Source: Paracoccus jeotgali (GTDB lineage Bacteria > Pseudomonadota > Alphaproteobacteria > Rhodobacterales > Rhodobacteraceae). Taken from it: a stretch of DNA of 64,000 nt. The position numbers and the translations under genes are program-made. Shown one piece after another: positions 1-64,000 of this stretch; position 1 is the first letter of the stretch; each line of letters begins with the position of its first letter. The stretch spans positions 1,158,501-1,222,500 of the forward strand of contig NZ_CP025583.1 of the NCBI RefSeq assembly GCF_002865605.1. The letters run 5' to 3'. The notes below the pieces were generated by a model that was not told the origin of the DNA, searched no databases, and was given only the letters and a program-made list of their open reading frames with translations.

Positions 1-513
1 CTGCCGCGCGCCGATTGGGGCAAGGCGGTGGCCCATGCCGGGCTTGGCGTCACCTTCATCGGGATCAGCCTGCTCATGGCCTGGCAGATCGAGGATATCC
101 GCACCGTCCGCATCGGCCAGACCTTCACCGTCGGCAGCTACGACATCACCCTGCAATCGGTCGAGGACGTGCCGGGGCCGAACTACATGGCCACGACGGC
201 GGCACTGGCCGTGGCCCGCAACGGGCGCGAGGTGACGGTTCTGCACCCCGAAAAGCGGGTCTATCCGGTTCAGGCCATGCCCACGACCGAGGCCGCCATC
301 GACAATGGCATCTTCCGCGACGTCTACCTGGTGATCGGCGACGAGCAGCAGGACGGCGGCTGGGCCGTCCGCAGCTACATCAAGCCCTTCGCCAACTGGA
401 TCTGGCTTGGCTGCGCGCTGATGGCGCTTGGCGGCTTCATCAGCCTCTCGGACCGCCGCTATCGCGTGGCCGCCGGGGCGCGGCGGCCGATGGTCGGGGT
501 GCCGGCGGAATGA
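1..513 (+). CDS. ccmF: Cytochrome c maturation heme lyase subunit CcmF, C-terminal part
   Basis: This is the last ~170 residues of CcmF; the gene starts before the window. CcmF is the inner-membrane core of the system I heme lyase that attaches heme to apocytochromes c in the periplasm. Visible are a membrane segment (GVTFIGISLLMAW), the soluble periplasmic loop with the family's YPVQAMPTTEAAID stretch, and a final membrane helix (WIWLGCALMALGGF) followed by a basic cytoplasmic tail. The stop codon overlaps the start of ccmH (ATGA), so the two genes are probably translationally coupled. The family match is clear from the C-terminal domain; only the N-terminal heme-handling WWD domain is out of view. 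Confidence 0.93.
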   Translation: MPRADWGKAVAHAGLGVTFIGISLLMAWQIEDIRTVRIGQTFTVGSYDITLQSVEDVPGPNYMATTAALAVARNGREVTVLHPEKRVYPVQAMPTTEAAIDNGIFRDVYLVIGDEQQDGGWAVRSYIKPFANWIWLGCALMALGGFISLSDRRYRVAAGARRPMVGVPAE

Positions 514-983
514 CGGGGATGATAGGCCGGCTGCTGCTGGTGATCCTGCTCACCCTGTCGCCTGCAGCCGTTTTCGCGGTGCAGCCCGATGAGGTGCTGT
601 CCGACCCGCAGCTTGAATCGCGGGCGCGCGAGCTGTCCAAGGAGTTGCGCTGCCCGGTCTGTCAGGGCGAGACCATCGACGAATCGAACGCCGCGATCAG
701 CCGCGACCTGCGGCTGTATGTGCGTGAACGGCTGGTCGCAGGCGACAGCGATGCCGAGGTTCTCGACGCCGTGACCGACCGCTTTGGCGAGTTCGTCCTG
801 TTCTCTCCGCGCGCGACGGGCGGCAACCTGATCCTCTATCTCGCCGGTCCGGTGATGGCGCTGCTGGCGCTGCTGATCGGCTGGCGCTTTCTCGCCAGCC
901 GCCGCCTGCCCGAACGGCCCGAGGTGAAGCCTGAACTGTCCGAGGACGAACAGGCCCGGCTAGACGAGATCCTGCGCCGCTGA
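510..983 (+). CDS. ccmH: Cytochrome c-type biogenesis protein CcmH (CycL)
   Basis: A thiol-disulfide subunit of the cytochrome c heme lyase of 157 residues. It has an N-terminal signal peptide (IGRLLLVILLTLSPAAVFA), the diagnostic LRCPVCQ motif whose two cysteines keep the apocytochrome CXXCH thiols reduced, and one C-terminal membrane helix (LILYLAGPVMALLALLIGW). The cytoplasmic tail is short and acidic. It lacks the TPR half found in fused enterobacterial CcmH, so a separate CycH/CcmI is expected elsewhere. The ATG overlaps the ccmF stop by four bases, which fixes the start. Confidence 0.95.
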   Translation: MTGMIGRLLLVILLTLSPAAVFAVQPDEVLSDPQLESRARELSKELRCPVCQGETIDESNAAISRDLRLYVRERLVAGDSDAEVLDAVTDRFGEFVLFSPRATGGNLILYLAGPVMALLALLIGWRFLASRRLPERPEVKPELSEDEQARLDEILRR

Positions 984-1072
984 CCGCACGTCCGCCTGCC
1001 GCGTGACGTAAGGGCGGGGCTTTCAGCCGCCGCCCGCCCGCGCCATTCTGTCCCCAAGGCAGGAGAATTGAC

Positions 1073-1843
1073 ATGGCTTACGAGACGATCACCTTTTCAA
1101 CCCGCAACGGCATCGCGACGCTGATGCTGAACCGGCCCACGGTCATGAACGCGCTGAACAGCCGGATGCGGGCCGAGATCACCGAGGCACTGACCAGCCT
1201 GCCCGAGGATGTGCGCTGCGTGGTGCTGACCGGCGCCGGGACGGGGTTCTGCTCGGGTCAGGACCTGTCGGACGCGAGCGCCGCCATTGATATCGAGGCC
1301 ACGCTGCGCAACGAATATGAACCGATGCTGCAGGCGATCATCGATTGTCCTGCGCCGGTCATCGCCGCGGTCAATGGCGTCGCGGCCGGGGCGGGGGCAA
1401 ATCTGGCGCTGGCCGCCGATGTCGTCATCGCCATCGACAGCGCCTATTTCACCCAGGCTTTCACGCGGATCGGGCTGATCCCCGACGCCGGCGGCACCTG
1501 GATCCTGCCGCGGCTTGTGGGCAATGCCCGCGCGCTCGGGATGATGCTCTTCGCCGAAAAGGTTCCCGCCCCGCAGGCGGCCGACTGGGGCATGATCTGG
1601 CAGTCCGTGCCGGAAGCTGAGTTCGTGAGCACGGTCCAGCAACGCGCGCAGCAACTGGCCAGCGGCACGACCTCGGCCTTTCTCAAGGTGCGCCGTGCGA
1701 TCCGGGCGTCCGGGGCGAATGATTTCGCGCAGCAACTGGAACTGGAAGCTCGCCTGCAGGGCGAGGCCGGGCGCAGCGCCGACTTCCGCGAGGGCGTCCA
1801 GGCGTTCATGGAAAAACGCGCACCGCGATTCACCGGCAAATAG
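1073..1843 (+). CDS. Enoyl-CoA hydratase/isomerase (PaaG-like crotonase)
   Basis: A 256-residue crotonase-fold enzyme acting on acyl-CoA substrates. The oxyanion-hole regions are seen as GAGTGFCSGQDL near residue 60 and GVAAGAGANLALAAD near residue 105. The GLIPDAGGTW segment is typical of the PaaG group (2-(1,2-epoxy-1,2-dihydrophenyl)acetyl-CoA isomerase), where the Asp acts in catalysis. The length matches the family. A strong AGGAG sits about seven bases before the ATG. No other phenylacetate genes are nearby, and a crotonase after ccmFH may just be conserved gene order, so the true substrate is open. It ends convergent with nadD. Confidence 0.85.
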   Translation: MAYETITFSTRNGIATLMLNRPTVMNALNSRMRAEITEALTSLPEDVRCVVLTGAGTGFCSGQDLSDASAAIDIEATLRNEYEPMLQAIIDCPAPVIAAVNGVAAGAGANLALAADVVIAIDSAYFTQAFTRIGLIPDAGGTWILPRLVGNARALGMMLFAEKVPAPQAADWGMIWQSVPEAEFVSTVQQRAQQLASGTTSAFLKVRRAIRASGANDFAQQLELEARLQGEAGRSADFREGVQAFMEKRAPRFTGK

Positions 1844-1955
1844 GTTCGAGGCGCGGCACTGCCTCGATCCTTGTGCAAACGATCTGATCGCGATCAGAAT
1901 CATGAGCGGGTCGGGCATCAGCACGGACCGGAGCCTTAATCGGCCGCGCCGCCGG

Positions 1956-2573
1956 TCACCCGCGCCCGTCGCCGGATTTCTGCCGCATCGCCCGAATGGC
2001 CGAGGATGACGCATCGGTCATCGGCATGTTCACCATCACCCAGGCGGGCGGTGTCATCTCCGTCAGACGGCCCGCCTGACCCTCGGGCAGGCGCCGGTCG
2101 GCCATGATCGTGGCCGCCTTGGAAAAGCGCGCCGCGACCCGAGATCCTGGGCGCGCCATGACCCCGATGGGCACCATCTGCGCAATCTCCTGCCAACGCT
2201 CCCACTGGCTGAACTGCACCAGATTGTCCGACCCCATCAGCCACACGAACCGGACGCGCGGATACAGCCGCACAAGCGCCCCGATGGTATCGGCTGTCAG
2301 CCGCGTCCCCAGCCGCGCCTCGAGATCCGTCACCACCACCCGCGGATCGCCGCGCAGCACCTCGCGAGCCTGCGCCAGCCGCTGATCCAGCGGCGCCGGT
2401 CCATGCGCCTTGAGCGGATTCCCCGGCGTCACCAGCCACCACACCCGATCGAGCCGAAAGCGCTGCAGCGCGGTCCGCGTCAGGCGCAGATGCCCCTCAT
2501 GGGCAGGATCGAACGACCCGCCGAACAGCCCGATCCGCTGACCGGGCATGGCCATGGGAAAGCCTTGTGTCAT
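1956..2573 (-). CDS. nadD: Nicotinate-nucleotide adenylyltransferase
   Basis: Transfers AMP from ATP to nicotinate mononucleotide in NAD synthesis. The nucleotidyltransferase P-site is intact (GLFGGSFDPAHEGH), followed by the typical LVTPGNPLK and FVWLMGSDNL segments. The C-terminal motif that normally reads ISSTxIR is here DASSSAIRAM. At about 205 residues the length fits NadD. The first ATG is used for the coordinates, but an in-frame ATG at 2555 has an AAGG at better spacing and could be the real start. The usual alphaproteobacterial neighbours (proA, rsfS) are not present here. Confidence 0.93.
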   Translation of the reverse strand: MTQGFPMAMPGQRIGLFGGSFDPAHEGHLRLTRTALQRFRLDRVWWLVTPGNPLKAHGPAPLDQRLAQAREVLRGDPRVVVTDLEARLGTRLTADTIGALVRLYPRVRFVWLMGSDNLVQFSQWERWQEIAQMVPIGVMARPGSRVAARFSKAATIMADRRLPEGQAGRLTEMTPPAWVMVNMPMTDASSSAIRAMRQKSGDGRG

Positions 2574-2603
2574 GCCTGTCCATAGGGGCGCGGCCGCGCC
2601 ACC

Positions 2604-3626
2604 TCAAGCCCCCGAACCAAGGCCTGCTGCGCTCTCGTCATCGAACAGACGCAGGCACCCGCGCCCCGCGCGCTTGGCCGCATAAAGAGCGCTGTCGACA
2701 TCCGCGATCAGCGTCGCCGAGTCGCACTGCTCGTAACCCGTCGATCGAACCGCCCCGATACTGGCCGAGACGCGGCACAGGTTCCCTTCATGCCAGATCG
2801 GCTCGCGGATCGCCGAGATGATCCGGCGGCCCAAGGCCTGCAGCGCCGATTCGCCCTGCAGGTCGGGCAGCAGGATCAGGAACTCGTCGCCGCCGATCCG
2901 GGCGAGGCTGTCGCCCGACCGTGTTTCCTTGCGCAAGATGTCGGCCACCCGGCACAGGACGGCATCCCCTGCCGGATGGCCGAAGCGGTCATTGATCTGC
3001 TTGAACCAGTCCAGATCGAGCTGCATCAGCGCGAACTCCGCCTGACCCGGCTCGCCCCGGTTCCGGGCGCGGATGGCGCTTTCGAACGCCAATTCGAAGC
3101 CGCGCCGGTTCAGCAGCCCGGTCAGCGCATCGGTGAAGGCCTGGGTCTCGGCCGTTTCGCGTGCCTGTTCCAGCGCCTGACTGTGCCGGGACAATTCCGC
3201 CCGGATCATCTGGTTCGATTTGTGCAGATAGAGAATCTCGATCGCCAGATCGTCCGCCGCGAAATCCGCATCGGTCAGGTCAAAGGCCGAGATCGCCTCG
3301 AACACCCCGATCCCCAGCCCCAGATTGAGCAGCAGCGCGCCTTGTCCCAGCTCTGTCACCTCGCCGCGCAGCGTCGGCAGCATCCTGTGCTTCAGCGCCA
3401 GAAAGACCCTGCGCCCCTGCTGCGCGGCCCGAGCCAGTTCAGGCATGATCCGGCTGCCCGGCGCGGCACGGCGGATCTCGAACGCCTCTTCGACCCGCCG
3501 CGCCGCCCCGATCATCTTGCGCAGCGTCAGGCCGCACGACATCACCACCCCGGCCTCGTCGAGCAGCATATGCATCGGCATCAGCGGCGACAGACGCTCG
3601 ACCGGAATGGCGAGCCGCAGGTTCAC
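2604..3626 (-). CDS. HNOBA-GGDEF diguanylate cyclase, output partner of H-NOX
   Basis: A c-di-GMP synthase of 340 residues. Residues 1-150 look like the heme-NO-binding-associated (HNOBA) domain of guanylate cyclases: a PAS-like N-terminus, then LRGEVTEL and a DLTDADFAADDLAIEILYL segment corresponding to the HNOBA end. A short helical linker leads to a GGDEF domain whose active site is intact (IGGDEF). An RSGD motif five residues upstream is a classic RxxD product-inhibition site. The gene starts with GTG inside the TGA of the upstream H-NOX gene, so the two proteins should be made together. This implies NO-controlled c-di-GMP output; the direction of control cannot be read from sequence. Confidence 0.88.
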   Translation of the reverse strand: MNLRLAIPVERLSPLMPMHMLLDEAGVVMSCGLTLRKMIGAARRVEEAFEIRRAAPGSRIMPELARAAQQGRRVFLALKHRMLPTLRGEVTELGQGALLLNLGLGIGVFEAISAFDLTDADFAADDLAIEILYLHKSNQMIRAELSRHSQALEQARETAETQAFTDALTGLLNRRGFELAFESAIRARNRGEPGQAEFALMQLDLDWFKQINDRFGHPAGDAVLCRVADILRKETRSGDSLARIGGDEFLILLPDLQGESALQALGRRIISAIREPIWHEGNLCRVSASIGAVRSTGYEQCDSATLIADVDSALYAAKRAGRGCLRLFDDESAAGLGSGA

Positions 3627-4195
3627 GCCGCCCCACCAAGCTGCTGGGTCAGCGAGAACTCGCCGCCCTCGGCGAACTGGTCGTCGGCGATTCTGACGGT
3701 CAGCACGTCGTCCTGCGTGTCGACCATGGCCAGCACGCCGTATTCATCGGCCATGCCGCGCAAGAGCCCGGCGAGCACCGGATACCATTCCTGCGAATCC
3801 GAGGTCACGGTCAGCCGATAGCTGTGTTCGCCGGTGATTTCGGTGGTGATGCGCGGCAGTTCCAGCCCCGGCAGCACCATTCGGGCGCGGTCGTGCAGAT
3901 CATCGAGCGACAGAACGAAATCTTCAAAAGTGGAACCGCTGAAACGCAAGATATGTCGCATGTTGTCAAGCCTTGGCACCCAACCTCCTATATCCTCCAA
4001 CAACTCGTCGCAGCCGATCGACAGGATGTCGGCGGCGGCGCGCAGGGCCTGGCGCAGCGTCTCGGGTGGGTAATCGCGCATGATCTGCGTCCCGCGGCGG
4101 TCAAGACCGCTGACGGCGCAGGCTGCGGCCCAGACATCGTCGCCATGCCTGCGCCGCAAGAAGATCTCGATACCGCGAATGATGAACCCGTGCAT
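3623..4195 (-). CDS. Stand-alone H-NOX heme-based nitric oxide sensor
   Basis: A 190-residue H-NOX domain protein. It starts MHGFI as the family does, has the helical N-terminal subdomain with DVWAA, and carries the proximal heme ligand His101 in SLDDLHDRARMVLP. The heme-propionate motif YxSxR is degenerate: the aligned stretch is V130-T-S132-D-S134, so Tyr and Arg are missing. The ATG at 4195 is chosen because AGGAGG lies eight bases upstream; a GTG at 4213 is the alternative but would contain the ribosome site. It is translationally coupled to the HNOBA-GGDEF gene downstream. Confidence 0.87.
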   Translation of the reverse strand: MHGFIIRGIEIFLRRRHGDDVWAAACAVSGLDRRGTQIMRDYPPETLRQALRAAADILSIGCDELLEDIGGWVPRLDNMRHILRFSGSTFEDFVLSLDDLHDRARMVLPGLELPRITTEITGEHSYRLTVTSDSQEWYPVLAGLLRGMADEYGVLAMVDTQDDVLTVRIADDQFAEGGEFSLTQQLGGAA

Positions 4196-4244
4196 GACAC
4201 CAGCCTCCTGCACGAGGTCGTAGCAGCCGAGTCTTAAGATAACG

Positions 4245-4514
4245 TCAATCGCGGCGGGCGGAAATCCGCGCGGCCATCCCGATCTGTTCTGGCGTCACCC
4301 CGATGGCCTCGGCGCAAGAGATGACCCGGTCGTCGGATTCGGTCACGAAATCGAGAATGAATTCAGGCGCCTGCGTGTCGGTCAGCACCTCTCGCAACTG
4401 CGACGGCGCAAGGCCGCTGCGGCCGAGCAGGCTCGAGAGAAGCTCGGGATCGTCAAGGATATGCAGCAGAAGACGGTCGGCGATATCGCTCGGGGGCAGG
4501 GGTTGGCGGCTCAA
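4245..4514 (-). CDS. DUF3572 family protein
   Basis: A small acidic helical protein of 89 residues with no signal peptide or membrane segment. The spacing of DPELLSSLLGRSGL, APEFILDFVTESDDRVISCAEAIG and a final VTPEQ segment matches the DUF3572 family of alphaproteobacteria, whose function is unknown. It lies upstream of, and in the same direction as, the H-NOX/GGDEF pair with a 49-base gap, and divergent from the second GGDEF gene. A role in the c-di-GMP block is possible, but nothing in the protein proves it. Confidence 0.72.
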   Translation of the reverse strand: MSRQPLPPSDIADRLLLHILDDPELLSSLLGRSGLAPSQLREVLTDTQAPEFILDFVTESDDRVISCAEAIGVTPEQIGMAARISARRD

Positions 4515-4589
4515 AATTCAGGTCCTGGAAAGTATTTGTTAACGATTTGATGCCAATTTGCGCCGTGTCGGGGCTTGAGGCAAGGCAGG

Positions 4590-5921
4590 ATGTTGGGACG
4601 GTTGCTGGTAATGGATCGGGATGTGACATCGCGATTTGCGATGAAGGCGCGGCTTTTGTCGGCGAATCACAGGGTCGATACCGCGAATGATCTTTCCGAG
4701 GCCGCGCCGCTGCTGCCGCAATCCCAGGCGGTGCTGCTGCGCGAGGACGATCCCGAGCGGCTGGCATGGCTGGTTTCGCGCATCCGCATCCGATCTTCGG
4801 CGGCGATCGTGGCCGTCTGCGGGGCAGGGGCCAGGGCCGGGGCGTTTCTGGCGGGATGCGATCATGTGCTCGATCCGCTGGCGAGCGATTCCGTCCTGCG
4901 CGCGCGGCTGCGTAGCTGGCTGCCCCACGCCACCGCTGATCTGCCCGGCTTTGCCGAGCCTGGCGCCGGCTTCGATCACGCCGATCAGATCGGGTTGATC
5001 ACCGATGACGCGACGCTGTCGGCCGAGTGGCGGCAGGCGGTGAAGGACGCGTTGGGGAAAAACCTGCAGATCGTTTCGGCGCAGGCTGGGGCGGCGTCGC
5101 TGGATGATCGTCTGGCGGTGGTGCTGATCGACGCGGGTCTGCCGGGCGGCGGGCTGCAGCAACTCGCCGATCTGCGCGCAAGGCTGTCTGCGGCGGGCCG
5201 CGGCGCCGCGCTTGCGCTGCTGCAGCATGTTCCTGCGCCCGAGGAAGAGGCGCAGGCGCTCGATATCGGCGCGAGCGAGGTGCTGGAGGCGCAGCTTTCG
5301 GAATCACATCATCGTGTCGAGTTGATCGCGCGGCTCAACTGGCTCTTGCGTCGCGGGATCGAGAGTGAGCGGAGTCATTCAGACGCCCGGCTCGCGCGGC
5401 GGCTCGCCTCGATCGACCCGCTGACCGGGCTGCTGAACCGCCGCTGCATGGCGGTCGAGATTTCTGCCGCGATGCGCTCGGACAACGGGTTTTCGCTGCT
5501 GATGATCGACATCGACCGCTTCAAGTCGATCAATGACGGCCACGGCCATGGCGCCGGCGATGCGGTTCTGCGGCAGGTTGCGGCGATTCTGGGCGATGTC
5601 GTGGGCGGTGACGGCAAGCTTGGCAGGCACGGCGGCGAGGAATTCGTCGTTCTGCTGCCCCAGGGCGATCCGACGCTGGCGGTCTCGCTGGCCGAGCGCA
5701 TCCGTCACGCGGTCGCCACGCGCCGGATCAGGGTCAGCGGGCTGGCGGGGTCTGCCGAATTGTCGGTCTCGGTGTCCGTCGGCGTGGGGGTCTCGGAGTG
5801 CTGCAACTGCCCGGGCGGCGCCCCGGACGACGTGCTGGAACAGGCCGACCGGGCGCTGCTCGCGGCCAAGGCGGCCGGGCGGAATATCGTGATGCTGGCG
5901 CGAGAGCGACGCGCGGCGTGA
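4590..5921 (+). CDS. PleD-type diguanylate cyclase with degenerate tandem receivers
   Basis: Domain order is receiver 1 (about 1-110), receiver 2 (about 135-260), GGDEF (about 280-440), as in PleD. In receiver 1 the phospho-acceptor position reads VLLREDD, with Arg51 in place of Asp, and the conserved Lys region reads HVLDPL. In receiver 2 an Asp is present (VVLIDAGLPG), but its Lys is also lost. The cyclase site is intact (GRHGGEEF) and no RxxD inhibitory site is seen at the usual spacing. The ATG at 4590 follows AAGGCAGG; a TTG at 4575 is less likely. This suggests phosphorylation-independent or altered control compared with Caulobacter PleD. Confidence 0.85.
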   Translation: MLGRLLVMDRDVTSRFAMKARLLSANHRVDTANDLSEAAPLLPQSQAVLLREDDPERLAWLVSRIRIRSSAAIVAVCGAGARAGAFLAGCDHVLDPLASDSVLRARLRSWLPHATADLPGFAEPGAGFDHADQIGLITDDATLSAEWRQAVKDALGKNLQIVSAQAGAASLDDRLAVVLIDAGLPGGGLQQLADLRARLSAAGRGAALALLQHVPAPEEEAQALDIGASEVLEAQLSESHHRVELIARLNWLLRRGIESERSHSDARLARRLASIDPLTGLLNRRCMAVEISAAMRSDNGFSLLMIDIDRFKSINDGHGHGAGDAVLRQVAAILGDVVGGDGKLGRHGGEEFVVLLPQGDPTLAVSLAERIRHAVATRRIRVSGLAGSAELSVSVSVGVGVSECCNCPGGAPDDVLEQADRALLAAKAAGRNIVMLARERRAA

Positions 5922-6012
5922 TATCAGGGGCACCGGCCCTAGGCCAGCCGCTCGCGCCGATGCGGGAAATCGGCATTGGAAACGCGGGCGGGGGTCACTA
6001 TCTTTGGACCAA

Positions 6013-6438
6013 ATGCGCGAGTTCGGGAATCATGACATGCAAGAAGCGGTTAGCGACAACCGGCCCACCGGGTCTGCGGTGCGGCGCGGTCTGATGAGGA
6101 AATGCCCCGCCTGTGGCGCGGGGCCGATGTTCGACGGCTATCTGAAGGTGCGCGACGAGTGCGGACATTGTCATGAGGCGCTGCATCATCAGCGCGCCGA
6201 TGACGGGCCGGCCTATCTGACGATCTTGCTGGTCTCGCACCTCGGAGCGCCGTTGCTGCTGTTCGTGTTCCTGAAATGGCAGCCCACGGCGCTGTCGATG
6301 CTGATCGGGTTTTCTCTGGGCGCGATCGTGCTTTGCCTCGCCTTGCTGCCGCTGATCAAGGGCGGGATGATCGGGATGCAATGGGCGCGGCGGATGCACG
6401 GCTTCGGGATCGAGCCTGCAGGCCCGAACGCGGCATGA
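6013..6438 (+). CDS. DUF983 family zinc-ribbon membrane protein
   Basis: A small protein of about 141 residues with an N-terminal four-cysteine metal knuckle (CPACG and CGHCH) and two hydrophobic helices in the C-terminal half (TILLVSHLGAPLLLFVF and LIGFSLGAIVLCLALLPLI). This is the DUF983 layout, common next to NUDIX or cytochrome oxidase assembly genes; the function is unknown. Two starts are possible, ATG 6013 and ATG 6037, and neither has a strong ribosome site. The stop overlaps the start of the NUDIX gene (ATGA), so they form an operon that continues into the PBP4-like gene. Confidence 0.78.
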   Translation: MREFGNHDMQEAVSDNRPTGSAVRRGLMRKCPACGAGPMFDGYLKVRDECGHCHEALHHQRADDGPAYLTILLVSHLGAPLLLFVFLKWQPTALSMLIGFSLGAIVLCLALLPLIKGGMIGMQWARRMHGFGIEPAGPNAA

Positions 6439-7181
6439 CCGAGGCCGCAGATCGTCATATCGGCGCGGATCGGCTGCAGGTAACGCCCGGTGAGCCGGAT
6501 CGCAGCGCGTTGCGCGATGCCTCGACGGTCGTGCTGGTGCGGCGGGATGCGGATCAGCCTGCGGTGCTGATGGGGATGCGTGGCGCCAAGGCGGCGTTCA
6601 TGCCTTCCAAATATGTCTTTCCGGGCGGTGCCGTCGATCCCGAGGACCGCGAGGTCTCGCTGGCCGGAGGGATCTCGGATCTGACGCAGGCGCGGTTGAC
6701 GCTTGAGCCGCGCACCGATTCCGCGTCCAGCCCGGCCCAGCTTGTCGCGGCCGGGCTGCGTGAGCTGGCGGAGGAGACCGGCTTGCTGATCGGCCGGCCG
6801 GGCCGCAGCGAGGTCGTTGGCTATGCCGAGGCTGGGCTGATGCCGGATGCCTCGGCGCTGCATTATGTCTTTCGCGCGATCACCCCGCCGGGTCGGCCGC
6901 GCCGCTTCGATGCACGCTTCTTCATGGCCGATGCCGCGACCGTGGCCTGCGATCTCGACGACTTTTCGCGCGCCTGCGATGAGCTGTCGCATCTGCATTG
7001 GGTGCCGATGTCGAGGGCTCGGGCGCTGCAGCTGCCCTTCATCACCGAGGTCGTGCTGGCCGAATGTGCGGCGATGGTCGCGGCGGCGCAGGGCGGTCCG
7101 CTGATGCCGCCGCCCTCGGTGCCGTTCTTCGACAATCGCGACGCGCGCTCTCGCTTCATCCAGTTGGGTGCCGGGGCTTGA
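6435..7181 (+). CDS. NUDIX hydrolase (CoA pyrophosphatase-like group)
   Basis: A 248-residue NUDIX-fold hydrolase. The N-terminal part reads VVLVRRDADQPAVLMGMRG and KYVFPGGAVDPED, and the Nudix helix core is RELAEETGLLIG. An insertion of about 45 residues lies between the GG strand and the Nudix helix, typical of the group that includes NUDT7/NUDT19-like proteins. The substrate is probably a nucleoside diphosphate derivative or acyl-CoA but cannot be decided. Translation starts in the DUF983 stop codon, and the stop overlaps a TTG start of the next gene. Confidence 0.85.
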   Translation: MTEAADRHIGADRLQVTPGEPDRSALRDASTVVLVRRDADQPAVLMGMRGAKAAFMPSKYVFPGGAVDPEDREVSLAGGISDLTQARLTLEPRTDSASSPAQLVAAGLRELAEETGLLIGRPGRSEVVGYAEAGLMPDASALHYVFRAITPPGRPRRFDARFFMADAATVACDLDDFSRACDELSHLHWVPMSRARALQLPFITEVVLAECAAMVAAAQGGPLMPPPSVPFFDNRDARSRFIQLGAGA

Positions 7182-8596
7182 GGCCCGTGGGGCTGCAGCG
7201 TCGCCAGCTTCTGGCCGGGCTTCTGGCCTCGGCCGCGCTTGGTCCCAGGGCGGTTTCGGCGCTGTCGCCGGGCGGGCTCGACCTTGCGCCGCCGCCGAAA
7301 CCGGCGCCGCGTTCGGGGCAGGTGATCGAGGCGGCGGGTCTGCGGGCCGAGATCGATTATGCGGTGTTTTCCGCCGATGGCACGCTACTCGAGGCGCGCG
7401 GCGCGGATCGCCCGGTCGCGCCCGCGAGCACGCTGAAGGCGCTGACCGCGCTTTATGCGCTCGACCGTCTGGGCGGGTCGCACCGCTTCAAGACGCGCGT
7501 GCTGCGGCATGGCGACCTGCTGATCCTCTCCGGGGGTGGCGATCCGGTGCTGGACACGGACCATCTTGCGGAACTGGCCGATCTGCTGGTGGCGAGCGGC
7601 GTCTCCACGCCTTCTCGCTTTGCTGTCTGGGGCGGGGCGCTGCCCTCGGTGCAAGAGATAGCACCCGAGCAGGCGCCGCATCTGGCTTATAATCCGGCGA
7701 TTTCAGGGATCTGTCTGAACTTCAACCGCGTGCATCTGGGCTGGCGCGCGGGCGGCGACGGCATCGCATTGCAGGCGAGGGCGCGGCGGCACAGCCCCAC
7801 CGCCTATACCGTTCGCGCCGAGAAGGTGGGGCAGGGCCCGATGTTCGCCTGGCGTGCGGATGAGCGGAGCGAAATCTGGTCGGTGAACGGCGCGGGGATG
7901 CGCCGTGCAGGCAGTCGCTGGCTGCCGGTGCGCCGGCCCGGGCTTTATGCCGGTGACGTCTTCCAGACCCTGTGCCGGGCGCGAGGGCTGGTGCTGCCCA
8001 CACCCGAAATTGTCGATGCGCTGCCCGCCGACTCCGTCGAACTGGCGCTTATCGACAGCCCGCCGCTGGCCGCGATCCTGCGCGACATGATGGAATATTC
8101 GACCAACCTGACGGCCGAGGTGGTGGGCCTGCATGCCAGCGGCGCGGGCGATCTGCGCGCCTCGGCGCAGGCGATGCAGGACTGGGCGCATGCGCGGGGG
8201 ATCGACGGGCTGACGCTTCACGATCATTCCGGGATCTCGCCGCTGACCCGGGTGACGGCGCGGTCCATGGCACATATCATCGCCGATCTGGGGCAGTCCT
8301 CGGGCCTGCGGGGCATGATGCGTGTGGTGCCGGTGCGGGCCGCGACGGATGGTGAGCCCGCCGCCGATCTGGAGTTGCTGGCCAAGACGGGCACGCTGAA
8401 CTTCGTGTCGAACCTTGCCGGTTATGGCCGCCTGCCGGGGCATGAGGAGGTGATTTTCGCCATCTTCATCAGCGACATGGACCGCCGCGCCCAGACCGAG
8501 GGGCAGGAACTGCCGGCGGGTGTCTCGACCTGGACGCAGCGCGCCAAGGCGCTGCAGCAAAATCTGATCGCCGGCTGGATCGGCCGCTACGCCTGA
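7178..8596 (+). CDS. dacB: D-alanyl-D-alanine carboxypeptidase/endopeptidase, PBP4 type
   Basis: A class C penicillin-binding protein that trims or cleaves peptidoglycan cross-links in the periplasm. The three active-site motifs are present: SxxK as PASTLKALTAL, SxN as YSTNLTAE, and KTG as AKTGTLNFVSNL. The N-terminus carries QRRQLLAGLLASAALG, a twin-arginine-like signal. The start is taken as the TTG overlapping the NUDIX stop (TTGA); GTG at 7187 is an alternative that keeps the whole signal. Length about 472 residues fits PBP4. It ends three bases from the convergent terB-like gene. Confidence 0.88.
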   Translation: MRPVGLQRRQLLAGLLASAALGPRAVSALSPGGLDLAPPPKPAPRSGQVIEAAGLRAEIDYAVFSADGTLLEARGADRPVAPASTLKALTALYALDRLGGSHRFKTRVLRHGDLLILSGGGDPVLDTDHLAELADLLVASGVSTPSRFAVWGGALPSVQEIAPEQAPHLAYNPAISGICLNFNRVHLGWRAGGDGIALQARARRHSPTAYTVRAEKVGQGPMFAWRADERSEIWSVNGAGMRRAGSRWLPVRRPGLYAGDVFQTLCRARGLVLPTPEIVDALPADSVELALIDSPPLAAILRDMMEYSTNLTAEVVGLHASGAGDLRASAQAMQDWAHARGIDGLTLHDHSGISPLTRVTARSMAHIIADLGQSSGLRGMMRVVPVRAATDGEPAADLELLAKTGTLNFVSNLAGYGRLPGHEEVIFAIFISDMDRRAQTEGQELPAGVSTWTQRAKALQQNLIAGWIGRYA

Positions 8597-8598
8597 TT

Positions 8599-9024
8599 CT
8601 ATTCCTGCAGCGTGCGGTGGCGCAGTCGGGCGGACAGCTCGATCGCGGCGGCGTTCAGGCGCGGGATGTCCAGTTCGTGCCGGATCTCGTGCAGCATCTC
8701 GGCCTCGTTATCCGTCAGATTGCCGTCGGCGGCGGCCACGTCGCAGGCCAGCGCATAGGCGGTCTCGAACAGCCGTTCGGGCAGGGAATCGCGGATCAGG
8801 CCGAACAGCGCGTCGATGCCGTCCTCTTCCTCGAACAGGCTCATCACCGTCTGCGACACGGCGCGGATGCGGCCGACATCGTAATCGGCGAACAGCGGCA
8901 TGTGGTTGACCATCCGCTCGATCGCGACCAGCTCGGCGATCCGCATGTTTTCGTCGGAGGCCGACACCGCGACCATGAGGGCGACGAGCGCATCGCAGGC
9001 CGAGAAGGAAGGAAGCTCGATCAT
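8599..9024 (-). CDS. TerB-like (tellurite resistance/DjlA N-terminal fold) protein
   Basis: A 141-residue all-helical protein of the TerB family. The two internal repeats show the acidic metal-binding pattern: SASDENMRIAELVAIERMV in the first and AADGNLTDNEAEMLHEI in the second. There is no membrane segment or signal. TerB-fold proteins are linked to tellurite and membrane stress in other bacteria, but isolated copies like this have no set function. It is divergent from lysK across about 100 bases and has no ter operon partners nearby. Confidence 0.78.
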   Translation of the reverse strand: MIELPSFSACDALVALMVAVSASDENMRIAELVAIERMVNHMPLFADYDVGRIRAVSQTVMSLFEEEDGIDALFGLIRDSLPERLFETAYALACDVAAADGNLTDNEAEMLHEIRHELDIPRLNAAAIELSARLRHRTLQE

Positions 9025-9125
9025 GACGGTTCTGGTCCTGTGAATCTGGCCGCAATTTCCCTGTAATATTGACCATTCGTGGGGGTTTCAATAAGCCCAC
9101 TGCAACCCCTTCAGGAGTAAGCGAT

Positions 9126-10706
9126 ATGACAACCCTGCGCGATGCCGCGATGACTTCCAAGGCCTGGCCCTTCGAAGAGGCGCGCCGGGTTCTGAAACGC
9201 TATGAAAAGAAGGACCCGGAAAAGGGTTATGTGCTGTTCGAGACCGGCTATGGCCCCTCGGGTCTGCCGCATATCGGCACCTTCGGCGAGGTGGCGCGCA
9301 CGACGATGATCCGCCGCGCTTTCGAGCTGATCTCGGATATTCCGACCCGGCTGCTGTGCTTTTCCGACGATATGGACGGGATGCGCAAGGTGCCCGAAAA
9401 CGTGCCGCAGCAAGAGCTTTTGCAGGCCAATCTGCAGCGCCCGCTGACTTCGGTGCCGGACCCGTTCGGGGAGTATCCCAGTTTTGGCGAACATAACAAC
9501 GCCATGCTGCGGCGGTTTCTGGACACCTTCGGGTTCGAGTATGACTTCATGTCGGCGACCGAGTTCTATAAATCCGGTCAGTTCGACGCGACGCTGCTGC
9601 TCGCCGCCGAGCGCTATGATGCGATCATGGACATCATGCTGGCCAGCCTGCGCGAAGAGCGCCAGCAGAGCTATAGCTGCTTCCTTCCGATTCACCCCGA
9701 GACCGGGCGTGTGCTGTATGTGCCGATCAAGCATGTCGATGCAGGCGCGGGCACGATCACCTTTGACGACGAGACCGGGCGGGAATGGACGCTGCCGGTC
9801 ACCGGCGGGCAGGTCAAGCTGCAGTGGAAGCCGGACTTCGGCGCCCGTTGGGCCGCGCTGGATGTCGATTTCGAGATGTATGGCAAGGACCACAGCACCA
9901 ACACCCCGATCTATGACGGCATCTGCGAGGTTCTGGGCGGCCGCAAGCCCGAGCATTTCACTTATGAGCTGTTTCTGGACGATCAGGGGCAGAAGATCAG
10001 CAAGTCCAAAGGCAACGGGCTGTCCATCGACGAATGGCTGACCTATGCAGCTACGGAAAGCCTGTCCTATTTCATGTATCAGAAGCCCAAGACCGCCAAG
10101 CGGCTGTGGTGGGACGTGATCCCCAAGGCGGTGGACGAATATCACCAGCAGCTGCGGGCATTTCCTGACCAGACGCCCGAGCAGAAACTGGCTAACCCTG
10201 TCTGGCATATCCATCAGGGCGAGGTGCCGCAGTCGGACATGGTGGTGCCGTTTGCGATGCTGCTGAACCTCGCTTCGGTCGCGGGGGCCACGGACAAGGC
10301 GGGGCTGTGGGGCTTTATCCGCCGCTATGCGCCTGACGCAACGCCCGAGACGCATCCGCAGCTGGATCAGGCGGCGGGCCATGCGGTGCGCTATTTCCAG
10401 GACTTCGTTGCGCCGACCCGGCAATTCCGTGCCCCGACCGAGACCGAGCGCGCGGCGCTTGCCGATCTGTCGGGCCGACTGGCCGAATGGCAGGGGCCGG
10501 CCGATCCGGAAGCGCTGCAGAGCATGGTCTTTGCGGTCGGCAAGGAGCATGGCTTCGAGCCGCTGCGCCACTGGTTCCAGGCGCTGTATCAGGTGCTGCT
10601 GGGCGCCGATCAGGGGCCGCGCTTTGGCGGGTTCATCGCGCTTTACGGCGTGGACGAGACCCGCGCCCTGATCGAGCGTGCGCTGGAGGGCGAGCTAGTC
10701 AGTTGA
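9126..10706 (+). CDS. lysK: Class I lysyl-tRNA synthetase
   Basis: Charges tRNA-Lys. This is the archaeal-type class I enzyme, used instead of class II LysS by many alphaproteobacteria. Signature sequences are [10 protein letters not shown] (HIGH) near residue 48 and KISKSKGNG (KMSKS) near residue 297, and the rest aligns as a 526-residue class I LysRS with a helical C-terminal part. The ATG at 9126 has CAGGAG upstream with good spacing. No second lysS is seen in the window. Confidence 0.95.
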
Positions 10707-10730
10707 TCCCGCGCAACGCACAACGCGCGT

Positions 10731-10753
10731 CGGGTTAACAGAAGATTAACCCG
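10731..10753 (+). repeat. Inverted repeat between lysK and the beta-helix gene
   Basis: CGGGTTAA, a seven-base spacer, then TTAACCCG gives a perfect 8 bp inverted repeat. It starts 24 bases after the lysK stop and lies 65 bases before the next gene. There is no T run after it, so it is as likely an operator for the downstream gene as a terminator. Confidence 0.5.
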
Positions 10754-10817
10754 GCGCAGCGAGATTTCCCCGATGCAGACGGGTCGCGCGACGCGACCGT
10801 ATCAGGGGAGATCGCGC

Positions 10818-13112
10818 ATGAACATCGCCATTACCGACGGGCTGCAACTGACGCCGCCCTCTTTCGCAGCCGGGCTGGCCGCCTGGTCGCGAGAGTTCGG
10901 CACACCCGGCAGCGCCACCTGGGCCAACCAGCCGAACGCCGCGATCGTGACCGCCGATCAGGATTTCGGCGCCTGTCTGGAGTTGAACAAGGTCGCCGAC
11001 ACGACCCGCATCCGCTTCATGGGCGAGACGCCGATCCTGCCCGGCACCTATCTGCGGATCTCGGCGCGGATCAAGGCGATTGCGGGGGCGCGGCCCTCGG
11101 TCCGGGTCGCGGGCTGGGCGGGCGATGGCGCGCGCAACCATGTCGGCGGGCTGGTCGAGGCGGGTGCGCCGGTGACGCTGCCGGGCTTTGGGCAGGTGGT
11201 CGAGGTTTCGGCCATCGTCGGCACCGGCAACCGCAGCGGCGTCGACATGATCTGGGGCGCCAAGCCCATCTATGGGCATTTCGGCATCGACCTGACCGGC
11301 AGCAATGGCGGTGTCGTCCGCATCGAGTCGATCCGGATCGAGGATGTGACGGGCGCCTTTCTGCGGCAGATGATGGACATCGTCGATGTCCGCGATTTCG
11401 GCGCCAAGGGCGACGGCGTGACCGACGACCGGGCCGCCTTCGCGGCCGCCGACAGCGCCGCCAATGGCCGCGTCATGGTGGTGCCCGCGGGCGTCTATCG
11501 CATCGGCGCCGATCTGACGATCACCGCGCCGGTGCGCTTTACTGGCACGCTGACCATGCCGCGCGCGGCACGGCTGACTCTGATGGGCAGCTTTGACTAT
11601 CCGACCTATGCCGAGGCGTTCGGCGACGAGACCGAGGCGCTGAAGCGGGCCATTCAGGCGCTGTTCGGCTATACCGATCATGGCGAGCTGAACCTGCGCG
11701 GGCGTCGGATCGAGTTGACCGAACCGCTGGTGATGACCGAGATCGCGCCCGGCCTCAGCGATTTTTCCTCGCGCCGGCTGATCTGCAACGGCCAGATCAA
11801 GCTGGTCGACGGGCCAGCCTGGAACACCGGCGTCGCGCAGTCGCAGGCGAGCTATAACCCCGTCCGCCCCACGACGCTGAGCGAGGTCGCCAATGTCGCC
11901 AATATCGAGATCGGAAGCCTGATCACCGGCCCCGGCGTCGGGCGCGAGGTCTATGTGCAGGCCAAGAATATCGGTGCGCGCACGCTGACCCTCTCGCAGC
12001 CGCTTTATGGCGGGGCGGGAACGCGCAGCTATCAGTTCAAGCGCTTCCGCTACATGTTCGATTTCCTCGGCATGGACGAATGTTCGCGGGTCAACTTCTC
12101 GGAGATCGAGTTCATGGGCGGCGGCCGGGCCAGCTTTCTGATGCTGCCCGCCAACGGCCAGATGTTCCACATCCGCGACTGCTATATCAGCGGGCCGGGC
12201 GATCGCGGCATCACCTCGGTCGGGCGCGGCTGTCAGGATCTGCTGGTCGATCGCTGCCAGTTCCTGTCGTCTGAGATGTCGGTCAAGGCGCAGGACCGGA
12301 CCTCGATCGCGATGAACCTGAATGCCAATGACGCCAAGATCCGCGACAACCGCTTTGTCCGCTTCGGCACCTTTCTGGTCGCGGCCGGCAGCGGGCATCT
12401 GATCTCGGGCAATCACTGGTTTCAGGGGGATGATACACAGGCGGGCAAGCGCGTGCCGGGCCTCGTGATCGCGGAAAAGAACTGCAAGATGGCGATCACG
12501 GCGAACTATATCGACAACAACGTCATCGAGTGGACGAATGAATACGACGCCTATCCGAACTTTACCAATGACGAGTATTCCTTTGGCGGGCTGTCGATCA
12601 CCGGCAACCACTTCACAGTCAAGCAGGTGCTGAGCGATTTCGCCTGGATCTCGGTGCGGCCTTACGGGACCAACCAGCATATCCACGGGCTGACGGTGTC
12701 GAACAACGTGTTCCGCGTGATCGGGCCGAAGATCCAGCGGGTGGACAAGGTCGATACCACCTTCGCGGATCTGAACTATTCGCGGATGCGCAACATCCTG
12801 TTCGACGGCAATACCTTCAACGGCGTCATCGACTATGTCGCGAACCCGATCCAGATCACCCACACGCAGGGCACGGCGCAGGCGACATGGGTGGTGCCGC
12901 TGACGACCTGTCTGCCGTTCAAGGCTTGGGCCAAGAATGTCGACTCGATCCTGGCGGTGTCGATGATCCAGAATGCGGGGACGGGGCGGGTGACCGAGAT
13001 GCCCTGGGTCCGCAGCGAGCAGGGGCCGGCGCGCAAGAACATCCATATCGAGTGGTCGACGCCGGCCCGCGGCAGCATCACCCTGCGCGCCCGGATGGAC
13101 GAGCCGGGCTGA
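10818..13112 (+). CDS. Right-handed beta-helix / pectate-lyase-fold protein (GH28-related)
   Basis: A 764-residue protein. Residues 1-190 look like a carbohydrate-binding or jelly-roll-like module. Then VDVRDFGAKGDGVTDDRAAF, the hallmark N-cap of the Pectate_lyase_3/GH28-related superfamily, is followed by about 500 residues of beta-helix repeats rich in asparagine turns (GNHWF, SNNVF, DGNTF). There is no signal peptide, so export by type I secretion or a location inside the cell is implied if it acts on sugars. The ATG follows AGGGGAG at eight bases. Tail-spike-like proteins share this fold, but no phage genes are near. It has its own terminator. Confidence 0.82.
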   Translation: MNIAITDGLQLTPPSFAAGLAAWSREFGTPGSATWANQPNAAIVTADQDFGACLELNKVADTTRIRFMGETPILPGTYLRISARIKAIAGARPSVRVAGWAGDGARNHVGGLVEAGAPVTLPGFGQVVEVSAIVGTGNRSGVDMIWGAKPIYGHFGIDLTGSNGGVVRIESIRIEDVTGAFLRQMMDIVDVRDFGAKGDGVTDDRAAFAAADSAANGRVMVVPAGVYRIGADLTITAPVRFTGTLTMPRAARLTLMGSFDYPTYAEAFGDETEALKRAIQALFGYTDHGELNLRGRRIELTEPLVMTEIAPGLSDFSSRRLICNGQIKLVDGPAWNTGVAQSQASYNPVRPTTLSEVANVANIEIGSLITGPGVGREVYVQAKNIGARTLTLSQPLYGGAGTRSYQFKRFRYMFDFLGMDECSRVNFSEIEFMGGGRASFLMLPANGQMFHIRDCYISGPGDRGITSVGRGCQDLLVDRCQFLSSEMSVKAQDRTSIAMNLNANDAKIRDNRFVRFGTFLVAAGSGHLISGNHWFQGDDTQAGKRVPGLVIAEKNCKMAITANYIDNNVIEWTNEYDAYPNFTNDEYSFGGLSITGNHFTVKQVLSDFAWISVRPYGTNQHIHGLTVSNNVFRVIGPKIQRVDKVDTTFADLNYSRMRNILFDGNTFNGVIDYVANPIQITHTQGTAQATWVVPLTTCLPFKAWAKNVDSILAVSMIQNAGTGRVTEMPWVRSEQGPARKNIHIEWSTPARGSITLRARMDEPG

Positions 13113-13133
13113 GTTCACGCCCGCCTTACGACA

Positions 13134-13652
13134 TCAATCCGACCCCCGGTCCATCGCGGCCGGGGGTTTTTGCATGTCGGCACGGGTGAAGCGGAAGGCT
13201 TTGCCGAAACCGGCGTTCAGTGTGCAGCTTTCGGAATGCATCTGCCAGAAGGCGAAATCCGGCAGGCTGGCATAGACGGTGGATTTGGGATGCGCGGCCA
13301 GCCAGCGGTCCAGCCGTGCCTGATGGTCCGGCGTGTTGCGGGGCAGGCGCGTCGCGCGCCCTTGCAGGCTGGCGCGGGGCTGGGTCATCGCGTCGCCCCG
13401 CGGCTGGGGCCGGGGCGCGATCAGCAGCGAGGCGCGGGGGTCGCGGGCCAGCAGGCGCGTGTGGGTGGCCATGTCCGAGATCAGCAGCAGCGGCATCCCA
13501 TCTGCCCCCAGTTGCGCTGCCACGCGCGCGAGATATGGAGAGCCGGTTTCCGGATCGTTCACGGCGAGCACGGCGTGGCGCATGTCGGACAGCATCCCGC
13601 GCAGCAGGTTCTGGGCGGGCTCGTCCGGGTCATGGAAGGGCAGCGATCTCAT
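13134..13652 (-). CDS. Pyridoxamine 5'-phosphate oxidase-fold family protein (HugZ-like)
   Basis: A flavin-reductase-like split-barrel protein of about 172 residues. The core reads DMRHAVLAVNDPETGSPYLARVA, LLLISDMATHTRLLARDPRASLLI, and a later LDRWLAAHPKSTVYASLPDFAFW, matching the HugZ/PPOX-like group, where some members take part in heme use and others bind FMN or F420. The ATG at 13652 fits family N-termini (PFHDPDEPAQNLLRGML), although its ribosome site is poor; GTG at 13679 is the alternative. The final codons overlap the terminator of the convergent neighbour. Confidence 0.78.
   Translation of the reverse strand: MRSLPFHDPDEPAQNLLRGMLSDMRHAVLAVNDPETGSPYLARVAAQLGADGMPLLLISDMATHTRLLARDPRASLLIAPRPQPRGDAMTQPRASLQGRATRLPRNTPDHQARLDRWLAAHPKSTVYASLPDFAFWQMHSESCTLNAGFGKAFRFTRADMQKPPAAMDRGSD
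13142..13171 (+). terminator. Rho-independent terminator after the beta-helix gene
   Basis: ACCCCCGG pairs with CCGGGGGT around a ten-base loop and is followed by a T5 run. It lies 30 bases after the stop of the beta-helix gene and inside the last codons of the convergent gene, so that gene's C-terminus is shaped by the hairpin. Confidence 0.82.
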
Positions 13653-13891
13653 CCCCCGATCATCGCCGAAGGCCGTCACATCAGGCAAGCCCGCCCGTCT
13701 CGATAACGGCGATGTGAAGTGTTTACAAAGCCAGCACCGAATTAGTGAACAGATTTACAGAAAAATCATTTGAAAAAAATGGTTTGCGTTAAGGCAATGT
13801 CGTGTTTTACTCGGCGGCAGCATCAAAAGGGTGAAGGCGTCGCCTGTCGCGTCGCCATGCCGCCCGAAAGGCCATGAGGGGGAAATATTTC

Positions 13892-15847
<1,956 letters not shown>

Positions 15848-15865
15848 CACAGCCCCGCACACGAC

Positions 15866-15898
15866 CCCCGCGCGGCCCAAGCCGCCGGCCGCGCGGGG
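15866..15898 (+). terminator. GC-rich hairpin between acs and the symporter genes
   Basis: A perfect 12 bp stem (CCCCGCGCGGCC with GGCCGCGCGGGG) around a nine-base loop starts 19 bases after the acs stop. No T run follows, so it may be a Rho-assisted end, a transcript stabiliser or an attenuator separating acs from the transporter. Confidence 0.55.
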
Positions 15899-15941
15899 TA
15901 GAAAAGGCGGCGCATGTCACAAGGGAGGGACCGTCAGGGAC

Positions 15942-16199
15942 ATGAGTGACAAGCATTCAACCAACGCCTATTGGAGCGCGAATTTGCGGATCATCTGGGT
16001 CTGCATCGCGATATGGGCCTTTGTGTCCTATGGCTGCGCGATCATCTTTCGCCCGCTGCTGTCCGGCATCAGGCTGGGCGGCACCGATCTGGGATTCTGG
16101 TTCGCGCAGCAAGGCTCGATCCTCGTCTTCATCGTGCTGATCTTCTGGTATGCGTGGCGCATGAACCGGCTGGATCGCGAATTCGGAGTGGAGGAGTGA
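15942..16199 (+). CDS. DUF4212 small subunit of sodium/solute symporter
   Basis: An 85-residue protein with two membrane helices (IIWVCIAIWAFVSYGCAIIF and GSILVFIVLIFWYAW) and the start MSDKHSTNAYWSANLRI typical of DUF4212. These proteins are encoded just before SLC5-type symporters and are thought to form the small subunit. Its stop is one base from the start of the large subunit. The RWNR-like end MNRLDREFGVEE is cytoplasmic and acidic. Confidence 0.9.
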   Translation: MSDKHSTNAYWSANLRIIWVCIAIWAFVSYGCAIIFRPLLSGIRLGGTDLGFWFAQQGSILVFIVLIFWYAWRMNRLDREFGVEE

Positions 16200-16200
16200 T

Positions 16201-18012
16201 ATGAGCCAGTTTACCCTTAACCTGATCTTCATCGGGATCTCGTTCGCGATCTATATCGGCATCGCGATCTGGGCCCGCGCCGGGTCCACGGCCGAATTCT
16301 ATGCCGCGAACCGGGGCGTGCATCCGGTGATGAACGGCATGGCCACCGCCGCCGACTGGATGTCGGCCGCCAGCTTCATCTCGATGGCAGGTCTGATCGC
16401 CTTCACCGGCTATGACAACTCGACCTATCTGATGGGCTGGACCGGCGGCTATGTGCTGCTGGCGCTGCTGCTGGCGCCCTATCTGCGCAAGTTCGGCAAG
16501 TTCACCGTGCCCGAATTCATCGGCGACCGTTTCTATAGCCAGACCGCCCGCGTCATCGGCGTGGTCTGCCTGCTGATCATCTCGATCACCTATGTCATCG
16601 GGCAGATGACCGGGGTGGGCGTGACCTTCTCGCGCTATCTCGAAGTGTCGAACTCGACCGGGCTCTGGATTGGGGCGGCGCTGGTCTTCGCCTATGCGGT
16701 GCTGGGCGGCATGAAGGGCATCACCTATACGCAGGTGGCGCAATATGTCGTGCTGATCATCGCCTATACCATTCCCGCGGTCTTCATCTCGCTGAAGCTG
16801 ACCGGGCATGTGCTGCCGCAGACGGGCCTGTTCGGGACGCATGACCCCTCGGGCGTCAAGTTCCTGGCCAAGCTGGATCAGATCGTCACAGATCTGGGCT
16901 TCCGGTCCTATACCGGACACCACCAGTCGACGCTGGACATGGTGCTGTTCACCATGGCGCTGATGATCGGCACCGCGGGTCTGCCGCATGTCATCATCCG
17001 CTTCTTCACCGTGCCCAAGGTGTCGGACGCGCGGACCTCGGCCGGTTGGGCGCTGGTGTTCATCGCCCTGCTTTACACCGTGGCTCCGGCCGTGGGGGCG
17101 ATGTCGCGTCTGAACCTGACGAAGACCATGTGGCCCGGTGCGGCGACCTCGCAGACCTTCAGCGCGCCCGCGGTGTCGCTGGCCGAGATCGAGACCCGCG
17201 AGGATCTGCAATGGATGCGGAACTGGCAGATCACCGGCCTGCTGAACTGGGAGGACAAGAACGGCGACGGCCTGATCCAGTACTATAACGACAAGGTCGA
17301 GCCGAACGAGACGCTGGCGCAGGCGATCACCGACCAGAACCTGCAGGGCAACGAACTGACCACCGTCAACAACGACATCATGGTTCTGGCCAACCCCGAG
17401 ATCGCGAACCTGCCCGGCTGGGTCATTGCCATCGTGGCGGCGGGCGGTCTGGCGGCGGCGCTGTCGACGGCGGCGGGTCTGCTGCTGGCGATTTCCGGCG
17501 CGGTGTCGCATGACCTCGTCAAGGGCTGGTGGGCGCCGAATATCAGCGAAAAGGGCGAGCTGATGGCGGCGCGCGTGTCGATGGGGATCTCGATCCTGGT
17601 CGCCACCATCCTGGGCCTGAACCCGCCCGGCTTTGCCGCGCAGACCGTGGCGCTGGCCTTTGGTCTGGCCGCGTCCTCGATCTTCCCGGTGCTGATGATG
17701 GGCATCTTCTCGCGCCGCGTGAACCGGCAAGGGGCGATCTGGGGCATGATCGCGGGCATCACCTCGACGCTGATCTACATCTTCACCTACAAGGGCTGGT
17801 TCTTCATCTCGGGGACCAACATGCTGGACGACGTGTCGGCCAACTGGCTGTTCGGGATCTCGCCGGCCAGCTTCGGGACCATCGGTGCGCTGATCAACTT
17901 CGGCGTCGCCTATCTGGTGTCGAACGCGACCGAGGCCCCACCCGAGCATGTGGTCGAACTGGTCGAATCGATCCGCGTTCCGCGCGGTGCCGGTGTGGCC
18001 GTCGATCACTGA
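16201..18012 (+). CDS. SLC5-family sodium:solute symporter, acetate permease type (large subunit)
   Basis: A 603-residue polytopic membrane protein of the ActP/VC2705 group that likely imports acetate or other short monocarboxylates with sodium. It has about 13 hydrophobic segments. Family features include STAEFYAANRGVHPVMNGMA near the N-terminus, ADWMSAASFISMAG, and GLAAALSTAAGLLLAISGAVSHD. A hydrophilic insertion (about 335-385) between helices is characteristic of this subgroup. It follows the DUF4212 gene by one base with a GGAGG ribosome site, and it sits behind acs, which supports acetate as substrate. No histidine-kinase domain is fused to it, unlike CrbS-type proteins. Confidence 0.9.
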   Translation: MSQFTLNLIFIGISFAIYIGIAIWARAGSTAEFYAANRGVHPVMNGMATAADWMSAASFISMAGLIAFTGYDNSTYLMGWTGGYVLLALLLAPYLRKFGKFTVPEFIGDRFYSQTARVIGVVCLLIISITYVIGQMTGVGVTFSRYLEVSNSTGLWIGAALVFAYAVLGGMKGITYTQVAQYVVLIIAYTIPAVFISLKLTGHVLPQTGLFGTHDPSGVKFLAKLDQIVTDLGFRSYTGHHQSTLDMVLFTMALMIGTAGLPHVIIRFFTVPKVSDARTSAGWALVFIALLYTVAPAVGAMSRLNLTKTMWPGAATSQTFSAPAVSLAEIETREDLQWMRNWQITGLLNWEDKNGDGLIQYYNDKVEPNETLAQAITDQNLQGNELTTVNNDIMVLANPEIANLPGWVIAIVAAGGLAAALSTAAGLLLAISGAVSHDLVKGWWAPNISEKGELMAARVSMGISILVATILGLNPPGFAAQTVALAFGLAASSIFPVLMMGIFSRRVNRQGAIWGMIAGITSTLIYIFTYKGWFFISGTNMLDDVSANWLFGISPASFGTIGALINFGVAYLVSNATEAPPEHVVELVESIRVPRGAGVAVDH

Positions 18013-18020
18013 CAAACCCG

Positions 18021-18048
18021 CCGCGTCCCCGATCCAAAGGGGGCGCGG
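18021..18048 (+). terminator. Hairpin after the symporter gene
   Basis: CCGCGTCCCC can pair with GGGGGCGCGG with one mismatch around an eight-base loop, nine bases after the symporter stop. There is no T run. It may limit read-through into the signalling genes. Confidence 0.4.
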
Positions 18049-18137
18049 CATCCGGGGGCGGCACCGATCTGCCGCCACCGGACCTTGGCCTGGCAGGCAG
18101 GAATGCGACCCCGCGGGGCACATCGAAAAGGCAGGAC

Positions 18138-19964
18138 ATGCTGGCGATCAAGGACTTCATCTCGGGGATCCACCCCTACGACTCGCTGCCGGAGGACGAG
18201 CTGACCCGCGTGGCCGGCTTCTTCGCCCGCAGCCGCCGCCGCGAAGGCGAGGTGATCTATCGGCAGGGCCAGCAGCTCGACGGGCTGTTCCTGATCGAAA
18301 GCGGCTCGGTCGAGATTTCCGACAGCGAAGGCGAACTGGTCTCGGTGCTGGATCGCGGCAACAGCTTTGGCGAGCGCGGGCTGATCGCCGACGGGCGCGC
18401 GCAGGCCACGGCGCGGATGATGCGGGCGGGCACGCTGCTGCTGCTGCCAGCGCAGCACTTCGACCGGCTGCGGCGGGAAAGCCCGGCCTTCGGGCGCTAT
18501 TTCGACCGCGGGCAAAGCCGGCTGGACGCCCGCGCCATCCGCCGCGATTCCGGGCTGGCGACGCTGAAGGTCGCGCAGATGCTGAACCGGGAACCGATCG
18601 CCGCCCGCCCCGACACCCCGATTGCCCAGGCCGCGATGCTGATGCGCGATGCGGGGGTGTCATCGCTGGGCATCACGACCGAGGACGGGCATCTGCTGGG
18701 CGTCGTCACCATCCGCGACATGTCGGGCCGCGTGGTGGCCGAGGGGCTGGACCGGCAGGCGCCGGTCAGCACCATCATGACCGCCGATCCCGTCACCCTG
18801 CCGCCCGATGCCCTGGGCATCGACGTGCTGCACGGCATGATGGAGCGTCATGTCGGCCACCTGCCCATCGTCGATGGCGGGCGCTTCGTCGGCATGCTGA
18901 CCCAAACCGACCTGACGCGGCTGCAATCGGTGTCCAGCTCGGTCCTGATCCATGACGTGGCGGCCGCCGGAACCATCGCCGAGATGGCCGAGGTGACGGC
19001 GCGCATCCCGGAACTGCTGGTCAACCTGACCGCCGCCCATCAGCGTCACGAGGTGGTGACGCGGCTGATCACCGACATCGCCGACGCCGTCACCCGCCGC
19101 CTGCTGACCCTGGCCGAGGCGCAGTTCGGCCCGGCCCCGGCGGCCTGGCTGTGGGCCGCCTGCGGCAGTCAGGGGCGGCAGGAACAGACCGGCGTCAGCG
19201 ATCAGGACAATGTGCTGATCCTGGCCGACGACGCCGATCCGGACCATCCGTGGTTCGCGCAGGTGGCCCGTTTCGTCAGCGATGGGCTGAATGCCTGCGG
19301 CTATGTCTATTGCCCCGGCGACATGATGGCGACCAACCCGCGCTGGCGTCAGCCGCGCGGGGTCTGGCGCAGCTATTTCGACGGCTGGATCAACCGGCCC
19401 AGCCCCGAGGCGCAGATGCTGGCCTCGGTGATGTTCGACCTGCGCGCCATCGGCGGCGACGCCTCGCTGCTGGGGGGCTTGCAGACCCAGACGCTCGAGG
19501 CGGCGGCGCGGAACTCGATCTTTGTCGCGCATATGATCTCGAACTCGCTGAAGCATCAGCCGCCTCTGGGGATGATCCGGGGGTTCGCGACCATCCGCTC
19601 GGGGCCGCATCAGGGGCATATCGACATGAAGATGAACGGCGTTGTGCCGGTCGCCGATCTGGCGCGGGTCTATGCGCTGCGCGGGCGGCTGCCGGCGGTC
19701 AACACCCGCGCCCGGCTGGTCGCGGCCGAGGCGGCGGGCGTGATCTCGGGCAGCGGGGCGCGCGACCTGACGGCGGCCTATGACCTGATCCAGACCCTGC
19801 GGCTGCGCAATCAGGCGGCGCTGGTGCGGGCGGGGCGCAAGCCGGACAATCTGCTCGCGCCCTCGGACCTGCCGGATTTCGAACGCGGCCATCTGCGGGA
19901 CGCCTTTGTCGTCGTCCGCACCATGCAATCGGCCCTGGGCCACGGGAAAGGAGCGCTCGGATGA
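18138..19964 (+). CDS. cNMP-binding / CBS / DUF294 nucleotidyltransferase-like protein
   Basis: A cytoplasmic signalling protein of 608 residues. Domain order is a cyclic-nucleotide-binding fold (about 10-125, with GNSFGERGLI), a pair of CBS domains (about 145-265, with GVSSLGITTEDGHLLGVVT and VGHLPIVDGGRFVGMLT), a GlnD-like DUF294 nucleotidyltransferase with CGSQGRQEQTGVSDQDN, and the DUF294 C-terminal domain. The GS-x-GRxE-SDxD residues needed for nucleotidyl transfer are present. Proteins of this order are repeatedly found with SLC5/DUF4212 symporters. The target is unknown. The ATG follows AAAGGCAGGA, and the stop overlaps the next gene (ATGA). Confidence 0.88.
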   Translation: MLAIKDFISGIHPYDSLPEDELTRVAGFFARSRRREGEVIYRQGQQLDGLFLIESGSVEISDSEGELVSVLDRGNSFGERGLIADGRAQATARMMRAGTLLLLPAQHFDRLRRESPAFGRYFDRGQSRLDARAIRRDSGLATLKVAQMLNREPIAARPDTPIAQAAMLMRDAGVSSLGITTEDGHLLGVVTIRDMSGRVVAEGLDRQAPVSTIMTADPVTLPPDALGIDVLHGMMERHVGHLPIVDGGRFVGMLTQTDLTRLQSVSSSVLIHDVAAAGTIAEMAEVTARIPELLVNLTAAHQRHEVVTRLITDIADAVTRRLLTLAEAQFGPAPAAWLWAACGSQGRQEQTGVSDQDNVLILADDADPDHPWFAQVARFVSDGLNACGYVYCPGDMMATNPRWRQPRGVWRSYFDGWINRPSPEAQMLASVMFDLRAIGGDASLLGGLQTQTLEAAARNSIFVAHMISNSLKHQPPLGMIRGFATIRSGPHQGHIDMKMNGVVPVADLARVYALRGRLPAVNTRARLVAAEAAGVISGSGARDLTAAYDLIQTLRLRNQAALVRAGRKPDNLLAPSDLPDFERGHLRDAFVVVRTMQSALGHGKGALG

Positions 19965-20467
19965 CCGGTTTCAGCGGAATTGGCAGCGACATGATCGGCA
20001 CTTTGATTGTGGGCGCGGGCGCGGCGGCGCTGATGTATGCGCTGCTGCACCTGACCCGCAAGCTGGGCTATCCGCTGCCGAAATGGGCGCTGCCGGCGGG
20101 GATCGGGCTGGCCATGATCGGCTATGCGACCTGGAACGAATACAGCTGGGCCAGCCGCGTCAAGGCGCAGCTTCCCGACCGCGCGCAGGTGATCGCCGAG
20201 GGGCAGGCCCGCAGCGCGTTGCGGCCATGGACCTATCTGCACGCGCCGGTCGCGCGCATCGCGGTGATCGACCGCGCCGCGACCCGGCCCGACGGTCAGG
20301 GCCACCGCATCGCCCGCGTGCTGCTGGTCGAACGCTGGCGCAACACCGTGGCTGTGGAACAGGGCGTCGATTGCGAGGCGGGCCGGCTGCGCCCGCCCGA
20401 GGGGGAATGGCAGCGCGTGGCGGCCGACGATCCGGTCCTGACCACGATCTGCCGGGAAGGAGGCTGA
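19961..20467 (+). CDS. Small membrane protein of the acetate signalling cluster, unknown function
   Basis: A 168-residue protein I do not recognise by family name. It has two N-terminal hydrophobic helices (MIGTLIVGAGAAALMYALL and WALPAGIGLAMIGYATW) and a soluble C-terminal part containing a repeated-strand pattern (RIARVLLVERWRNTVAVEQGVDC) with two cysteines that could pair if it is periplasmic. Translation overlaps the DUF294 gene by ATGA, and the receiver gene follows after three bases, so it belongs to the same transcription unit. A sensing or anchoring role is a guess from context only. Confidence 0.72.
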   Translation: MTGFSGIGSDMIGTLIVGAGAAALMYALLHLTRKLGYPLPKWALPAGIGLAMIGYATWNEYSWASRVKAQLPDRAQVIAEGQARSALRPWTYLHAPVARIAVIDRAATRPDGQGHRIARVLLVERWRNTVAVEQGVDCEAGRLRPPEGEWQRVAADDPVLTTICREGG

Positions 20468-20470
20468 GAC

Positions 20471-20845
20471 ATGGCTCGTGTCATGGTGATCGAGGACGAG
20501 GACAATATCGCCATCGCGCTGGATTTCCTGCTGACCCGCGACGGGCATGACCATTCGCGCATGTCCACCGGCGCGGGCGCGGTCGAGGCGCTGCGCGCGG
20601 CGCGGCCCGATCTGGTGCTGCTGGATGTGATGCTGCCCGAGGTGTCGGGCTATCAGATCGTGCAGGAGTTGCGCGCCGACCCCGAGATGAAGGACGTCCG
20701 CATCCTGCTGATGACGGCGCGCGGTTCCGTAGTCGAGCGGCGCAAGGGGCTGGCGCTCGGCGCGGACGGTTTCATCGCCAAGCCCTTCGATCTGGCCGAA
20801 TTGCGCGCAGAAATGGCGCGGGTTCTGGACCAGGGCGGGTCATGA
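20471..20845 (+). CDS. Single-domain CheY-like response regulator
   Basis: A receiver domain without an output domain, 124 residues. All phosphorylation residues are present: an acidic pair in VIEDEDN, the acceptor Asp in LVLLDVMLPEVSG, the Thr in LLMTARG and the Lys in IAKPFD. A very good ribosome site (AAGGAGG) precedes the ATG, and the stop overlaps the next gene (ATGA). Its partner should be the overlapping membrane sensor/exonuclease protein, but that protein appears to lack kinase residues, so the phosphate source is unclear. Confidence 0.92.
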   Translation: MARVMVIEDEDNIAIALDFLLTRDGHDHSRMSTGAGAVEALRAARPDLVLLDVMLPEVSGYQIVQELRADPEMKDVRILLMTARGSVVERRKGLALGADGFIAKPFDLAELRAEMARVLDQGGS

Positions 20846-22839
20846 GGAGCTGGCCGCTTCGACTGCGCGTGTTCCTGATCTTCGTCGGGCTGACCGGCGG
20901 GATTCTGGCCGCCATCGGGGCGGCGCTGTGGGTGCTGCATGACCGGCTGATGGGCGCCGAGGCCCCGACCGAGGCAGTGGTGACCGAGGCGGTGGTGACC
21001 GATGCGCTGGCGCTGGCCGGGCTGATCGCGGGCATGGCCACGCTGGGGCTGTGCGCGATGGTCTGGTATCTTTTCGACATCAATATGGCCCGCCCGATCG
21101 AGACCTTGGCCGGCGGGCTGCTGACCGGCGCCCCCCCGGACGAGGATGAGGGCCGCTATCTGGCCGATCTCGCCCCCGCCGCGCGGGCCGCCGCGCAGGC
21201 GCGGATCGCTGCGCAGCAGGAATTGCAGGCCGCCGTCGCCAGCCATGCCGAAGGTATGACGCATGAGAAATCCATGCTGGAAAACATCCTGTCGGATATC
21301 GGCGCGGGCGCGATCCTGACCGACAGCGACGGGCGGGTGATGTTCTATAACGCCGCCGCCTCGCAGCTTTTGCCGGGTCTGGGGCTGGACCGGCCGGTGT
21401 CGCGCTTTCTGCGCGGCGACAGTCTGGCGGCGGCGCAGGCGCGCATCCGGGCGGGGGCGGGGGCCAGCGACATCTCGGTCACCGGGACCGAGGGGCAGCG
21501 GCTGACCGGGCGTATCCGTCCGCTGTCCGAAGAGTTCGGCGGCACCATCCTGATCCTGCGCCCGGCGCGGCGTGAGCTGGTCCCGCCGCGTCTGGCCATT
21601 CAGGCGCTGCGCAGCCATTCGGCGGCGCTGACGGCGCTGCTCGATCAGCTGTCGGACCCGGTCGCGCCGCGCATGATCGCGGCGCTGCGGGCCGCGGGCG
21701 CGGGGCTGAAACAGGCGATGCGCGATCTGGACGCCGGCCTCGACCCCGGTGCTCCGCGTCAGCGCCGGGTCGCGGCCGAGGAACTGGCGCGCGGGCTGAA
21801 CCTGCCGCTTGGCCGGGTCGAGCCGGTGACGCTGGCCGCCGATGGGTGGCAGATCGGCGGGCTGCTGGTGATGCTGGCGCAGCGGCTGGCGGGCACCGGG
21901 CGCAGCGTGACCGCGACCATCACCCGCGAACAGGACGGCAGCCCGGACGAGGCGATGGTGACGCTGGTCTGGCAGGGCGCACCCCTGCCCATGGACATGC
22001 TGGACGACTGGCTGAAGATCGCGCCCGATCCCGACATGCCCGACCTGACCGGCGCCGACATTCTGGACGCCCACGCCACCGGCATGTGGTCGGATGCCGA
22101 CCCCGATGATGCCGCGCGCGCCCGGCTGGTGCTGCCGCTGCGGATCTCGGCCGTGGCGCGGGCGGCGCGGGCCTCGGTCACTTACGATTTCGCGCTGTCG
22201 GGGCATGGGGCGGCGGATCTGCGGCCGCTCTCGACGCTGAATTGCGTGGTCTTCGACACCGAAACCACCGGGCTGTCGCTGTCCGACCGGATCGTGCAGA
22301 TCGCGGGGCTGCGCATCGCCGGCGGCAAGCTGACCGGCGAGCGGTTCGAGACGCTGGTCAATCCCGGCCGCGCCATCCCGCCCTCGTCCACCCGCATCCA
22401 CGGCGTCACCGACGAGATGGTGCGCGACGCCCCCGACATGGCGACCGCCCTGCGCCAGTTCCACGGCTTTGCCGAGGATGCCGTGCTGATCGCCCATAAC
22501 GCGCCCTTCGACATGGGCCTGCTGCGCGCGGCCGAGCCGGAAAGCGGGCTGCATTTCCCCAACCGGGTGATGGATACGGTGCTGCTGTCGGCGATGATCT
22601 GGGGGCAGGGCGCGGTCCACAGCCTTGACGCGCTGTGCGAACGCTTGGGGATCGAGCTGCCGCCCGATCTGCGCCACACCGCCATGGGCGACGCCGCCGC
22701 GACGGCCGAGGCCTATCTGCGGATGCTGCCGGCGCTGAAGGCCAAGGGCATCACCCGGTTCGAGGATGTGCTGACCCAGGCCCAGAAATACCGCCGCCTG
22801 CTGAGCGACGCGAACCTCGCCGCCGCCCATGGGAACTAG
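20842..22839 (+). CDS. Membrane sensor with decayed histidine-kinase core fused to DnaQ-like 3'-5' exonuclease
   Basis: A 665-residue fusion. Residues 8-33 and about 50-75 are membrane helices, followed by a HAMP-like linker and a PAS-like domain (LENILSDIGAGAILTDSDGRVMFYN). Residues 250-460 resemble a DHp plus GHKL arrangement, but no N-box asparagine, DxGxG or GxGxG is visible, so ATP binding seems lost. The C-terminus (about 467-640) is a DEDDh exonuclease with Asp472 and Glu474 in FDTETTG, Asp557 in HNAPFD, His612 and Asp617 in HTAMGD, so all catalytic residues are kept. It is translationally coupled to the receiver. Annotation as DNA polymerase III epsilon would be misleading. Confidence 0.85.
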   Translation: MRSWPLRLRVFLIFVGLTGGILAAIGAALWVLHDRLMGAEAPTEAVVTEAVVTDALALAGLIAGMATLGLCAMVWYLFDINMARPIETLAGGLLTGAPPDEDEGRYLADLAPAARAAAQARIAAQQELQAAVASHAEGMTHEKSMLENILSDIGAGAILTDSDGRVMFYNAAASQLLPGLGLDRPVSRFLRGDSLAAAQARIRAGAGASDISVTGTEGQRLTGRIRPLSEEFGGTILILRPARRELVPPRLAIQALRSHSAALTALLDQLSDPVAPRMIAALRAAGAGLKQAMRDLDAGLDPGAPRQRRVAAEELARGLNLPLGRVEPVTLAADGWQIGGLLVMLAQRLAGTGRSVTATITREQDGSPDEAMVTLVWQGAPLPMDMLDDWLKIAPDPDMPDLTGADILDAHATGMWSDADPDDAARARLVLPLRISAVARAARASVTYDFALSGHGAADLRPLSTLNCVVFDTETTGLSLSDRIVQIAGLRIAGGKLTGERFETLVNPGRAIPPSSTRIHGVTDEMVRDAPDMATALRQFHGFAEDAVLIAHNAPFDMGLLRAAEPESGLHFPNRVMDTVLLSAMIWGQGAVHSLDALCERLGIELPPDLRHTAMGDAAATAEAYLRMLPALKAKGITRFEDVLTQAQKYRRLLSDANLAAAHGN

Positions 22840-22848
22840 GCGCGGCCC

Positions 22849-23670
22849 TTAGCGGCCCAGCTTGGCGTGAACCTCGTCTAGATCGACCTCGCCCTTGGGC
22901 AGCTTGTTGTCGGGGTCGTCGAAATCGTAGCGGAACAGCTGGAAATCCTTTTTATAGATCTCCCAGATCAGATGCCGTGACAGATCGTCGAAATACTCGC
23001 TGACCTTGTGGGCGCGCTTAGGGCCGTGGCCTTCGGATTCGTTGAAGCGCGGCACCTGCGACACGTCGATCCGGTGCGGCGTCTCGGCCGCGTCCAGCAC
23101 CCGCTGCATGCCTTCGTTGAACTTCTCGGTAAAGAAGATCTGGTCGTAGCGCCCGCCATTGACGATGAAGGTCGAGATATGGCCCGACATGGCCGACCAG
23201 TGGATGTCCGGCTCCATCGGGCGGCGCCAGCGGATGGTGTCGCGGGCGAACAGCAGAAAGCGGCGAAAGCTGCGGATCTGGTCAAAGTCGAAATCATCCT
23301 CGGGGCTGCCGACCTCGACGCCGTAGCGCTGCGCGAGCTGCGGCACCAGATTGCCGCGATAGCGTTTGCCGTTGCGCTGGATGCCGGCGATCTTGTCGAA
23401 AAACGACGACAGGATGCGGGCGTAAGGGTTGCGCACGCAAGTAAAGGTGACGCCGCGCCGGTCGCGCACCGCCGATTCGATCAGCGGCTGGCTGTCATCC
23501 TGCGCCCATTTGTGCAGCCCTTCGCGCGAATCGTGGATATCGCCGTCGTAATAGCGCCCGTGATCCGAATGAAACATGATCTGCCCGATCGTCGAGCAGG
23601 CGCATTTCGGCACCACCCGATAGACGAGGCTCTCGCTTTCCGTCATCCAAGTTCCCGGAAATCCCATCAT
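22849..23670 (-). CDS. Sulfotransferase family 2 protein
   Basis: A carbohydrate-type sulfotransferase that would use PAPS. The 5'-phosphosulfate loop is VPKCACSTIGQIMF near residue 22, and the 3'-phosphate site is FTCVRNPYARILSSFFDKI near residue 80. The length is about 273 residues. Two adjacent ATG codons at 23670 and 23667 follow GAGGG; longer starts would add an unrelated N-terminus. It is convergent with the exonuclease gene (9-base gap) and divergent from the glycosyltransferase gene, suggesting a shared role in decorating a surface glycan. Confidence 0.82.
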   Translation of the reverse strand: MMGFPGTWMTESESLVYRVVPKCACSTIGQIMFHSDHGRYYDGDIHDSREGLHKWAQDDSQPLIESAVRDRRGVTFTCVRNPYARILSSFFDKIAGIQRNGKRYRGNLVPQLAQRYGVEVGSPEDDFDFDQIRSFRRFLLFARDTIRWRRPMEPDIHWSAMSGHISTFIVNGGRYDQIFFTEKFNEGMQRVLDAAETPHRIDVSQVPRFNESEGHGPKRAHKVSEYFDDLSRHLIWEIYKKDFQLFRYDFDDPDNKLPKGEVDLDEVHAKLGR

Positions 23671-23796
23671 CGCCCTCGTCTGAAAAGCCCGCCCGCTTGC
23701 GGCACCCATTAAAATCGTTACAGACAAAAGCAGATCGGCGCGGCGGATTCAATCGGTTGCGCCAGCGGAAATGAGTATCGAGGGCGGCAAGACGAC

Positions 23797-25374
23797 ATGG
23801 CCAGGATCGCCTTTATCCTTCTTGCGCACAAGGACCCGAAAAGCGTGATCGCTCAGGCCAAGCGCATGGGGGCGGGCGGCGATTGCGTGGCGATCCATTA
23901 CGATGCCAGCGCGCCGCAGGCGGAATACGACCAGATCCAGCAGGCGCTGAAGGACGACCCCGCCGTCGCGCTGGCCAGCCGGCGGCACCGCTGCGGCTGG
24001 GGCGAATGGTCGCTGGTCGCCGCCACGCTGGAGGCCGTGCGCGCCGCCGTCCGCGCCTTTCCGGCCGCCACGCATTTCTACATGCTGTCGGGCGATTGCC
24101 GGCCGGTGAAATCGGCGGAATACGCGCATGCGTTTCTGGATGCCGAGGATGTCGATTACATCGAAAGTTTCGACTATTTCGCCTCGGACTGGATCAAGAC
24201 CGGGATGAAAGAGGACCGGCTGATCTATCGTTTCTGGTTCAACGAACGCAGCCAGCCCCGGCGATTCTATGCGCTTTACGATTTTCAGCGCCGCTTCGGG
24301 CTGACGCGCCGGATTCCCGCCGATCTGGAAATGATGATCGGCAGCCAGTGGTGGTGCCTGCGCCGCGACACGATCGAAAAGCTGCTGGAATTCTGCGACA
24401 GCCGCCCCGACGTCATGCGCTTTTTCCGCACCACATGGATCCCCGACGAGACGTTTTTTCAGACCCTCGTCCGCCACCTTGTCCCGCGCAGCCAGATCCG
24501 GTCGCGCACGCTGACCTTCCTGATCTTCACCGATTACGGGATGCCGGTCGTTTTCTGCAACGATCACCACGACATGCTGCTGCGTCAGGATTACCTGTTC
24601 GCCCGCAAGATCAGCCCCGAGGCCCGCGAGCTGAAGGAGCGGCTGGACGCGCTGTGGATGGCGCGCGATCAGCATTTCTCGATCTCGGACGAGGGCAAGT
24701 CCCTGTTCCGCTTCCAGACCGGGCGCGGGCGGGTCGGGCGGCGGTTCGCGCCGCGCTTCTGGGAGGCCGATGGTTCGGTCGGGCGGCACCGCAACCTGCT
24801 GATCGTGGTGGCGAAGAAATGGCACATCGCCAAGCGCCTGACGCAGGCGATCCGCGAACAGACCGACATTCCGGCGGTCGATTACCTGTTCAACGAGATG
24901 GACGCCAAGCTGCCCGATCTGGGCGGGGTGGAAAACACCGTGGCCAAGCGCGAGCGGCACCGGCGGGCGCTGATCCGCCTGCTGATGGACGAGTTCGGCG
25001 ACGAGCGTATGGTGATCTGCATCGACCCCTCGGCGCTCGACCTGATCCGCGACTTCGTCAGCGACAAGAACCAGACCCGCATCCTGTTCATCGATTCGCG
25101 GTTCGACGATGACTACCTGCGCGGCCATGCGCTGCGGGTCGGGCTGGCCGATTCCTCGACGCCGGAAAACGTGCTGCGCCGCCTGTTGCCCGCGCTGCGC
25201 GGCGATCTGCTGCACGAGGCCGAGCGTTTGCGCGACATGGAGTTCGATGATTACTTCGAGATCGCCCAGACCGCCGCCCCCGACCGGATCGGCACCGTGC
25301 TCGGCCGGTTTCTGGACGTCGAACCCGCCCGCGCCCGCGCCATTGCGACCGCCGCCGATCTTTTTGCAGACTGA
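23797..25374 (+). CDS. Core-2/I-branching-like glycosyltransferase with DUF5928 C-terminus
   Basis: A 525-residue protein. Residues 1-250 match GT14 beta-1,6-N-acetylglucosaminyltransferases: AFILLAHKDP start, IHYDAS, YMLSGDCRPVKS and the acceptor-side IGSQWWCLRRDTIEKLLEF plus WIPDETFFQTL. From about 320 onward a separate alpha/beta domain with NLLIVVAKKWHIAKRL and MVICIDPSALDLIRDFV corresponds to DUF5928, of unknown function but with the look of a nucleotide-binding or sulfotransferase-related fold. No membrane segments. The divergent sulfotransferase next door suggests a sulfated polysaccharide or glycoprotein. Confidence 0.82.
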   Translation: MARIAFILLAHKDPKSVIAQAKRMGAGGDCVAIHYDASAPQAEYDQIQQALKDDPAVALASRRHRCGWGEWSLVAATLEAVRAAVRAFPAATHFYMLSGDCRPVKSAEYAHAFLDAEDVDYIESFDYFASDWIKTGMKEDRLIYRFWFNERSQPRRFYALYDFQRRFGLTRRIPADLEMMIGSQWWCLRRDTIEKLLEFCDSRPDVMRFFRTTWIPDETFFQTLVRHLVPRSQIRSRTLTFLIFTDYGMPVVFCNDHHDMLLRQDYLFARKISPEARELKERLDALWMARDQHFSISDEGKSLFRFQTGRGRVGRRFAPRFWEADGSVGRHRNLLIVVAKKWHIAKRLTQAIREQTDIPAVDYLFNEMDAKLPDLGGVENTVAKRERHRRALIRLLMDEFGDERMVICIDPSALDLIRDFVSDKNQTRILFIDSRFDDDYLRGHALRVGLADSSTPENVLRRLLPALRGDLLHEAERLRDMEFDDYFEIAQTAAPDRIGTVLGRFLDVEPARARAIATAADLFAD

Positions 25375-25401
25375 CCTGCACCCCCGAAGATGGAGACCGA
25401 G

Positions 25402-25785
25402 ATGAGCTTTGAGTATGACGACAGCAACATCTTTGCCCGCATCCTGCGCGGCGAGATCCCCAACGACACCGTGGCCGAGACCGAGCACACGCTGGCCTTT
25501 CGCGACATCGACCCCAAGGCGCCAAGCCATGTGCTGGTGATCCCCAAGGGCAAATACGTCACCTTCGACGATTTCGCCGCCAATGCGAGCGAGGCCGAGA
25601 TCGTCGATTTCATGCGCGTCACCGCCCGCATAGCGCGGGACGAGGGGCTGTCGACCGGCCATGGCGGCAACGGCTTCCGGGCGATCACCAATGCCGGCAA
25701 TGACGGCGTGCAAGAGGTGCCGCATTTCCACCTGCACATCCTGGGCGGGCGGGTGATCGGGCCGATGGTGGTGCTGCGCGACTGA
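25402..25785 (+). CDS. HIT family nucleotide hydrolase (HINT-like)
   Basis: A 127-residue histidine-triad protein. The active site is [11 protein letters not shown] near the C-terminus, and the N-terminal [12 protein letters not shown] is typical of HinT purine phosphoramidases. The ATG at 25402 has GGAG seven bases upstream and is preferred over 25390. It follows the glycosyltransferase by 27 bases and is convergent with the ABC ATPase gene. Confidence 0.92.
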
Positions 25786-25843
25786 GGCCCGACCGGGCGG
25801 CGGGCCAACCTGCCGCCGACCCCTGCCGCCCCTGCTGCGGCGA

Positions 25844-26776
25844 TCAGCGTCGGGTCAGATCGACGAACACATCCTCCAGCCGGGGCTGTTCGATGGTCAG
25901 GTCGCGGATCGGCATCCGCGCCTCGCGCAGTGCGTCGATGATCCGGTCGGGCTGCATCTGCGAGGGGCGATAGGCCATCGCAAGCTGATGCGGCGCGCGC
26001 CATTCGGCGGTGACGCCATCGGGCAAAGCGGGCATCGCGGTCTCGTCGGTGTCGATGATCAGCGTCTTGCGGTCGGCGCGGGCCAGCAGGGCTGCGGTGG
26101 TGTCCTCGATCAGCACCAGCCCCTCGTCGATGATGGCGATGCGGTCGCACATCGCCTCGGCCTCTTCCAGATAATGCGTGGTCAGGATGATGGTCATGCC
26201 CTGTTCGTTCAGCCGCCGGACATTGGCCCACAGCATGTCGCGCAGCCCGATATCGACGCCGGCGGTCGGCTCGTCCAGAACCAGCACCTGCGGGCGATGG
26301 ACCAGCGCCTTGGCCAGCAGCAGCCGCCGCTTCATCCCGCCGGACAGATGGCGGGTATAGCTTTCCGCCTGATCGGTCAGCCCCACCAGCGCCAGCAGGT
26401 CGTCCGTCCAGCGGTCGTGGGCGGGCACGCCATACAGCCCCGCCTGGATCTCGAGACTGGCGCGCGGCGACAGGAAGGGGTCGATGTTCAGCTCTTGCGG
26501 CATCACCCCGATGGCGGCCCGCGAGTTGCGCGGGTTCACGTCCTGATCGAAGCCCCAGATCATCACCTTGCCGGCGGTCTTGTTGACCAGCCCAGCCAGA
26601 ATGTTGATCGTGGTCGACTTTCCCGCCCCGTTCGGCCCGAGCAGCCCATAGATAGAGCCGGCGCGGATCTGCAGGTCGATGCCCTTCAGCGCCTCTTTCG
26701 GGGGGGCATTGCCGGCGGCGCGATAGGTCTTTCGCAGGCCGGTGATGCTGATCGCGTCGCGCTGTGCTGTGTCCAT
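25844..26776 (-). CDS. ABC-2 type transporter ATP-binding protein, without a neighbouring permease
   Basis: A 310-residue ATPase of the multidrug/CcmA-like ABC-2 group. It has Walker [11 protein letters not shown]-loop VMPQEL, signature LSGGM, Walker [11 protein letters not shown] and the H-switch [11 protein letters not shown]-terminal domain of about 70 residues ends with [13 protein letters not shown], typical of drug and lipid exporters. The ATG at 26776 follows AGGG, while a longer reading from 26878 looks non-coding. Neither flanking gene encodes a permease, so its membrane partner must be elsewhere. Confidence 0.9.
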
Positions 26777-26932
26777 GTCACCCTGTCCCCTGAAGCTGCC
26801 GCGCCGATCCGGTCCCTGCGCCCGGTCGGGAACCGAGCTTGGCCTTGCCCTGCGGCGCACCGGCAGGCTATCTGTCATCCCATCCCCCGGGGGTTAACCC
26901 GATCCCGCACCGCGCGACAAGAAGGCCCGCCC

Positions 26933-27181
26933 ATGTCCGACGTTCTTTTCCAGCCGACCGAGAATCCGAAATCGACCAATCAGGACCATGATACCGCGCT
27001 GCCTCCGCCCGAGACAGAGATCGTGACGACGTGGAAGGTCGCCTGTCAGGGCGACGAATTCCGCGGTCTGGGGCATCCGCGGGTGTGGATGGTCATCTCG
27101 CCCCTCACCGGCTTTGTCGATTGCGGCTATTGCGACAAGCGCTTCATCGTCGACCGCGACAATGTGCATGACGATCACTAA
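26933..27181 (+). CDS. CHCC-type zinc-finger protein, NDUFS6-like complex I accessory subunit
   Basis: An 82-residue protein whose C-terminal half carries the zf-CHCC pattern: Cys in VACQGD, His in GLGHPRVW and two Cys in [10 protein letters not shown]. This is the metal site of NDUFS6, the 13-kDa accessory subunit of mitochondrial complex I that is also found in Paracoccus complex I. The N-terminal 30 residues are acidic and unstructured. AGAAGG precedes the ATG. Context gives no hint, as the nuo operon is not in view, so the role rests on the motif. Confidence 0.82.
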
Positions 27182-27257
27182 GCGGCGCTGATCGCTCGGG
27201 TCCGATACGACCTGCGCTGGTGGGGCTTTGCACCGCGCCTGACCCTGTGTCAGAACC

Positions 27258-27291
27258 GGCGGCCCGTGACCGTTGTCTGTGGCGGGCCGCC
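27258..27291 (+). terminator. Hairpin between the zinc-finger gene and polA
   Basis: GGCGGCCCG pairs perfectly with CGGGCCGCC around a 16-base loop, 77 bases after the zinc-finger stop and 36 bases before polA. No T run follows, so termination is uncertain. Confidence 0.4.
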
Positions 27292-27326
27292 CCGTCTCAG
27301 ACCGCGCCGATGAAAAGGAACCTCGC

Positions 27327-30140
27327 ATGTCCGAAAACGCCTTTGGCAAGGGTCATCACCTGCATCTGATCGACGGCTCGGCCTTCATCTTCCGCGCCTA
27401 TCACGCGCTGCCGCCGCTGACGCGGAAATCGGACGGGCTGCCTATCGGGGCGGTGGCGGGGTTTTCCAACATGCTGTGGAAATACGCGCAGGACGCCAAG
27501 GGCAGCGATGCGCCGACCCATGTGGCGGTGATCTTCGACCACTCGGCCAAGACCTTCCGCAACGAGATCTATGCCGACTACAAGGCCAACCGCCCGCCCC
27601 TGCCCGAAGAGCTGGTGCCGCAGTTCCCGCTGACCCGCGACGCCACCCGCGCCTTCAACATCGCCTGTATCGAGCTTGAGCATTACGAGGCCGACGACAT
27701 CATCGCCACCCTCGCCTGTCAGGCCCGCGACGCGGGCGGGCGGGTCACGATCATCAGCTCCGACAAGGATCTGATGCAGCTTGTCGGCGGCGGCGTGGTG
27801 ATGCTGGACCCGATCAAGGGCAAGGAGATCGGCCCCGACGAGGTGCATGACAAGTTCGGCGTCGGCCCCGACCGCGTCGTCGACATTCAGGCGCTGGCCG
27901 GCGACAGCGTCGACAACGTGCCCGGTGCGCCCGGCATCGGGATCAAGACGGCGGCGCTGCTGATCAACGAATATGGCGATCTGGAAAACCTGCTCGCCAA
28001 TGCCGAGCAGATCAAGCAGCCCAAGCGGCGCCAGACCCTGCTGGACTATGCCGACCAGATCCGCGTGTCGAAACGGCTGGTGCAGCTTGATTGCGAGACG
28101 CCGCTGGATTTCGGCCTTGAGACGCTGGAAATCCGCGACCCCGAGCCCGACACGCTGCTGGATTTCCTGACCCGGATGGAGTTTCGGACCCTCACCAACC
28201 GCGTGGCCGAGAAATTCGCGCTCGAGGCGCCGGCCATTCCCGACACCCCGGCATCGCCTGCGGGCGGGGCGCCGGTGGCCGCGCCGGACTGGCCGCCGAT
28301 CGACCACGAGCTTTATCGCCGGATCGGCACCATGGCCGAGCTGGACGAGGTCATCGCCACCATCCGCGAGGCGGGCGCCGTCGCCATCGACACCGAAACC
28401 ACCGGGCTGAACGAGATGACCGCCGATCTCGTCGGCATCTCGCTGTGCACCGGGCCGGGCGTCGCCTGCTATATTCCCATGGCCCATGTCGCGGGCGGCG
28501 GCGATCTGTTCGACAGCGGCGCGCGGGTCGAGGGGCAGCTGGACCTTGAACCGGTGCTGGCGGCGCTCAAGCCGGTGCTGGAAGACGACGCGATCCTGAA
28601 GGTCGGGCAGAACATCAAATACGACTGGAAGATGCTGGCCCGCCACGGCATCCGCATGAAGCCGCTCGAGGACACGATGCTGATGTCCTATGCCCTGGGG
28701 TCCGAGCTGTTCAACCACGGCATGGACGGTCTGGCCGAGCGGGTGCTGGGCCATAAATGCCTGTCGATCAAGGATCTGATCGGCAGCGGCAAGTCGCAGA
28801 TCACCTTTGACCGGGTGCCGCTGGACAAGGCCACGCCCTATGCCGCCGAGGATGCCGAGGTGACCTGGCGGCTGTGGCAGATGCTGCGTCCGCGCCTGCC
28901 CGGCCACGCCGCGACCACCGCCTACGAGACGCTGGAACGCCCGATGATCCCGGTGCTGGCCGATATGGAAATGGCCGGCATCAAGCTGGACCCGGAACAC
29001 CTGTCGCGGATGTCCAACGTCTTCGCGCAGCGCATGGCCGGGCTCGAGGACGAGATCCACGGCCTTGTCGGCACACGCTTCAACATCGGCAGCCCCAAGC
29101 AGCTGGGCGAGATCCTGTTCGACCAGATGGGGCTGGCGGGCGGCAAGCAGGGCAAGACCGGCGCCTATTCGACCAGCGCCGACGTGCTGGAAGACCTTGC
29201 CGCCGAAGGCCACGAACTGCCGGCGCGGGTGCTGGACTGGCGCCAGATCTCGAAGCTGAAATCGACCTATACCGACGCGCTGCAGACCCATGTGAACCCC
29301 GATACCGGCCGCGTCCACACCTGCTATGCCATCGCCGGGGCGGCGACCGGTCGTCTGGCCTCGACCGAGCCGAACTTGCAGAACATCCCGATCCGCAGCG
29401 ATGAGGGCCGCCGCATCCGCGAGGCGTTCATCGCCGCACCCGGCCACAAGCTGATCAGCCTCGATTACAGCCAGATCGAGCTGCGCGTGCTGGCCCATGT
29501 CGCCGACATCCCGGCGCTGAAACAGGCGTTTCGCGACGGCATCGACATTCACGCCATGACCGCCAGCCAGATGTTCGGCGTGCCCGTCGAAGGCATGGAC
29601 CCGATGATCCGCCGTCAGGCCAAGGCGATCAATTTCGGCGTGATCTATGGCATCTCGGGTTTTGGGCTGGCGCGCAATCTGCGCATCCCGCGGGCCGAGG
29701 CGCAGGCCTTCATCGACACCTATTTCCAGCGTTTCCCGGAAATCCGTGCCTATATGGACCGCACCGTTGCCAACGCCCGGCGCGACGGCTTTGTGCGCAC
29801 GATCTTCGGCCGCCGCATCCCGACGCCCGGCATCGACACCAAGGGTCCGGCCGCGGGCGGGGCGCGCCGCGCCGCGATCAACGCGCCGATCCAGGGGGCG
29901 GCGGCCGACATCATCCGCCGCGCCATGATCCGCATGCCGCAGGCGATCCGCGACCTGCCGGCGCGGATGCTGCTGCAGGTCCATGACGAGCTGGTCTTCG
30001 AGGTGCGCGAGGACGCCTGCACTCCGCTGATCGGCGCCGCCCGCAAGGTGATGGAGGGCGCCGCCGAACCCGCCGTCAAGCTGTCGGTCCCCATCGTCGT
30101 GGATGCCGGCACCGGCGACAACTGGGCCGAGGCGCACTGA
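27327..30140 (+). CDS. polA: DNA polymerase I
   Basis: A full-length 937-residue repair and Okazaki-fragment polymerase. The 5' nuclease domain (1-290) shows LIDGSAFIFRAYHA, EADDIIATLA and VPGAPGIGIKTAA. The 3'-5' exonuclease domain (about 335-520) keeps its acidic residues in AIDTETTGLN, GQNIKYDWK and YAAEDAEVTW, so proofreading should be active. The polymerase domain has motif A DYSQIELRVLAH, motif B RRQAKAINFGVIYG and motif C QVHDELVFEV. The ATG at 27327 follows AAAAGGA. Confidence 0.97.
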   Translation: MSENAFGKGHHLHLIDGSAFIFRAYHALPPLTRKSDGLPIGAVAGFSNMLWKYAQDAKGSDAPTHVAVIFDHSAKTFRNEIYADYKANRPPLPEELVPQFPLTRDATRAFNIACIELEHYEADDIIATLACQARDAGGRVTIISSDKDLMQLVGGGVVMLDPIKGKEIGPDEVHDKFGVGPDRVVDIQALAGDSVDNVPGAPGIGIKTAALLINEYGDLENLLANAEQIKQPKRRQTLLDYADQIRVSKRLVQLDCETPLDFGLETLEIRDPEPDTLLDFLTRMEFRTLTNRVAEKFALEAPAIPDTPASPAGGAPVAAPDWPPIDHELYRRIGTMAELDEVIATIREAGAVAIDTETTGLNEMTADLVGISLCTGPGVACYIPMAHVAGGGDLFDSGARVEGQLDLEPVLAALKPVLEDDAILKVGQNIKYDWKMLARHGIRMKPLEDTMLMSYALGSELFNHGMDGLAERVLGHKCLSIKDLIGSGKSQITFDRVPLDKATPYAAEDAEVTWRLWQMLRPRLPGHAATTAYETLERPMIPVLADMEMAGIKLDPEHLSRMSNVFAQRMAGLEDEIHGLVGTRFNIGSPKQLGEILFDQMGLAGGKQGKTGAYSTSADVLEDLAAEGHELPARVLDWRQISKLKSTYTDALQTHVNPDTGRVHTCYAIAGAATGRLASTEPNLQNIPIRSDEGRRIREAFIAAPGHKLISLDYSQIELRVLAHVADIPALKQAFRDGIDIHAMTASQMFGVPVEGMDPMIRRQAKAINFGVIYGISGFGLARNLRIPRAEAQAFIDTYFQRFPEIRAYMDRTVANARRDGFVRTIFGRRIPTPGIDTKGPAAGGARRAAINAPIQGAAADIIRRAMIRMPQAIRDLPARMLLQVHDELVFEVREDACTPLIGAARKVMEGAAEPAVKLSVPIVVDAGTGDNWAEAH

Positions 30141-30245
30141 TCCGCAGGGGGTGATAACCTCGCGGCTGACGCACGGGTTTGCGACGAGGCGTTTTCACTC
30201 GATCAGCGTCGGGCGGGTCGATCTGTCGGCTTCGGGCGGCAGCGG

Positions 30246-31316
30246 TTACGGCCGCAGTCGCGGCGCCGCGCCGATGGGGACGGGACCAAGCCGCATCTGC
30301 CCGTCGGACAGCGTCAGCAGCAGCCGGATCTCGCCCTCTGCCGGGGGCGGCATGGGGTCGCGGGGCAGGATGGCCGGTGATGCCGGGGTCGCGGCGGGGG
30401 TTCCGACGGTGGTTCCGGCAGCCTCGCTGGCCGAGGCTTCCGTCAGTTCCGCATGGGTATCCGAAAGCCCGATCAGCAGGGTCCGCACCAGCACCGCGCT
30501 TTGCGGCGGGATCATCCCGGTCTGGACCGCAAGGTCGATGAACGCCTGCGCGTGCGCGGTATAAAGCGCCGCCTGACCGCTGGCGAAACCGTCGCTGTCG
30601 GCCTCGATCCGGCCGATGATCCGGGCCGTCGCGTCGTCGCCCAACGTGATCCGCAGCCCCGGCGTCTGCGTGCCGGTCAGTGCCGGGGGCGGCCCCTCCT
30701 GCTGCGCCAGCGACCGGTCGGGCAGCCGGTCGAGCCAGATCTGCCCCGGCCCCTCGACCCGCAGCGTCTCGGCCACGTTCCGCAGATGCAGCCCGTCCAG
30801 CAGCAGCGTCAGCGCATAGCTCGCCTGCGACCCCGCCGGCGCGCCGCCGCCCATATGGGACAGGGTCGCGGTCGCCTGCAGCGTCTGGAACAGCGGCGCG
30901 CCATCCACGGTCATACCCTGGGCCGCCACGCCCACCTCGCGCAGCGCCATGCCGCGCAGGGGCGAGACGGCGGCATGGACCTGCCCGCTGCCAAAGCCCA
31001 GATCGACGGTCCGCTCTGGCGCCTCGATCCGCAGGCTTTCGGGCAGATCGACGGTCAGCCGGTCCGGCGCTGACAGCGACGTATAGACCACCAGCCCCGG
31101 CGCGGTCAGGGTCTGGCCCTCATCGCTCATCTCGATCGGCCCCAGCCGCAGCCCGAACCGCCCGGCCGATCGCAGCGGCTGCACGCTTTGCGCGGCAAGG
31201 GGCGCGTCGGCGGTCAGGCGGTCGCGCAGGGCGCCGGCCAGCAGCGCCTCGCCCCCGAACCACGCGCCGCCCAGCAGCAGGGCAAGGACGGCCAGTGCGA
31301 TCATCAGATATTTCAA
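30246..31316 (-). CDS. DUF2125 family envelope protein
   Basis: A 356-residue protein with an N-terminal membrane anchor (MIALAVLALLLGGAWFGG) and a large periplasmic part rich in beta strands (LRLGPIEMSDEGQTL, LRITLGDDATARIIGRI), as in DUF2125, which is limited to alphaproteobacteria and of unknown function. A low-complexity Ala/Thr/Pro stretch lies at about 300-325. The start is taken as TTG with GGAGAG five bases before it; an ATG at 31304 would shorten the protein by four residues. Confidence 0.78.
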   Translation of the reverse strand: MKYLMIALAVLALLLGGAWFGGEALLAGALRDRLTADAPLAAQSVQPLRSAGRFGLRLGPIEMSDEGQTLTAPGLVVYTSLSAPDRLTVDLPESLRIEAPERTVDLGFGSGQVHAAVSPLRGMALREVGVAAQGMTVDGAPLFQTLQATATLSHMGGGAPAGSQASYALTLLLDGLHLRNVAETLRVEGPGQIWLDRLPDRSLAQQEGPPPALTGTQTPGLRITLGDDATARIIGRIEADSDGFASGQAALYTAHAQAFIDLAVQTGMIPPQSAVLVRTLLIGLSDTHAELTEASASEAAGTTVGTPAATPASPAILPRDPMPPPAEGEIRLLLTLSDGQMRLGPVPIGAAPRLRP

Positions 31317-31382
31317 CGCGCTCTCCGTCCGGGGATGTGTGGTCGGGGTTGATCGGCTGTCATCTAAGCCTAGAATGTCCGC

Positions 31383-31946
31383 GTGGAAAAGGGGGCGCCG
31401 TTGCAGAACCAGAACTGGCTGTTCGCATATGGATCACTGATGTGGGATCCGGGCTTTGCCCCGCCCGAACGGGTGGTCGGGACCTTGTGGGGCTGGCATC
31501 GCAGCTTCTGCCTGCGCTCGATCCAGTATCGCGGCACCGTGCATCAGCCGGGGCTGGTCCTGGGCCTCGACGCGGCCGAGGGCGCGGTCTGTCGCGGCGT
31601 CGCCTTGCGCGTCGACGACCACCACTGGCCCGACGTCATCGCCGCCGTCCGCGCAAGGGAACTGACCACCGAAGCCTATCGCGAGGCCCGCCTGCCGGTC
31701 GATCTGTCCGACGGTCGCCGGGTCGAGGCGATCACCTATGTCATGATCCGCGAGCACGCGCATTACGCGGGCGGGCTGTGCGCGCAGGAACAGGCCCGCA
31801 TCATCGCGCAGGCGGCGGGCTGGCGCGGGCCGAACCGGGATTATTTGTTCAACACTGCCTCGCATCTGGCCGAGTTGGGCCTGCCCGATCCCGAAATGGA
31901 CGCGCTGTCGGACGAGGTCCGCAAGCTGTGCGGCCAGCCACCCTAA
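31383..31946 (+). CDS. ChaC-like gamma-glutamylcyclotransferase
   Basis: A 187-residue enzyme of the ChaC group, which cleaves glutathione or gamma-glutamyl peptides to 5-oxoproline. The phosphate-loop signature is FAYGSLMWDPGF near the N-terminus, with the later RELTTEAYRE carrying the catalytic glutamate region and DYLFNTASHLAELG as in ChaC. The start may be GTG 31383 or TTG 31401; AAAAGGGGG stands just before the TTG. It lies divergent from the DUF2125 gene and 79 bases before the stator pair. Confidence 0.85.
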   Translation: MEKGAPLQNQNWLFAYGSLMWDPGFAPPERVVGTLWGWHRSFCLRSIQYRGTVHQPGLVLGLDAAEGAVCRGVALRVDDHHWPDVIAAVRARELTTEAYREARLPVDLSDGRRVEAITYVMIREHAHYAGGLCAQEQARIIAQAAGWRGPNRDYLFNTASHLAELGLPDPEMDALSDEVRKLCGQPP

Positions 31947-32025
31947 TTGGCCGGTTGGCAGCCGCGTTGAGACTGCTAGACTTGCCCCCGATCCACCCCG
32001 ACCGACCCCTTGCCGGAGACGCGAC

Positions 32026-33528
32026 ATGAGCCAGGACCCGCCGCCCGGTAACGACACGCCCGAAGGCCCCAAACCAACGGACGAGGCGAGGTCGAAGGCG
32101 GCTGCGGGCGAGACAGGGGATGCGGCGGGTGAGGCAGAGACCACCGCGCCCCGGTCGCTGCTTGCGCCAAAGCCCGCCAGCGACCGGGGCGCCGAGACAC
32201 CGCGCCCCTCGCGCCGGTTGACGGCAAGGCGGGCGCAGGAACGCCGCGTCAGCCAGCCGCATTTCAGCCAGCCGCTGCGCCAGATCGCGCTGATGGTGAT
32301 CGTGCTGGTGCTGGTCGCGGCGGGCGGATGGTTCGCCTATGGGCGCATCCTGCCGATTTTCGCGGCGAATCCGTGGCTGAACGGGCTGATCCTTGGCGTG
32401 TTCGTCACCGGGGTTCTGGCCTGCTTCTGGCAGGTCGCGCAGCTGATCCATTCGGTCAGCTGGATCGAGCGGTTCGCCGAACGCCGCCGCAACGCGACCG
32501 CCAAGGGTGTGTCGGCCATCGGCGCGGATCAGGACAGCGCGCCGCGTCTGCTGGCGCCGCTGGCGGCCCTGCTGGGGGTGCGCGGGCCGATCGGGGGGGT
32601 GATCTCGACCGGATCGGCGCGCTCGATCCTCGAATCGGTGGCGACGCGCATCGACGAGGCCCGCGACATCACCCGCTACCTGGCGAATCTGCTGATCTTT
32701 CTGGGGCTTCTGGGCACATTCTACGGCCTCGCCACGACCGTTCCGGCGGTCGTCAACACCATCCGCGCGCTCGCCCCGCAAGAGGGGCAGACGGCGGTCG
32801 AGGTCTTCGACAAGCTGATGCAGGGGCTTGAGGCGCAGCTTGGCGGCATGGCGGTGGCGTTTTCCTCGTCGCTGCTGGGGCTGGCGGGGTCGCTGGTCGT
32901 CGGGCTGCTGGAGCTGTTTGCGACCCACGGCCAGAACCGCTTTTACCGCGAGCTGGAAGAGTGGCTGTCGGGCTTTACCCGGCTTGGCATCGCCGGCGAT
33001 GACGGCGAGCGGTTGGATCAGGCCAGCATCGTGGGCTTTCTGGACCAGATCGCCAGCCAGATGTCCGACCTGCAATCCTTCTATGCCGAACGCGACGAGA
33101 TCCGCGAGCAAGAGGCCATCGAGGCCGACGAGCGCGTGCTGCTGATGGCGCGCAATGTCGAACGCCTGGGCCAGTTCATGCTGGACGATTCCGAGGCCAA
33201 TGTCGGCCGCATGGGCGAGATGGCGCAGTCGATGTCGCGGCTGGCGGCGGGGCAGGACAAGCTGGTGCGCGCCACCGAAACCCGCCCCGACCACATGATC
33301 GAGATCGGCCGTGCGTTAAGCCGTCTGGCCGAGACGCAGGACCGGCTGGCGCGGGTGGCAGCCACACCGCCGGGCAGCGACGAGGCGCGGATGCATCTGC
33401 GATCCATCGACGAGGCGATGGCGCGGCTGGTCGAGGAAACCGCGACGGCGCGGCAGGCCTCGAACAATGAACTGCGCCGCGAGATCGTCGAACTGACAGA
33501 GGCGCTGCGGGCGTTGGGGCGGTCCTGA
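32026..33528 (+). CDS. MotA/ExbB-like stator protein with extended N- and C-terminal tails
   Basis: A 500-residue inner-membrane protein. Residues 1-90 are a disordered Pro/Ala/Glu-rich cytoplasmic tail. Membrane helices follow (IALMVIVLVLVAAGGWFAYG, LILGVFVTGVLACFWQV), then the MotA/TolQ core LANLLIFLGLLGTFYGLATTV and GMAVAFSSSLLGLAGSLVVGLLELF, with the conserved small and Thr residues. The last 170 residues form a helical, probably coiled-coil tail. It overlaps the MotB-like gene by one base (TGATG). Flagellar and Tol genes are absent, so this is a separate ion-driven motor unit. Confidence 0.85.
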   Translation: MSQDPPPGNDTPEGPKPTDEARSKAAAGETGDAAGEAETTAPRSLLAPKPASDRGAETPRPSRRLTARRAQERRVSQPHFSQPLRQIALMVIVLVLVAAGGWFAYGRILPIFAANPWLNGLILGVFVTGVLACFWQVAQLIHSVSWIERFAERRRNATAKGVSAIGADQDSAPRLLAPLAALLGVRGPIGGVISTGSARSILESVATRIDEARDITRYLANLLIFLGLLGTFYGLATTVPAVVNTIRALAPQEGQTAVEVFDKLMQGLEAQLGGMAVAFSSSLLGLAGSLVVGLLELFATHGQNRFYRELEEWLSGFTRLGIAGDDGERLDQASIVGFLDQIASQMSDLQSFYAERDEIREQEAIEADERVLLMARNVERLGQFMLDDSEANVGRMGEMAQSMSRLAAGQDKLVRATETRPDHMIEIGRALSRLAETQDRLARVAATPPGSDEARMHLRSIDEAMARLVEETATARQASNNELRREIVELTEALRALGRS

Positions 33529-35090
33529 TGGCCCTGTCGCGCAGCCGGGGCGGCAACCGCTTCTCCTCGACCATCTGGCCGGGCTTCGTGGATGCCATGA
33601 CGGCGCTGCTGATGGTGCTGACGTTTGTCATCACCATCTTCATGATCGTGCAATCGGTGCTGCGCGACACGGTCGACCGGCAGGAAAGCCAGCTTGACCG
33701 GCTGACCGATCAGGTGGCCGGGCTGACCGGGACGCTGGCGATCACCCAGGACGAACGCGACACCGCGCAGGCGGAACTGGACAGCGCGCAGGCGCAGATC
33801 GTCGATTTCGAGTCGCAGGTGGCGCAGCTGATTGCGTCCCGCGACGCCGAGACCGCCCGCGCCGGCACCGCCGAACAGGCGCTGAGTGCGGCGCGCGCCG
33901 AAATCGACGCCCAGGCCGAGGCCGCGCGTCTGGCCGCCGCCCGCCGCGAGGCGCTGGAGGCTCTGGTTCGCGATCTGGAGGCCAGCGATCAGGCAAAGGC
34001 CGACGCGCTGGCCGAGACCCGCGCGACGCTGGCGGAAACCGACGCGACCCTGTCCGAAACCCAGACCGCGCTGGCCGAGACCCGCACCGAACTGTCGGCG
34101 CGGGGCGAGGCGCTGGACGAGGCCGAGGCCGCCCGACTGGCCGAGGCCGCCGCCGCCGAGGCGTTGCGGGCGCGGCTGAAGAACTCGGAAGCGGAACTGA
34201 CCGCGATGACGCTGTCGCTGGAACAGGCCCGGAAAGAGGCCGAGGACACGCTGACCCTGCTCGCCGCCGCCGACGCCGCCCGCGCCGATCTGGAAACGCA
34301 GGTTCAGCAGACGACAACCGAAGCCGAGCGGCAGGCGGCCCTGCTGGCGCAGGCGCGGGACCGGCTGGCCGATCAGGAAGAAAGCTCGACCGAGGCGCAG
34401 CGCCGCGTGGCGCTGCTGAACCAGCAGGTGGCGACGCTGAACCGGCAGCTTTCCTCGATCCAGCAGGCGCTGAACCTGACCGAAGAGGACCGCGACGCCA
34501 CTGCCACCCGGCTGGAGGATCTGGGCCAGCAGCTGAACGCGGCGCTGCTGAAGGCCAGCGAAGAACAGCGGCGGCGGCTGGCGCTGGAAGAGGCCGAGCG
34601 CGCGCGGCTAGAAGCCGAAACCGCCGATCTAGCGCGCTATCGCAGCGAATTCTTTGGCCGACTCAGCCAGATCCTGCAGGGCCGCGAGGGGGTCGAGGTG
34701 GTCGGCGACCGCTTCGTGCTGCAATCCGAGGTGCTGTTCGACCCCGGCGAGGCCACGCTCTCGCCCGAGGGGCAGCGCAGCATCGCCGGCGTGACCGAGA
34801 TGCTGCAAGAGATCGCCGACACCATCCCGCCCGAGATCGACTGGGTGATCCGCGTCGACGGCCACACCGACCGCACGCCGCTATCCGGCCTTGGCCGCTA
34901 CCGCGACAATTGGGAGCTGAGCCAGGCCCGCGCCCTTGCGGTGGTGCGCTATATGGTGGACGAGTTGGGCTTTGCCGCCGACCGTCTGGCGCCGACCGGA
35001 TTCTCGGATACAAGGCCGGTGGCGCCCGACGACTCGCCCGAAAACCGCGCCCGGAACCGCCGGATCGAACTGAAACTGACGGAACGCTGA
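33528..35090 (+). CDS. MotB/OmpA-like peptidoglycan-binding stator partner with long coiled coil
   Basis: A 520-residue protein with one N-terminal membrane helix (IWPGFVDAMTALLMVLTFVI) holding Asp22, at the place of the proton-carrying Asp of MotB. Residues 45-360 are an Ala/Glu/Arg/Gln-rich heptad coiled coil. The C-terminal OmpA domain (about 385-520) has VRVDGHTDRTPL-type ligand residues in RVDGHTDR and ends NRRIELKLTER. The coiled coil is far longer than in flagellar MotB. It pairs with the upstream MotA-like protein and, by the stator model, would sense or pull across the periplasm. Confidence 0.86.
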   Translation: MALSRSRGGNRFSSTIWPGFVDAMTALLMVLTFVITIFMIVQSVLRDTVDRQESQLDRLTDQVAGLTGTLAITQDERDTAQAELDSAQAQIVDFESQVAQLIASRDAETARAGTAEQALSAARAEIDAQAEAARLAAARREALEALVRDLEASDQAKADALAETRATLAETDATLSETQTALAETRTELSARGEALDEAEAARLAEAAAAEALRARLKNSEAELTAMTLSLEQARKEAEDTLTLLAAADAARADLETQVQQTTTEAERQAALLAQARDRLADQEESSTEAQRRVALLNQQVATLNRQLSSIQQALNLTEEDRDATATRLEDLGQQLNAALLKASEEQRRRLALEEAERARLEAETADLARYRSEFFGRLSQILQGREGVEVVGDRFVLQSEVLFDPGEATLSPEGQRSIAGVTEMLQEIADTIPPEIDWVIRVDGHTDRTPLSGLGRYRDNWELSQARALAVVRYMVDELGFAADRLAPTGFSDTRPVAPDDSPENRARNRRIELKLTER

Positions 35091-35092
35091 GC

Positions 35093-35842
35093 ATGACCGA
35101 ATTTATGGACGGGCCGCAGGGCCGCCGCATCGCCTATGACCTGATCCCCGGCCGGGAGGATGTGCCAGGCGTGGTGTTTCTGGGCGGCTTCCGGTCCGAC
35201 ATGCGCGGCACCAAGGCCGAGCATCTGGCGGGCTGGGCGCGGGCGCAGGGGTATCGGTTTCTGCGTCTGGATTATTCGGGCCACGGCGAATCCGCGGGCC
35301 GGTTCGAGGATGGCAGCATCGGGGACTGGGCGGCGGACGCGATGGCTGCGGTCAGCGGCCTGACCACGGGGCCGCAGGTGCTGGTCGGCTCGAGCATGGG
35401 CGGCTGGATCGCGCTGTTGCTGGCGCGTGCCATGCCCGAACGCGTGGCCGGTCTGGTCGGCATCGCGGCGGCGCCCGATTTCACCGAAAACGGCTTTTGG
35501 GCCAACGCCGATGAGGCGCAGCGCGAGGCGCTGCTGCGCGACGGGCAATGGCAGCTGCCCTCGGACTATTCCGACGAGCCCGATGTGATCACACGCCGGT
35601 TGATCGAGGACGGCCGCGATCACCTGGTGCTGGACCGCCCCTTGCCGCTGCCCTTCAAGGTCCGGCTGCTGCAAGGCACGGCGGATGCCGAGGTGCCGGT
35701 CGAATGGGCGCTGCGCCTGCTGGATCACGCCGATTGCCCGGACATGCGCCTGCTGCTGGTCAAGGGCGCCGATCACCGTTTCTCGGACCCCGACTGCCTG
35801 ACGATGATCGAGGATGCGGTGGCCGAGGTCATGCGTGGCTAA
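35093..35842 (+). CDS. Alpha/beta hydrolase (ABHD10-like esterase)
   Basis: A 249-residue cytosolic hydrolase. The nucleophile elbow is GSSMGGW near residue 101, the oxyanion region is VFLGGFRSDMRGTKA, and the base His is in GADHRFSDPD at the C-terminus. The arrangement FLRLDYSGHGESAGRFEDGSIGDW resembles the ABHD10 group of acyl-thioesterases/esterases. It starts two bases after the MotB-like stop with GGAA upstream, so it is probably in the same operon. The substrate is unknown. Confidence 0.83.
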   Translation: MTEFMDGPQGRRIAYDLIPGREDVPGVVFLGGFRSDMRGTKAEHLAGWARAQGYRFLRLDYSGHGESAGRFEDGSIGDWAADAMAAVSGLTTGPQVLVGSSMGGWIALLLARAMPERVAGLVGIAAAPDFTENGFWANADEAQREALLRDGQWQLPSDYSDEPDVITRRLIEDGRDHLVLDRPLPLPFKVRLLQGTADAEVPVEWALRLLDHADCPDMRLLLVKGADHRFSDPDCLTMIEDAVAEVMRG

Positions 35843-36914
35843 ACGCAATGCCGCATCGGGCCGCTCTGCCCCGAAAAAGGGCTCACGCGCTGCGGGAAAG
35901 CCGGCGCGTGGCAAGCCTGCCGCGCCGCCGCGCCGGCGGGGGCGGGTGGTGGCGGTGATGCTGTCGCTGCTGGCGGTGCTGCTGCTGGTGCTGGGCCTGA
36001 TCTGGGCCTTTGCCCCGCGCGAAAACGGCAGTTTCGATCCGCCGCCCGTCGCGGACCTGCCCGAAAACCTCGATAGCTGGCTTTATGCCGAGGAAAGCGG
36101 CATCCGCCCGGATGTCGCGCGCCGCATCGTCTGGGGCGGGCGGCCGGGGGTGAAGACCCCGATTGCGCTGATCTATCTGCACGGGTTTTCCGCGACCTCG
36201 CAAGAGCTGCGCCCGGTGCCGGACCTGATCGCGGCATGGCGGGGGGCGAACCTTTATTTCGCCCGGCTGACCGGGCATGGCATGGATGGCGGCTCGCTGG
36301 ACAACGCCCGCGTCGATGACTGGGCGCGTGACGTGGCCGAGGCCATCGCCATCGGTCAGCGCCTGGGCGAGAAGGTGGTGGTGATCGGCACCTCGACCGG
36401 CGGCACCCTGGCGGCGCTGGCGGCGCGCGACCCGGAACTGGGGCCGGCGATCGACGCGGTGGTGCTGGTCTCGCCCAATTTCGCGATGCAGGCGCGCGGG
36501 CTGTTCCTGCTGCGCCAGCCGCTGGCCCGGCACTGGCTGCCGCTGATCGCGGGGCGCGAACGCTGTTTCGAGCCGCGCAACGACGCCCATCGCGACTATT
36601 GGACGAGCTGTTACCCACCCACCGCCGCGCTGTCGATGGCGGCCATGGTGGCCGAGGCGCGGCGGGCCGATTACAGCACCGCCACCCAACCCCTGCTGGC
36701 GCTTTTTTCCGATGCCGACCGCATCGTGGACCCAAAGGCGACCGAGGCGGTGCTGCAAGGCTGGGGCGGGCAGGTGACGCGGGTGTCGGTCACGCTGGGA
36801 CCCGGCGACGACCCGGACTCTCATGTCATTGCCGGGGATATCCTGTCGCCCGGCCAGACCGCGCCGCTGGCCACGCGCATCAATGGCTGGATCACGCAGA
36901 TCTTCGGCGAGTGA
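35835..36914 (+). CDS. Membrane-anchored alpha/beta hydrolase
   Basis: A 359-residue hydrolase. The first 35 residues are strongly basic (Lys, Arg, Ala, Pro) and precede a single membrane helix (VVAVMLSLLAVLLLVLGLIW), so the enzyme domain lies in the periplasm. Its elbow is GTSTGGTLAAL near residue 190, the lid region starts IYLHGFSATSQE, and the His is in DPDSHVIAG. It resembles lysophospholipase/carboxylesterases. The GTG start overlaps the end of the previous hydrolase by eight bases with GAGG upstream. Confidence 0.8.
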   Translation: MAKRNAASGRSAPKKGSRAAGKPARGKPAAPPRRRGRVVAVMLSLLAVLLLVLGLIWAFAPRENGSFDPPPVADLPENLDSWLYAEESGIRPDVARRIVWGGRPGVKTPIALIYLHGFSATSQELRPVPDLIAAWRGANLYFARLTGHGMDGGSLDNARVDDWARDVAEAIAIGQRLGEKVVVIGTSTGGTLAALAARDPELGPAIDAVVLVSPNFAMQARGLFLLRQPLARHWLPLIAGRERCFEPRNDAHRDYWTSCYPPTAALSMAAMVAEARRADYSTATQPLLALFSDADRIVDPKATEAVLQGWGGQVTRVSVTLGPGDDPDSHVIAGDILSPGQTAPLATRINGWITQIFGE

Positions 36915-36920
36915 GCGACG

Positions 36921-36947
36921 AAAAAGGCCGCCCCCGAAGGGACGGCC
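36921..36947 (-). terminator. Terminator for typA
   Basis: Read on the minus strand, GGCCGTCCC and GGGGCGGCC form a nine-pair stem with one mismatch and a TTCG tetraloop, followed by T5. It is 25 bases after the typA stop and close behind the convergent hydrolase gene. Confidence 0.82.
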
Positions 36948-36971
36948 GGGATGGTCGTGGACCTGTCTGGC

Positions 36972-38789
36972 TTACTCTGCCCGCGCCTGACGCTTGCGCT
37001 CATGCGGGTCCAGATGGCGCTTGCGCAGCCGGATGTTCTTGGGCGTGACCTCGACCAGCTCATCATCGGCGATATAGGCGATGGCCTCTTCCAGCGACAT
37101 GCGGATGGGCGGGGTCAGCCGAACCGCCTCGTCCGTGCCCGAGGCGCGGACGTTGGTCAGCTTTTTCCCCTTCAGCGGGTTCACCTCGAGGTCATTGTCG
37201 CGGCTGTGCTCGCCGATGATCATGCCGGTATAGACCTGCTCTTGCGCGCCGATGAACAGGCGACCACGCTCTTCAAGGTTCCACAGCGCATAGGCGACCG
37301 AAACGCCGTTCTCCATGCTGATCAGCACGCCCTGACGGCGGCCCTGGATGGCGCCCTTGTAGGGGGTCCAGCCGTGGAACAGCCGGTTCAGCACGCCATT
37401 GCCGCGCGTATCGGTCATGAATTCGCCGTGATAGCCGATCAGCCCGCGCGAGGGAACATGGGCGACGATGCGGGTCTTGCCGTGGCCGGCGGGGCGCATG
37501 TCGATCATCTCGCCCTTGCGGTCGCCGGTCAGCTTTTCGATGACGACGCCGGTGTAATCGTCATCGACGTCGACGATGACCTCTTCGACCGGTTCCATCC
37601 GCTGACCGTTTTCCTCGCGATAGATGACGCGGGGGCGGCTGATCGACAGCTCGAACCCCTCGCGGCGCATGTTCTCGATCAGCACGCCCATCTGCAATTC
37701 GCCGCGGCCCGAGACGACGAAGGCCTCGCCGCCGGGGGTGTCGTCGACGCGGATGGCGACGTTGGATTCCGCCTCTTTCATCAGGCGCTCGCGGATGACG
37801 CGGGATTGCACCTTCTTGCCGTCCTGTCCGGCCAGCGGAGAGTCGTTGATGCCAAAGGTCACGCTGATCGTCGGCGGGTCGATGGGCTGCGCGGGCAGGG
37901 CGGCTTCGACCTCGAGCGCGCAGATCGTGTCGGCGACGGTGCCCTTGGACATGCCGGCGAGGCTGACGATATCGCCCGCCTCGGCGTGGTCGATGGCCTG
38001 CTGGCTCAGCCCGCGGAAGGCCAGAACTTTCGAGATGCGGAACTGCTCGACCCGTTCATTCTTGCGGTTCAGCACCTTGACGGTGTCGCCGGCGCGGGCC
38101 TGCCCGGCCTCGACCCGGCCGGTCAGGATGCGGCCCAGGAACGGATCCGCCCCCAGCGTCACGGCCAGCATTCGGAACGGATCGTCGCGCTGCTCGATCT
38201 GATTGGGCGAGGGCACATGCTTGAGGATCAGGTCGAACAGCGGCGCCATATCCTTGCGCTCGTCATCAAGGTTCTCGACCGCCCAACCGCCAATGCCCGA
38301 GGCATAGAGATGCGGGAAATCAAGCTGTTCGTCGGTGGCGCCCAGATTGGCGAACAGGTCGAACACCTCGTTCAGCGCATGTTCAGGTTCGGCCGCGGGC
38401 TTGTCCACCTTGTTCAGCAGCACGATGGGACGCAGCCCCAGGGCCAGCGCCTTGGAGGTCACGAACTTGGTCTGCGGCATCGGCCCTTCGGCGGCATCGA
38501 CCAGCAGGCAGACGCCATCGACCATGGACAGGATGCGTTCGACCTCGCCGCCGAAATCGGCGTGGCCGGGCGTGTCGACGATATTGACCCGCGTGCCGCG
38601 CCATTCGACCGAGGTCGCCTTGGCAAGGATGGTGATGCCACGTTCGCGCTCGATGTCATTGCTGTCCATCACCCGCTCGGCCACGGCCTGATTTTCGCGG
38701 AAGCTGCCCGACTGCCGCAGCAGTTGGTCGACGAGGGTCGTCTTGCCGTGATCGACGTGAGCGATAATGGCGATATTGCGGATATCCAT
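36972..38789 (-). CDS. typA: Translational GTPase TypA/BipA
   Basis: A ribosome-associated GTPase of 605 residues involved in 50S assembly and stress growth. G motifs are [17 protein letters not shown] and LLNKVDKP, and the effector segment is ERERGITI. The remaining EF-G-like domains and the BipA C-terminal domain are complete. The ATG at 38789 is chosen because homologs start [16 protein letters not shown] and an AGG precedes it; longer readings add a non-homologous extension. Confidence 0.96.
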
Positions 38790-38969
38790 GGAACAGCCTG
38801 TTGGAAAAAACTTGCGTTGCCCTAACGCAGCGGCGCCACGATGGCGAGTCGATAGTCTGGCGGACAGTCGGGGCGGGGCGAATGCAGCAAGGGCGCGGAT
38901 GCCTGTCCTGGCCACCGCGCCCCCGTCTGTCTGTCGTGTCCGGTGTCGTTCGTGTCGCCTTTGGCGGAC

Positions 38970-39044
38970 CTAGCGCAGGCCCAGCAGCGACAGGATGATC
39001 AACACCACGACCACCAGGCCGACGATATAGATGATCGAGTTCAT
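38970..39044 (-). CDS. 24-residue single-pass membrane peptide
   Basis: A very short gene encoding MNSIIYIVGLVVVVLIILSL followed by LGLR. The whole peptide is one membrane helix with a basic end. It is credible because AGGAAAGGGA stands at good spacing before the ATG and the amino-acid pattern is typical of small membrane proteins of this kind. It lies between typA and yitT on the same strand. The function is unknown; candidates are a small regulator of a membrane complex or a toxin-like peptide. Confidence 0.72.
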   Translation of the reverse strand: MNSIIYIVGLVVVVLIILSLLGLR

Positions 39045-39120
39045 GTCAGTCCCTTTCCTGCAACTTTCAAGGACGTAACGTCGCGGTGATCCAGCAGGTT
39101 CCCGAACATTTCCAAAGCGA

Positions 39121-39744
39121 TCAGACGATATAGCGGTCGCGGCGGTGATTGATCGCGATGGTCAGGTTGGCCACGACCGCGCCCAGAAACGACCAGCCGA
39201 CCGCGACGGGGTCGAGCAGGAACAGCGCCGCGCCAAAGATCGCCGCATCGACCAGCATCTGCACCCAGCCCGCCCGGAAGCCGGTGGCGTCCTGGATATA
39301 CAGGCCCACGATGCCGATGCCGCCAAGGCTCGCGCCGTGGCGGAACAGCGCAATCAGCCCGGCCCCGGTCAACGCCCCGATCAGGATCGCGCCAAGCGCC
39401 GGCGACAGCGTCGAAAAGGCAATATAGTGCGGCAGCACCGCCGCCAGCGCCGAGGTGAGCGTGACCGCGAACAGGCTTTTCGCCACGAATAGCGGGCCAA
39501 AGCGTTTCCAGCCGACCCAGTAAAAGGGCAGGTTCACGACAAAGAACACCGGCGCCCAGTCCCAGCCGGTGGTATAGGAAATCAGCAGCGCGATCCCCGC
39601 CGTCTGCCCGGTGACAAAGCCCAGATGCGTCAGCACCACGATGCTGAGCGCGGCCATCAGGCTGCCATAGGCGATCCCCTGCGCGTCATCGAGCGCGGAA
39701 TGGGCGTTTTGCGGCGGCGCGGTCGGGGGCGAAATCTCTGGCAT
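39121..39744 (-). CDS. YitT family membrane protein, short form
   Basis: A 207-residue protein with five to six membrane helices (IAYGSLMAALSIVVLTHLG, TAGIALLISYTTGWDW, ALGAILIGALTGAGLIALF, GASLGGIGIVGLYIQ). The helices match the YitT/DUF161 family of unknown transporters. The usual C-terminal DUF2179 cytoplasmic domain is absent, as in many proteobacterial versions. No partner gene is evident. Confidence 0.8.
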   Translation of the reverse strand: MPEISPPTAPPQNAHSALDDAQGIAYGSLMAALSIVVLTHLGFVTGQTAGIALLISYTTGWDWAPVFFVVNLPFYWVGWKRFGPLFVAKSLFAVTLTSALAAVLPHYIAFSTLSPALGAILIGALTGAGLIALFRHGASLGGIGIVGLYIQDATGFRAGWVQMLVDAAIFGAALFLLDPVAVGWSFLGAVVANLTIAINHRRDRYIV

Positions 39745-39842
39745 GAGGGGCTTTTGCCGCCGCTTTCCCGCCCGCGCAAGTGGGGGGCTTCAGGGGCGCG
39801 GGGAAATGCCGCGCCCCACGGGCTGACGCGCCCGGTCTTGCG

Positions 39843-41168
39843 TCAGTCGGTGGCCTTCAGGATCTCGGCCAGCTTGCCGGTCAGTTCCTCGATCTGCTCC
39901 TTGCTGACGATCAGGGGCGGCGAGAGCGCGATGATGTCGCCGGTCACGCGCACCAAAATCCCGGCATCGAAGGCGCGCAGGAAGACGTCGAAGGCGCGTT
40001 TGCCCGGTGCGCCCTCGATCGGGGCCAGTTCGACCGCGCCGACAAGGCCAAGATTGCGGATGTCGATGACATGGGGCAGGCCCTGCAGCCCGTGCAGCGC
40101 GTTTTGCCACACATCGGCCAGATCGGCGGCGCGGGTCAGCAGCCCTTCCTCGGCATAGGTGTCCAGCGTAGCCAGACCGGCGGCGCAGGCGACCGGGTTG
40201 CCGGAATAGGTATAGCCGTGGAACAGCTCGATCGCGTGTTCCGGCCCCTTCATGAAGGCGTCGTGGATCTCGGCGGAGACGATGACGCCCCCCATAGGAA
40301 TGACGCCGTTCGTCAGCCCCTTGGCGCAGGTGATCATGTCCGGCTCGACGCCGAAATACTGCGCCGCAAAGGCGGTGCCCAGACGGCCGAAGCCGGTGAT
40401 GACCTCGTCGAAGATCAGCAGGATGCCGTGCTTGCGGGTGATCTCGCGCAGCTTTTGCAGATAGCCCTTGGGCGGCAGCAGCACGCCGGTCGATCCGGCC
40501 ATCGGCTCGACGATGAGGGCGGCGATATTCTCGGCCCCGTGCAGCGTCACCAGCCGTTCCAGCTCGTCCGCCAGATGCGCGCCATGTTCGGGCTGGCCCT
40601 TGCTATAGGCGTTTTCCGGCAGATGCGTATGTGCCAGATGGTCGGTCCCAGCCAGCGCATTGCCGAAGAAGCGGCGGTTGTTGACGATCCCGCCCACCGA
40701 GATGCCGCCGAAGCCGACGCCGTGATAGCCCCGCTCGCGCCCGATCAGGCGCGACCGCGTCCCCTCGCCCTTCATCCGGTGATAGGCGAGCGCGATCTTC
40801 AGCGCCGTATCCACGGCCTCGGACCCGGAGTTGGTGAAAAACACATGCGCCATGTTGTCCGGCGCCAGCGCGATCACCCGGTTGGCCAACTCGAACGCCG
40901 AGGGATGCCCGATCTGGAAGGCGGGCGCGTAGTCCAGCCGTCCGGCCATGTCGGCAATGGCGGCGGTGATCCGCGGCCGGCCGTGGCCCGCGTTCGAGCA
41001 CCACATCCCCGACGTGCCGTCCAGCACCTGCCGCCCGTCGGCGGCGGTATAGTGCATGTCCTGCGCCGCAACCACCATCCGCGGGTTCGCCTTGAAGAAC
41101 CGGTTGGCGGTAAAGGGCATCCAATAGGCCGACAGATCGTTCGGCGCGGGTTTCTGGTCCAGGGCCAT
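39843..41168 (-). CDS. Class III omega-aminotransferase (beta-alanine:pyruvate type)
   Basis: A PLP-dependent aminotransferase of 441 residues. The cofactor Lys is in DMITCAKGLTNGVIPMG, the PLP phosphate loop in FTNSGSEAVDTALKIA, and IFDEVITGFGRLG holds the catalytic Asp. The N-terminal YWMPFTANRFFKANPRMV is the signature of beta-alanine:pyruvate aminotransferases. The ATG at 41168 follows AAGGAA. It is divergent from frr. The real amine donor could be beta-alanine or another omega-amine such as taurine. Confidence 0.88.
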   Translation of the reverse strand: MALDQKPAPNDLSAYWMPFTANRFFKANPRMVVAAQDMHYTAADGRQVLDGTSGMWCSNAGHGRPRITAAIADMAGRLDYAPAFQIGHPSAFELANRVIALAPDNMAHVFFTNSGSEAVDTALKIALAYHRMKGEGTRSRLIGRERGYHGVGFGGISVGGIVNNRRFFGNALAGTDHLAHTHLPENAYSKGQPEHGAHLADELERLVTLHGAENIAALIVEPMAGSTGVLLPPKGYLQKLREITRKHGILLIFDEVITGFGRLGTAFAAQYFGVEPDMITCAKGLTNGVIPMGGVIVSAEIHDAFMKGPEHAIELFHGYTYSGNPVACAAGLATLDTYAEEGLLTRAADLADVWQNALHGLQGLPHVIDIRNLGLVGAVELAPIEGAPGKRAFDVFLRAFDAGILVRVTGDIIALSPPLIVSKEQIEELTGKLAEILKATD

Positions 41169-41345
41169 GCGCGTATTCCTTGTTTGCTGAACCGAGACGC
41201 TATCATGCGGCAGGGTTTGGTCAAGCGCTCGCGGCGTCTTGCGGGGGTGGCCCGACCAGCCGCCTGACGCCTGCGGGGCGAAACTGCTTTGCCATGTCCG
41301 CCGGGTCGGGTTAGAACGGCGCGACAACGCATCAAGAGGCACGCT

Positions 41346-41909
41346 ATGTCCGACGACCTGGAAATCGACACAGACGATCTGGAACGCCGCATGAATGGCG
41401 CGATGGACTCGCTGCGGCAAGAATTTGCCAGCCTTCGCACGGGGCGGGCCTCGGCCTCGATGGTGGAACCGATCATGGTGGACGCCTACGGCTCAATGAC
41501 GCCGCTGAACCAGATCGGCACGGTGAACGTGCCCGAACCGCGCATGGTCACCATCAACGTCTGGGACAAGGCGCTGGTCGGGCGGGCCGAAAAGGCGATC
41601 CGCGAATCGGGTCTGGGCATCAATCCGCAGTTGAACGGCACCATCATCATGCTGCCGATCCCAGAACTGAACGAGGAACGCCGCCGCGAACTGACCAAGG
41701 TCGCGGCGCAATATGCCGAAAACGCCCGCGTCGCCATCCGCAACGTGCGCCGCGACGGCATGGACAAGATCAAGAAGGCCAAGGCCGCCGGCATGTCCGA
41801 GGATGACCAGAAGCTGTGGGAAGACGAGGTCCAGTCCCTGACCAACCGGATGATCGCCCGCGTAGATCAGTCGCTGGAAACGAAACAGGCCGAAATCATG
41901 CAGGTCTGA
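41346..41909 (+). CDS. frr: Ribosome recycling factor
   Basis: Releases ribosomes from mRNA after termination, together with EF-G. The 187-residue protein has the conserved [20 protein letters not shown], the Arg-rich [16 protein letters not shown] helix and the end motif [23 protein letters not shown]. The first gene of the envelope/lipid operon here; the usual upstream pyrH is not adjacent. Confidence 0.97.
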
Positions 41910-41911
41910 CC

Positions 41912-42637
<726 letters not shown>

Positions 42638-42672
42638 GGCGGCTGCTCAATCGACAACGGGGGCTGCGCGCG

Positions 42673-43494
42673 ATGGCGGATGCAGGCAAATGGGGTGATC
42701 TGACGCGGCGCGTAGTCTCGGCCGCGGTGCTGATCGCGATCGGTGTCGCGCTGGCGTTGGCGCAGGGGGTTTATCTGTGGGGCGGGGTGGCGCTGTTCAT
42801 GGCGCTGACCTTCTGGGAACTGGCCCGAATGACCGGCTGGCGCGGTCCGGCGCGGCTCACGACGCCGGCCGGACGCCTGCGTCCGGTGGTGCTGGCGGTG
42901 ATCGCGGGGCTGTCGCTGTTCGCCGCACTTGGCCTTCCGCCCGTCTTCGCGCTGCCGGTGCTGCTGATCCCGGTCGGCGCGGGTGTGCCGGGCGCCATCC
43001 CCCGCGACCGGCTGACCTATGCGCTGTTCGGCACCGCGATCATGGCGGTGGGGTTCGAACTGGTCCATCTGCGGCAGGAATACGGGCTGCCCTTTATCCT
43101 GTGGCTGATGGGGGTGGTGATCCTGTCCGATGTGCTGGGCTATTTCGCCGGACGCATCATCGGCGGGCCGAAATTTTGGCCGCGCATCAGCCCGAAAAAG
43201 ACATGGTCAGGCACGGTGGCGGGCTGGATCGGCGCGGTCCTGTTTGCCACGCTGCTCTGGGCGCTTGGCATGGCCGAGGTCGGGCTGATCATCATCTCGC
43301 CCTTTGTCGCGCTGGCGGGTCAGCTGGGCGACATCGCGGAAAGCTGGCTGAAGCGGCGGGCCGGGGTCAAGGACAGCTCGAACCTGATCCCCGGCCATGG
43401 CGGCTTCATGGACCGCTTCGACGCGGTGTCGGGAGCGGTGCTGGCGGTGATGGTGGCAAGCTGGCTGCTGAGGCTGCCGCAGGTCGGGCTGTGA
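42673..43494 (+). CDS. cdsA: Phosphatidate cytidylyltransferase
   Basis: Makes CDP-diacylglycerol for phospholipid synthesis in the inner membrane. The protein has about seven membrane helices and the family signature near the C-terminus: SPKKTWSG...AGWIG and VKDSSNLIPGHGGFMDRFDA. The length of 273 residues is usual. It lies 35 bases after uppS, and its stop overlaps the GTG start of dxr. Confidence 0.94.
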   Translation: MADAGKWGDLTRRVVSAAVLIAIGVALALAQGVYLWGGVALFMALTFWELARMTGWRGPARLTTPAGRLRPVVLAVIAGLSLFAALGLPPVFALPVLLIPVGAGVPGAIPRDRLTYALFGTAIMAVGFELVHLRQEYGLPFILWLMGVVILSDVLGYFAGRIIGGPKFWPRISPKKTWSGTVAGWIGAVLFATLLWALGMAEVGLIIISPFVALAGQLGDIAESWLKRRAGVKDSSNLIPGHGGFMDRFDAVSGAVLAVMVASWLLRLPQVGL

Positions 43495-44672
43495 GGTCGG
43501 TCTCGATCTTCGGCGCGACGGGGTCCATCGGCGAAAGCGCCTTTGACCTGTTGATGCATGACGGCGGGCCGGACCGCTGGCGCGTCGTCGCGTTGAGCGG
43601 GGGCGCCAATATCGCCCGGCTGGCGCAGATGGCCCGCGCCTTGCGGGCCGAGATCGCCGTCACCGCCTATCCCGAGCGGCTGAACGACCTGCGCGAGGCG
43701 CTGGCGGGCAGCGGGATCGACGCCGCCGCCGGGCCCGCAGCCCTGGTCGAGGCCGCCGACCGGCCCGCCGACTGGACGCTGTCCGCGATTATCGGCGCGG
43801 CCGGGCTGGCGCCGGGGCTGCGCGTGCTGGAACGGGGCGGAACGCTGGCGCTGGCCAACAAGGAATCGCTGGTCACGGCGGGGCGGCTGGTCATGGCCAC
43901 GGCGCAGCGCAGCGGCGCGCGCATCCTGCCGGTTGATTCCGAACATTCCGCGATCTTTCAAGCACTTGGCGGCGATAACCTCGACTCTGTCGAGGCTGTG
44001 ACCATCACCGCATCCGGGGGCGCCTTCCGCGACTGGCCGCTGGAGCGGCTGGCCGATGCCACCGTGGCCGAGGCCTCGACCCATCCGAACTGGGCGATGG
44101 GGCAGCGGATCACCATCGACAGCGCGTCGATGTTCAACAAGGCGCTGGAACTGATTGAGGCGCAAGAGTTTTTCGGCATTGACCCGGCGCGGATCAAGGT
44201 GCTGGTCCACCCGGAATCCATCGTGCACGCGTTGGTCAGCCACAAGGATGGCGGCACGCTCGCGCATCTCGGCCCGCCCGACATGCGCCACGCCATCGGT
44301 TATGCGCTGCACTGGCCGGACCGCGCCGATCTGCCGGTCGCGCGGCTGGACCTTGCGGCGATCGGCTCGCTCAGCTTTCGCGCCCCGGACGAGGAGCGCT
44401 GGCCGGCGCTGCGGCTGGCGCGGCAGGTGATGCAGACGGGCGGCGCGTCGGGTGCGGTGCTGAACGCCGCGAAAGAGCAGGCGCTAGACGATTTTCTGGC
44501 CGGGCGCATCCGCTTCACCGACATGGCCTCGGCGGTTGAGGCCACGCTGGATGCCTTGACGGCACGCCCAGGCTTCGCCACATCCCCTATGGACCTGGCG
44601 TCGGTGCTGGATTGGGACCAGCAGGCGCGGCAATTCGCGGCGGCATGGGCCGTGCGCGAGGCAAGGCGGTAA
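43491..44672 (+). CDS. dxr: 1-deoxy-D-xylulose 5-phosphate reductoisomerase
   Basis: Second step of the MEP isoprenoid pathway. It has the NADPH site FGATGSIGESAF at the N-terminus, LANKESLVTAG, the metal-binding VDSEHSAIFQAL and the substrate loop HPNWAMGQRITIDSA. The 393-residue length is normal. It starts with GTG inside the cdsA stop (GTGA). Confidence 0.96.
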   Translation: MRSVSIFGATGSIGESAFDLLMHDGGPDRWRVVALSGGANIARLAQMARALRAEIAVTAYPERLNDLREALAGSGIDAAAGPAALVEAADRPADWTLSAIIGAAGLAPGLRVLERGGTLALANKESLVTAGRLVMATAQRSGARILPVDSEHSAIFQALGGDNLDSVEAVTITASGGAFRDWPLERLADATVAEASTHPNWAMGQRITIDSASMFNKALELIEAQEFFGIDPARIKVLVHPESIVHALVSHKDGGTLAHLGPPDMRHAIGYALHWPDRADLPVARLDLAAIGSLSFRAPDEERWPALRLARQVMQTGGASGAVLNAAKEQALDDFLAGRIRFTDMASAVEATLDALTARPGFATSPMDLASVLDWDQQARQFAAAWAVREARR

Positions 44673-44674
44673 GG

Positions 44675-46006
44675 ATGGCGGACATGGGCGGTTTGTTGGC
44701 GGGTCTGGGCGGCGGGATCTGGACGCTGGCGGCGTTCGTGATCGCGCTGTCGGTGATCGTCGCGGTCCATGAATTCGGCCATTACATCGTCGGGCGCTGG
44801 TCCGGCATCCGCGCCGAGGTGTTTTCCATCGGCTTCGGCCCGCGCCTGTTCTCGCGCCGCGACCGGCGCGGGACGGAATGGCAGGTCGCGGCGCTGCCCC
44901 TTGGCGGCTATGTCCGCTTTCTGGGCGACAGCAACGCGGCCAGCGCGGGCGAGGGCGTGGCCGTCGATCCAGCCCTGCGCCGCCAGACGCTGGACGGCGC
45001 CCCGCTTTGGGCGCGCAGCGCCACCGTGGCGGCCGGGCCGGTCTTCAACTTCATCCTGTCCACGCTGATCTTTGCCGGCTTCCTGCTGGTGCAGGGCGTG
45101 CCGGTCGAGGCGCCCACCGTGGGCGCGGTCCTGCCCGCCCCGGCCGAGGTCCAGAACCAGCTGCGCCCCGGTGACGAGATCATCGGCGTGGGCGGCCGGC
45201 CGGTCGGGGAATGGCGCGATCTGCTGACCGTGACCGAGACGCTGCCTGCCGCGCCCTCGCAGGATTGGCGCGTGCGCCGCGACGGGGTCGAGACGACCGT
45301 GCGCGGCCCCGACCCGCTGCCCAACCGCATCGGCGGCGTGGCGCCGGGCAGTGCTGCGGCGCAGGCCGGGCTGCGCGCGGGCGACGTGATCCTGCGCATC
45401 GACGAGACGCCGATCCATCGTTTCGACCAGATCCGCCCGCTGGTCGAGGCCGCGGCCGGCGCGCCCCTGTCGCTGCTGATCTGGCGCGACGGCACCGAAA
45501 TCGACGTGACGCTGGAGCCGCGCCAGCAGGATCTGCCGCTGGCGGATGGCGGCTACGAAAAGCGCTGGCTGATCGGCATTTCCGGCGGCAGCTATTTCGA
45601 GCCCGCGACGACCTCGGTCGGGCCGCTGACCGCCTTGTGGCAGGGCGTGGGGCAGGTGGGCAGCATCATCATGTCCAGCCTGACCGGGCTGTGGGCGATG
45701 ATCAGCGGCCAGATCGGCGCCTGCAATCTGTCCGGCGCGCTGACCATCGCCGAGACGACCGGGCAGGCCGCAGATGCCGGCATCGGCAACTTCATCTGGT
45801 GGATCGCGATCCTGTCGGTGGCCATCGGGTTTCTGAACCTGCTGCCGATCCCGGTGCTGGATGGCGGGCATCTGGCCTTTTACGCCTATGAGTCGATCAC
45901 CGGGCGACCGCCCTCGCCGCGGATCATGGGGCTGTTGACCAGCATCGGGCTGGCGCTGGTGCTGGGGCTGATGATTTTCGGCCTCAGCAACGACCTAAGG
46001 TGCTGA
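44675..46006 (+). CDS. rseP: RseP-type intramembrane site-2 zinc protease
   Basis: Cleaves anti-sigma factors and leftover signal peptides in the membrane. Zinc ligands are in VAVHEFGHYIVG and LLPIPVLDGGH near the C-terminus. Two periplasmic PDZ regions are visible (AEVQNQLRPGDEIIGVGG and SAAAQAGLRAGDVILRIDETP). The length of 443 residues fits. The ATG at 44675 is two bases after dxr; ATG 44684 is a possible alternative. Confidence 0.95.
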   Translation: MADMGGLLAGLGGGIWTLAAFVIALSVIVAVHEFGHYIVGRWSGIRAEVFSIGFGPRLFSRRDRRGTEWQVAALPLGGYVRFLGDSNAASAGEGVAVDPALRRQTLDGAPLWARSATVAAGPVFNFILSTLIFAGFLLVQGVPVEAPTVGAVLPAPAEVQNQLRPGDEIIGVGGRPVGEWRDLLTVTETLPAAPSQDWRVRRDGVETTVRGPDPLPNRIGGVAPGSAAAQAGLRAGDVILRIDETPIHRFDQIRPLVEAAAGAPLSLLIWRDGTEIDVTLEPRQQDLPLADGGYEKRWLIGISGGSYFEPATTSVGPLTALWQGVGQVGSIIMSSLTGLWAMISGQIGACNLSGALTIAETTGQAADAGIGNFIWWIAILSVAIGFLNLLPIPVLDGGHLAFYAYESITGRPPSPRIMGLLTSIGLALVLGLMIFGLSNDLRC

Positions 46007-46022
46007 AACGGCAATTCGGGTT

Positions 46023-46052
46023 TTGACTTTGCCCCCCGCGCGCCTGTAGTTT
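46023..46052 (+). promoter_or_regulatory. Candidate promoter before bamA
   Basis: TTGACT, an 18-base spacer and TAGTTT lie about 55 bases before the bamA start. The small palindrome TTTTGCAGGCAAAA overlaps the -10 and would sit at the start site. This gives bamA-skp a possible promoter of its own inside the operon. Confidence 0.4.
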
Positions 46053-46107
46053 TGCAGGCAAAATTGGCGCGAAGCTGCGCCTCAGCCGACATAAAGGGGC
46101 AGGCAGG

Positions 46108-48396
46108 ATGAAACTGAAACGCAGCAGCTGCGCGATGGCGCTGATCGCGGGACTGGCCGGGGCTGTTCCGGCGCTGACCGTGCCGGGGCAGGCTTGGGCC
46201 TATGTGTTCAACCAGATCCGGATCGAGGGCAATGAACGCATCGAGCCCGAGACCATCATCTCGTTCGCCAACATCATGCGCGGCACGAATGTCTCGGCGG
46301 GCGAGGTCAACGACGCGTTGCAACGCATCCAGAACTCCGGCCTGTTCGAAAGCGTCTCGGTGACGCCGCAGGGCGGCACGCTGGTCATTCAGGTCAAGGA
46401 ATGGCCGACGATCAACCGAATCACCTTCGAGGGCAACCGCCGGATCAAGGATGACGAGCTGGCGACCATCACCTCGTCGCAGGCGCGGCGGGTCTATTCG
46501 CCGGCGCAGGCGGAACGCGATGCGTCCAACATCGCGCAGGCCTATTCGGCGCAGGGCCGGCTGGCGGCGCGCGTCTCGCCCAAGGTCATCCCGCGCTCGG
46601 GCAACCGGGTCGATCTGGTGTTCGAGGTCCGCGAGGGCGACGTGACCGAGATCGAGCGCATCGGCTTCACCGGCAATCGCAGCTTTTCCGACCGCCGCCT
46701 GCGCAACGTGCTGCAGACCAAGCAGGCGGGCATCCTGCGGACCTTCATCCGCAGCGACACCTTCAACCCCGACCGGCTGACGCTGGACCAGAAGCTGCTG
46801 ACCGATTTCTATCGCTCGCAGGGCTTTGCCGACTTCAAAGTGCAGGGCGTGGCGCCGGAAATCGCGCGCGAACGCGACGCCTTCTACGTCACCTACCAGA
46901 TCGAGGAAGGCCCGCGTTACCGCTTCGGCCAGATCGACACCGTGTCCGAGATCCCCGGCGTCGATGCGACCCCCTTCCGCGCCCAGAACCGGGTCAAGAG
47001 CGGCAGCTATTACTCGCCCGAGATCATCGACGTCAGCATCCGCCGGATGGAGACCATCGCCCTGGAAGCCGGGCTCGATTTCGTCAATATCGAGCCGCGC
47101 GTGACGCGCAACCCGCGCAACCAGACGCTGGACCTGACGTTCGCGCTGACCCGCGGCCCGCGCGTCTTTGTCGAGCGCATCGACATCGAGGGCAACACCA
47201 CCACGCTGGACGAGGTCATCCGCCGTCAGTTCGGCACCGTCGAAGGCGACCCCTTCAACCCGCGCGAAATCCGCAACTCGGCCGAACGCATCCGCGCGCT
47301 TGGCTATTTCGCCGATGCCAGCGTGGACACGCGCGAGGGGTCCAGCCCCGAGCAGGTGATCGTCGATGTCAACGTCGAGGAGCAGCCGACCGGGACGCTG
47401 GAATTCGGCGCCAGCTATGGCCGCAGCTCGGGCGTCGGCCTGAACCTCGGCCTCAGCGAGCGCAACTTTCTGGGTCGCGGACAGGAACTCGCGCTTGGGC
47501 TGTCGACCACGAAAGGCTCGCGATCGGGCACCTTCACCTTTGCCGAGCCGTTCTTCCTGTCGCGCGACCTGCGCTTCCGCTTCTCGGGTTATTACCGCGA
47601 GACGGATCAGGACAACGCGAAATACAACACCCGCGCGGTGGGCTTCTCGACCGGCTTGCAGTTCCCGATCTCGAAATCCGGCCGGCTCGAGGTGCAGTAT
47701 CGCCTGTCCAAGGATACGCTGTTCGACGTGACCGAGGACTCCTCGCCCATCCTGCAAGAGGAAGAGGGCGGGCTGTGGAGCTCGGTTCTGGGCTACAGCT
47801 ACAGCTATGACAGCCGCCGTTTCGGTCTGAACCCGCGCACGGCGACCAAGCTGGGCTTCACGCAGGACTTCGCCGGGCTGGGCGGCGACGTCAAATCGGT
47901 GACCTCGATCCTGACCGCCGGGGTGGAATCGACCGCCTGGCGTCCGAATGTCACCATGCGCGCGCAGCTCGAGGCCGGCGCCGTCCATATGCTGGACGAT
48001 CAGACCAGCCGGGTGCTGGACCGGTTCAACGGGCAGCGCATCCGTGGCTTTGAATCGAACGGCATCGGCCCGCGCGATCTGGAAGCCGAAAACCAGGACG
48101 CTCTGGGCGGCAACTATTACTGGGTCGCCCGCGCCGAAGCGCAGTTCCCGCTGGGCCTGCCCGAGGAATACGGGCTGACCGGCGGCCTGTTCGCCGATGT
48201 CGGCTCGATCTGGGGTCTGGACGAGACCTATGGCCGCGACGTGGACGATTCGATGAATGTCCGCGCGGCGGTCGGGGTGTCGCTGTTCTGGACCACGCCC
48301 ATCGGGCCGCTGCGGATGAACTTCTCGAAAGCGGTGAAAAAGGAAGATTACGACGAGACGCAGAACTTCGACCTGACGCTGTCGACGCGCTTCTGA
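46108..48396 (+). CDS. bamA: Outer membrane protein assembly factor BamA
   Basis: Core of the BAM complex that inserts beta-barrel proteins. A signal peptide (ALIAGLAGAVPALTVPGQAWA) is followed by five POTRA domains (about 25-420, starting VFNQIRIEGNERIEPETI) and a 16-strand surface-antigen barrel with the lid-lock motif RIRGFESNGIGPRD. The last residue is Phe after Arg (LSTRF), the correct barrel end signal. The length is 762 residues. The stop overlaps the ATG of the Skp-like gene. Confidence 0.96.
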   Translation: MKLKRSSCAMALIAGLAGAVPALTVPGQAWAYVFNQIRIEGNERIEPETIISFANIMRGTNVSAGEVNDALQRIQNSGLFESVSVTPQGGTLVIQVKEWPTINRITFEGNRRIKDDELATITSSQARRVYSPAQAERDASNIAQAYSAQGRLAARVSPKVIPRSGNRVDLVFEVREGDVTEIERIGFTGNRSFSDRRLRNVLQTKQAGILRTFIRSDTFNPDRLTLDQKLLTDFYRSQGFADFKVQGVAPEIARERDAFYVTYQIEEGPRYRFGQIDTVSEIPGVDATPFRAQNRVKSGSYYSPEIIDVSIRRMETIALEAGLDFVNIEPRVTRNPRNQTLDLTFALTRGPRVFVERIDIEGNTTTLDEVIRRQFGTVEGDPFNPREIRNSAERIRALGYFADASVDTREGSSPEQVIVDVNVEEQPTGTLEFGASYGRSSGVGLNLGLSERNFLGRGQELALGLSTTKGSRSGTFTFAEPFFLSRDLRFRFSGYYRETDQDNAKYNTRAVGFSTGLQFPISKSGRLEVQYRLSKDTLFDVTEDSSPILQEEEGGLWSSVLGYSYSYDSRRFGLNPRTATKLGFTQDFAGLGGDVKSVTSILTAGVESTAWRPNVTMRAQLEAGAVHMLDDQTSRVLDRFNGQRIRGFESNGIGPRDLEAENQDALGGNYYWVARAEAQFPLGLPEEYGLTGGLFADVGSIWGLDETYGRDVDDSMNVRAAVGVSLFWTTPIGPLRMNFSKAVKKEDYDETQNFDLTLSTRF

Positions 48397-49157
48397 TGCG
48401 GGTTCGGGCCGGGGTCTGGCTGGGGGCGGCGCTGCTGGCGCTGTCCCTTGGCGCGCCTGTGGCCGCGCAAGAGGTGACAGAGGGCGCAGCGCTTGCGCCC
48501 GTCACGGACGCGGTGGTGCCCCTGCCGGAACCGGCGGAAGATGCGGTGGTCGAGGAACCGGACGACCCCGCCGAGCCGCCGCCGATGCCGGTGGCGGTGC
48601 TGGTTCTGGATGTCGAGCAGGCCTATGACGCCTCGGCCTGGGGCAAGAGGTCGCAAGAGCAGCTGAAGACCGCCGCCCGCGAGATCGAGGCCGAGAACAA
48701 GCGGCTGGAAGCCCAGTTGACGGCCGAGGAACAGGCGTTGAGCGCGGAGCGCCCGACCCTAGATCCCGCCGCATTCCGCAAGAAGGCCGAGGCTTTCGAT
48801 GCCCGCGCCCAGCAGGTCCGGCGCGACCGGGCCGAAGCGGTGCGGGCGCTGAACGCCCGCGCTGATGCGGACCGCTCGGCCTTTCTCGAGGCGTCGCTGC
48901 CGGTGGTGACCGCGCTGATGCAGGAACGCGACGCGGCCATCGTGCTGGACCGGCGGCAGACATTGCTGGCGATCTCGACCGCCGACATCACCGCCGAACT
49001 GGTGCGGCGCATGGACGAGACCCTGGGCGAGGGCGGGCCGCTGCCCGAATTGCCGGGCGATGCGGCGACAGCGACGGGCGCGGCGGCGGAGACGCCTGCG
49101 CCGGTCAGAGATGCGAGTCCTTCCGAACCCGAGGATCAGGCCCGCACGACCCCCTGA
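48396..49157 (+). CDS. OmpH/Skp-like periplasmic chaperone
   Basis: A 253-residue secreted protein. After the signal peptide (VWLGAALLALSLGAPVAAQ) come an acidic Pro-rich linker, the first Skp strand VAVLVLDVEQAYDASAWGK, long helical tentacles (about 85-160), and the return strand AIVLDRRQTLLAISTADIT. It holds outer-membrane proteins for BamA, which is encoded directly upstream. The acidic linkers at both ends make it longer than E. coli Skp. Confidence 0.88.
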   Translation: MRVRAGVWLGAALLALSLGAPVAAQEVTEGAALAPVTDAVVPLPEPAEDAVVEEPDDPAEPPPMPVAVLVLDVEQAYDASAWGKRSQEQLKTAAREIEAENKRLEAQLTAEEQALSAERPTLDPAAFRKKAEAFDARAQQVRRDRAEAVRALNARADADRSAFLEASLPVVTALMQERDAAIVLDRRQTLLAISTADITAELVRRMDETLGEGGPLPELPGDAATATGAAAETPAPVRDASPSEPEDQARTTP

Positions 49158-49164
49158 CGCCGGG

Positions 49165-50103
49165 TCACGGCAGCGTCGAAATCCGTTCCGTCAGCAGCGC
49201 AAAGAACCCGTCGCGGTCGATCTGGTTCATGAACAGCGCGTTGGCGGGGCGACCGCTGACGCCCCACCAGTCGGCGACGGTCATGCCCGTCGTATAACGT
49301 CCCTGCAACTCTATCTCGACATTGATGCGGCGGCCCGAGAAGAGTTCCGGGCGCAGCAGATAGGCGATGGTGCAGGGGTCATGCAGCGGCGCCCCTTCCG
49401 AGCCGTATTTGACGCGGTCGTAACGCTCGAAAAAGCCGGTCCAGCTTGCCACCGCCTCGCCGGTCCGCGTCCCAAGCGCGCGCATCCCCGCCACCCAATC
49501 GGGCGAGGTCAGCGCCTTGTGGGTGACGTCCAGCCCCATCACCACCAGATCGACGCCCGCGGCAAAGACATGGGCCGCCGCCTCGGGATCGACATAGATG
49601 TTGAACTCGGCCGTGGGGGTGACGTTGCCGACCTCGAAATAGGCGCCGCCCATCAGCACGATCTGCGCGATGCGCGGCACGATGTCGGGCGCGCGCATCA
49701 TCGCCTGCGCGATATTGGTCAGCGGACCGATGGGGACCAGGGTGACGCTGCCGGCCGGCTCTCGCCGCAGCGTCTCGATGATGAAATCGACCCCGTCGCC
49801 CGGCGTCAGCGGATAGTCCGGCTCGCCCAGATCGATCCCGTCCAGCCCGGTCTGGCCGTGCACGTTTTCCGCCGTCACCAGCTTGCGCGACAGGGGCGCG
49901 TCGCAGCCGGCAAGGATCGGCACATCATTGCGGCCCGACAGCCCCACGATCAGCCGCGCGTTCCGGGTGGTCAGCGGCAGCGGCACATTGCCCGCAACCG
50001 TCGTGATCCCCAGCACCTGCAATTCGGGCGAGGCGAGCGCCAGCAGGATCGCCACCGCGTCATCCTGCCCCGGATCGGTGTCGATGATGATCTTCTGCGC
50101 CAT
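49165..50103 (-). CDS. Inosine-uridine preferring nucleoside hydrolase
   Basis: Splits nucleosides to base and ribose. The calcium site IIIDTDPGQDDAVAILLAL opens the 312-residue protein, with VTLVPIGPLTNIA and the later catalytic HDPCTIAYLL. AGGGGCAGG precedes the ATG. It is convergent with skp (7-base gap) and divergent from the ABC-F gene. The nearby uracil/xanthine permease hints at salvage of nucleosides and bases. Confidence 0.93.
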   Translation of the reverse strand: MAQKIIIDTDPGQDDAVAILLALASPELQVLGITTVAGNVPLPLTTRNARLIVGLSGRNDVPILAGCDAPLSRKLVTAENVHGQTGLDGIDLGEPDYPLTPGDGVDFIIETLRREPAGSVTLVPIGPLTNIAQAMMRAPDIVPRIAQIVLMGGAYFEVGNVTPTAEFNIYVDPEAAAHVFAAGVDLVVMGLDVTHKALTSPDWVAGMRALGTRTGEAVASWTGFFERYDRVKYGSEGAPLHDPCTIAYLLRPELFSGRRINVEIELQGRYTTGMTVADWWGVSGRPANALFMNQIDRDGFFALLTERISTLP

Positions 50104-50221
50104 GCCTGCCCCTGTTGTCCGCTCGTGCCGACGCAGATCAGCCGAAATCGCGGCCGGCTGCAAGGCGCGGTGTCCCCAGGCGCGATTGACGCGGGCGGGG
50201 TGGGGCGGTAACTGCCGGGGC

Positions 50222-52042
50222 ATGGCACGCGCTCCCCTCCTGCAACTGACCGACATCTCGCTTGGCTTCGGCGGCGATCCCGTCTTCAACGAGCTGAACC
50301 TGACCCTGCAACCGGGCGACCGGGTGGCGTTGGTCGGGCGCAACGGTTCGGGGAAATCGACGCTGATGAAGGTCATGGCGGGGCTGGTCGAACCCGACCG
50401 GGGCGAGGTCGTGACCCCCGCAGGCGTCCGCGTCGGCTATATGGAGCAGGACCCGGACCTGTCCGCCTTTCAAACGCTTGGCGATTTCGCCGGGGCGGGG
50501 CTGGCGCCATCGGAAAGTTACCGCGTCGAGATGGCCGCCGAGGGGCTGAAATTCGACGCCGACCGCCCGGTCGCCACCGCATCGGGGGGCGAGCGTCGGC
50601 GCGCCGCGCTCGCCCGGCTGCTGGCCGAGGCGCCGGAACTGATGTTGCTGGACGAGCCGACCAACCATCTGGATATCGAGGCGATCACCTGGCTGGAAGA
50701 TCAGCTGTCGCGCAGCCGCGCCGCATTTGTGCTGATCAGCCATGACCGCGCCTTTCTGCGCGCCCTGACCCGCGCGACGCTGTGGATCGACCGGGGCGAG
50801 ATCCGGCGTCAGGACAAGGGCTTTTCCGCCTTCGAGGACTGGCGCGAAGAGATCTGGGCCGCCGAGGACGACGCCCGCCACAAGCTGGACCGCAAGATCA
50901 AAGCCGAGGCGCGTTGGGCCGTCGAAGGCATCAGCGCCCGGCGCAAGCGCAATATGGGCCGGGTGCGGGCGCTGCAGGCGCTGCGCGCCGAACGCGCCGC
51001 CCAGATCCGCCGTCAGGGCACCGCGGCCATGGCATTCGACGCCGGGTCGCAATCGGGCAAGCGCGTGATCGAGGCGCAGGGCATCGCGAAATCCTTTGGC
51101 GAGCGGATCATCCTGCGCCCCTTCGATCTGCGCATCCTGCGCGGCGACCGGGTGGCATTTGTCGGCCCCAACGGGATCGGCAAGACGACGCTGATCAAGA
51201 TGCTGACCGGCGAGATCGCGCCCGATCAGGGGCAGGTGATCCACGGCACCAATCTGGATATCGCGGTCTTCGATCAGGCCCGCAGCGCGCTGAACCCGGA
51301 TCTTAGCCTGTGGGACGCGATGGTGGCGGACCCGTCGATGTCGGTCTCGGGCCGGTCGGATCAGGTGATGGTGCGCGGCACGCCGCGTCATGTGGTGGGG
51401 TATCTCAAGGACTTCCTGTTCGACGATTCCCAAGTCCACGCCCCGGTCGGCAGCCTGTCGGGCGGGGAAAAGGCCCGCCTGCTGCTGGCCCGGATCATGG
51501 CCCGGCCGTCCAACCTGCTGGTGCTGGACGAGCCGACCAACGATCTGGACGTGGAAACGCTGGACCTGCTGCAGGATATTCTGGGCGAATATGACGGCAC
51601 GGTGCTGCTGGTCAGCCACGACCGCGACTTCATCGACCGGGTCGCCACAACGACCGTGGCGATGGAGGGCGATGGTCGCGCGGTGATCTATGCCGGCGGC
51701 TACAGCGATTACCTCGTCCAGCGCACCGATACCGCGCTGCCCGAGCCGGAACCCGCCGCCCGCCCCGCCGCGACGCCAGCGCGCGCCGAACCCGCGCCAT
51801 CGCGGGCGCAAAAGCCGGGGCTGAGCTTTACCGAAAAGCACCGCCTCGACGCGCTGCCCGCGATCATCGCCCGGCTTGAGGCCGAGATCGCGAAGCTGTC
51901 CGACTTCCTGTCTGACGCGGCGATCTATGCCGACGCGCCCGCCAAGGCGCAAAAGGCCACCGACGCCCTGTCGGAACGCCAGCAGGCGCTGGACGCAGCC
52001 GAAGAGGAATGGCTGACGCTGGCCGAAAAATCCGCCGACTGA
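50222..52042 (+). CDS. uup: ABC-F family ATPase (Uup-like)
   Basis: A soluble duplicated ABC protein of 606 residues with no membrane part, acting on the ribosome or on DNA repair intermediates. Both halves have complete Walker A (GRNGSGKST, GPNGIGKTT), signature (ASGGERRRAALARL, LSGGEKARLLLARI) and Walker B (LMLLDEPTNHLD, LLVLDEPTNDLD). The C-terminal 70 residues form a coiled coil, characteristic of Uup. The interdomain linker (about 225-280) is basic. Confidence 0.9.
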   Translation: MARAPLLQLTDISLGFGGDPVFNELNLTLQPGDRVALVGRNGSGKSTLMKVMAGLVEPDRGEVVTPAGVRVGYMEQDPDLSAFQTLGDFAGAGLAPSESYRVEMAAEGLKFDADRPVATASGGERRRAALARLLAEAPELMLLDEPTNHLDIEAITWLEDQLSRSRAAFVLISHDRAFLRALTRATLWIDRGEIRRQDKGFSAFEDWREEIWAAEDDARHKLDRKIKAEARWAVEGISARRKRNMGRVRALQALRAERAAQIRRQGTAAMAFDAGSQSGKRVIEAQGIAKSFGERIILRPFDLRILRGDRVAFVGPNGIGKTTLIKMLTGEIAPDQGQVIHGTNLDIAVFDQARSALNPDLSLWDAMVADPSMSVSGRSDQVMVRGTPRHVVGYLKDFLFDDSQVHAPVGSLSGGEKARLLLARIMARPSNLLVLDEPTNDLDVETLDLLQDILGEYDGTVLLVSHDRDFIDRVATTTVAMEGDGRAVIYAGGYSDYLVQRTDTALPEPEPAARPAATPARAEPAPSRAQKPGLSFTEKHRLDALPAIIARLEAEIAKLSDFLSDAAIYADAPAKAQKATDALSERQQALDAAEEEWLTLAEKSAD

Positions 52043-52124
52043 CGCGGCGGAGCGCGTTGTAACACTGGCATTTTTCGCCGCGCCCCGGCATGAAGCGCCA
52101 TCGCTTCATATCCGGAGATTCGTG

Positions 52125-53434
52125 ATGGGCTATTTCCCCGCCTGGCGACCTGCCACGGGCGCCACCGTCATGCCTGACGAAAGACTGCCGACCGCCGCCG
52201 CCATTCCGATGAGCATCCAGCACCTGTTGGCGATGGCCGGCTCGACCATCCTCGCGCCGCTGCTGATGGGGTTCGACCCCAATGTCGCGGTATTCTTTTC
52301 GGGGATCGGGACGCTGATCTTCTTTGTCGTGACCGGCGGGCGGGTGCCGTCCTATCTGGGCTCGTCCTTCGCCTTCATCGCGGTGGTGATCGCGGCGACC
52401 GGCTATGCGGGCGGCGGGCCGAACCCGAACCTCGCGACCGCGCTTGGCGGGATCGTGGTGGCAGGCGCGGTCTATGCAGCCATCGGGCTTGCGGTCATGG
52501 CCATCGGCTCGGGCTGGGTCGAAAAGCTGATGCCGCCGGCGGTGACGGGGGCCATCGGGGTGGCGATCGGGCTGAACCTCGCGCCCGTGGCCATCGGGCA
52601 GTTGAAGGGGTCGAGCCCGCATATGATCATCGCGCTGGCGACGGTGCTGTGCATGGCGCTGGTGTCGGCTTACGGGCAGAACGCGACGCGGCGGCTGGCG
52701 GTGCTGATCGCGCTCGGCTTCGGTTATGTGCTGGTGCTGGTGTTCGGCAATGGGCTGGGGCTGCTGCCGGGGGTGGATTTCTCGCGCATCGCTGCGGCCA
52801 GGTGGTTCGGCTGGCCGGATTTCGTGGCCCCGCGGTTCGAGTGGACCGCGATCAGCCTGATCGCCCCGGTGGCGGTGGTGCTGGTGGCCGAGAATCTGGG
52901 CCATATCAAGGCATTGGGTGCGATCACCGGCAAGAACATGGACCCTTATATCGGCCGCGGCTTTCTGGGCGACGGGCTGGCGACCATGCTGGCCGGGTCA
53001 GGCGGCGGGACCGGGGTCACGACCTATGCCGAGAATATCGGCGTCATGGCGATGACGCGGGTCTATTCGACACTGATCTTTCCGATGGCGGCGGTGGTCG
53101 CGATCCTGCTGGGGCTGTCGCCCAAATTCGGCGCCATCCTGCAGACCATTCCGGCCCCGGTGCTGGCCGGGCTGGCGGTGTCGGTGTTCGGCCTGATCGC
53201 CTCGGCCATGGCGCGGATCTGGGTCGATCACGGGGGTCGATTTCTCGGACCCGCGCAACCTGTTCACGGTCGGCGTGGCGCTGATCTTCGGGGCAGGGGG
53301 ACTTCACCGTCAGCTTCGGCGGCTTCGCGCTTGGCGGGATCGGCACCTCGACGCTGGCGGCGCTGGTGCTGTATCAACTGCTGGGCATCGGGCGGCGCGG
53401 CCGCCGCTTCGGGCAGCCGGACATCCGTCACTAG
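52125..53434 (+). pseudogene. NCS2 uracil-xanthine permease with two frameshifts
   Basis: A nucleobase:cation symporter with about 13 membrane helices, starting MGYFPAWRPATGA after GGAG. The first 366 or so residues read cleanly, including the NCS2 motif with VLVAENLGHIKALGAITG. The frame is then lost at a G5 run (53232-53236) and again at a second G5 run (53296-53300). Removing one G in each restores a continuous end through FTVGVALIFGAGDFTVSFGG to FGQPDIRH and a stop at 53432. Two one-base gains, both in G runs, suggest sequencing error more than real decay, but either is possible. Confidence 0.85.
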
Positions 53435-53452
53435 GCGGCTGCGGAGGTTTCC

Positions 53453-53495
53453 ACGGCGCCGGCGGGTTCGTCCTCGCCGGGGCCGTTTTGTATTT
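53453..53495 (+). terminator. Terminator after the NCS2 permease
   Basis: ACGGCGCCGGCG pairs with CGCCGGGGCCGT with one mismatch around a ten-base loop, followed by TTTTGTATTT. It begins 19 bases after the permease stop and ends the + strand unit before convergent nagA. Confidence 0.78.
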
Positions 53496-54646
53496 CAGAC
53501 GGGGTCGATCACGCCGTCGATGATGACCGCCGCCACATCCAGATCGCCGGTCAGGCAGGTGAAGGTGGCGTCGCTGCCCGGCCGCAGCGTGCCCAGCCGC
53601 TCGCCAAGGCCAAGGGCGCGGGCGGGGTTCGCGCTGGTCATCTTCAGCGCAGCGGGCAGGTCGAGATCGGTGTGCGCCAGCAGGTTGCGCAGGCTTTCAA
53701 TCATGCTGACATGGGCACCGGCCAACCGCCCCTCGGCATTGGTCAGGCGCCCGTCGCAGAGCGTGATCTCGACTCCGTGCAGCTCAAACCCGGTCCGCTC
53801 TCCGGCCAGCGTCAGCATCGCATCCGTGACCAGACACAGCCGGTCGGGCATCAGCCGCGTGGCGATTCCGACATTGCGCCAGTCGACATGGTGCCCGTCC
53901 GCGATGATCCCCGCGAACAGCCCGCGCGAGGCGAGCGTCGCGCCGACGACACCCGGCTCTCGCCCCGTCAGCTGCGACATGGCGTTGAAGAGATGCGTGA
54001 CCCCCACCAGCCCCTGCGCCTCGGCCTGCGCGATCTGATCGGCATCGGCGGCGGTGTGGCCGGCAAAGACGCGGATGCCGGCTTCCGAAAGCTGCGGCAG
54101 CACCCCGTCGGGCAGTTCCTCGGGCGCCAGCGTCAGCAGCATGACGCCCACCTGCGCGCGGGCCAATCGCTCGATGTCGTCTGGGTCGAGCCTGCGGATC
54201 GCGGTCGCGTCATGGATCCCGGGGCGGGCGGGCGACAGGAACGGGCCTTCCAGATGCAGGCCCAGGATGCCGGGCAGGTGCTGCGCGCGGGCGGCCTCGA
54301 CCGCTTCGATGGCGGCGGCATAGTCGCGGTTCGGGGCGGTGATGAAGGTCGGCATGATATGCGCCGTGCCGCCCTGCCGCGCGCCGGCGGCCATGCGGCG
54401 CAGCGCCTCGACACTGGGATCGAAGTTGAACTGCGCGTCGCCCGCGCCGTTGATCTGGATGTCGATGAAGCCCGGCGCGATCAGCTCGTATTCCGGCACT
54501 CCGTCCCGCGCGTCGGCGGCGGTGGCGGGGCGCAGGCGGGCGATGCGGCCGCCGTCGATTTCGATCACCTGATCGGCGGCCAGATCGGCGCTGAAACCGT
54601 CGTAAAGCTGCCGCGCATAGAGCCTGGTCGGGTCAGTCGAAGACAC
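53495..54646 (-). CDS. nagA: N-acetylglucosamine-6-phosphate deacetylase
   Basis: Removes acetate from GlcNAc-6-P, giving GlcN-6-P for NagB. Metal and substrate residues are in GLHLEGPFLSPARPG, FAGHTAADADQ, VTHLFNAMSQL, IADGHHVDW and VTDAML. The GTG start at 54646 has GGGGGCGAGA upstream and overlaps the nagB end by 14 bases; an ATG at 54670 would add eight unlikely residues. Last gene of the sialic acid operon. Confidence 0.93.
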   Translation of the reverse strand: MSSTDPTRLYARQLYDGFSADLAADQVIEIDGGRIARLRPATAADARDGVPEYELIAPGFIDIQINGAGDAQFNFDPSVEALRRMAAGARQGGTAHIMPTFITAPNRDYAAAIEAVEAARAQHLPGILGLHLEGPFLSPARPGIHDATAIRRLDPDDIERLARAQVGVMLLTLAPEELPDGVLPQLSEAGIRVFAGHTAADADQIAQAEAQGLVGVTHLFNAMSQLTGREPGVVGATLASRGLFAGIIADGHHVDWRNVGIATRLMPDRLCLVTDAMLTLAGERTGFELHGVEITLCDGRLTNAEGRLAGAHVSMIESLRNLLAHTDLDLPAALKMTSANPARALGLGERLGTLRPGSDATFTCLTGDLDVAAVIIDGVIDPV

Positions 54647-55415
54647 TCTCGCCCCCTTGCGGATGCACATGGTGATAATAATCGGTCAACTCCAGCGCAC
54701 TCGCCGCCGCCTCGTCCAGCACCACGGTCGCGCGCGGATGCAGTTGCAGCGCCGAGGCCGGGCAGACGGCGCTGAGCGGCCCCTCGACCATGCCGAAGAC
54801 CGCCTTGGCCTTGGCCTCGCCCGTGGCCAGCAGCACACATTTCCGCGCCTCGAGGATCGTGGCGACGCCGACGGTGATCGCGTAGCGCGGCGTCTCGTCG
54901 AAAGAGGCGAAATAGCGCTGATTGGCGCGGCGGGTGTCGGTGGTCAGCGTCTTGATCCGTGTTCGCGAGCCGAGGCTGGCGGTCGGTTCGTTGAAGCCGA
55001 TATGGCCGTTCTGCCCGATCCCCAGCAGTTGCAGGTCGATTCCGCCCGCCGCCGTGATCAGCGCGTCATATTCCAGCGAAGCGGCGCGCGGGTCAGGCGC
55101 GTCGCCCTGCGGCAGATGGGTGCGGGCGGGGTCGATATCGACACGGTCGAAGAACGTCTCGCGCATATAGTGGTGATAGGAACACGGATGGTCGGGCGCG
55201 AGGCCGATATATTCGTCGAGGTTGAAGGTGGTGACGCCCGCAAAAGACAGCCCGTCGTCGCGGTGACGGCGGGCGAGGTCGTCGTAAAGCGGCAGCATGG
55301 TGCCGCCGGTCGCCAGCCCCAGCACGGCATCGGGCTTGGCGATGACGGTGCGGGCCACGATCTCGGCGGCGCGCTGCACGGCGGCCTGCTGGTCGGGAAG
55401 GATCAGGACTTTCAT
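54633..55415 (-). CDS. nagB: Glucosamine-6-phosphate deaminase
   Basis: Converts GlcN-6-P to fructose-6-P and ammonia. The 260-residue protein has GLATGGTMLPLYDDL, the catalytic Asp in TFNLDEYIGL, HYMRETFFDRVD and the His in GIGQNGHIGFNEP. It overlaps the kinase gene stop (ATGA). Confidence 0.95.
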   Translation of the reverse strand: MKVLILPDQQAAVQRAAEIVARTVIAKPDAVLGLATGGTMLPLYDDLARRHRDDGLSFAGVTTFNLDEYIGLAPDHPCSYHHYMRETFFDRVDIDPARTHLPQGDAPDPRAASLEYDALITAAGGIDLQLLGIGQNGHIGFNEPTASLGSRTRIKTLTTDTRRANQRYFASFDETPRYAITVGVATILEARKCVLLATGEAKAKAVFGMVEGPLSAVCPASALQLHPRATVVLDEAAASALELTDYYHHVHPQGGESVFD

Positions 55416-56323
55416 GAACGCTCCTTGTTCAGATGGGCGGCGAGCGCGCCGATCAGTGGCGCGTCATGCCCCAGCCTTGCGGCGACGACGCGGGGGCGGA
55501 ACAGCTCGGGTTCCTCGGTCAGCGCCAAGCGGATGCGGTCGATATAGCCCGGCGCCAGTCCGATGCTGCCGCCGATCGCAACGGTGTCGAGGCCGAGGAT
55601 GGTGGTCAGATCCCCGATCAGCGAGGCCATGGCATGGGCCGAGCTGTCGACGATGCGGCCGGCCCAATCCTGCCCTTCGGCTGCCGCGTCGAAGACGGCG
55701 CGGGCGTCGCGGCCCTCATATCCCGCTGCGGCCGCCGCGGCGGCGATGCCGCGCCCGCCGGCGATGCTTTCGACCGTCGCCATGCGGCCGCTGCCGCAGG
55801 GACCGCTGGCGAAGCGGCTGGAGACGAAGCCCACATGCCCGGCCAGCCCGTTGCCGCTGGACAGAAGCCGGTTGCCGATGACCAACCCGCCGCCGACGCC
55901 GGTCGAGACGGTGATGAAGGCAAAGCCCGCGCTGTCGGTCCCGGCCCCGAACAGCCCCTCGGCCAGCGCCGCGGCGGCGGCGTCGTTGAGGCTGGTCGCG
56001 GGGCCAAGGTGACGCGACAGCCCGTCGCGCAGCGAGAAATCCCCGATGGCGTGAAGCGTGCCGCGATTGACGGCGTGCCACATGCCCTCTGCATCCACCC
56101 GCCCGGCCACGGCGACGCCAAGCGGCGCGCCGCTGTCATGGCCGAGCAGGTCCAGCAGCCCCTTGATGACGACAAGCTGCGCGTCGGGGTCGGCGGCGGG
56201 ATCGGTGGGGGCGATCAGGCGTTCGGCAACCTCGCCCGCATGGATGCGGGCGGCGGCGATCTTGGTGCCGCCCAGATCGGCGGCAAAGCCGGTCAGGGCG
56301 GTGCGGGGCAGCGGTGTCGTCAT
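55412..56323 (-). CDS. nanK: ROK-family N-acetylmannosamine kinase
   Basis: Phosphorylates ManNAc at C6. The ATP site ADLGGTKIAAARI, the catalytic Asp in SLNDAAAAAL and STGVGGGLVIG place it in the ROK family at the normal length of 303 residues. The ROK zinc motif CxCGxxGCxE is degenerate here (PCGSGRMATVE): only the first Cys remains. Assignment to ManNAc rather than glucose or GlcNAc rests on its place between nanE and nagB. It overlaps both neighbours by four bases. Confidence 0.87.
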   Translation of the reverse strand: MTTPLPRTALTGFAADLGGTKIAAARIHAGEVAERLIAPTDPAADPDAQLVVIKGLLDLLGHDSGAPLGVAVAGRVDAEGMWHAVNRGTLHAIGDFSLRDGLSRHLGPATSLNDAAAAALAEGLFGAGTDSAGFAFITVSTGVGGGLVIGNRLLSSGNGLAGHVGFVSSRFASGPCGSGRMATVESIAGGRGIAAAAAAAGYEGRDARAVFDAAAEGQDWAGRIVDSSAHAMASLIGDLTTILGLDTVAIGGSIGLAPGYIDRIRLALTEEPELFRPRVVAARLGHDAPLIGALAAHLNKERS

Positions 56324-57003
56324 GCTGTGTCGCGGGCCTTGGCGATGGCGTCGCGGAACCAGCCGGTGACATGCTCCAACCGCGTCAGCGCCGTCCCGAC
56401 CGTGACGGCATCCGCGCCCGCCGACATGGCGACGGCGGCGAGGTCGGGGGTGTTCACTCGCCCCTCGGCCATGACGAACCCGCCCAATTCGTGGAAGGCG
56501 GCGATCAGCGCGGTGTCGGGGCCGCGGGCGTCGCTGGCGGTCTCGGCGGTATAGCCCGACAATGTGGTGCCGAGGATCGCCGCACCCTCGGCCCGGGCGC
56601 GCTGCCCGTCCGCCAGCGTGGCGCAATCGGCCATTGCCAGCGCACCCGCCGCATGGATCGCGGAAAGCAGGCGGGCCGTCGTCTCGGGTCGGGGCCGGTC
56701 GGTCGCGTCGTAGGCGATGATATCAGCGCCGGCGCTGGCCAGCGCCTGCACGTCGTCGAGAAAGGGTGTGATGCGCACAGGGCTGTCGTCCAGATCGCGC
56801 TTGATGATGCCGATGATCGGCACCGAAACCCGCGTGCGCACGGCGGCCAAGTTCGCCGCGCCTTCGATCCGCAAGCCCGCCGCGCCGCCGGCAACCGCCG
56901 CTGCCGCCATCGCGGCCACGATGTCAGGCGCGTCCATCGGCCCGTCATCGACCGGCTGGCAGGACACCACCAGCCCGCCGCGCAATCTGTCGGGAACATC
57001 CAT
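56320..57003 (-). CDS. nanE: N-acetylmannosamine-6-phosphate 2-epimerase
   Basis: Turns ManNAc-6-P into GlcNAc-6-P. The TIM-barrel protein of 227 residues begins LRGGLVVSCQPVDDGPMD as NanE does, has PIIGIIKRDLDDSPVRITP with the catalytic Lys, ADIIAYDATDRPRP and FVMAEGRVNTPD with the catalytic Glu region. Position between the TRAP genes and nanK supports the call fully. Confidence 0.95.
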   Translation of the reverse strand: MDVPDRLRGGLVVSCQPVDDGPMDAPDIVAAMAAAAVAGGAAGLRIEGAANLAAVRTRVSVPIIGIIKRDLDDSPVRITPFLDDVQALASAGADIIAYDATDRPRPETTARLLSAIHAAGALAMADCATLADGQRARAEGAAILGTTLSGYTAETASDARGPDTALIAAFHELGGFVMAEGRVNTPDLAAVAMSAGADAVTVGTALTRLEHVTGWFRDAIAKARDTA

Positions 57004-57004
57004 G

Positions 57005-58282
57005 TTAACGCTCCATCAGGCTCGGCAGGCCGGTGGACAGGATCGGAAAGGCGCAGACGAGGATCAGCACCACGAAAGGCGGGATCAGCCAGGGCAGGAT
57101 CGCGCGCGCCAGCCGCTGATAGGGGATGCCGCCGACCTGCGCCACCACGAACAGCGCCATGCCCATCGGCGGCGTCAGGATCGAGATCATCAGGTTCAGC
57201 ACGGTGATGATCCCGAAATGCACCGGATCGATACCAAAGCCCATCGCCACCGGCACCAGGATCGGGACCACGACCAGCAGGATGACCAGCGCCTCGATGA
57301 AGCAGCCGAGGAAAAAGATCATCACGTTGACGGCGATCAGGAAGGTGATCGGGCTGTCGGCGATGGACAGGAAGAACGAGGCGATCTGCTGCGGCGCCTG
57401 TTCGCGCGACATGATGAAGCTGAGCAGCGCCACCCCCGCCACGATGGTCGCGATCGAGGCCGAGGTGACGGTGGTCTCGTAAATCGAATCCCACAGCTTG
57501 CGGAAGGTCAGCTCGCGATAGAAGACGAGGTCGATCAGGATCGCATAAAGGACCGTGATCGCGGCGGCTTCGGTCGGCGAGAACAGGCCCGAGAAGATGC
57601 CGCCGACGATCACCAGCGGGGTCAGCAGCGCCGGCAGCGACTTGATGAACAGCGTGCCGATCTGCGCCGGCGTGCTGCGGACGTCGCGCGGATAGCCGCG
57701 CTTGCGGGCGATGAACCAGACCATGACCATCAGCGCCACGGCGCAAAGCACGCCGGGGATGATGCCGCCCAGAAACAGCTTGCCGATCGAGACGTTGGCG
57801 ATGACGCCGTAAAGGACCATGGTGATCGACGGCGGCACCAGCGGCCCGATCATCGACGAGGCGGCCGTGACCGCGCCCGAGAAATCGTCGTCATAGCCGG
57901 CCTCGCGCATGGCCTCGATCTCCATCTTGCCCAGGCCCCCGGCATCGGCCAGCGCCGAGCCGGACATGCCGGAAAAGAACAGCGAGGCCAGCACGTTCAC
58001 ATGCCCCAGCCCGCCGGTGATATGGCCGACCAGGCTACGGGCGAAGCCGAACAGATGGTTCGTGATCCCGGCCGAGTTCAGCACCCCGGCGGCCAGGATG
58101 AACAGCGGCACGGCCAGCAGCGGAAAGCTGTTGAGCCCGTCCACCATGCGCTGCATGGCAAAGCTGATGCCCATGCCGGTGTAATAGAAATAGCCCATTG
58201 AAACGAAGATCATGGCGACCCCGATGGGCACGCCGATCAGCACGAACAGCAGCCACAGGATGCCGACGACGGCAAGGATCAT
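57005..58282 (-). CDS. siaM: TRAP transporter large permease, sialic acid
   Basis: A 425-residue DctM-type permease with about 12 membrane helices. Typical segments are GLNSFPLLAVPLFILAAGVLN, FSGMSGSALADAGGLG, SSMIGPLVPPSITMVLYG and LTPPMGMALFVVAQVGG. Together with SiaP and SiaQ it forms the sodium-driven Neu5Ac importer. The ATG overlaps the siaQ stop (ATGA), and one base separates it from nanE. Confidence 0.92.
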   Translation of the reverse strand: MILAVVGILWLLFVLIGVPIGVAMIFVSMGYFYYTGMGISFAMQRMVDGLNSFPLLAVPLFILAAGVLNSAGITNHLFGFARSLVGHITGGLGHVNVLASLFFSGMSGSALADAGGLGKMEIEAMREAGYDDDFSGAVTAASSMIGPLVPPSITMVLYGVIANVSIGKLFLGGIIPGVLCAVALMVMVWFIARKRGYPRDVRSTPAQIGTLFIKSLPALLTPLVIVGGIFSGLFSPTEAAAITVLYAILIDLVFYRELTFRKLWDSIYETTVTSASIATIVAGVALLSFIMSREQAPQQIASFFLSIADSPITFLIAVNVMIFFLGCFIEALVILLVVVPILVPVAMGFGIDPVHFGIITVLNLMISILTPPMGMALFVVAQVGGIPYQRLARAILPWLIPPFVVLILVCAFPILSTGLPSLMER

Positions 58283-58758
58283 AGCGTAGGCTCCCGCGTG
58301 ACGGTGACGTCGCGGCGGCCCAGCAGGCGACGGACGATGCGGTGAAGGATCAGCACCGAAGCCACCAGCCCCGAGGCGTAAAGCAGCGCGTCGGTGGTGG
58401 GCAGGGTGACGGTGGTGTTGTTGGCGGTCCGCAGCACGGTCTTGTAGGAAATCCAGATCAGGTGCCCGACGATGCCCAGATAGACCAAGTCGATCACGGT
58501 ATACAGGATGCGGCGCGCGCCGGCGGGCAGCAGTTCGGCCAGAAACGCCATCTTCAGCTGGCCGTCCTGCCGCTCGACCTCGGCGATGCCGATGAAGGCC
58601 ATCCAGACCCACAGCCAGCGGGCGGCTTCCTCGGTCCAGACCGGGCCGCGAAACAGCGGCGTGCGGCCGAAGACCTGCACCAGCACCACCCCGATCAGGA
58701 CGATGAAGATGATCGAGGCGATGCTGCCCTCGATGCTGTATTTGCGTGGATTGCCCAA
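58279..58758 (-). CDS. siaQ: TRAP transporter small permease, sialic acid
   Basis: A 159-residue DctQ-type protein with four membrane helices. It has the family EEAARWLWVWMAFIGIAEVERQ segment. The helices IASIIFIVLIGVVLVQVF, LYTVIDLVYLGIVGHLIW and LLYASGLVASVLILHRIV are clear. It scaffolds the large permease and is separated from siaP by a 66-base gap holding a strong hairpin. Confidence 0.9.
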   Translation of the reverse strand: MGNPRKYSIEGSIASIIFIVLIGVVLVQVFGRTPLFRGPVWTEEAARWLWVWMAFIGIAEVERQDGQLKMAFLAELLPAGARRILYTVIDLVYLGIVGHLIWISYKTVLRTANNTTVTLPTTDALLYASGLVASVLILHRIVRRLLGRRDVTVTREPTL

Positions 58759-58787
58759 CGGCTTGCCCCCTGCCTTGCGGTGGATGG

Positions 58788-58817
58788 CCTTTGCGGGCGC
58801 GGCTGCGCCCGCAAAGG
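58788..58817 (-). promoter_or_regulatory. Intercistronic hairpin between siaP and siaQ
   Basis: A perfect 13 bp stem (CCTTTGCGGGCGC with GCGCCCGCAAAGG) and a four-base loop, seven bases after the siaP stop. No T run follows on the minus strand. It could protect or end most siaP mRNA so that binding protein exceeds permease. Confidence 0.7.
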
Positions 58818-58824
58818 GGTCAGG

Positions 58825-59787
58825 TCATTCGCCGCGCACGCGGGCGATGGCGCCTTCGCCGAATTCCTTTTCCAGCGTGTCGTAATAGGGCTGCATCGCG
58901 GCGCGGAAGGGGGCCAGATCGGGACGGGTGATGGTCAGCCCGCGCTCTTCAAAGGTGCCGATCAGGTCTTCTTCGGACTTGGTGGTCAGGCTGTCGTTCA
59001 GATCGCCGCCGGCCTTCACGGCCTCGGTGATCCAGCCCTGCTCCTGCTCGCTCAGCCCGTCCCACAGTTCTTTCGAGATCTGCACCGCGGCCGAGGCGAC
59101 GAAGTGGTTGGTCATCGCGACATAGTCCTGCACTTCGTAGAACTTCATCGAATCGATGGTCGGCAGCGGGTTTTCCTGCGCGTCGACCTGGTTGGTCTGC
59201 AGCGCCAGATAGACCTCGGCAAAGGCCACGGGCGCGGGCGTCGCACCGACGTTTTCGGCATAGGCGATCAGGAACGGCACGTTCGGGGTGCGCAGGCGCA
59301 GGCCCTTCATGTCGTCGATGGATTCGATGGCCCGGTTGGCGGTGGTCTGGCGGGTGCCGTAATACCACACGTCCAGCAGCTCGACCCGGTTCTCGGCGAA
59401 TTTCTGGGCCATTTCCTGACCCCAATCGCCGGCGATGATCTTTTCCAGATGGGCGAAATCATCGGCCACATAGGGCGCGCCGATCAGGTTCAGTTCCGGG
59501 ATGATATAGCTCATGTCCGGATAGCCGGTGATGACCATGTCCAGTTCGCCCGCCTGAAGCTGGGCCACCATCGCCTTGAAATCGCCGAGCGTCGAGGACG
59601 GGAACAGGTTCACCGTCAGCTCGCCGCCCGACAGCTCTTCCAGCTTGCTCGCGAATTCCTGCGCGCCCTGATAGACGTTCGAGCTTTCATTGTCCTGCAT
59701 CCCCAGCGTCAATTCGCGCTCGGCAAGGGCAGGGGCGGCAAGGGCCAATGTCGCTGCGCAGGCGAGAAGGGTGGTCCTGAGTTTCAT
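58825..59787 (-). CDS. siaP: TRAP transporter substrate-binding protein, sialic acid
   Basis: A periplasmic DctP-family binding protein of 320 residues with signal peptide TTLLACAATLALAAPALA. It shows LTLGMQDNESSNVYQGAQEFA, GLRLRTPNVPFLIAYAENVG (the Arg that holds the carboxylate) and LQTNQVDAQENPLPTI, all typical of DctP/SiaP. The ligand is inferred from the surrounding nan genes. AAGGAGG lies before two adjacent ATGs; the second (59787) has the better spacing. Confidence 0.91.
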   Translation of the reverse strand: MKLRTTLLACAATLALAAPALAERELTLGMQDNESSNVYQGAQEFASKLEELSGGELTVNLFPSSTLGDFKAMVAQLQAGELDMVITGYPDMSYIIPELNLIGAPYVADDFAHLEKIIAGDWGQEMAQKFAENRVELLDVWYYGTRQTTANRAIESIDDMKGLRLRTPNVPFLIAYAENVGATPAPVAFAEVYLALQTNQVDAQENPLPTIDSMKFYEVQDYVAMTNHFVASAAVQISKELWDGLSEQEQGWITEAVKAGGDLNDSLTTKSEEDLIGTFEERGLTITRPDLAPFRAAMQPYYDTLEKEFGEGAIARVRGE

Positions 59788-59833
59788 CATATCCTCCTTG
59801 ATGTTCGATGAATGGCGGCGAGCCCGCCGGTGG

Positions 59834-60577
59834 TCAGTCCGCAGGGCGATCCGAGGTCGGACGCGCCTGTTGCGGGGCCTTGAGGCGGGCGCGATAGGAC
59901 CGCGCCAGATGGCGGTCCATCACATCCGTTGCCGTCACCACATCGCCGTCGAGCACCGCGTGATAGATCTCGCGGTGTTCGTCATAGGCGATGCGGTCAT
60001 AGCGGGCGGCATCGTCGGTCGGCGGGCGGTGGGCGATCATGGTGCTGACGAACATGTCGTGCAGCGTCAGGATCAGCGGGTTGCCCACGACCGACACCAG
60101 CGCCCGGTGAAAGGCGATGTCGGTGGGCGCGAAATCCGCGGTCCCGATGGCGTTGAAATTCTGTTCCAGCGCGGTCTGCAGCTTGGCCAGATGGATCTGG
60201 TCGGCGCGGTTCGCGGCCTCGCGCGCGGCGCCGCTCTCGATGAACTGGCGCATCTGTTCCAGATGGGCGCCGCTTTCCGCGTCGCCCAGAACCTCGCGGA
60301 TCAGATCGCCGGTGCCGCGCAAGACAGTGGCGATCGAGGGCAGGGCGGCGCGCGGTCGCTTGCCCACACCCGCCGTCGCATAGCCGCGCATCTGGATCTG
60401 CGCCAGCGCCTCGCGGACGGTGGGGCGCGAGGCGGCAAAGCGCTCGCACAGCTCGCGTTCGGTAGGCAGGGGGGTGTCAGGCGGGAAGTCGCCGCCGCGG
60501 ATCTGGGCGATCAGCTCGTCGGCGATCAGGTCCGGCGCGCGGCGCAGTTCCTCTGGTTCGGCGGCAAGCATGGACAT
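59834..60577 (-). CDS. nanR: GntR/FCD-family regulator of the sialic acid locus (NanR-like)
   Basis: A 247-residue repressor of the FadR subfamily. The winged helix (about 15-85) has PLPTERELCERFAASRPTVREAL, and the C-terminal FCD domain has the metal-binding His pattern in TDIAFHRALV, EHREIYHAVL and VMDRHLARSY. The ATG at 60577 has GAGGGAGA at about seven bases. It is the first gene of the minus-strand operon and divergent from nanA, with a FadR-type palindrome in its own promoter. It most likely senses Neu5Ac or ManNAc-6-P. Confidence 0.9.
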   Translation of the reverse strand: MSMLAAEPEELRRAPDLIADELIAQIRGGDFPPDTPLPTERELCERFAASRPTVREALAQIQMRGYATAGVGKRPRAALPSIATVLRGTGDLIREVLGDAESGAHLEQMRQFIESGAAREAANRADQIHLAKLQTALEQNFNAIGTADFAPTDIAFHRALVSVVGNPLILTLHDMFVSTMIAHRPPTDDAARYDRIAYDEHREIYHAVLDGDVVTATDVMDRHLARSYRARLKAPQQARPTSDRPAD

Positions 60578-60600
60578 GCGTTTTTCTCCCTCTGTCGGAT

Positions 60601-60613
60601 TTGGTATTACCAA
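60601..60613. promoter_or_regulatory. FadR-type operator in the nanR-nanA intergenic region
   Basis: TTGGTATTACCAA is a perfect 13-base palindrome and fits the T-x-GT-N3-AC-x-A operator of FadR/FCD regulators. It also holds the GGTAT core known for NanR. It covers the predicted -10 of nanR and lies just upstream of the nanA -35, so bound regulator should at least repress its own operon. Confidence 0.8.
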
Positions 60614-60629
60614 AGAAAAATCTTGTCAA
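60601..60629 (-). promoter_or_regulatory. Predicted promoter of the nanR-siaPQM-nanEK-nagBA operon
   Basis: On the minus strand, TTGACA (60629-60624), a 17-base spacer, then TACCAA (60606-60601) inside the palindrome. The -35 is consensus and the -10 weak. The leader to the nanR start would be about 17 bases. Confidence 0.55.
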
Positions 60630-60650
60630 ACAAAAATGGCGGAATATGCT
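60623..60650 (+). promoter_or_regulatory. Predicted promoter of nanA-nanM
   Basis: TTGTCA (60623-60628), a 16-base spacer and TATGCT (60645-60650). Its -35 overlaps that of the opposite promoter, so the two directions compete or are co-regulated. The leader to nanA is about 80 bases. Confidence 0.6.
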
Positions 60651-60738
60651 GCAAGGGTGAATTTTCCGGCAGCCCTGCACGCTGCACGCGGATGTGCAGC
60701 AGGGGCGGCCCAGGCCGAAATTTAAGGAACCCATCGCG

Positions 60739-61641
60739 ATGACTGAACGACTGACCGGCATGTTCGCCGCCCTGATGACCGGCCTCGACGACAGCGGCCA
60801 GTTCGACGCGGGCCGGCAGCGCAATCTGACCGCGCATGTGCTGAAGCAGGGGCTGGCGGGACTGTATGTCGGCGGCAGCAGCGGCGAATCGGGGCTGCTG
60901 GACGCGGCGGAACTGGCCGAACAGCAAGAGGTCGTGGCCGACTGCGCCAAGGACAGCGGGGCCGTCCTGATCGCCCATGTCGGCATGCCGAACCTGCGCG
61001 ATTCGATCCGTCTGGCCAAGCGCGCGGCCGAGCTTGGCTATCACGCGCTGTCGGCACTGCCGCCCCATTCCTATCCCTTCAGTGACGCCGATATCGAGGC
61101 CTATTACCGCGATCTGGCCGCCGCCACCGACCTGCCGATGATCGTCTACGAGGTGCCGGTGCGGACCGGGCGTCCGATCGCCCTCGACGCGCTGGAACGG
61201 ATTCTGGATCTGCCCAATGTCGGGGGCATCAAGTTCTCCTCGATGGACCTGTTCAAGCTGTCGATGCTGCGCCGCCGCCGCCCCGACAGTCGCTATTTCT
61301 TCGGCTATGACGAGGTGTATCTCTCCGGCGCCGTGCTGGGCGCGGATGGGGGCATCGGCTCGACCTACAACATTCTGGGCCGGCTTTATGTTGCGCTGGA
61401 TCAGGCGGTGCGCGCGGGCGATCTGGCGCGCGCGCAGGAATTGCAGGATGTCAGCCAGATATTCGTCGAGGCGCTGCTGAAAACCGGCGTGCTGCCCGGC
61501 CTCAAGGCCGCCTTCCGCATCCAGGGCGTCGAGGTCGGCCGGACCCGCGCGCCCATGGCCCTGCAGATGCCCGACGACGCGGCCGAGGCGCATATGCACG
61601 CCGTGATGGACCGCCCCGAGGTCGCGGCCTGGCTCGCCTAG
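60739..61641 (+). CDS. nanA: N-acetylneuraminate lyase
   Basis: Splits Neu5Ac into ManNAc and pyruvate. The DapA-family TIM barrel of 300 residues has YVGGSSGESGLL (GxxGE carboxylate loop), Tyr in IVYEVPVRTG and the Schiff-base Lys in VGGIKFSSMDL. The ATG at 60739 has AAGGAA upstream. The second residue of the motif differs from DapA, as expected for NanA. Divergent from nanR and followed by nanM after 65 bases. Confidence 0.92.
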   Translation: MTERLTGMFAALMTGLDDSGQFDAGRQRNLTAHVLKQGLAGLYVGGSSGESGLLDAAELAEQQEVVADCAKDSGAVLIAHVGMPNLRDSIRLAKRAAELGYHALSALPPHSYPFSDADIEAYYRDLAAATDLPMIVYEVPVRTGRPIALDALERILDLPNVGGIKFSSMDLFKLSMLRRRRPDSRYFFGYDEVYLSGAVLGADGGIGSTYNILGRLYVALDQAVRAGDLARAQELQDVSQIFVEALLKTGVLPGLKAAFRIQGVEVGRTRAPMALQMPDDAAEAHMHAVMDRPEVAAWLA

Positions 61642-61706
61642 CCCCGCGTCTCGCAGACCCGGGCGGCCCGCGCCGCCCGCCACATCACCAAAGGAGGAGA
61701 GACCAC

Positions 61707-62867
61707 ATGACATTGCGCACGCAAATTATGGTCGGCGCCGCCGCGCTGGCCCTGATCGCCACCGCCGGCACCGCCATGGCCGAGGATTGGCCGGACCTGC
61801 CGGTGGGCGTCAAGAACGGCATCGCCACCCGGATCGACGACCGGCTGATCGTGGGCCTCGGCAGCGCCGGGACCGAGCTTTACGCGCTCGACCTGAACGA
61901 CCGCGCCGCCGGCTGGCAGCCCATCGCGGCCTTCGACGGCCCGGCGCCCTCGCAGCCCGCCGCCGCCGTCGCGGGCGGCAAGCTCTATGTCTTCAGCGGC
62001 TCCGGGAACGCCACCGAAGACGCGACCTCGCCCATCATCTTCGACACCGTCAGCCGCTATGACCCGCAGGCCGACGCCTGGGAAAAGCTCGAGACGACGA
62101 CCCCGGCCGGGCTGCTCGGCGCCAGCGCCGTCACGCTCCAGGACGGGCGGATCGCCATTTTCGGCGGCTACAACAAGGAGCTGTTCGACAAATATCTTGC
62201 CGACGTGACGGCCATCGACAAGGAGGCCGATCCCGACGCCTGGAACGAGGTCGTGAACAGCTATATGGGCATGAAACCCGAGGATTATCGCTGGAACGAC
62301 ATGGTTCTGGTCTATGATCCGGAAAGCAACAGCTGGGACGATCTGGGGCAGGACCCGGCGCTGCCCAACACCGGCGCCGCCGTGGTCGAGACCGCGCCCG
62401 GCAGCTTCCTGATCGTCAATGGCGAGATCAAGCCGGGCCTGCGCACCGATACGGTCAAGGCCGTGACCATCGGCGCCGACGGCGCCAGCTGGACCGAGAT
62501 CCCCGCGATCCAGGCCCCGGACGGCGCCGAAGTGCAGGAAGGCCTCGCCGGCGCCTATGCCGCCCAAGTCGGCGACACCGTACTGGTCGCCGGCGGCGCC
62601 AACTTCCAGGGCGCCCGCGCCGCTGCCGAAGCCGGCAACTGGTACGCGCATGACGGGTTGAACAAGCACTGGGCCGCTGAGATCTTCGCGCTTACGGACG
62701 GCAGTTGGAGCCAGATCGGCGAACTGCCCGAAGGCCTGGCCTATGGCGGCGCCTTCGCGGTCGACGGCGGCATGCTGATCGTCGGCGGCGAAGACAGCGA
62801 AAAGGCCGCCCGCAGCGACGTGTTCCTGGTCCAGTGGGACGGCAACGAGCTGACCATCACCGAGTGA
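61707..62867 (+). CDS. nanM: Periplasmic N-acetylneuraminate epimerase (mutarotase)
   Basis: Speeds interconversion of alpha- and beta-Neu5Ac before uptake. A signal peptide (MVGAAALALIATAGTAMA) is followed by six Kelch-type repeats (FGGYNKEL, VAGGANFQGA, VGGEDSEKA) and the motif NGEIKPGLRTDTV that is diagnostic for NanM. The length of 386 residues fits. AAAGGAGGAGA precedes the ATG. It completes the locus in the periplasm alongside SiaP. Confidence 0.92.
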   Translation: MTLRTQIMVGAAALALIATAGTAMAEDWPDLPVGVKNGIATRIDDRLIVGLGSAGTELYALDLNDRAAGWQPIAAFDGPAPSQPAAAVAGGKLYVFSGSGNATEDATSPIIFDTVSRYDPQADAWEKLETTTPAGLLGASAVTLQDGRIAIFGGYNKELFDKYLADVTAIDKEADPDAWNEVVNSYMGMKPEDYRWNDMVLVYDPESNSWDDLGQDPALPNTGAAVVETAPGSFLIVNGEIKPGLRTDTVKAVTIGADGASWTEIPAIQAPDGAEVQEGLAGAYAAQVGDTVLVAGGANFQGARAAAEAGNWYAHDGLNKHWAAEIFALTDGSWSQIGELPEGLAYGGAFAVDGGMLIVGGEDSEKAARSDVFLVQWDGNELTITE

Positions 62868-62874
62868 AGCATCA

Positions 62875-62902
62875 GCAGCCGACGCATTGAGACGTCGGCT
62901 GC
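62875..62902 (+). terminator. Hairpin after nanM
   Basis: GCAGCCGACG pairs perfectly with CGTCGGCTGC around an eight-base loop, seven bases after the nanM stop. There is no T run, so it is terminator-like only. Confidence 0.5.
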
Positions 62903-63228
62903 CTGAGCATGTCCGAGCCGCCTGTGTGAACCGATTGGCGGGCAGCGGGTCAGTCGCAGCCTGAGCAGGTGAGGGGCAGAGTGACGGGCGTCGCGTGTCG
63001 ATCGAACAGCAACTGTCGTGCCTCTCAAATACCGTCCTTCTTCAGTGAAATTGAATTCTTAAACCGCTGAAAATAAATAGATTTATTTTGCACGTTTTCT
63101 GAGTTTGTCCATATTACCCGCAATTTCTGACCATCGAAATATCATGGATCGGCCAACAAAAAAGCCGCCCGAAGGCGGCTTGTTGCGTTTTCTGACTCGC
63201 CTATGTGAGGCAGCTTGAAGCGCGCTCG
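62903..63228. other. Non-coding stretch, AT-rich in the middle
   Basis: No supported gene. 63030-63150 is much more AT-rich than the rest of the window. It contains a 20-base inverted repeat, AAAATAAA-TAGA-TTTATTTT, at 63070-63089. The right part holds the tniQ terminator. The change in base use suggests the boundary of an inserted region. Confidence 0.6.
63158..63181 (-). terminator. Terminator of tniQ
   Basis: On the minus strand AAGCCGCC, a TTCG tetraloop and GGCGGCTT are followed by four further T. It lies 48 bases after the tniQ stop. Confidence 0.88.
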
Positions 63229-64000
63229 CTAGCCAGGCGCGGCCAGATCAGTGATGTGCTCCTGCAGCAAGCGGGCGAGCGGGGCAGATGCAGCCAGAGG
63301 ATGCGTTCCGTTCATCAGGATGCCGAACGTCTCGATAAGATGTGCCCGCTTCGTTCGTTTCGGCCCGGCCTGATCCTGAAGGATCTGGAGAGCATCGCGG
63401 AGGCCGTTCTCGCCCTGAGCAACGTAATCCCAGCCGATGGTCTCCGCAGCCGCGCGTTCCTGGTGCGTCAGGTCTCGAAGAAAAGTGTGCGGTCCGAACC
63501 CCAGCGCGGCACCGAGCAGTTGGGTGCTCAGGATGGCTTGCTCGAGGGGTTGGCGGTCTAGCCAGTTCGGTCCCGTTTGGCCGGCAATCCTCCCGGCGAT
63601 GTATTCCTGGAGCGGGGATGTCATGTGGGACTTAGTTTGGCACTCCGCTTCCCGCGACACCCGGCCCGCCTCGGGGACGCTGTCACCGAAGACGCCACGT
63701 TCGCGCTTTCCGTGGGGCCGCGGCAGGCACAGAAGCGGTTTTCCATGGGTGGCGCAGCAACTGACGGGTGTCAGCCGCCAGACCAGCCGCTCATGGCGAT
63801 GGACCGAGTTGTGCTGGCCCATCCTGTCAGCTTCGGCATCATCCTCGGAAAGGCACGTCGGGCAGAACCTCACGTTTTCGACCGGGCAAAGGCTCTTGTT
63901 TAGAAGCTCTTCACCCAGCCGATGAACGTTTCCCTTTTGCCGCGACAGAGTGCTCTGAAGAACCGGCTCGGGATCTTGTCCTGCAATCCCACAAAGCCGA
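63229..64000 (-). CDS. TniQ-family protein, C-terminal part
   Basis: Open to the window edge with no stop, so the N-terminus is outside. The visible 257 residues include LLNKSLCPVENVRFCPTCLSED and RHERLVWRLTPVSCCATHGKPLL. This is the TniQ pattern of a CPxCL zinc knuckle followed by W-x-L-x-x-V-x-x-C-x-x-H. TniQ proteins help target Tn7/Tn5053-like transposition, but many genomes hold stand-alone copies near plasmid or island ends. A GTG at 63873 could start a short product, but the homology continues upstream, so the longer frame is preferred. Codon use is less GC-biased than in the sialic acid genes. Confidence 0.8.
   Translation of the reverse strand, partial: RLCGIAGQDPEPVLQSTLSRQKGNVHRLGEELLNKSLCPVENVRFCPTCLSEDDAEADRMGQHNSVHRHERLVWRLTPVSCCATHGKPLLCLPRPHGKRERGVFGDSVPEAGRVSREAECQTKSHMTSPLQEYIAGRIAGQTGPNWLDRQPLEQAILSTQLLGAALGFGPHTFLRDLTHQERAAAETIGWDYVAQGENGLRDALQILQDQAGPKRTKRAHLIETFGILMNGTHPLAASAPLARLLQEHITDLAAPG

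Follow-up and report, generated by a model that had tools for sequence, protein, structure and literature searches.

In the 64,000 nucleotides of Paracoccus jeotgali DNA that we analyzed (the window), a gene at the end of an acetate operon was predicted from the sequence alone to encode a membrane-bound remnant of a histidine kinase fused to an active DnaQ-like exonuclease. This raises the question of what a kinase without its catalytic residues could do for a nuclease, and whether such a protein would still take part in two-component signaling.

A pseudokinase-exonuclease in an acetate operon

The gene is the end of a tight, one-strand run of seven genes that starts with acetyl-CoA synthetase and includes a symporter (Table 1), which bears out the proposed link to acetate. 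The gene just upstream encodes a small response regulator, which the original prediction had missed; the two genes overlap, as the regulator's stop codon ends at 20845 and the pseudokinase-exonuclease gene starts at 20842. Response_reg is the only Pfam domain in the regulator, so it has no output domain, and its acidic pocket is present. The 168-amino-acid protein encoded before the regulator has no significant match in Pfam. Homologs of this protein are also found near DUF294 in other alphaproteobacteria (L124, L126, and L138). Directly downstream of the operon is a sulfotransferase gene, followed by a divergently-read glycosyltransferase gene.

Table 1. Features of the operon, the pseudokinase-exonuclease, and the downstream genes, in window coordinates
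Feature	Position	Strand	Evidence
Acetyl-CoA synthetase (TIGR02188)	13874..15847	+	Domain/family match
Symporter small subunit (DUF4212, TIGR03647)	15942..16199	+	Domain/family match
VC_2705-family sodium/solute symporter (TIGR03648)	16201..18012	+	Family match
DUF294 protein: cNMP-binding, two CBS, nucleotidyltransferase with GSxGRxE..DxD, DUF294_C	18150..19964	+	Pfam, motif
168-aa protein, two hydrophobic stretches	19961..20467	+	ORF; kept in relatives' operons
Single-domain response regulator, 124 aa; D9, D52, T82, K104 present	20471..20845	+	Pfam, alignment
Pseudokinase-exonuclease, membrane protein, 665 aa	20842..22839	+	ORF, translation, Pfam, structure model
Two membrane helices (~residues 6-38 and 53-78), very short intervening loop	20857..21075	+	Model; hydrophobic stretches read by eye
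PAS-like domain (~residues 145-241)	21274..21564	+	Sub-threshold Pfam PAS, matches in family members, model
Histidine pseudokinase core: DHp-like hairpin (249-299), CA-like domain (309-435)	21577..22146	+	Profiles versus PDB, core model, fold comparison, motif counts
Degenerate H-box: Gln254 replaces the phospho-accepting His; Arg257 (= DivL Arg553) kept	21601..21612	+	Profile alignment, motif counts
Trp377-x-Gly379 where the G1-box has Asp-x-Gly	21970..21978	+	Profile alignment, motif counts
DEDDh exonuclease domain (469-625): D472, E474, D557, H612, D617	22246..22716	+	Pfam, residue check
Sulfotransferase	22849-23727	-	
Core-2/I-branching-type glycosyltransferase with DUF5928	23797-25374	+	

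Among the matches listed, the closest named relative of the protein is from Paracoccus and is 68% identical to it. Pfam's RNase_T matches residues 469-625 (E = 3.6e-33), and the five DEDDh residues that had been pointed out are all present. The membrane position also stands, as two helices are seen both in the structure model and as hydrophobic stretches. Of the HAMP/PAS region that was proposed to follow the helices, we retain only the PAS part: there are sub-threshold Pfam matches to PAS around residues 145-196, family members match PAS as well, and the model agrees, while HAMP had no support from Pfam in the 12 family members that we scanned.

The structure prediction that had been proposed as a check for a GHKL fold came out in its favor: the core model, when compared to known folds, contains a GHKL-type CA domain, and profile alignment to PDB entries points to the same fold. 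The profile alignments to ZraS and DivL span the DHp hairpin, which the core model renders as two helices with moderate confidence (the fold comparison covered CA, not DHp). HisKA was matched in 6 of 47 family members, with a best E value of 2.5e-4.

To count residues, we used two sets of proteins. The first set (63 proteins with a kinase-type core and 71 without) includes the loci from a family search as well as loci from further searches, DUF294 loci among them. The named set, made up of the 80 best among 554 confirmed stretches, has 53 cores, four of which are identical to cores in the first set; two of its loci are partial.

The phospho-accepting histidine of the H-box was found in none of the 63 cores of the first set and in none of the 53 named cores. 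Asp or Glu is at this position in most members, including 43 of 51 cores with a linked regulator (see below), and the window protein has Gln254; Tyr was not seen here among the cores that we counted. The window's H-box is more eroded than most, with His259 where the majority have Pro. The column of the G1 Asp contains Asp in 0 of 47 members and Trp in 40 of 47, and it is Trp in 52 of the 53 cores from the best 80 of 554 stretches. The N-box column contains Asn in just 1 of 47 members, and Asn is not among the commonest residues listed for the neighboring columns. Other positions are conserved: the equivalent of Gly379 is kept in 61/63 cores and in 52/53 named cores, and the equivalent of His411 is kept in 63/63 and 51/53 (named cores are again from the best 80 of 554).

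Because histidine is absent from every H-box examined while the equivalents of Gly379 and His411 and the fold are kept, we rejected the idea that this is a recently broken kinase gene. Also, no active-kinase version of this fusion was found among these 63 + 53 cores (the latter from the best 80 of 554). The kinase remnant that was originally predicted is a member of a conserved family of pseudokinases.

Co-inheritance of the core and the regulator

Our family search found matches in 118 of 248 genomes. Their neighborhoods are of two kinds: some encode long, core-bearing proteins, and others encode proteins, mostly of ~470 amino acids, that join the membrane part, the PAS domain, and the exonuclease directly. 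We scored the adjacent regulator in 109 of the 118 genomes (59 + 40 + 9 short loci + the window) and left out nine with weak exonuclease-only, split, or partial matches (G310, G343, G346, G449, G488, G496, G511, G519, and G532).

A small regulator adjoins 51 of the 63 core proteins (42/54 + 9/9, with domain-based starts) and 0 of the 71 core-less proteins (0/31 + 0/40; for one of these loci, L273, the upstream sequence is just 930 bases). In the named set, which partly overlaps the first set and is the best 80 of 554 stretches, the regulator adjoins 41 of 53 core proteins and 0 of 25 core-less proteins. This leaves 12 cores without an adjacent regulator in each set. Among the 38 adjacent regulators (of 51) whose residues we counted, the phospho-accepting aspartate (D52) and the lysine (K104) are present in all 38, and the switch Thr/Ser is present in 37.

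The cores that lack the regulator have changed in the part that would bind it. The DHp hairpin is 45-63 amino acids in all 51 regulator-linked cores, but it is 13-41 amino acids in 9 of the 12 regulator-less cores; the other three (L084, L093, and L212) have a near full-length hairpin of 54-63 amino acids. In contrast, the CA domain is nearly unchanged in length, with medians of 154 without the regulator and 157 with it. The equivalent of DivL's Arg553 is Arg in 50/51 regulator-linked cores versus 2/12 regulator-less cores, and the equivalent of Trp416 is kept in 51/51 versus 1/12, in counts that ignore kinship. In DivL, the R553A substitution is reported to disrupt binding to phosphorylated DivK, and DivL orthologs from organisms without DivK are described as often lacking DHp-CA (PMC4211667). 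The erosion of DHp without the regulator repeats the DivL/DivK pattern in what looks like a separate system. Among the neighborhoods from the family search, 21 of the core-less relatives retain the same operon.

The co-inheritance of core and regulator is clustered on the tree, and tests that account for kinship lack power. In a tree of 85 proteins that was built without the core, core presence changes at least 5 times and regulator presence at least 8 times. In this tree, 23 of the 31 core-less rows nest within a set of 63 rows (support 87) whose other members all bear the core; because the tree is midpoint-rooted, it does not distinguish gain of the core from its loss. Independent-pair tests yielded 3-4 pairs on supported branches, in which the second trait changed in the expected direction in 2-3 on average, in the opposite direction in 0 to 0.1, and not at all in 1-2; with so few pairs, significance is out of reach, since the sign test takes six or more independent informative pairs. 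Also, a single clade accounts for 7 of the 12 regulator-less cores, so the Fisher and rank values, which ignore kinship, should not be read as the strength of the evidence.

Judging by record names among the best 80 of 554 stretches, the core-bearing lineage includes alpha-, beta-, and gammaproteobacteria and Magnetococcales. Rhodobacter capsulatus (L308) is among the named loci that have both the core and a regulator next to it. One more record in this set (L377), a metagenome-assembled sequence whose name, Balneolia, would place it outside the Proteobacteria, has a core-bearing homolog beside a regulator gene, which may reflect transfer or mis-binning.

Gene order points to an adjacent transporter-fused (SSF) kinase as the likely kinase for the regulator in some relatives. 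We scanned the neighbors of 54 of the 63 first-set cores, and in 9 of these 54 loci (L092, L163, L208, L209, L210, L213, L215, L216, and L217), a same-strand transporter-fused kinase with an intact H-box (HELRTP or HEFRTP) is encoded beside the regulator and the pseudokinase-exonuclease. The kinase from L163 contains HisKA and HATPase_c, according to Pfam, and the one from L213 extends past the end of the contig; L212 has a kinase on the opposite strand. In the best 80 of 554 stretches, a transporter-fused kinase lies within 500 bases of the core in 8 of 53 loci, including records named Roseomonas, Azospirillum, and Zoogloea; in one of these eight (L328), the kinase is beside the core and there is no adjacent regulator. 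The operon in the window has a separate symporter, and the genome's one transporter-fused kinase is ~0.97 Mb away: it is a 916-amino-acid frame that matches PF00474, and its H, N, and G boxes appear to be intact when read by eye. SSF kinases are full length in 55 of the 58 genomes that we searched, and they are present with the core-less form as well as with the core-bearing form, so they lack specificity for this circuit and their link to it is suggestive only.

In another genome from the window's genus (G311), the sole match above the threshold of the family search is L092, a divergent version of the system in which the transporter-fused kinase, the regulator, and the pseudokinase-exonuclease are encoded consecutively.

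The exonuclease and DUF294

The exonuclease domain belongs to a group that is repeatedly encoded with DUF294. We picked 60 DUF294 loci, for score and diversity, from over 150 places. Outside of the pseudokinase family, DUF294 is directly followed by an exonuclease gene in 47 of 56 loci, and these exonucleases are mostly stand-alone proteins of ~230 amino acids. (In L117, the best-scoring exonuclease is a different gene, which is upstream.) In 11 loci (L227, L228, L230-L237, and L239), the exonuclease and DUF294 form a single polypeptide of 705-776 amino acids, and in the one fusion that we scanned with Pfam (L227), two CBS stretches lie between them. Gene fusions usually indicate a joint function. 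In the window, the two domains are encoded in one gene run, two genes apart.

These results do not support the statement that similar long DnaQ proteins occur near acetate symporters in gammaproteobacteria. The usual partner of DUF294 is a separate, short exonuclease; we found one gammaproteobacterial record of ~700 amino acids that is core-bearing (L328), and the exonuclease-CBS-DUF294 fusions are a different protein. Exonuclease proteins of ~700 amino acids from outside the family are thus of two kinds, either core-bearing (L163, L207-L217, and L328) or exonuclease-CBS-DUF294 (the 11 loci). We judged the long "DnaQ" frames in L125, L139, and L142 to be over-extended frames that end in a stand-alone exonuclease. 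The DUF4212/symporter pair is also present in 5 of the 11 fusion loci.

Both domains usually retain their active sites. The D-E-D-H-D set is intact in all 96 of the exonucleases that are fused to a membrane part or to DUF294, and the window's DUF294 protein carries the active-site motif, as do 130 of 159 DUF294 ORFs (another 22 have a relaxed form, and 7 are unmatched). As a separate observation, among the stand-alone exonucleases from DUF294 loci (such as L118, L121, L127, and L148), 26 of 48 have Glu for the third metal-binding Asp, in an HYxxIE-like motif, versus 0 of 96 fused forms.

Since this exonuclease family partners with DUF294, and is fused to it in 11 loci, the exonuclease may trim what DUF294 adds. 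One protein of Pseudomonas fluorescens, which combines cAMP-binding, CBS, and nucleotidyltransferase domains, has been predicted to nucleotidylate proteins (PMC5715377), and DUF294_C has been grouped with the C-terminal domains of GlnD and GlnE (PMC3710099). In P. putida, the pair PP_0354/PP_0353 is reported to be a target of MxtR/ErdR; in the account of the mutants given there, deletion of PP_0353 slowed growth on pyruvate, not on acetate, and deletion of PP_0354 had no phenotype on either (PMC9927547). These phenotypes do not favor an obligate pair.

Proposed mechanism and alternatives

We consider it slightly better than an even chance that this is a DivL-like module, in which a phosphorylated regulator is read by the membrane pseudokinase, which gates an attached exonuclease that works with DUF294. 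The pseudokinase-exonuclease would then receive a two-component signal rather than send one. The small regulator would be phosphorylated by a histidine kinase encoded elsewhere, and the pseudokinase core would dock the phosphorylated regulator on its DHp hairpin, as DivL docks phosphorylated DivK; we infer this step from the co-inheritance and the docking residue. Together with the PAS domain and the membrane part, the core might then rearrange the C-terminal exonuclease via the shared dimer, and so switch or position it. In the least certain step, the exonuclease could trim 3' nucleotides that DUF294 had added to RNA or to another acceptor. In the relatives that have no core, control would come from the PAS domain and the membrane part alone. 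The original prediction, that a membrane signal controls the nuclease, thus survives in part: nuclease control is retained, and the input is more likely to be the phosphorylated regulator along with the PAS domain and membrane part than the membrane alone.

The main alternative is that the core is just a scaffold for dimerization and membrane anchoring, that the exonuclease constitutively trims or degrades RNA near the membrane, and that control is exerted at the level of operon expression (through MxtR/ErdR in pseudomonads). We view this as unlikely. It would fit with the 71 of 134 membrane-PAS-exonucleases in the first set that do without the core, including those that retain the operon, and also with the P. 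putida operon, for which the authors speculate about mRNA decay (PMC9927547). But it is mainly the proteins with a linked regulator gene that retain the DHp hairpin and the Arg553 equivalent, and a plain scaffold would need neither. The core could instead be a phosphatase for the regulator, with an acidic residue in place of the histidine and with the exonuclease as a passenger or a second output. The DHp domains of many kinases have phosphatase activity, and the prevalence of Asp or Glu in the regulator-linked cores is as expected, but the window protein has Gln at this position and the fusion to a conserved exonuclease would be unexplained, so we doubt this explanation strongly.

We also give little credence to the degradation of a small nucleotide messenger, such as pGpG or another short oligonucleotide, which the original prediction had raised. 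DEDDh folds include oligoribonuclease, and the DUF294 partner carries a cNMP-binding domain. However, the best matches of the exonuclease are to PolC and DnaQ, both by sequence and by fold, and no oligoribonuclease was among the matches listed from either search; also, no family of cyclic-dinucleotide enzymes was among the Pfam and TIGR matches listed for the seven genes of the operon. That the nearest solved relatives are the proofreading domains of PolC and DnaQ could indicate a membrane-tethered exonuclease for replication or repair, but this is very improbable. The protein scores 113.2 bits against the model for the epsilon subunit of Pol III (TIGR01406), which is far under the curated cut-off of 222.7 bits; another exonuclease-domain match is found elsewhere in the genome; and the relatives are in acetate operons. 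Given the score and the operon context, we rejected a role as a replication subunit, which agrees with the original suggestion that the substrate is not replication DNA.

Returning to the regulator-reading module, its best precedent is DivL from Caulobacter. Both proteins combine PAS with a histidine kinase-type core that lacks the phospho-accepting histidine, both have a single-domain regulator as a partner (a partnership that is suggested here by gene linkage), and both keep the docking arginine and have relatives that lost DHp-CA or DHp where the regulator is absent. They differ in that DivL has Tyr at the histidine position (or Ala, in one described ortholog), instead of mostly Asp/Glu, and DivL is reported to keep the other kinase boxes (PMC4211667), while here the G1 Asp is mostly Trp. 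Also, DivL acts on the kinase CckA, whereas the likely output here is the covalently-joined exonuclease in an acetate operon. PP_0353/PP_0354 resembles our system in that an RNase_T-type exonuclease is encoded with a DUF294-type protein, and beside actP in some pseudomonads, but the stand-alone partners in our loci (~230 amino acids) lack the membrane part, the pseudokinase, and a linked regulator. CrbS/CrbR (MxtR/ErdR) is another case of transporter-linked two-component control of acetate genes, and a transporter-fused kinase adjoins our pair in several relatives; but CrbS is reported to be an active hybrid kinase that acts via a transcription activator (PMC5715377), instead of a dead kinase with an enzyme. 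The DEDDh exonucleases DnaQ and PolC share the fold and the catalytic residues, but not the sensor-like membrane N-terminus, the pseudokinase, or the operon context, and the score is below the Pol III epsilon cut-off.

Precedents exist for a dead kinase that reads a phosphorylated regulator (DivL), for DEDDh exonucleases, and for operons that pair them with DUF294-type proteins. Among the open-licence papers listed, we did not find a description of this family of membrane pseudokinase-exonucleases, nor did we see this combination of parts, its residue signature, the attachment of the exonuclease, or the covariation with the regulator.

To our knowledge, DivL is foremost among the small number of histidine pseudokinases studied so far that read a phosphorylated regulator. 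More cases have been called for (PMC4211667). The family that we describe looks like a second, widespread lineage of regulator-reading pseudokinases, with another residue signature and with an enzyme attached, and therefore the generality of reversed two-component signaling as a design becomes testable. The dedicated exonuclease, which is sometimes part of the same polypeptide, also provides a way to study DUF294, a widespread protein from acetate operons that is predicted to be a nucleotidyltransferase. We think it improbable that the entire circuit is as follows: a transporter-fused kinase senses acetate-type solutes and phosphorylates the regulator, which acts through the pseudokinase so that the exonuclease erases the 3' nucleotides written by DUF294. 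If this were true, then two-component signaling would control a reversible nucleotide modification instead of transcription.
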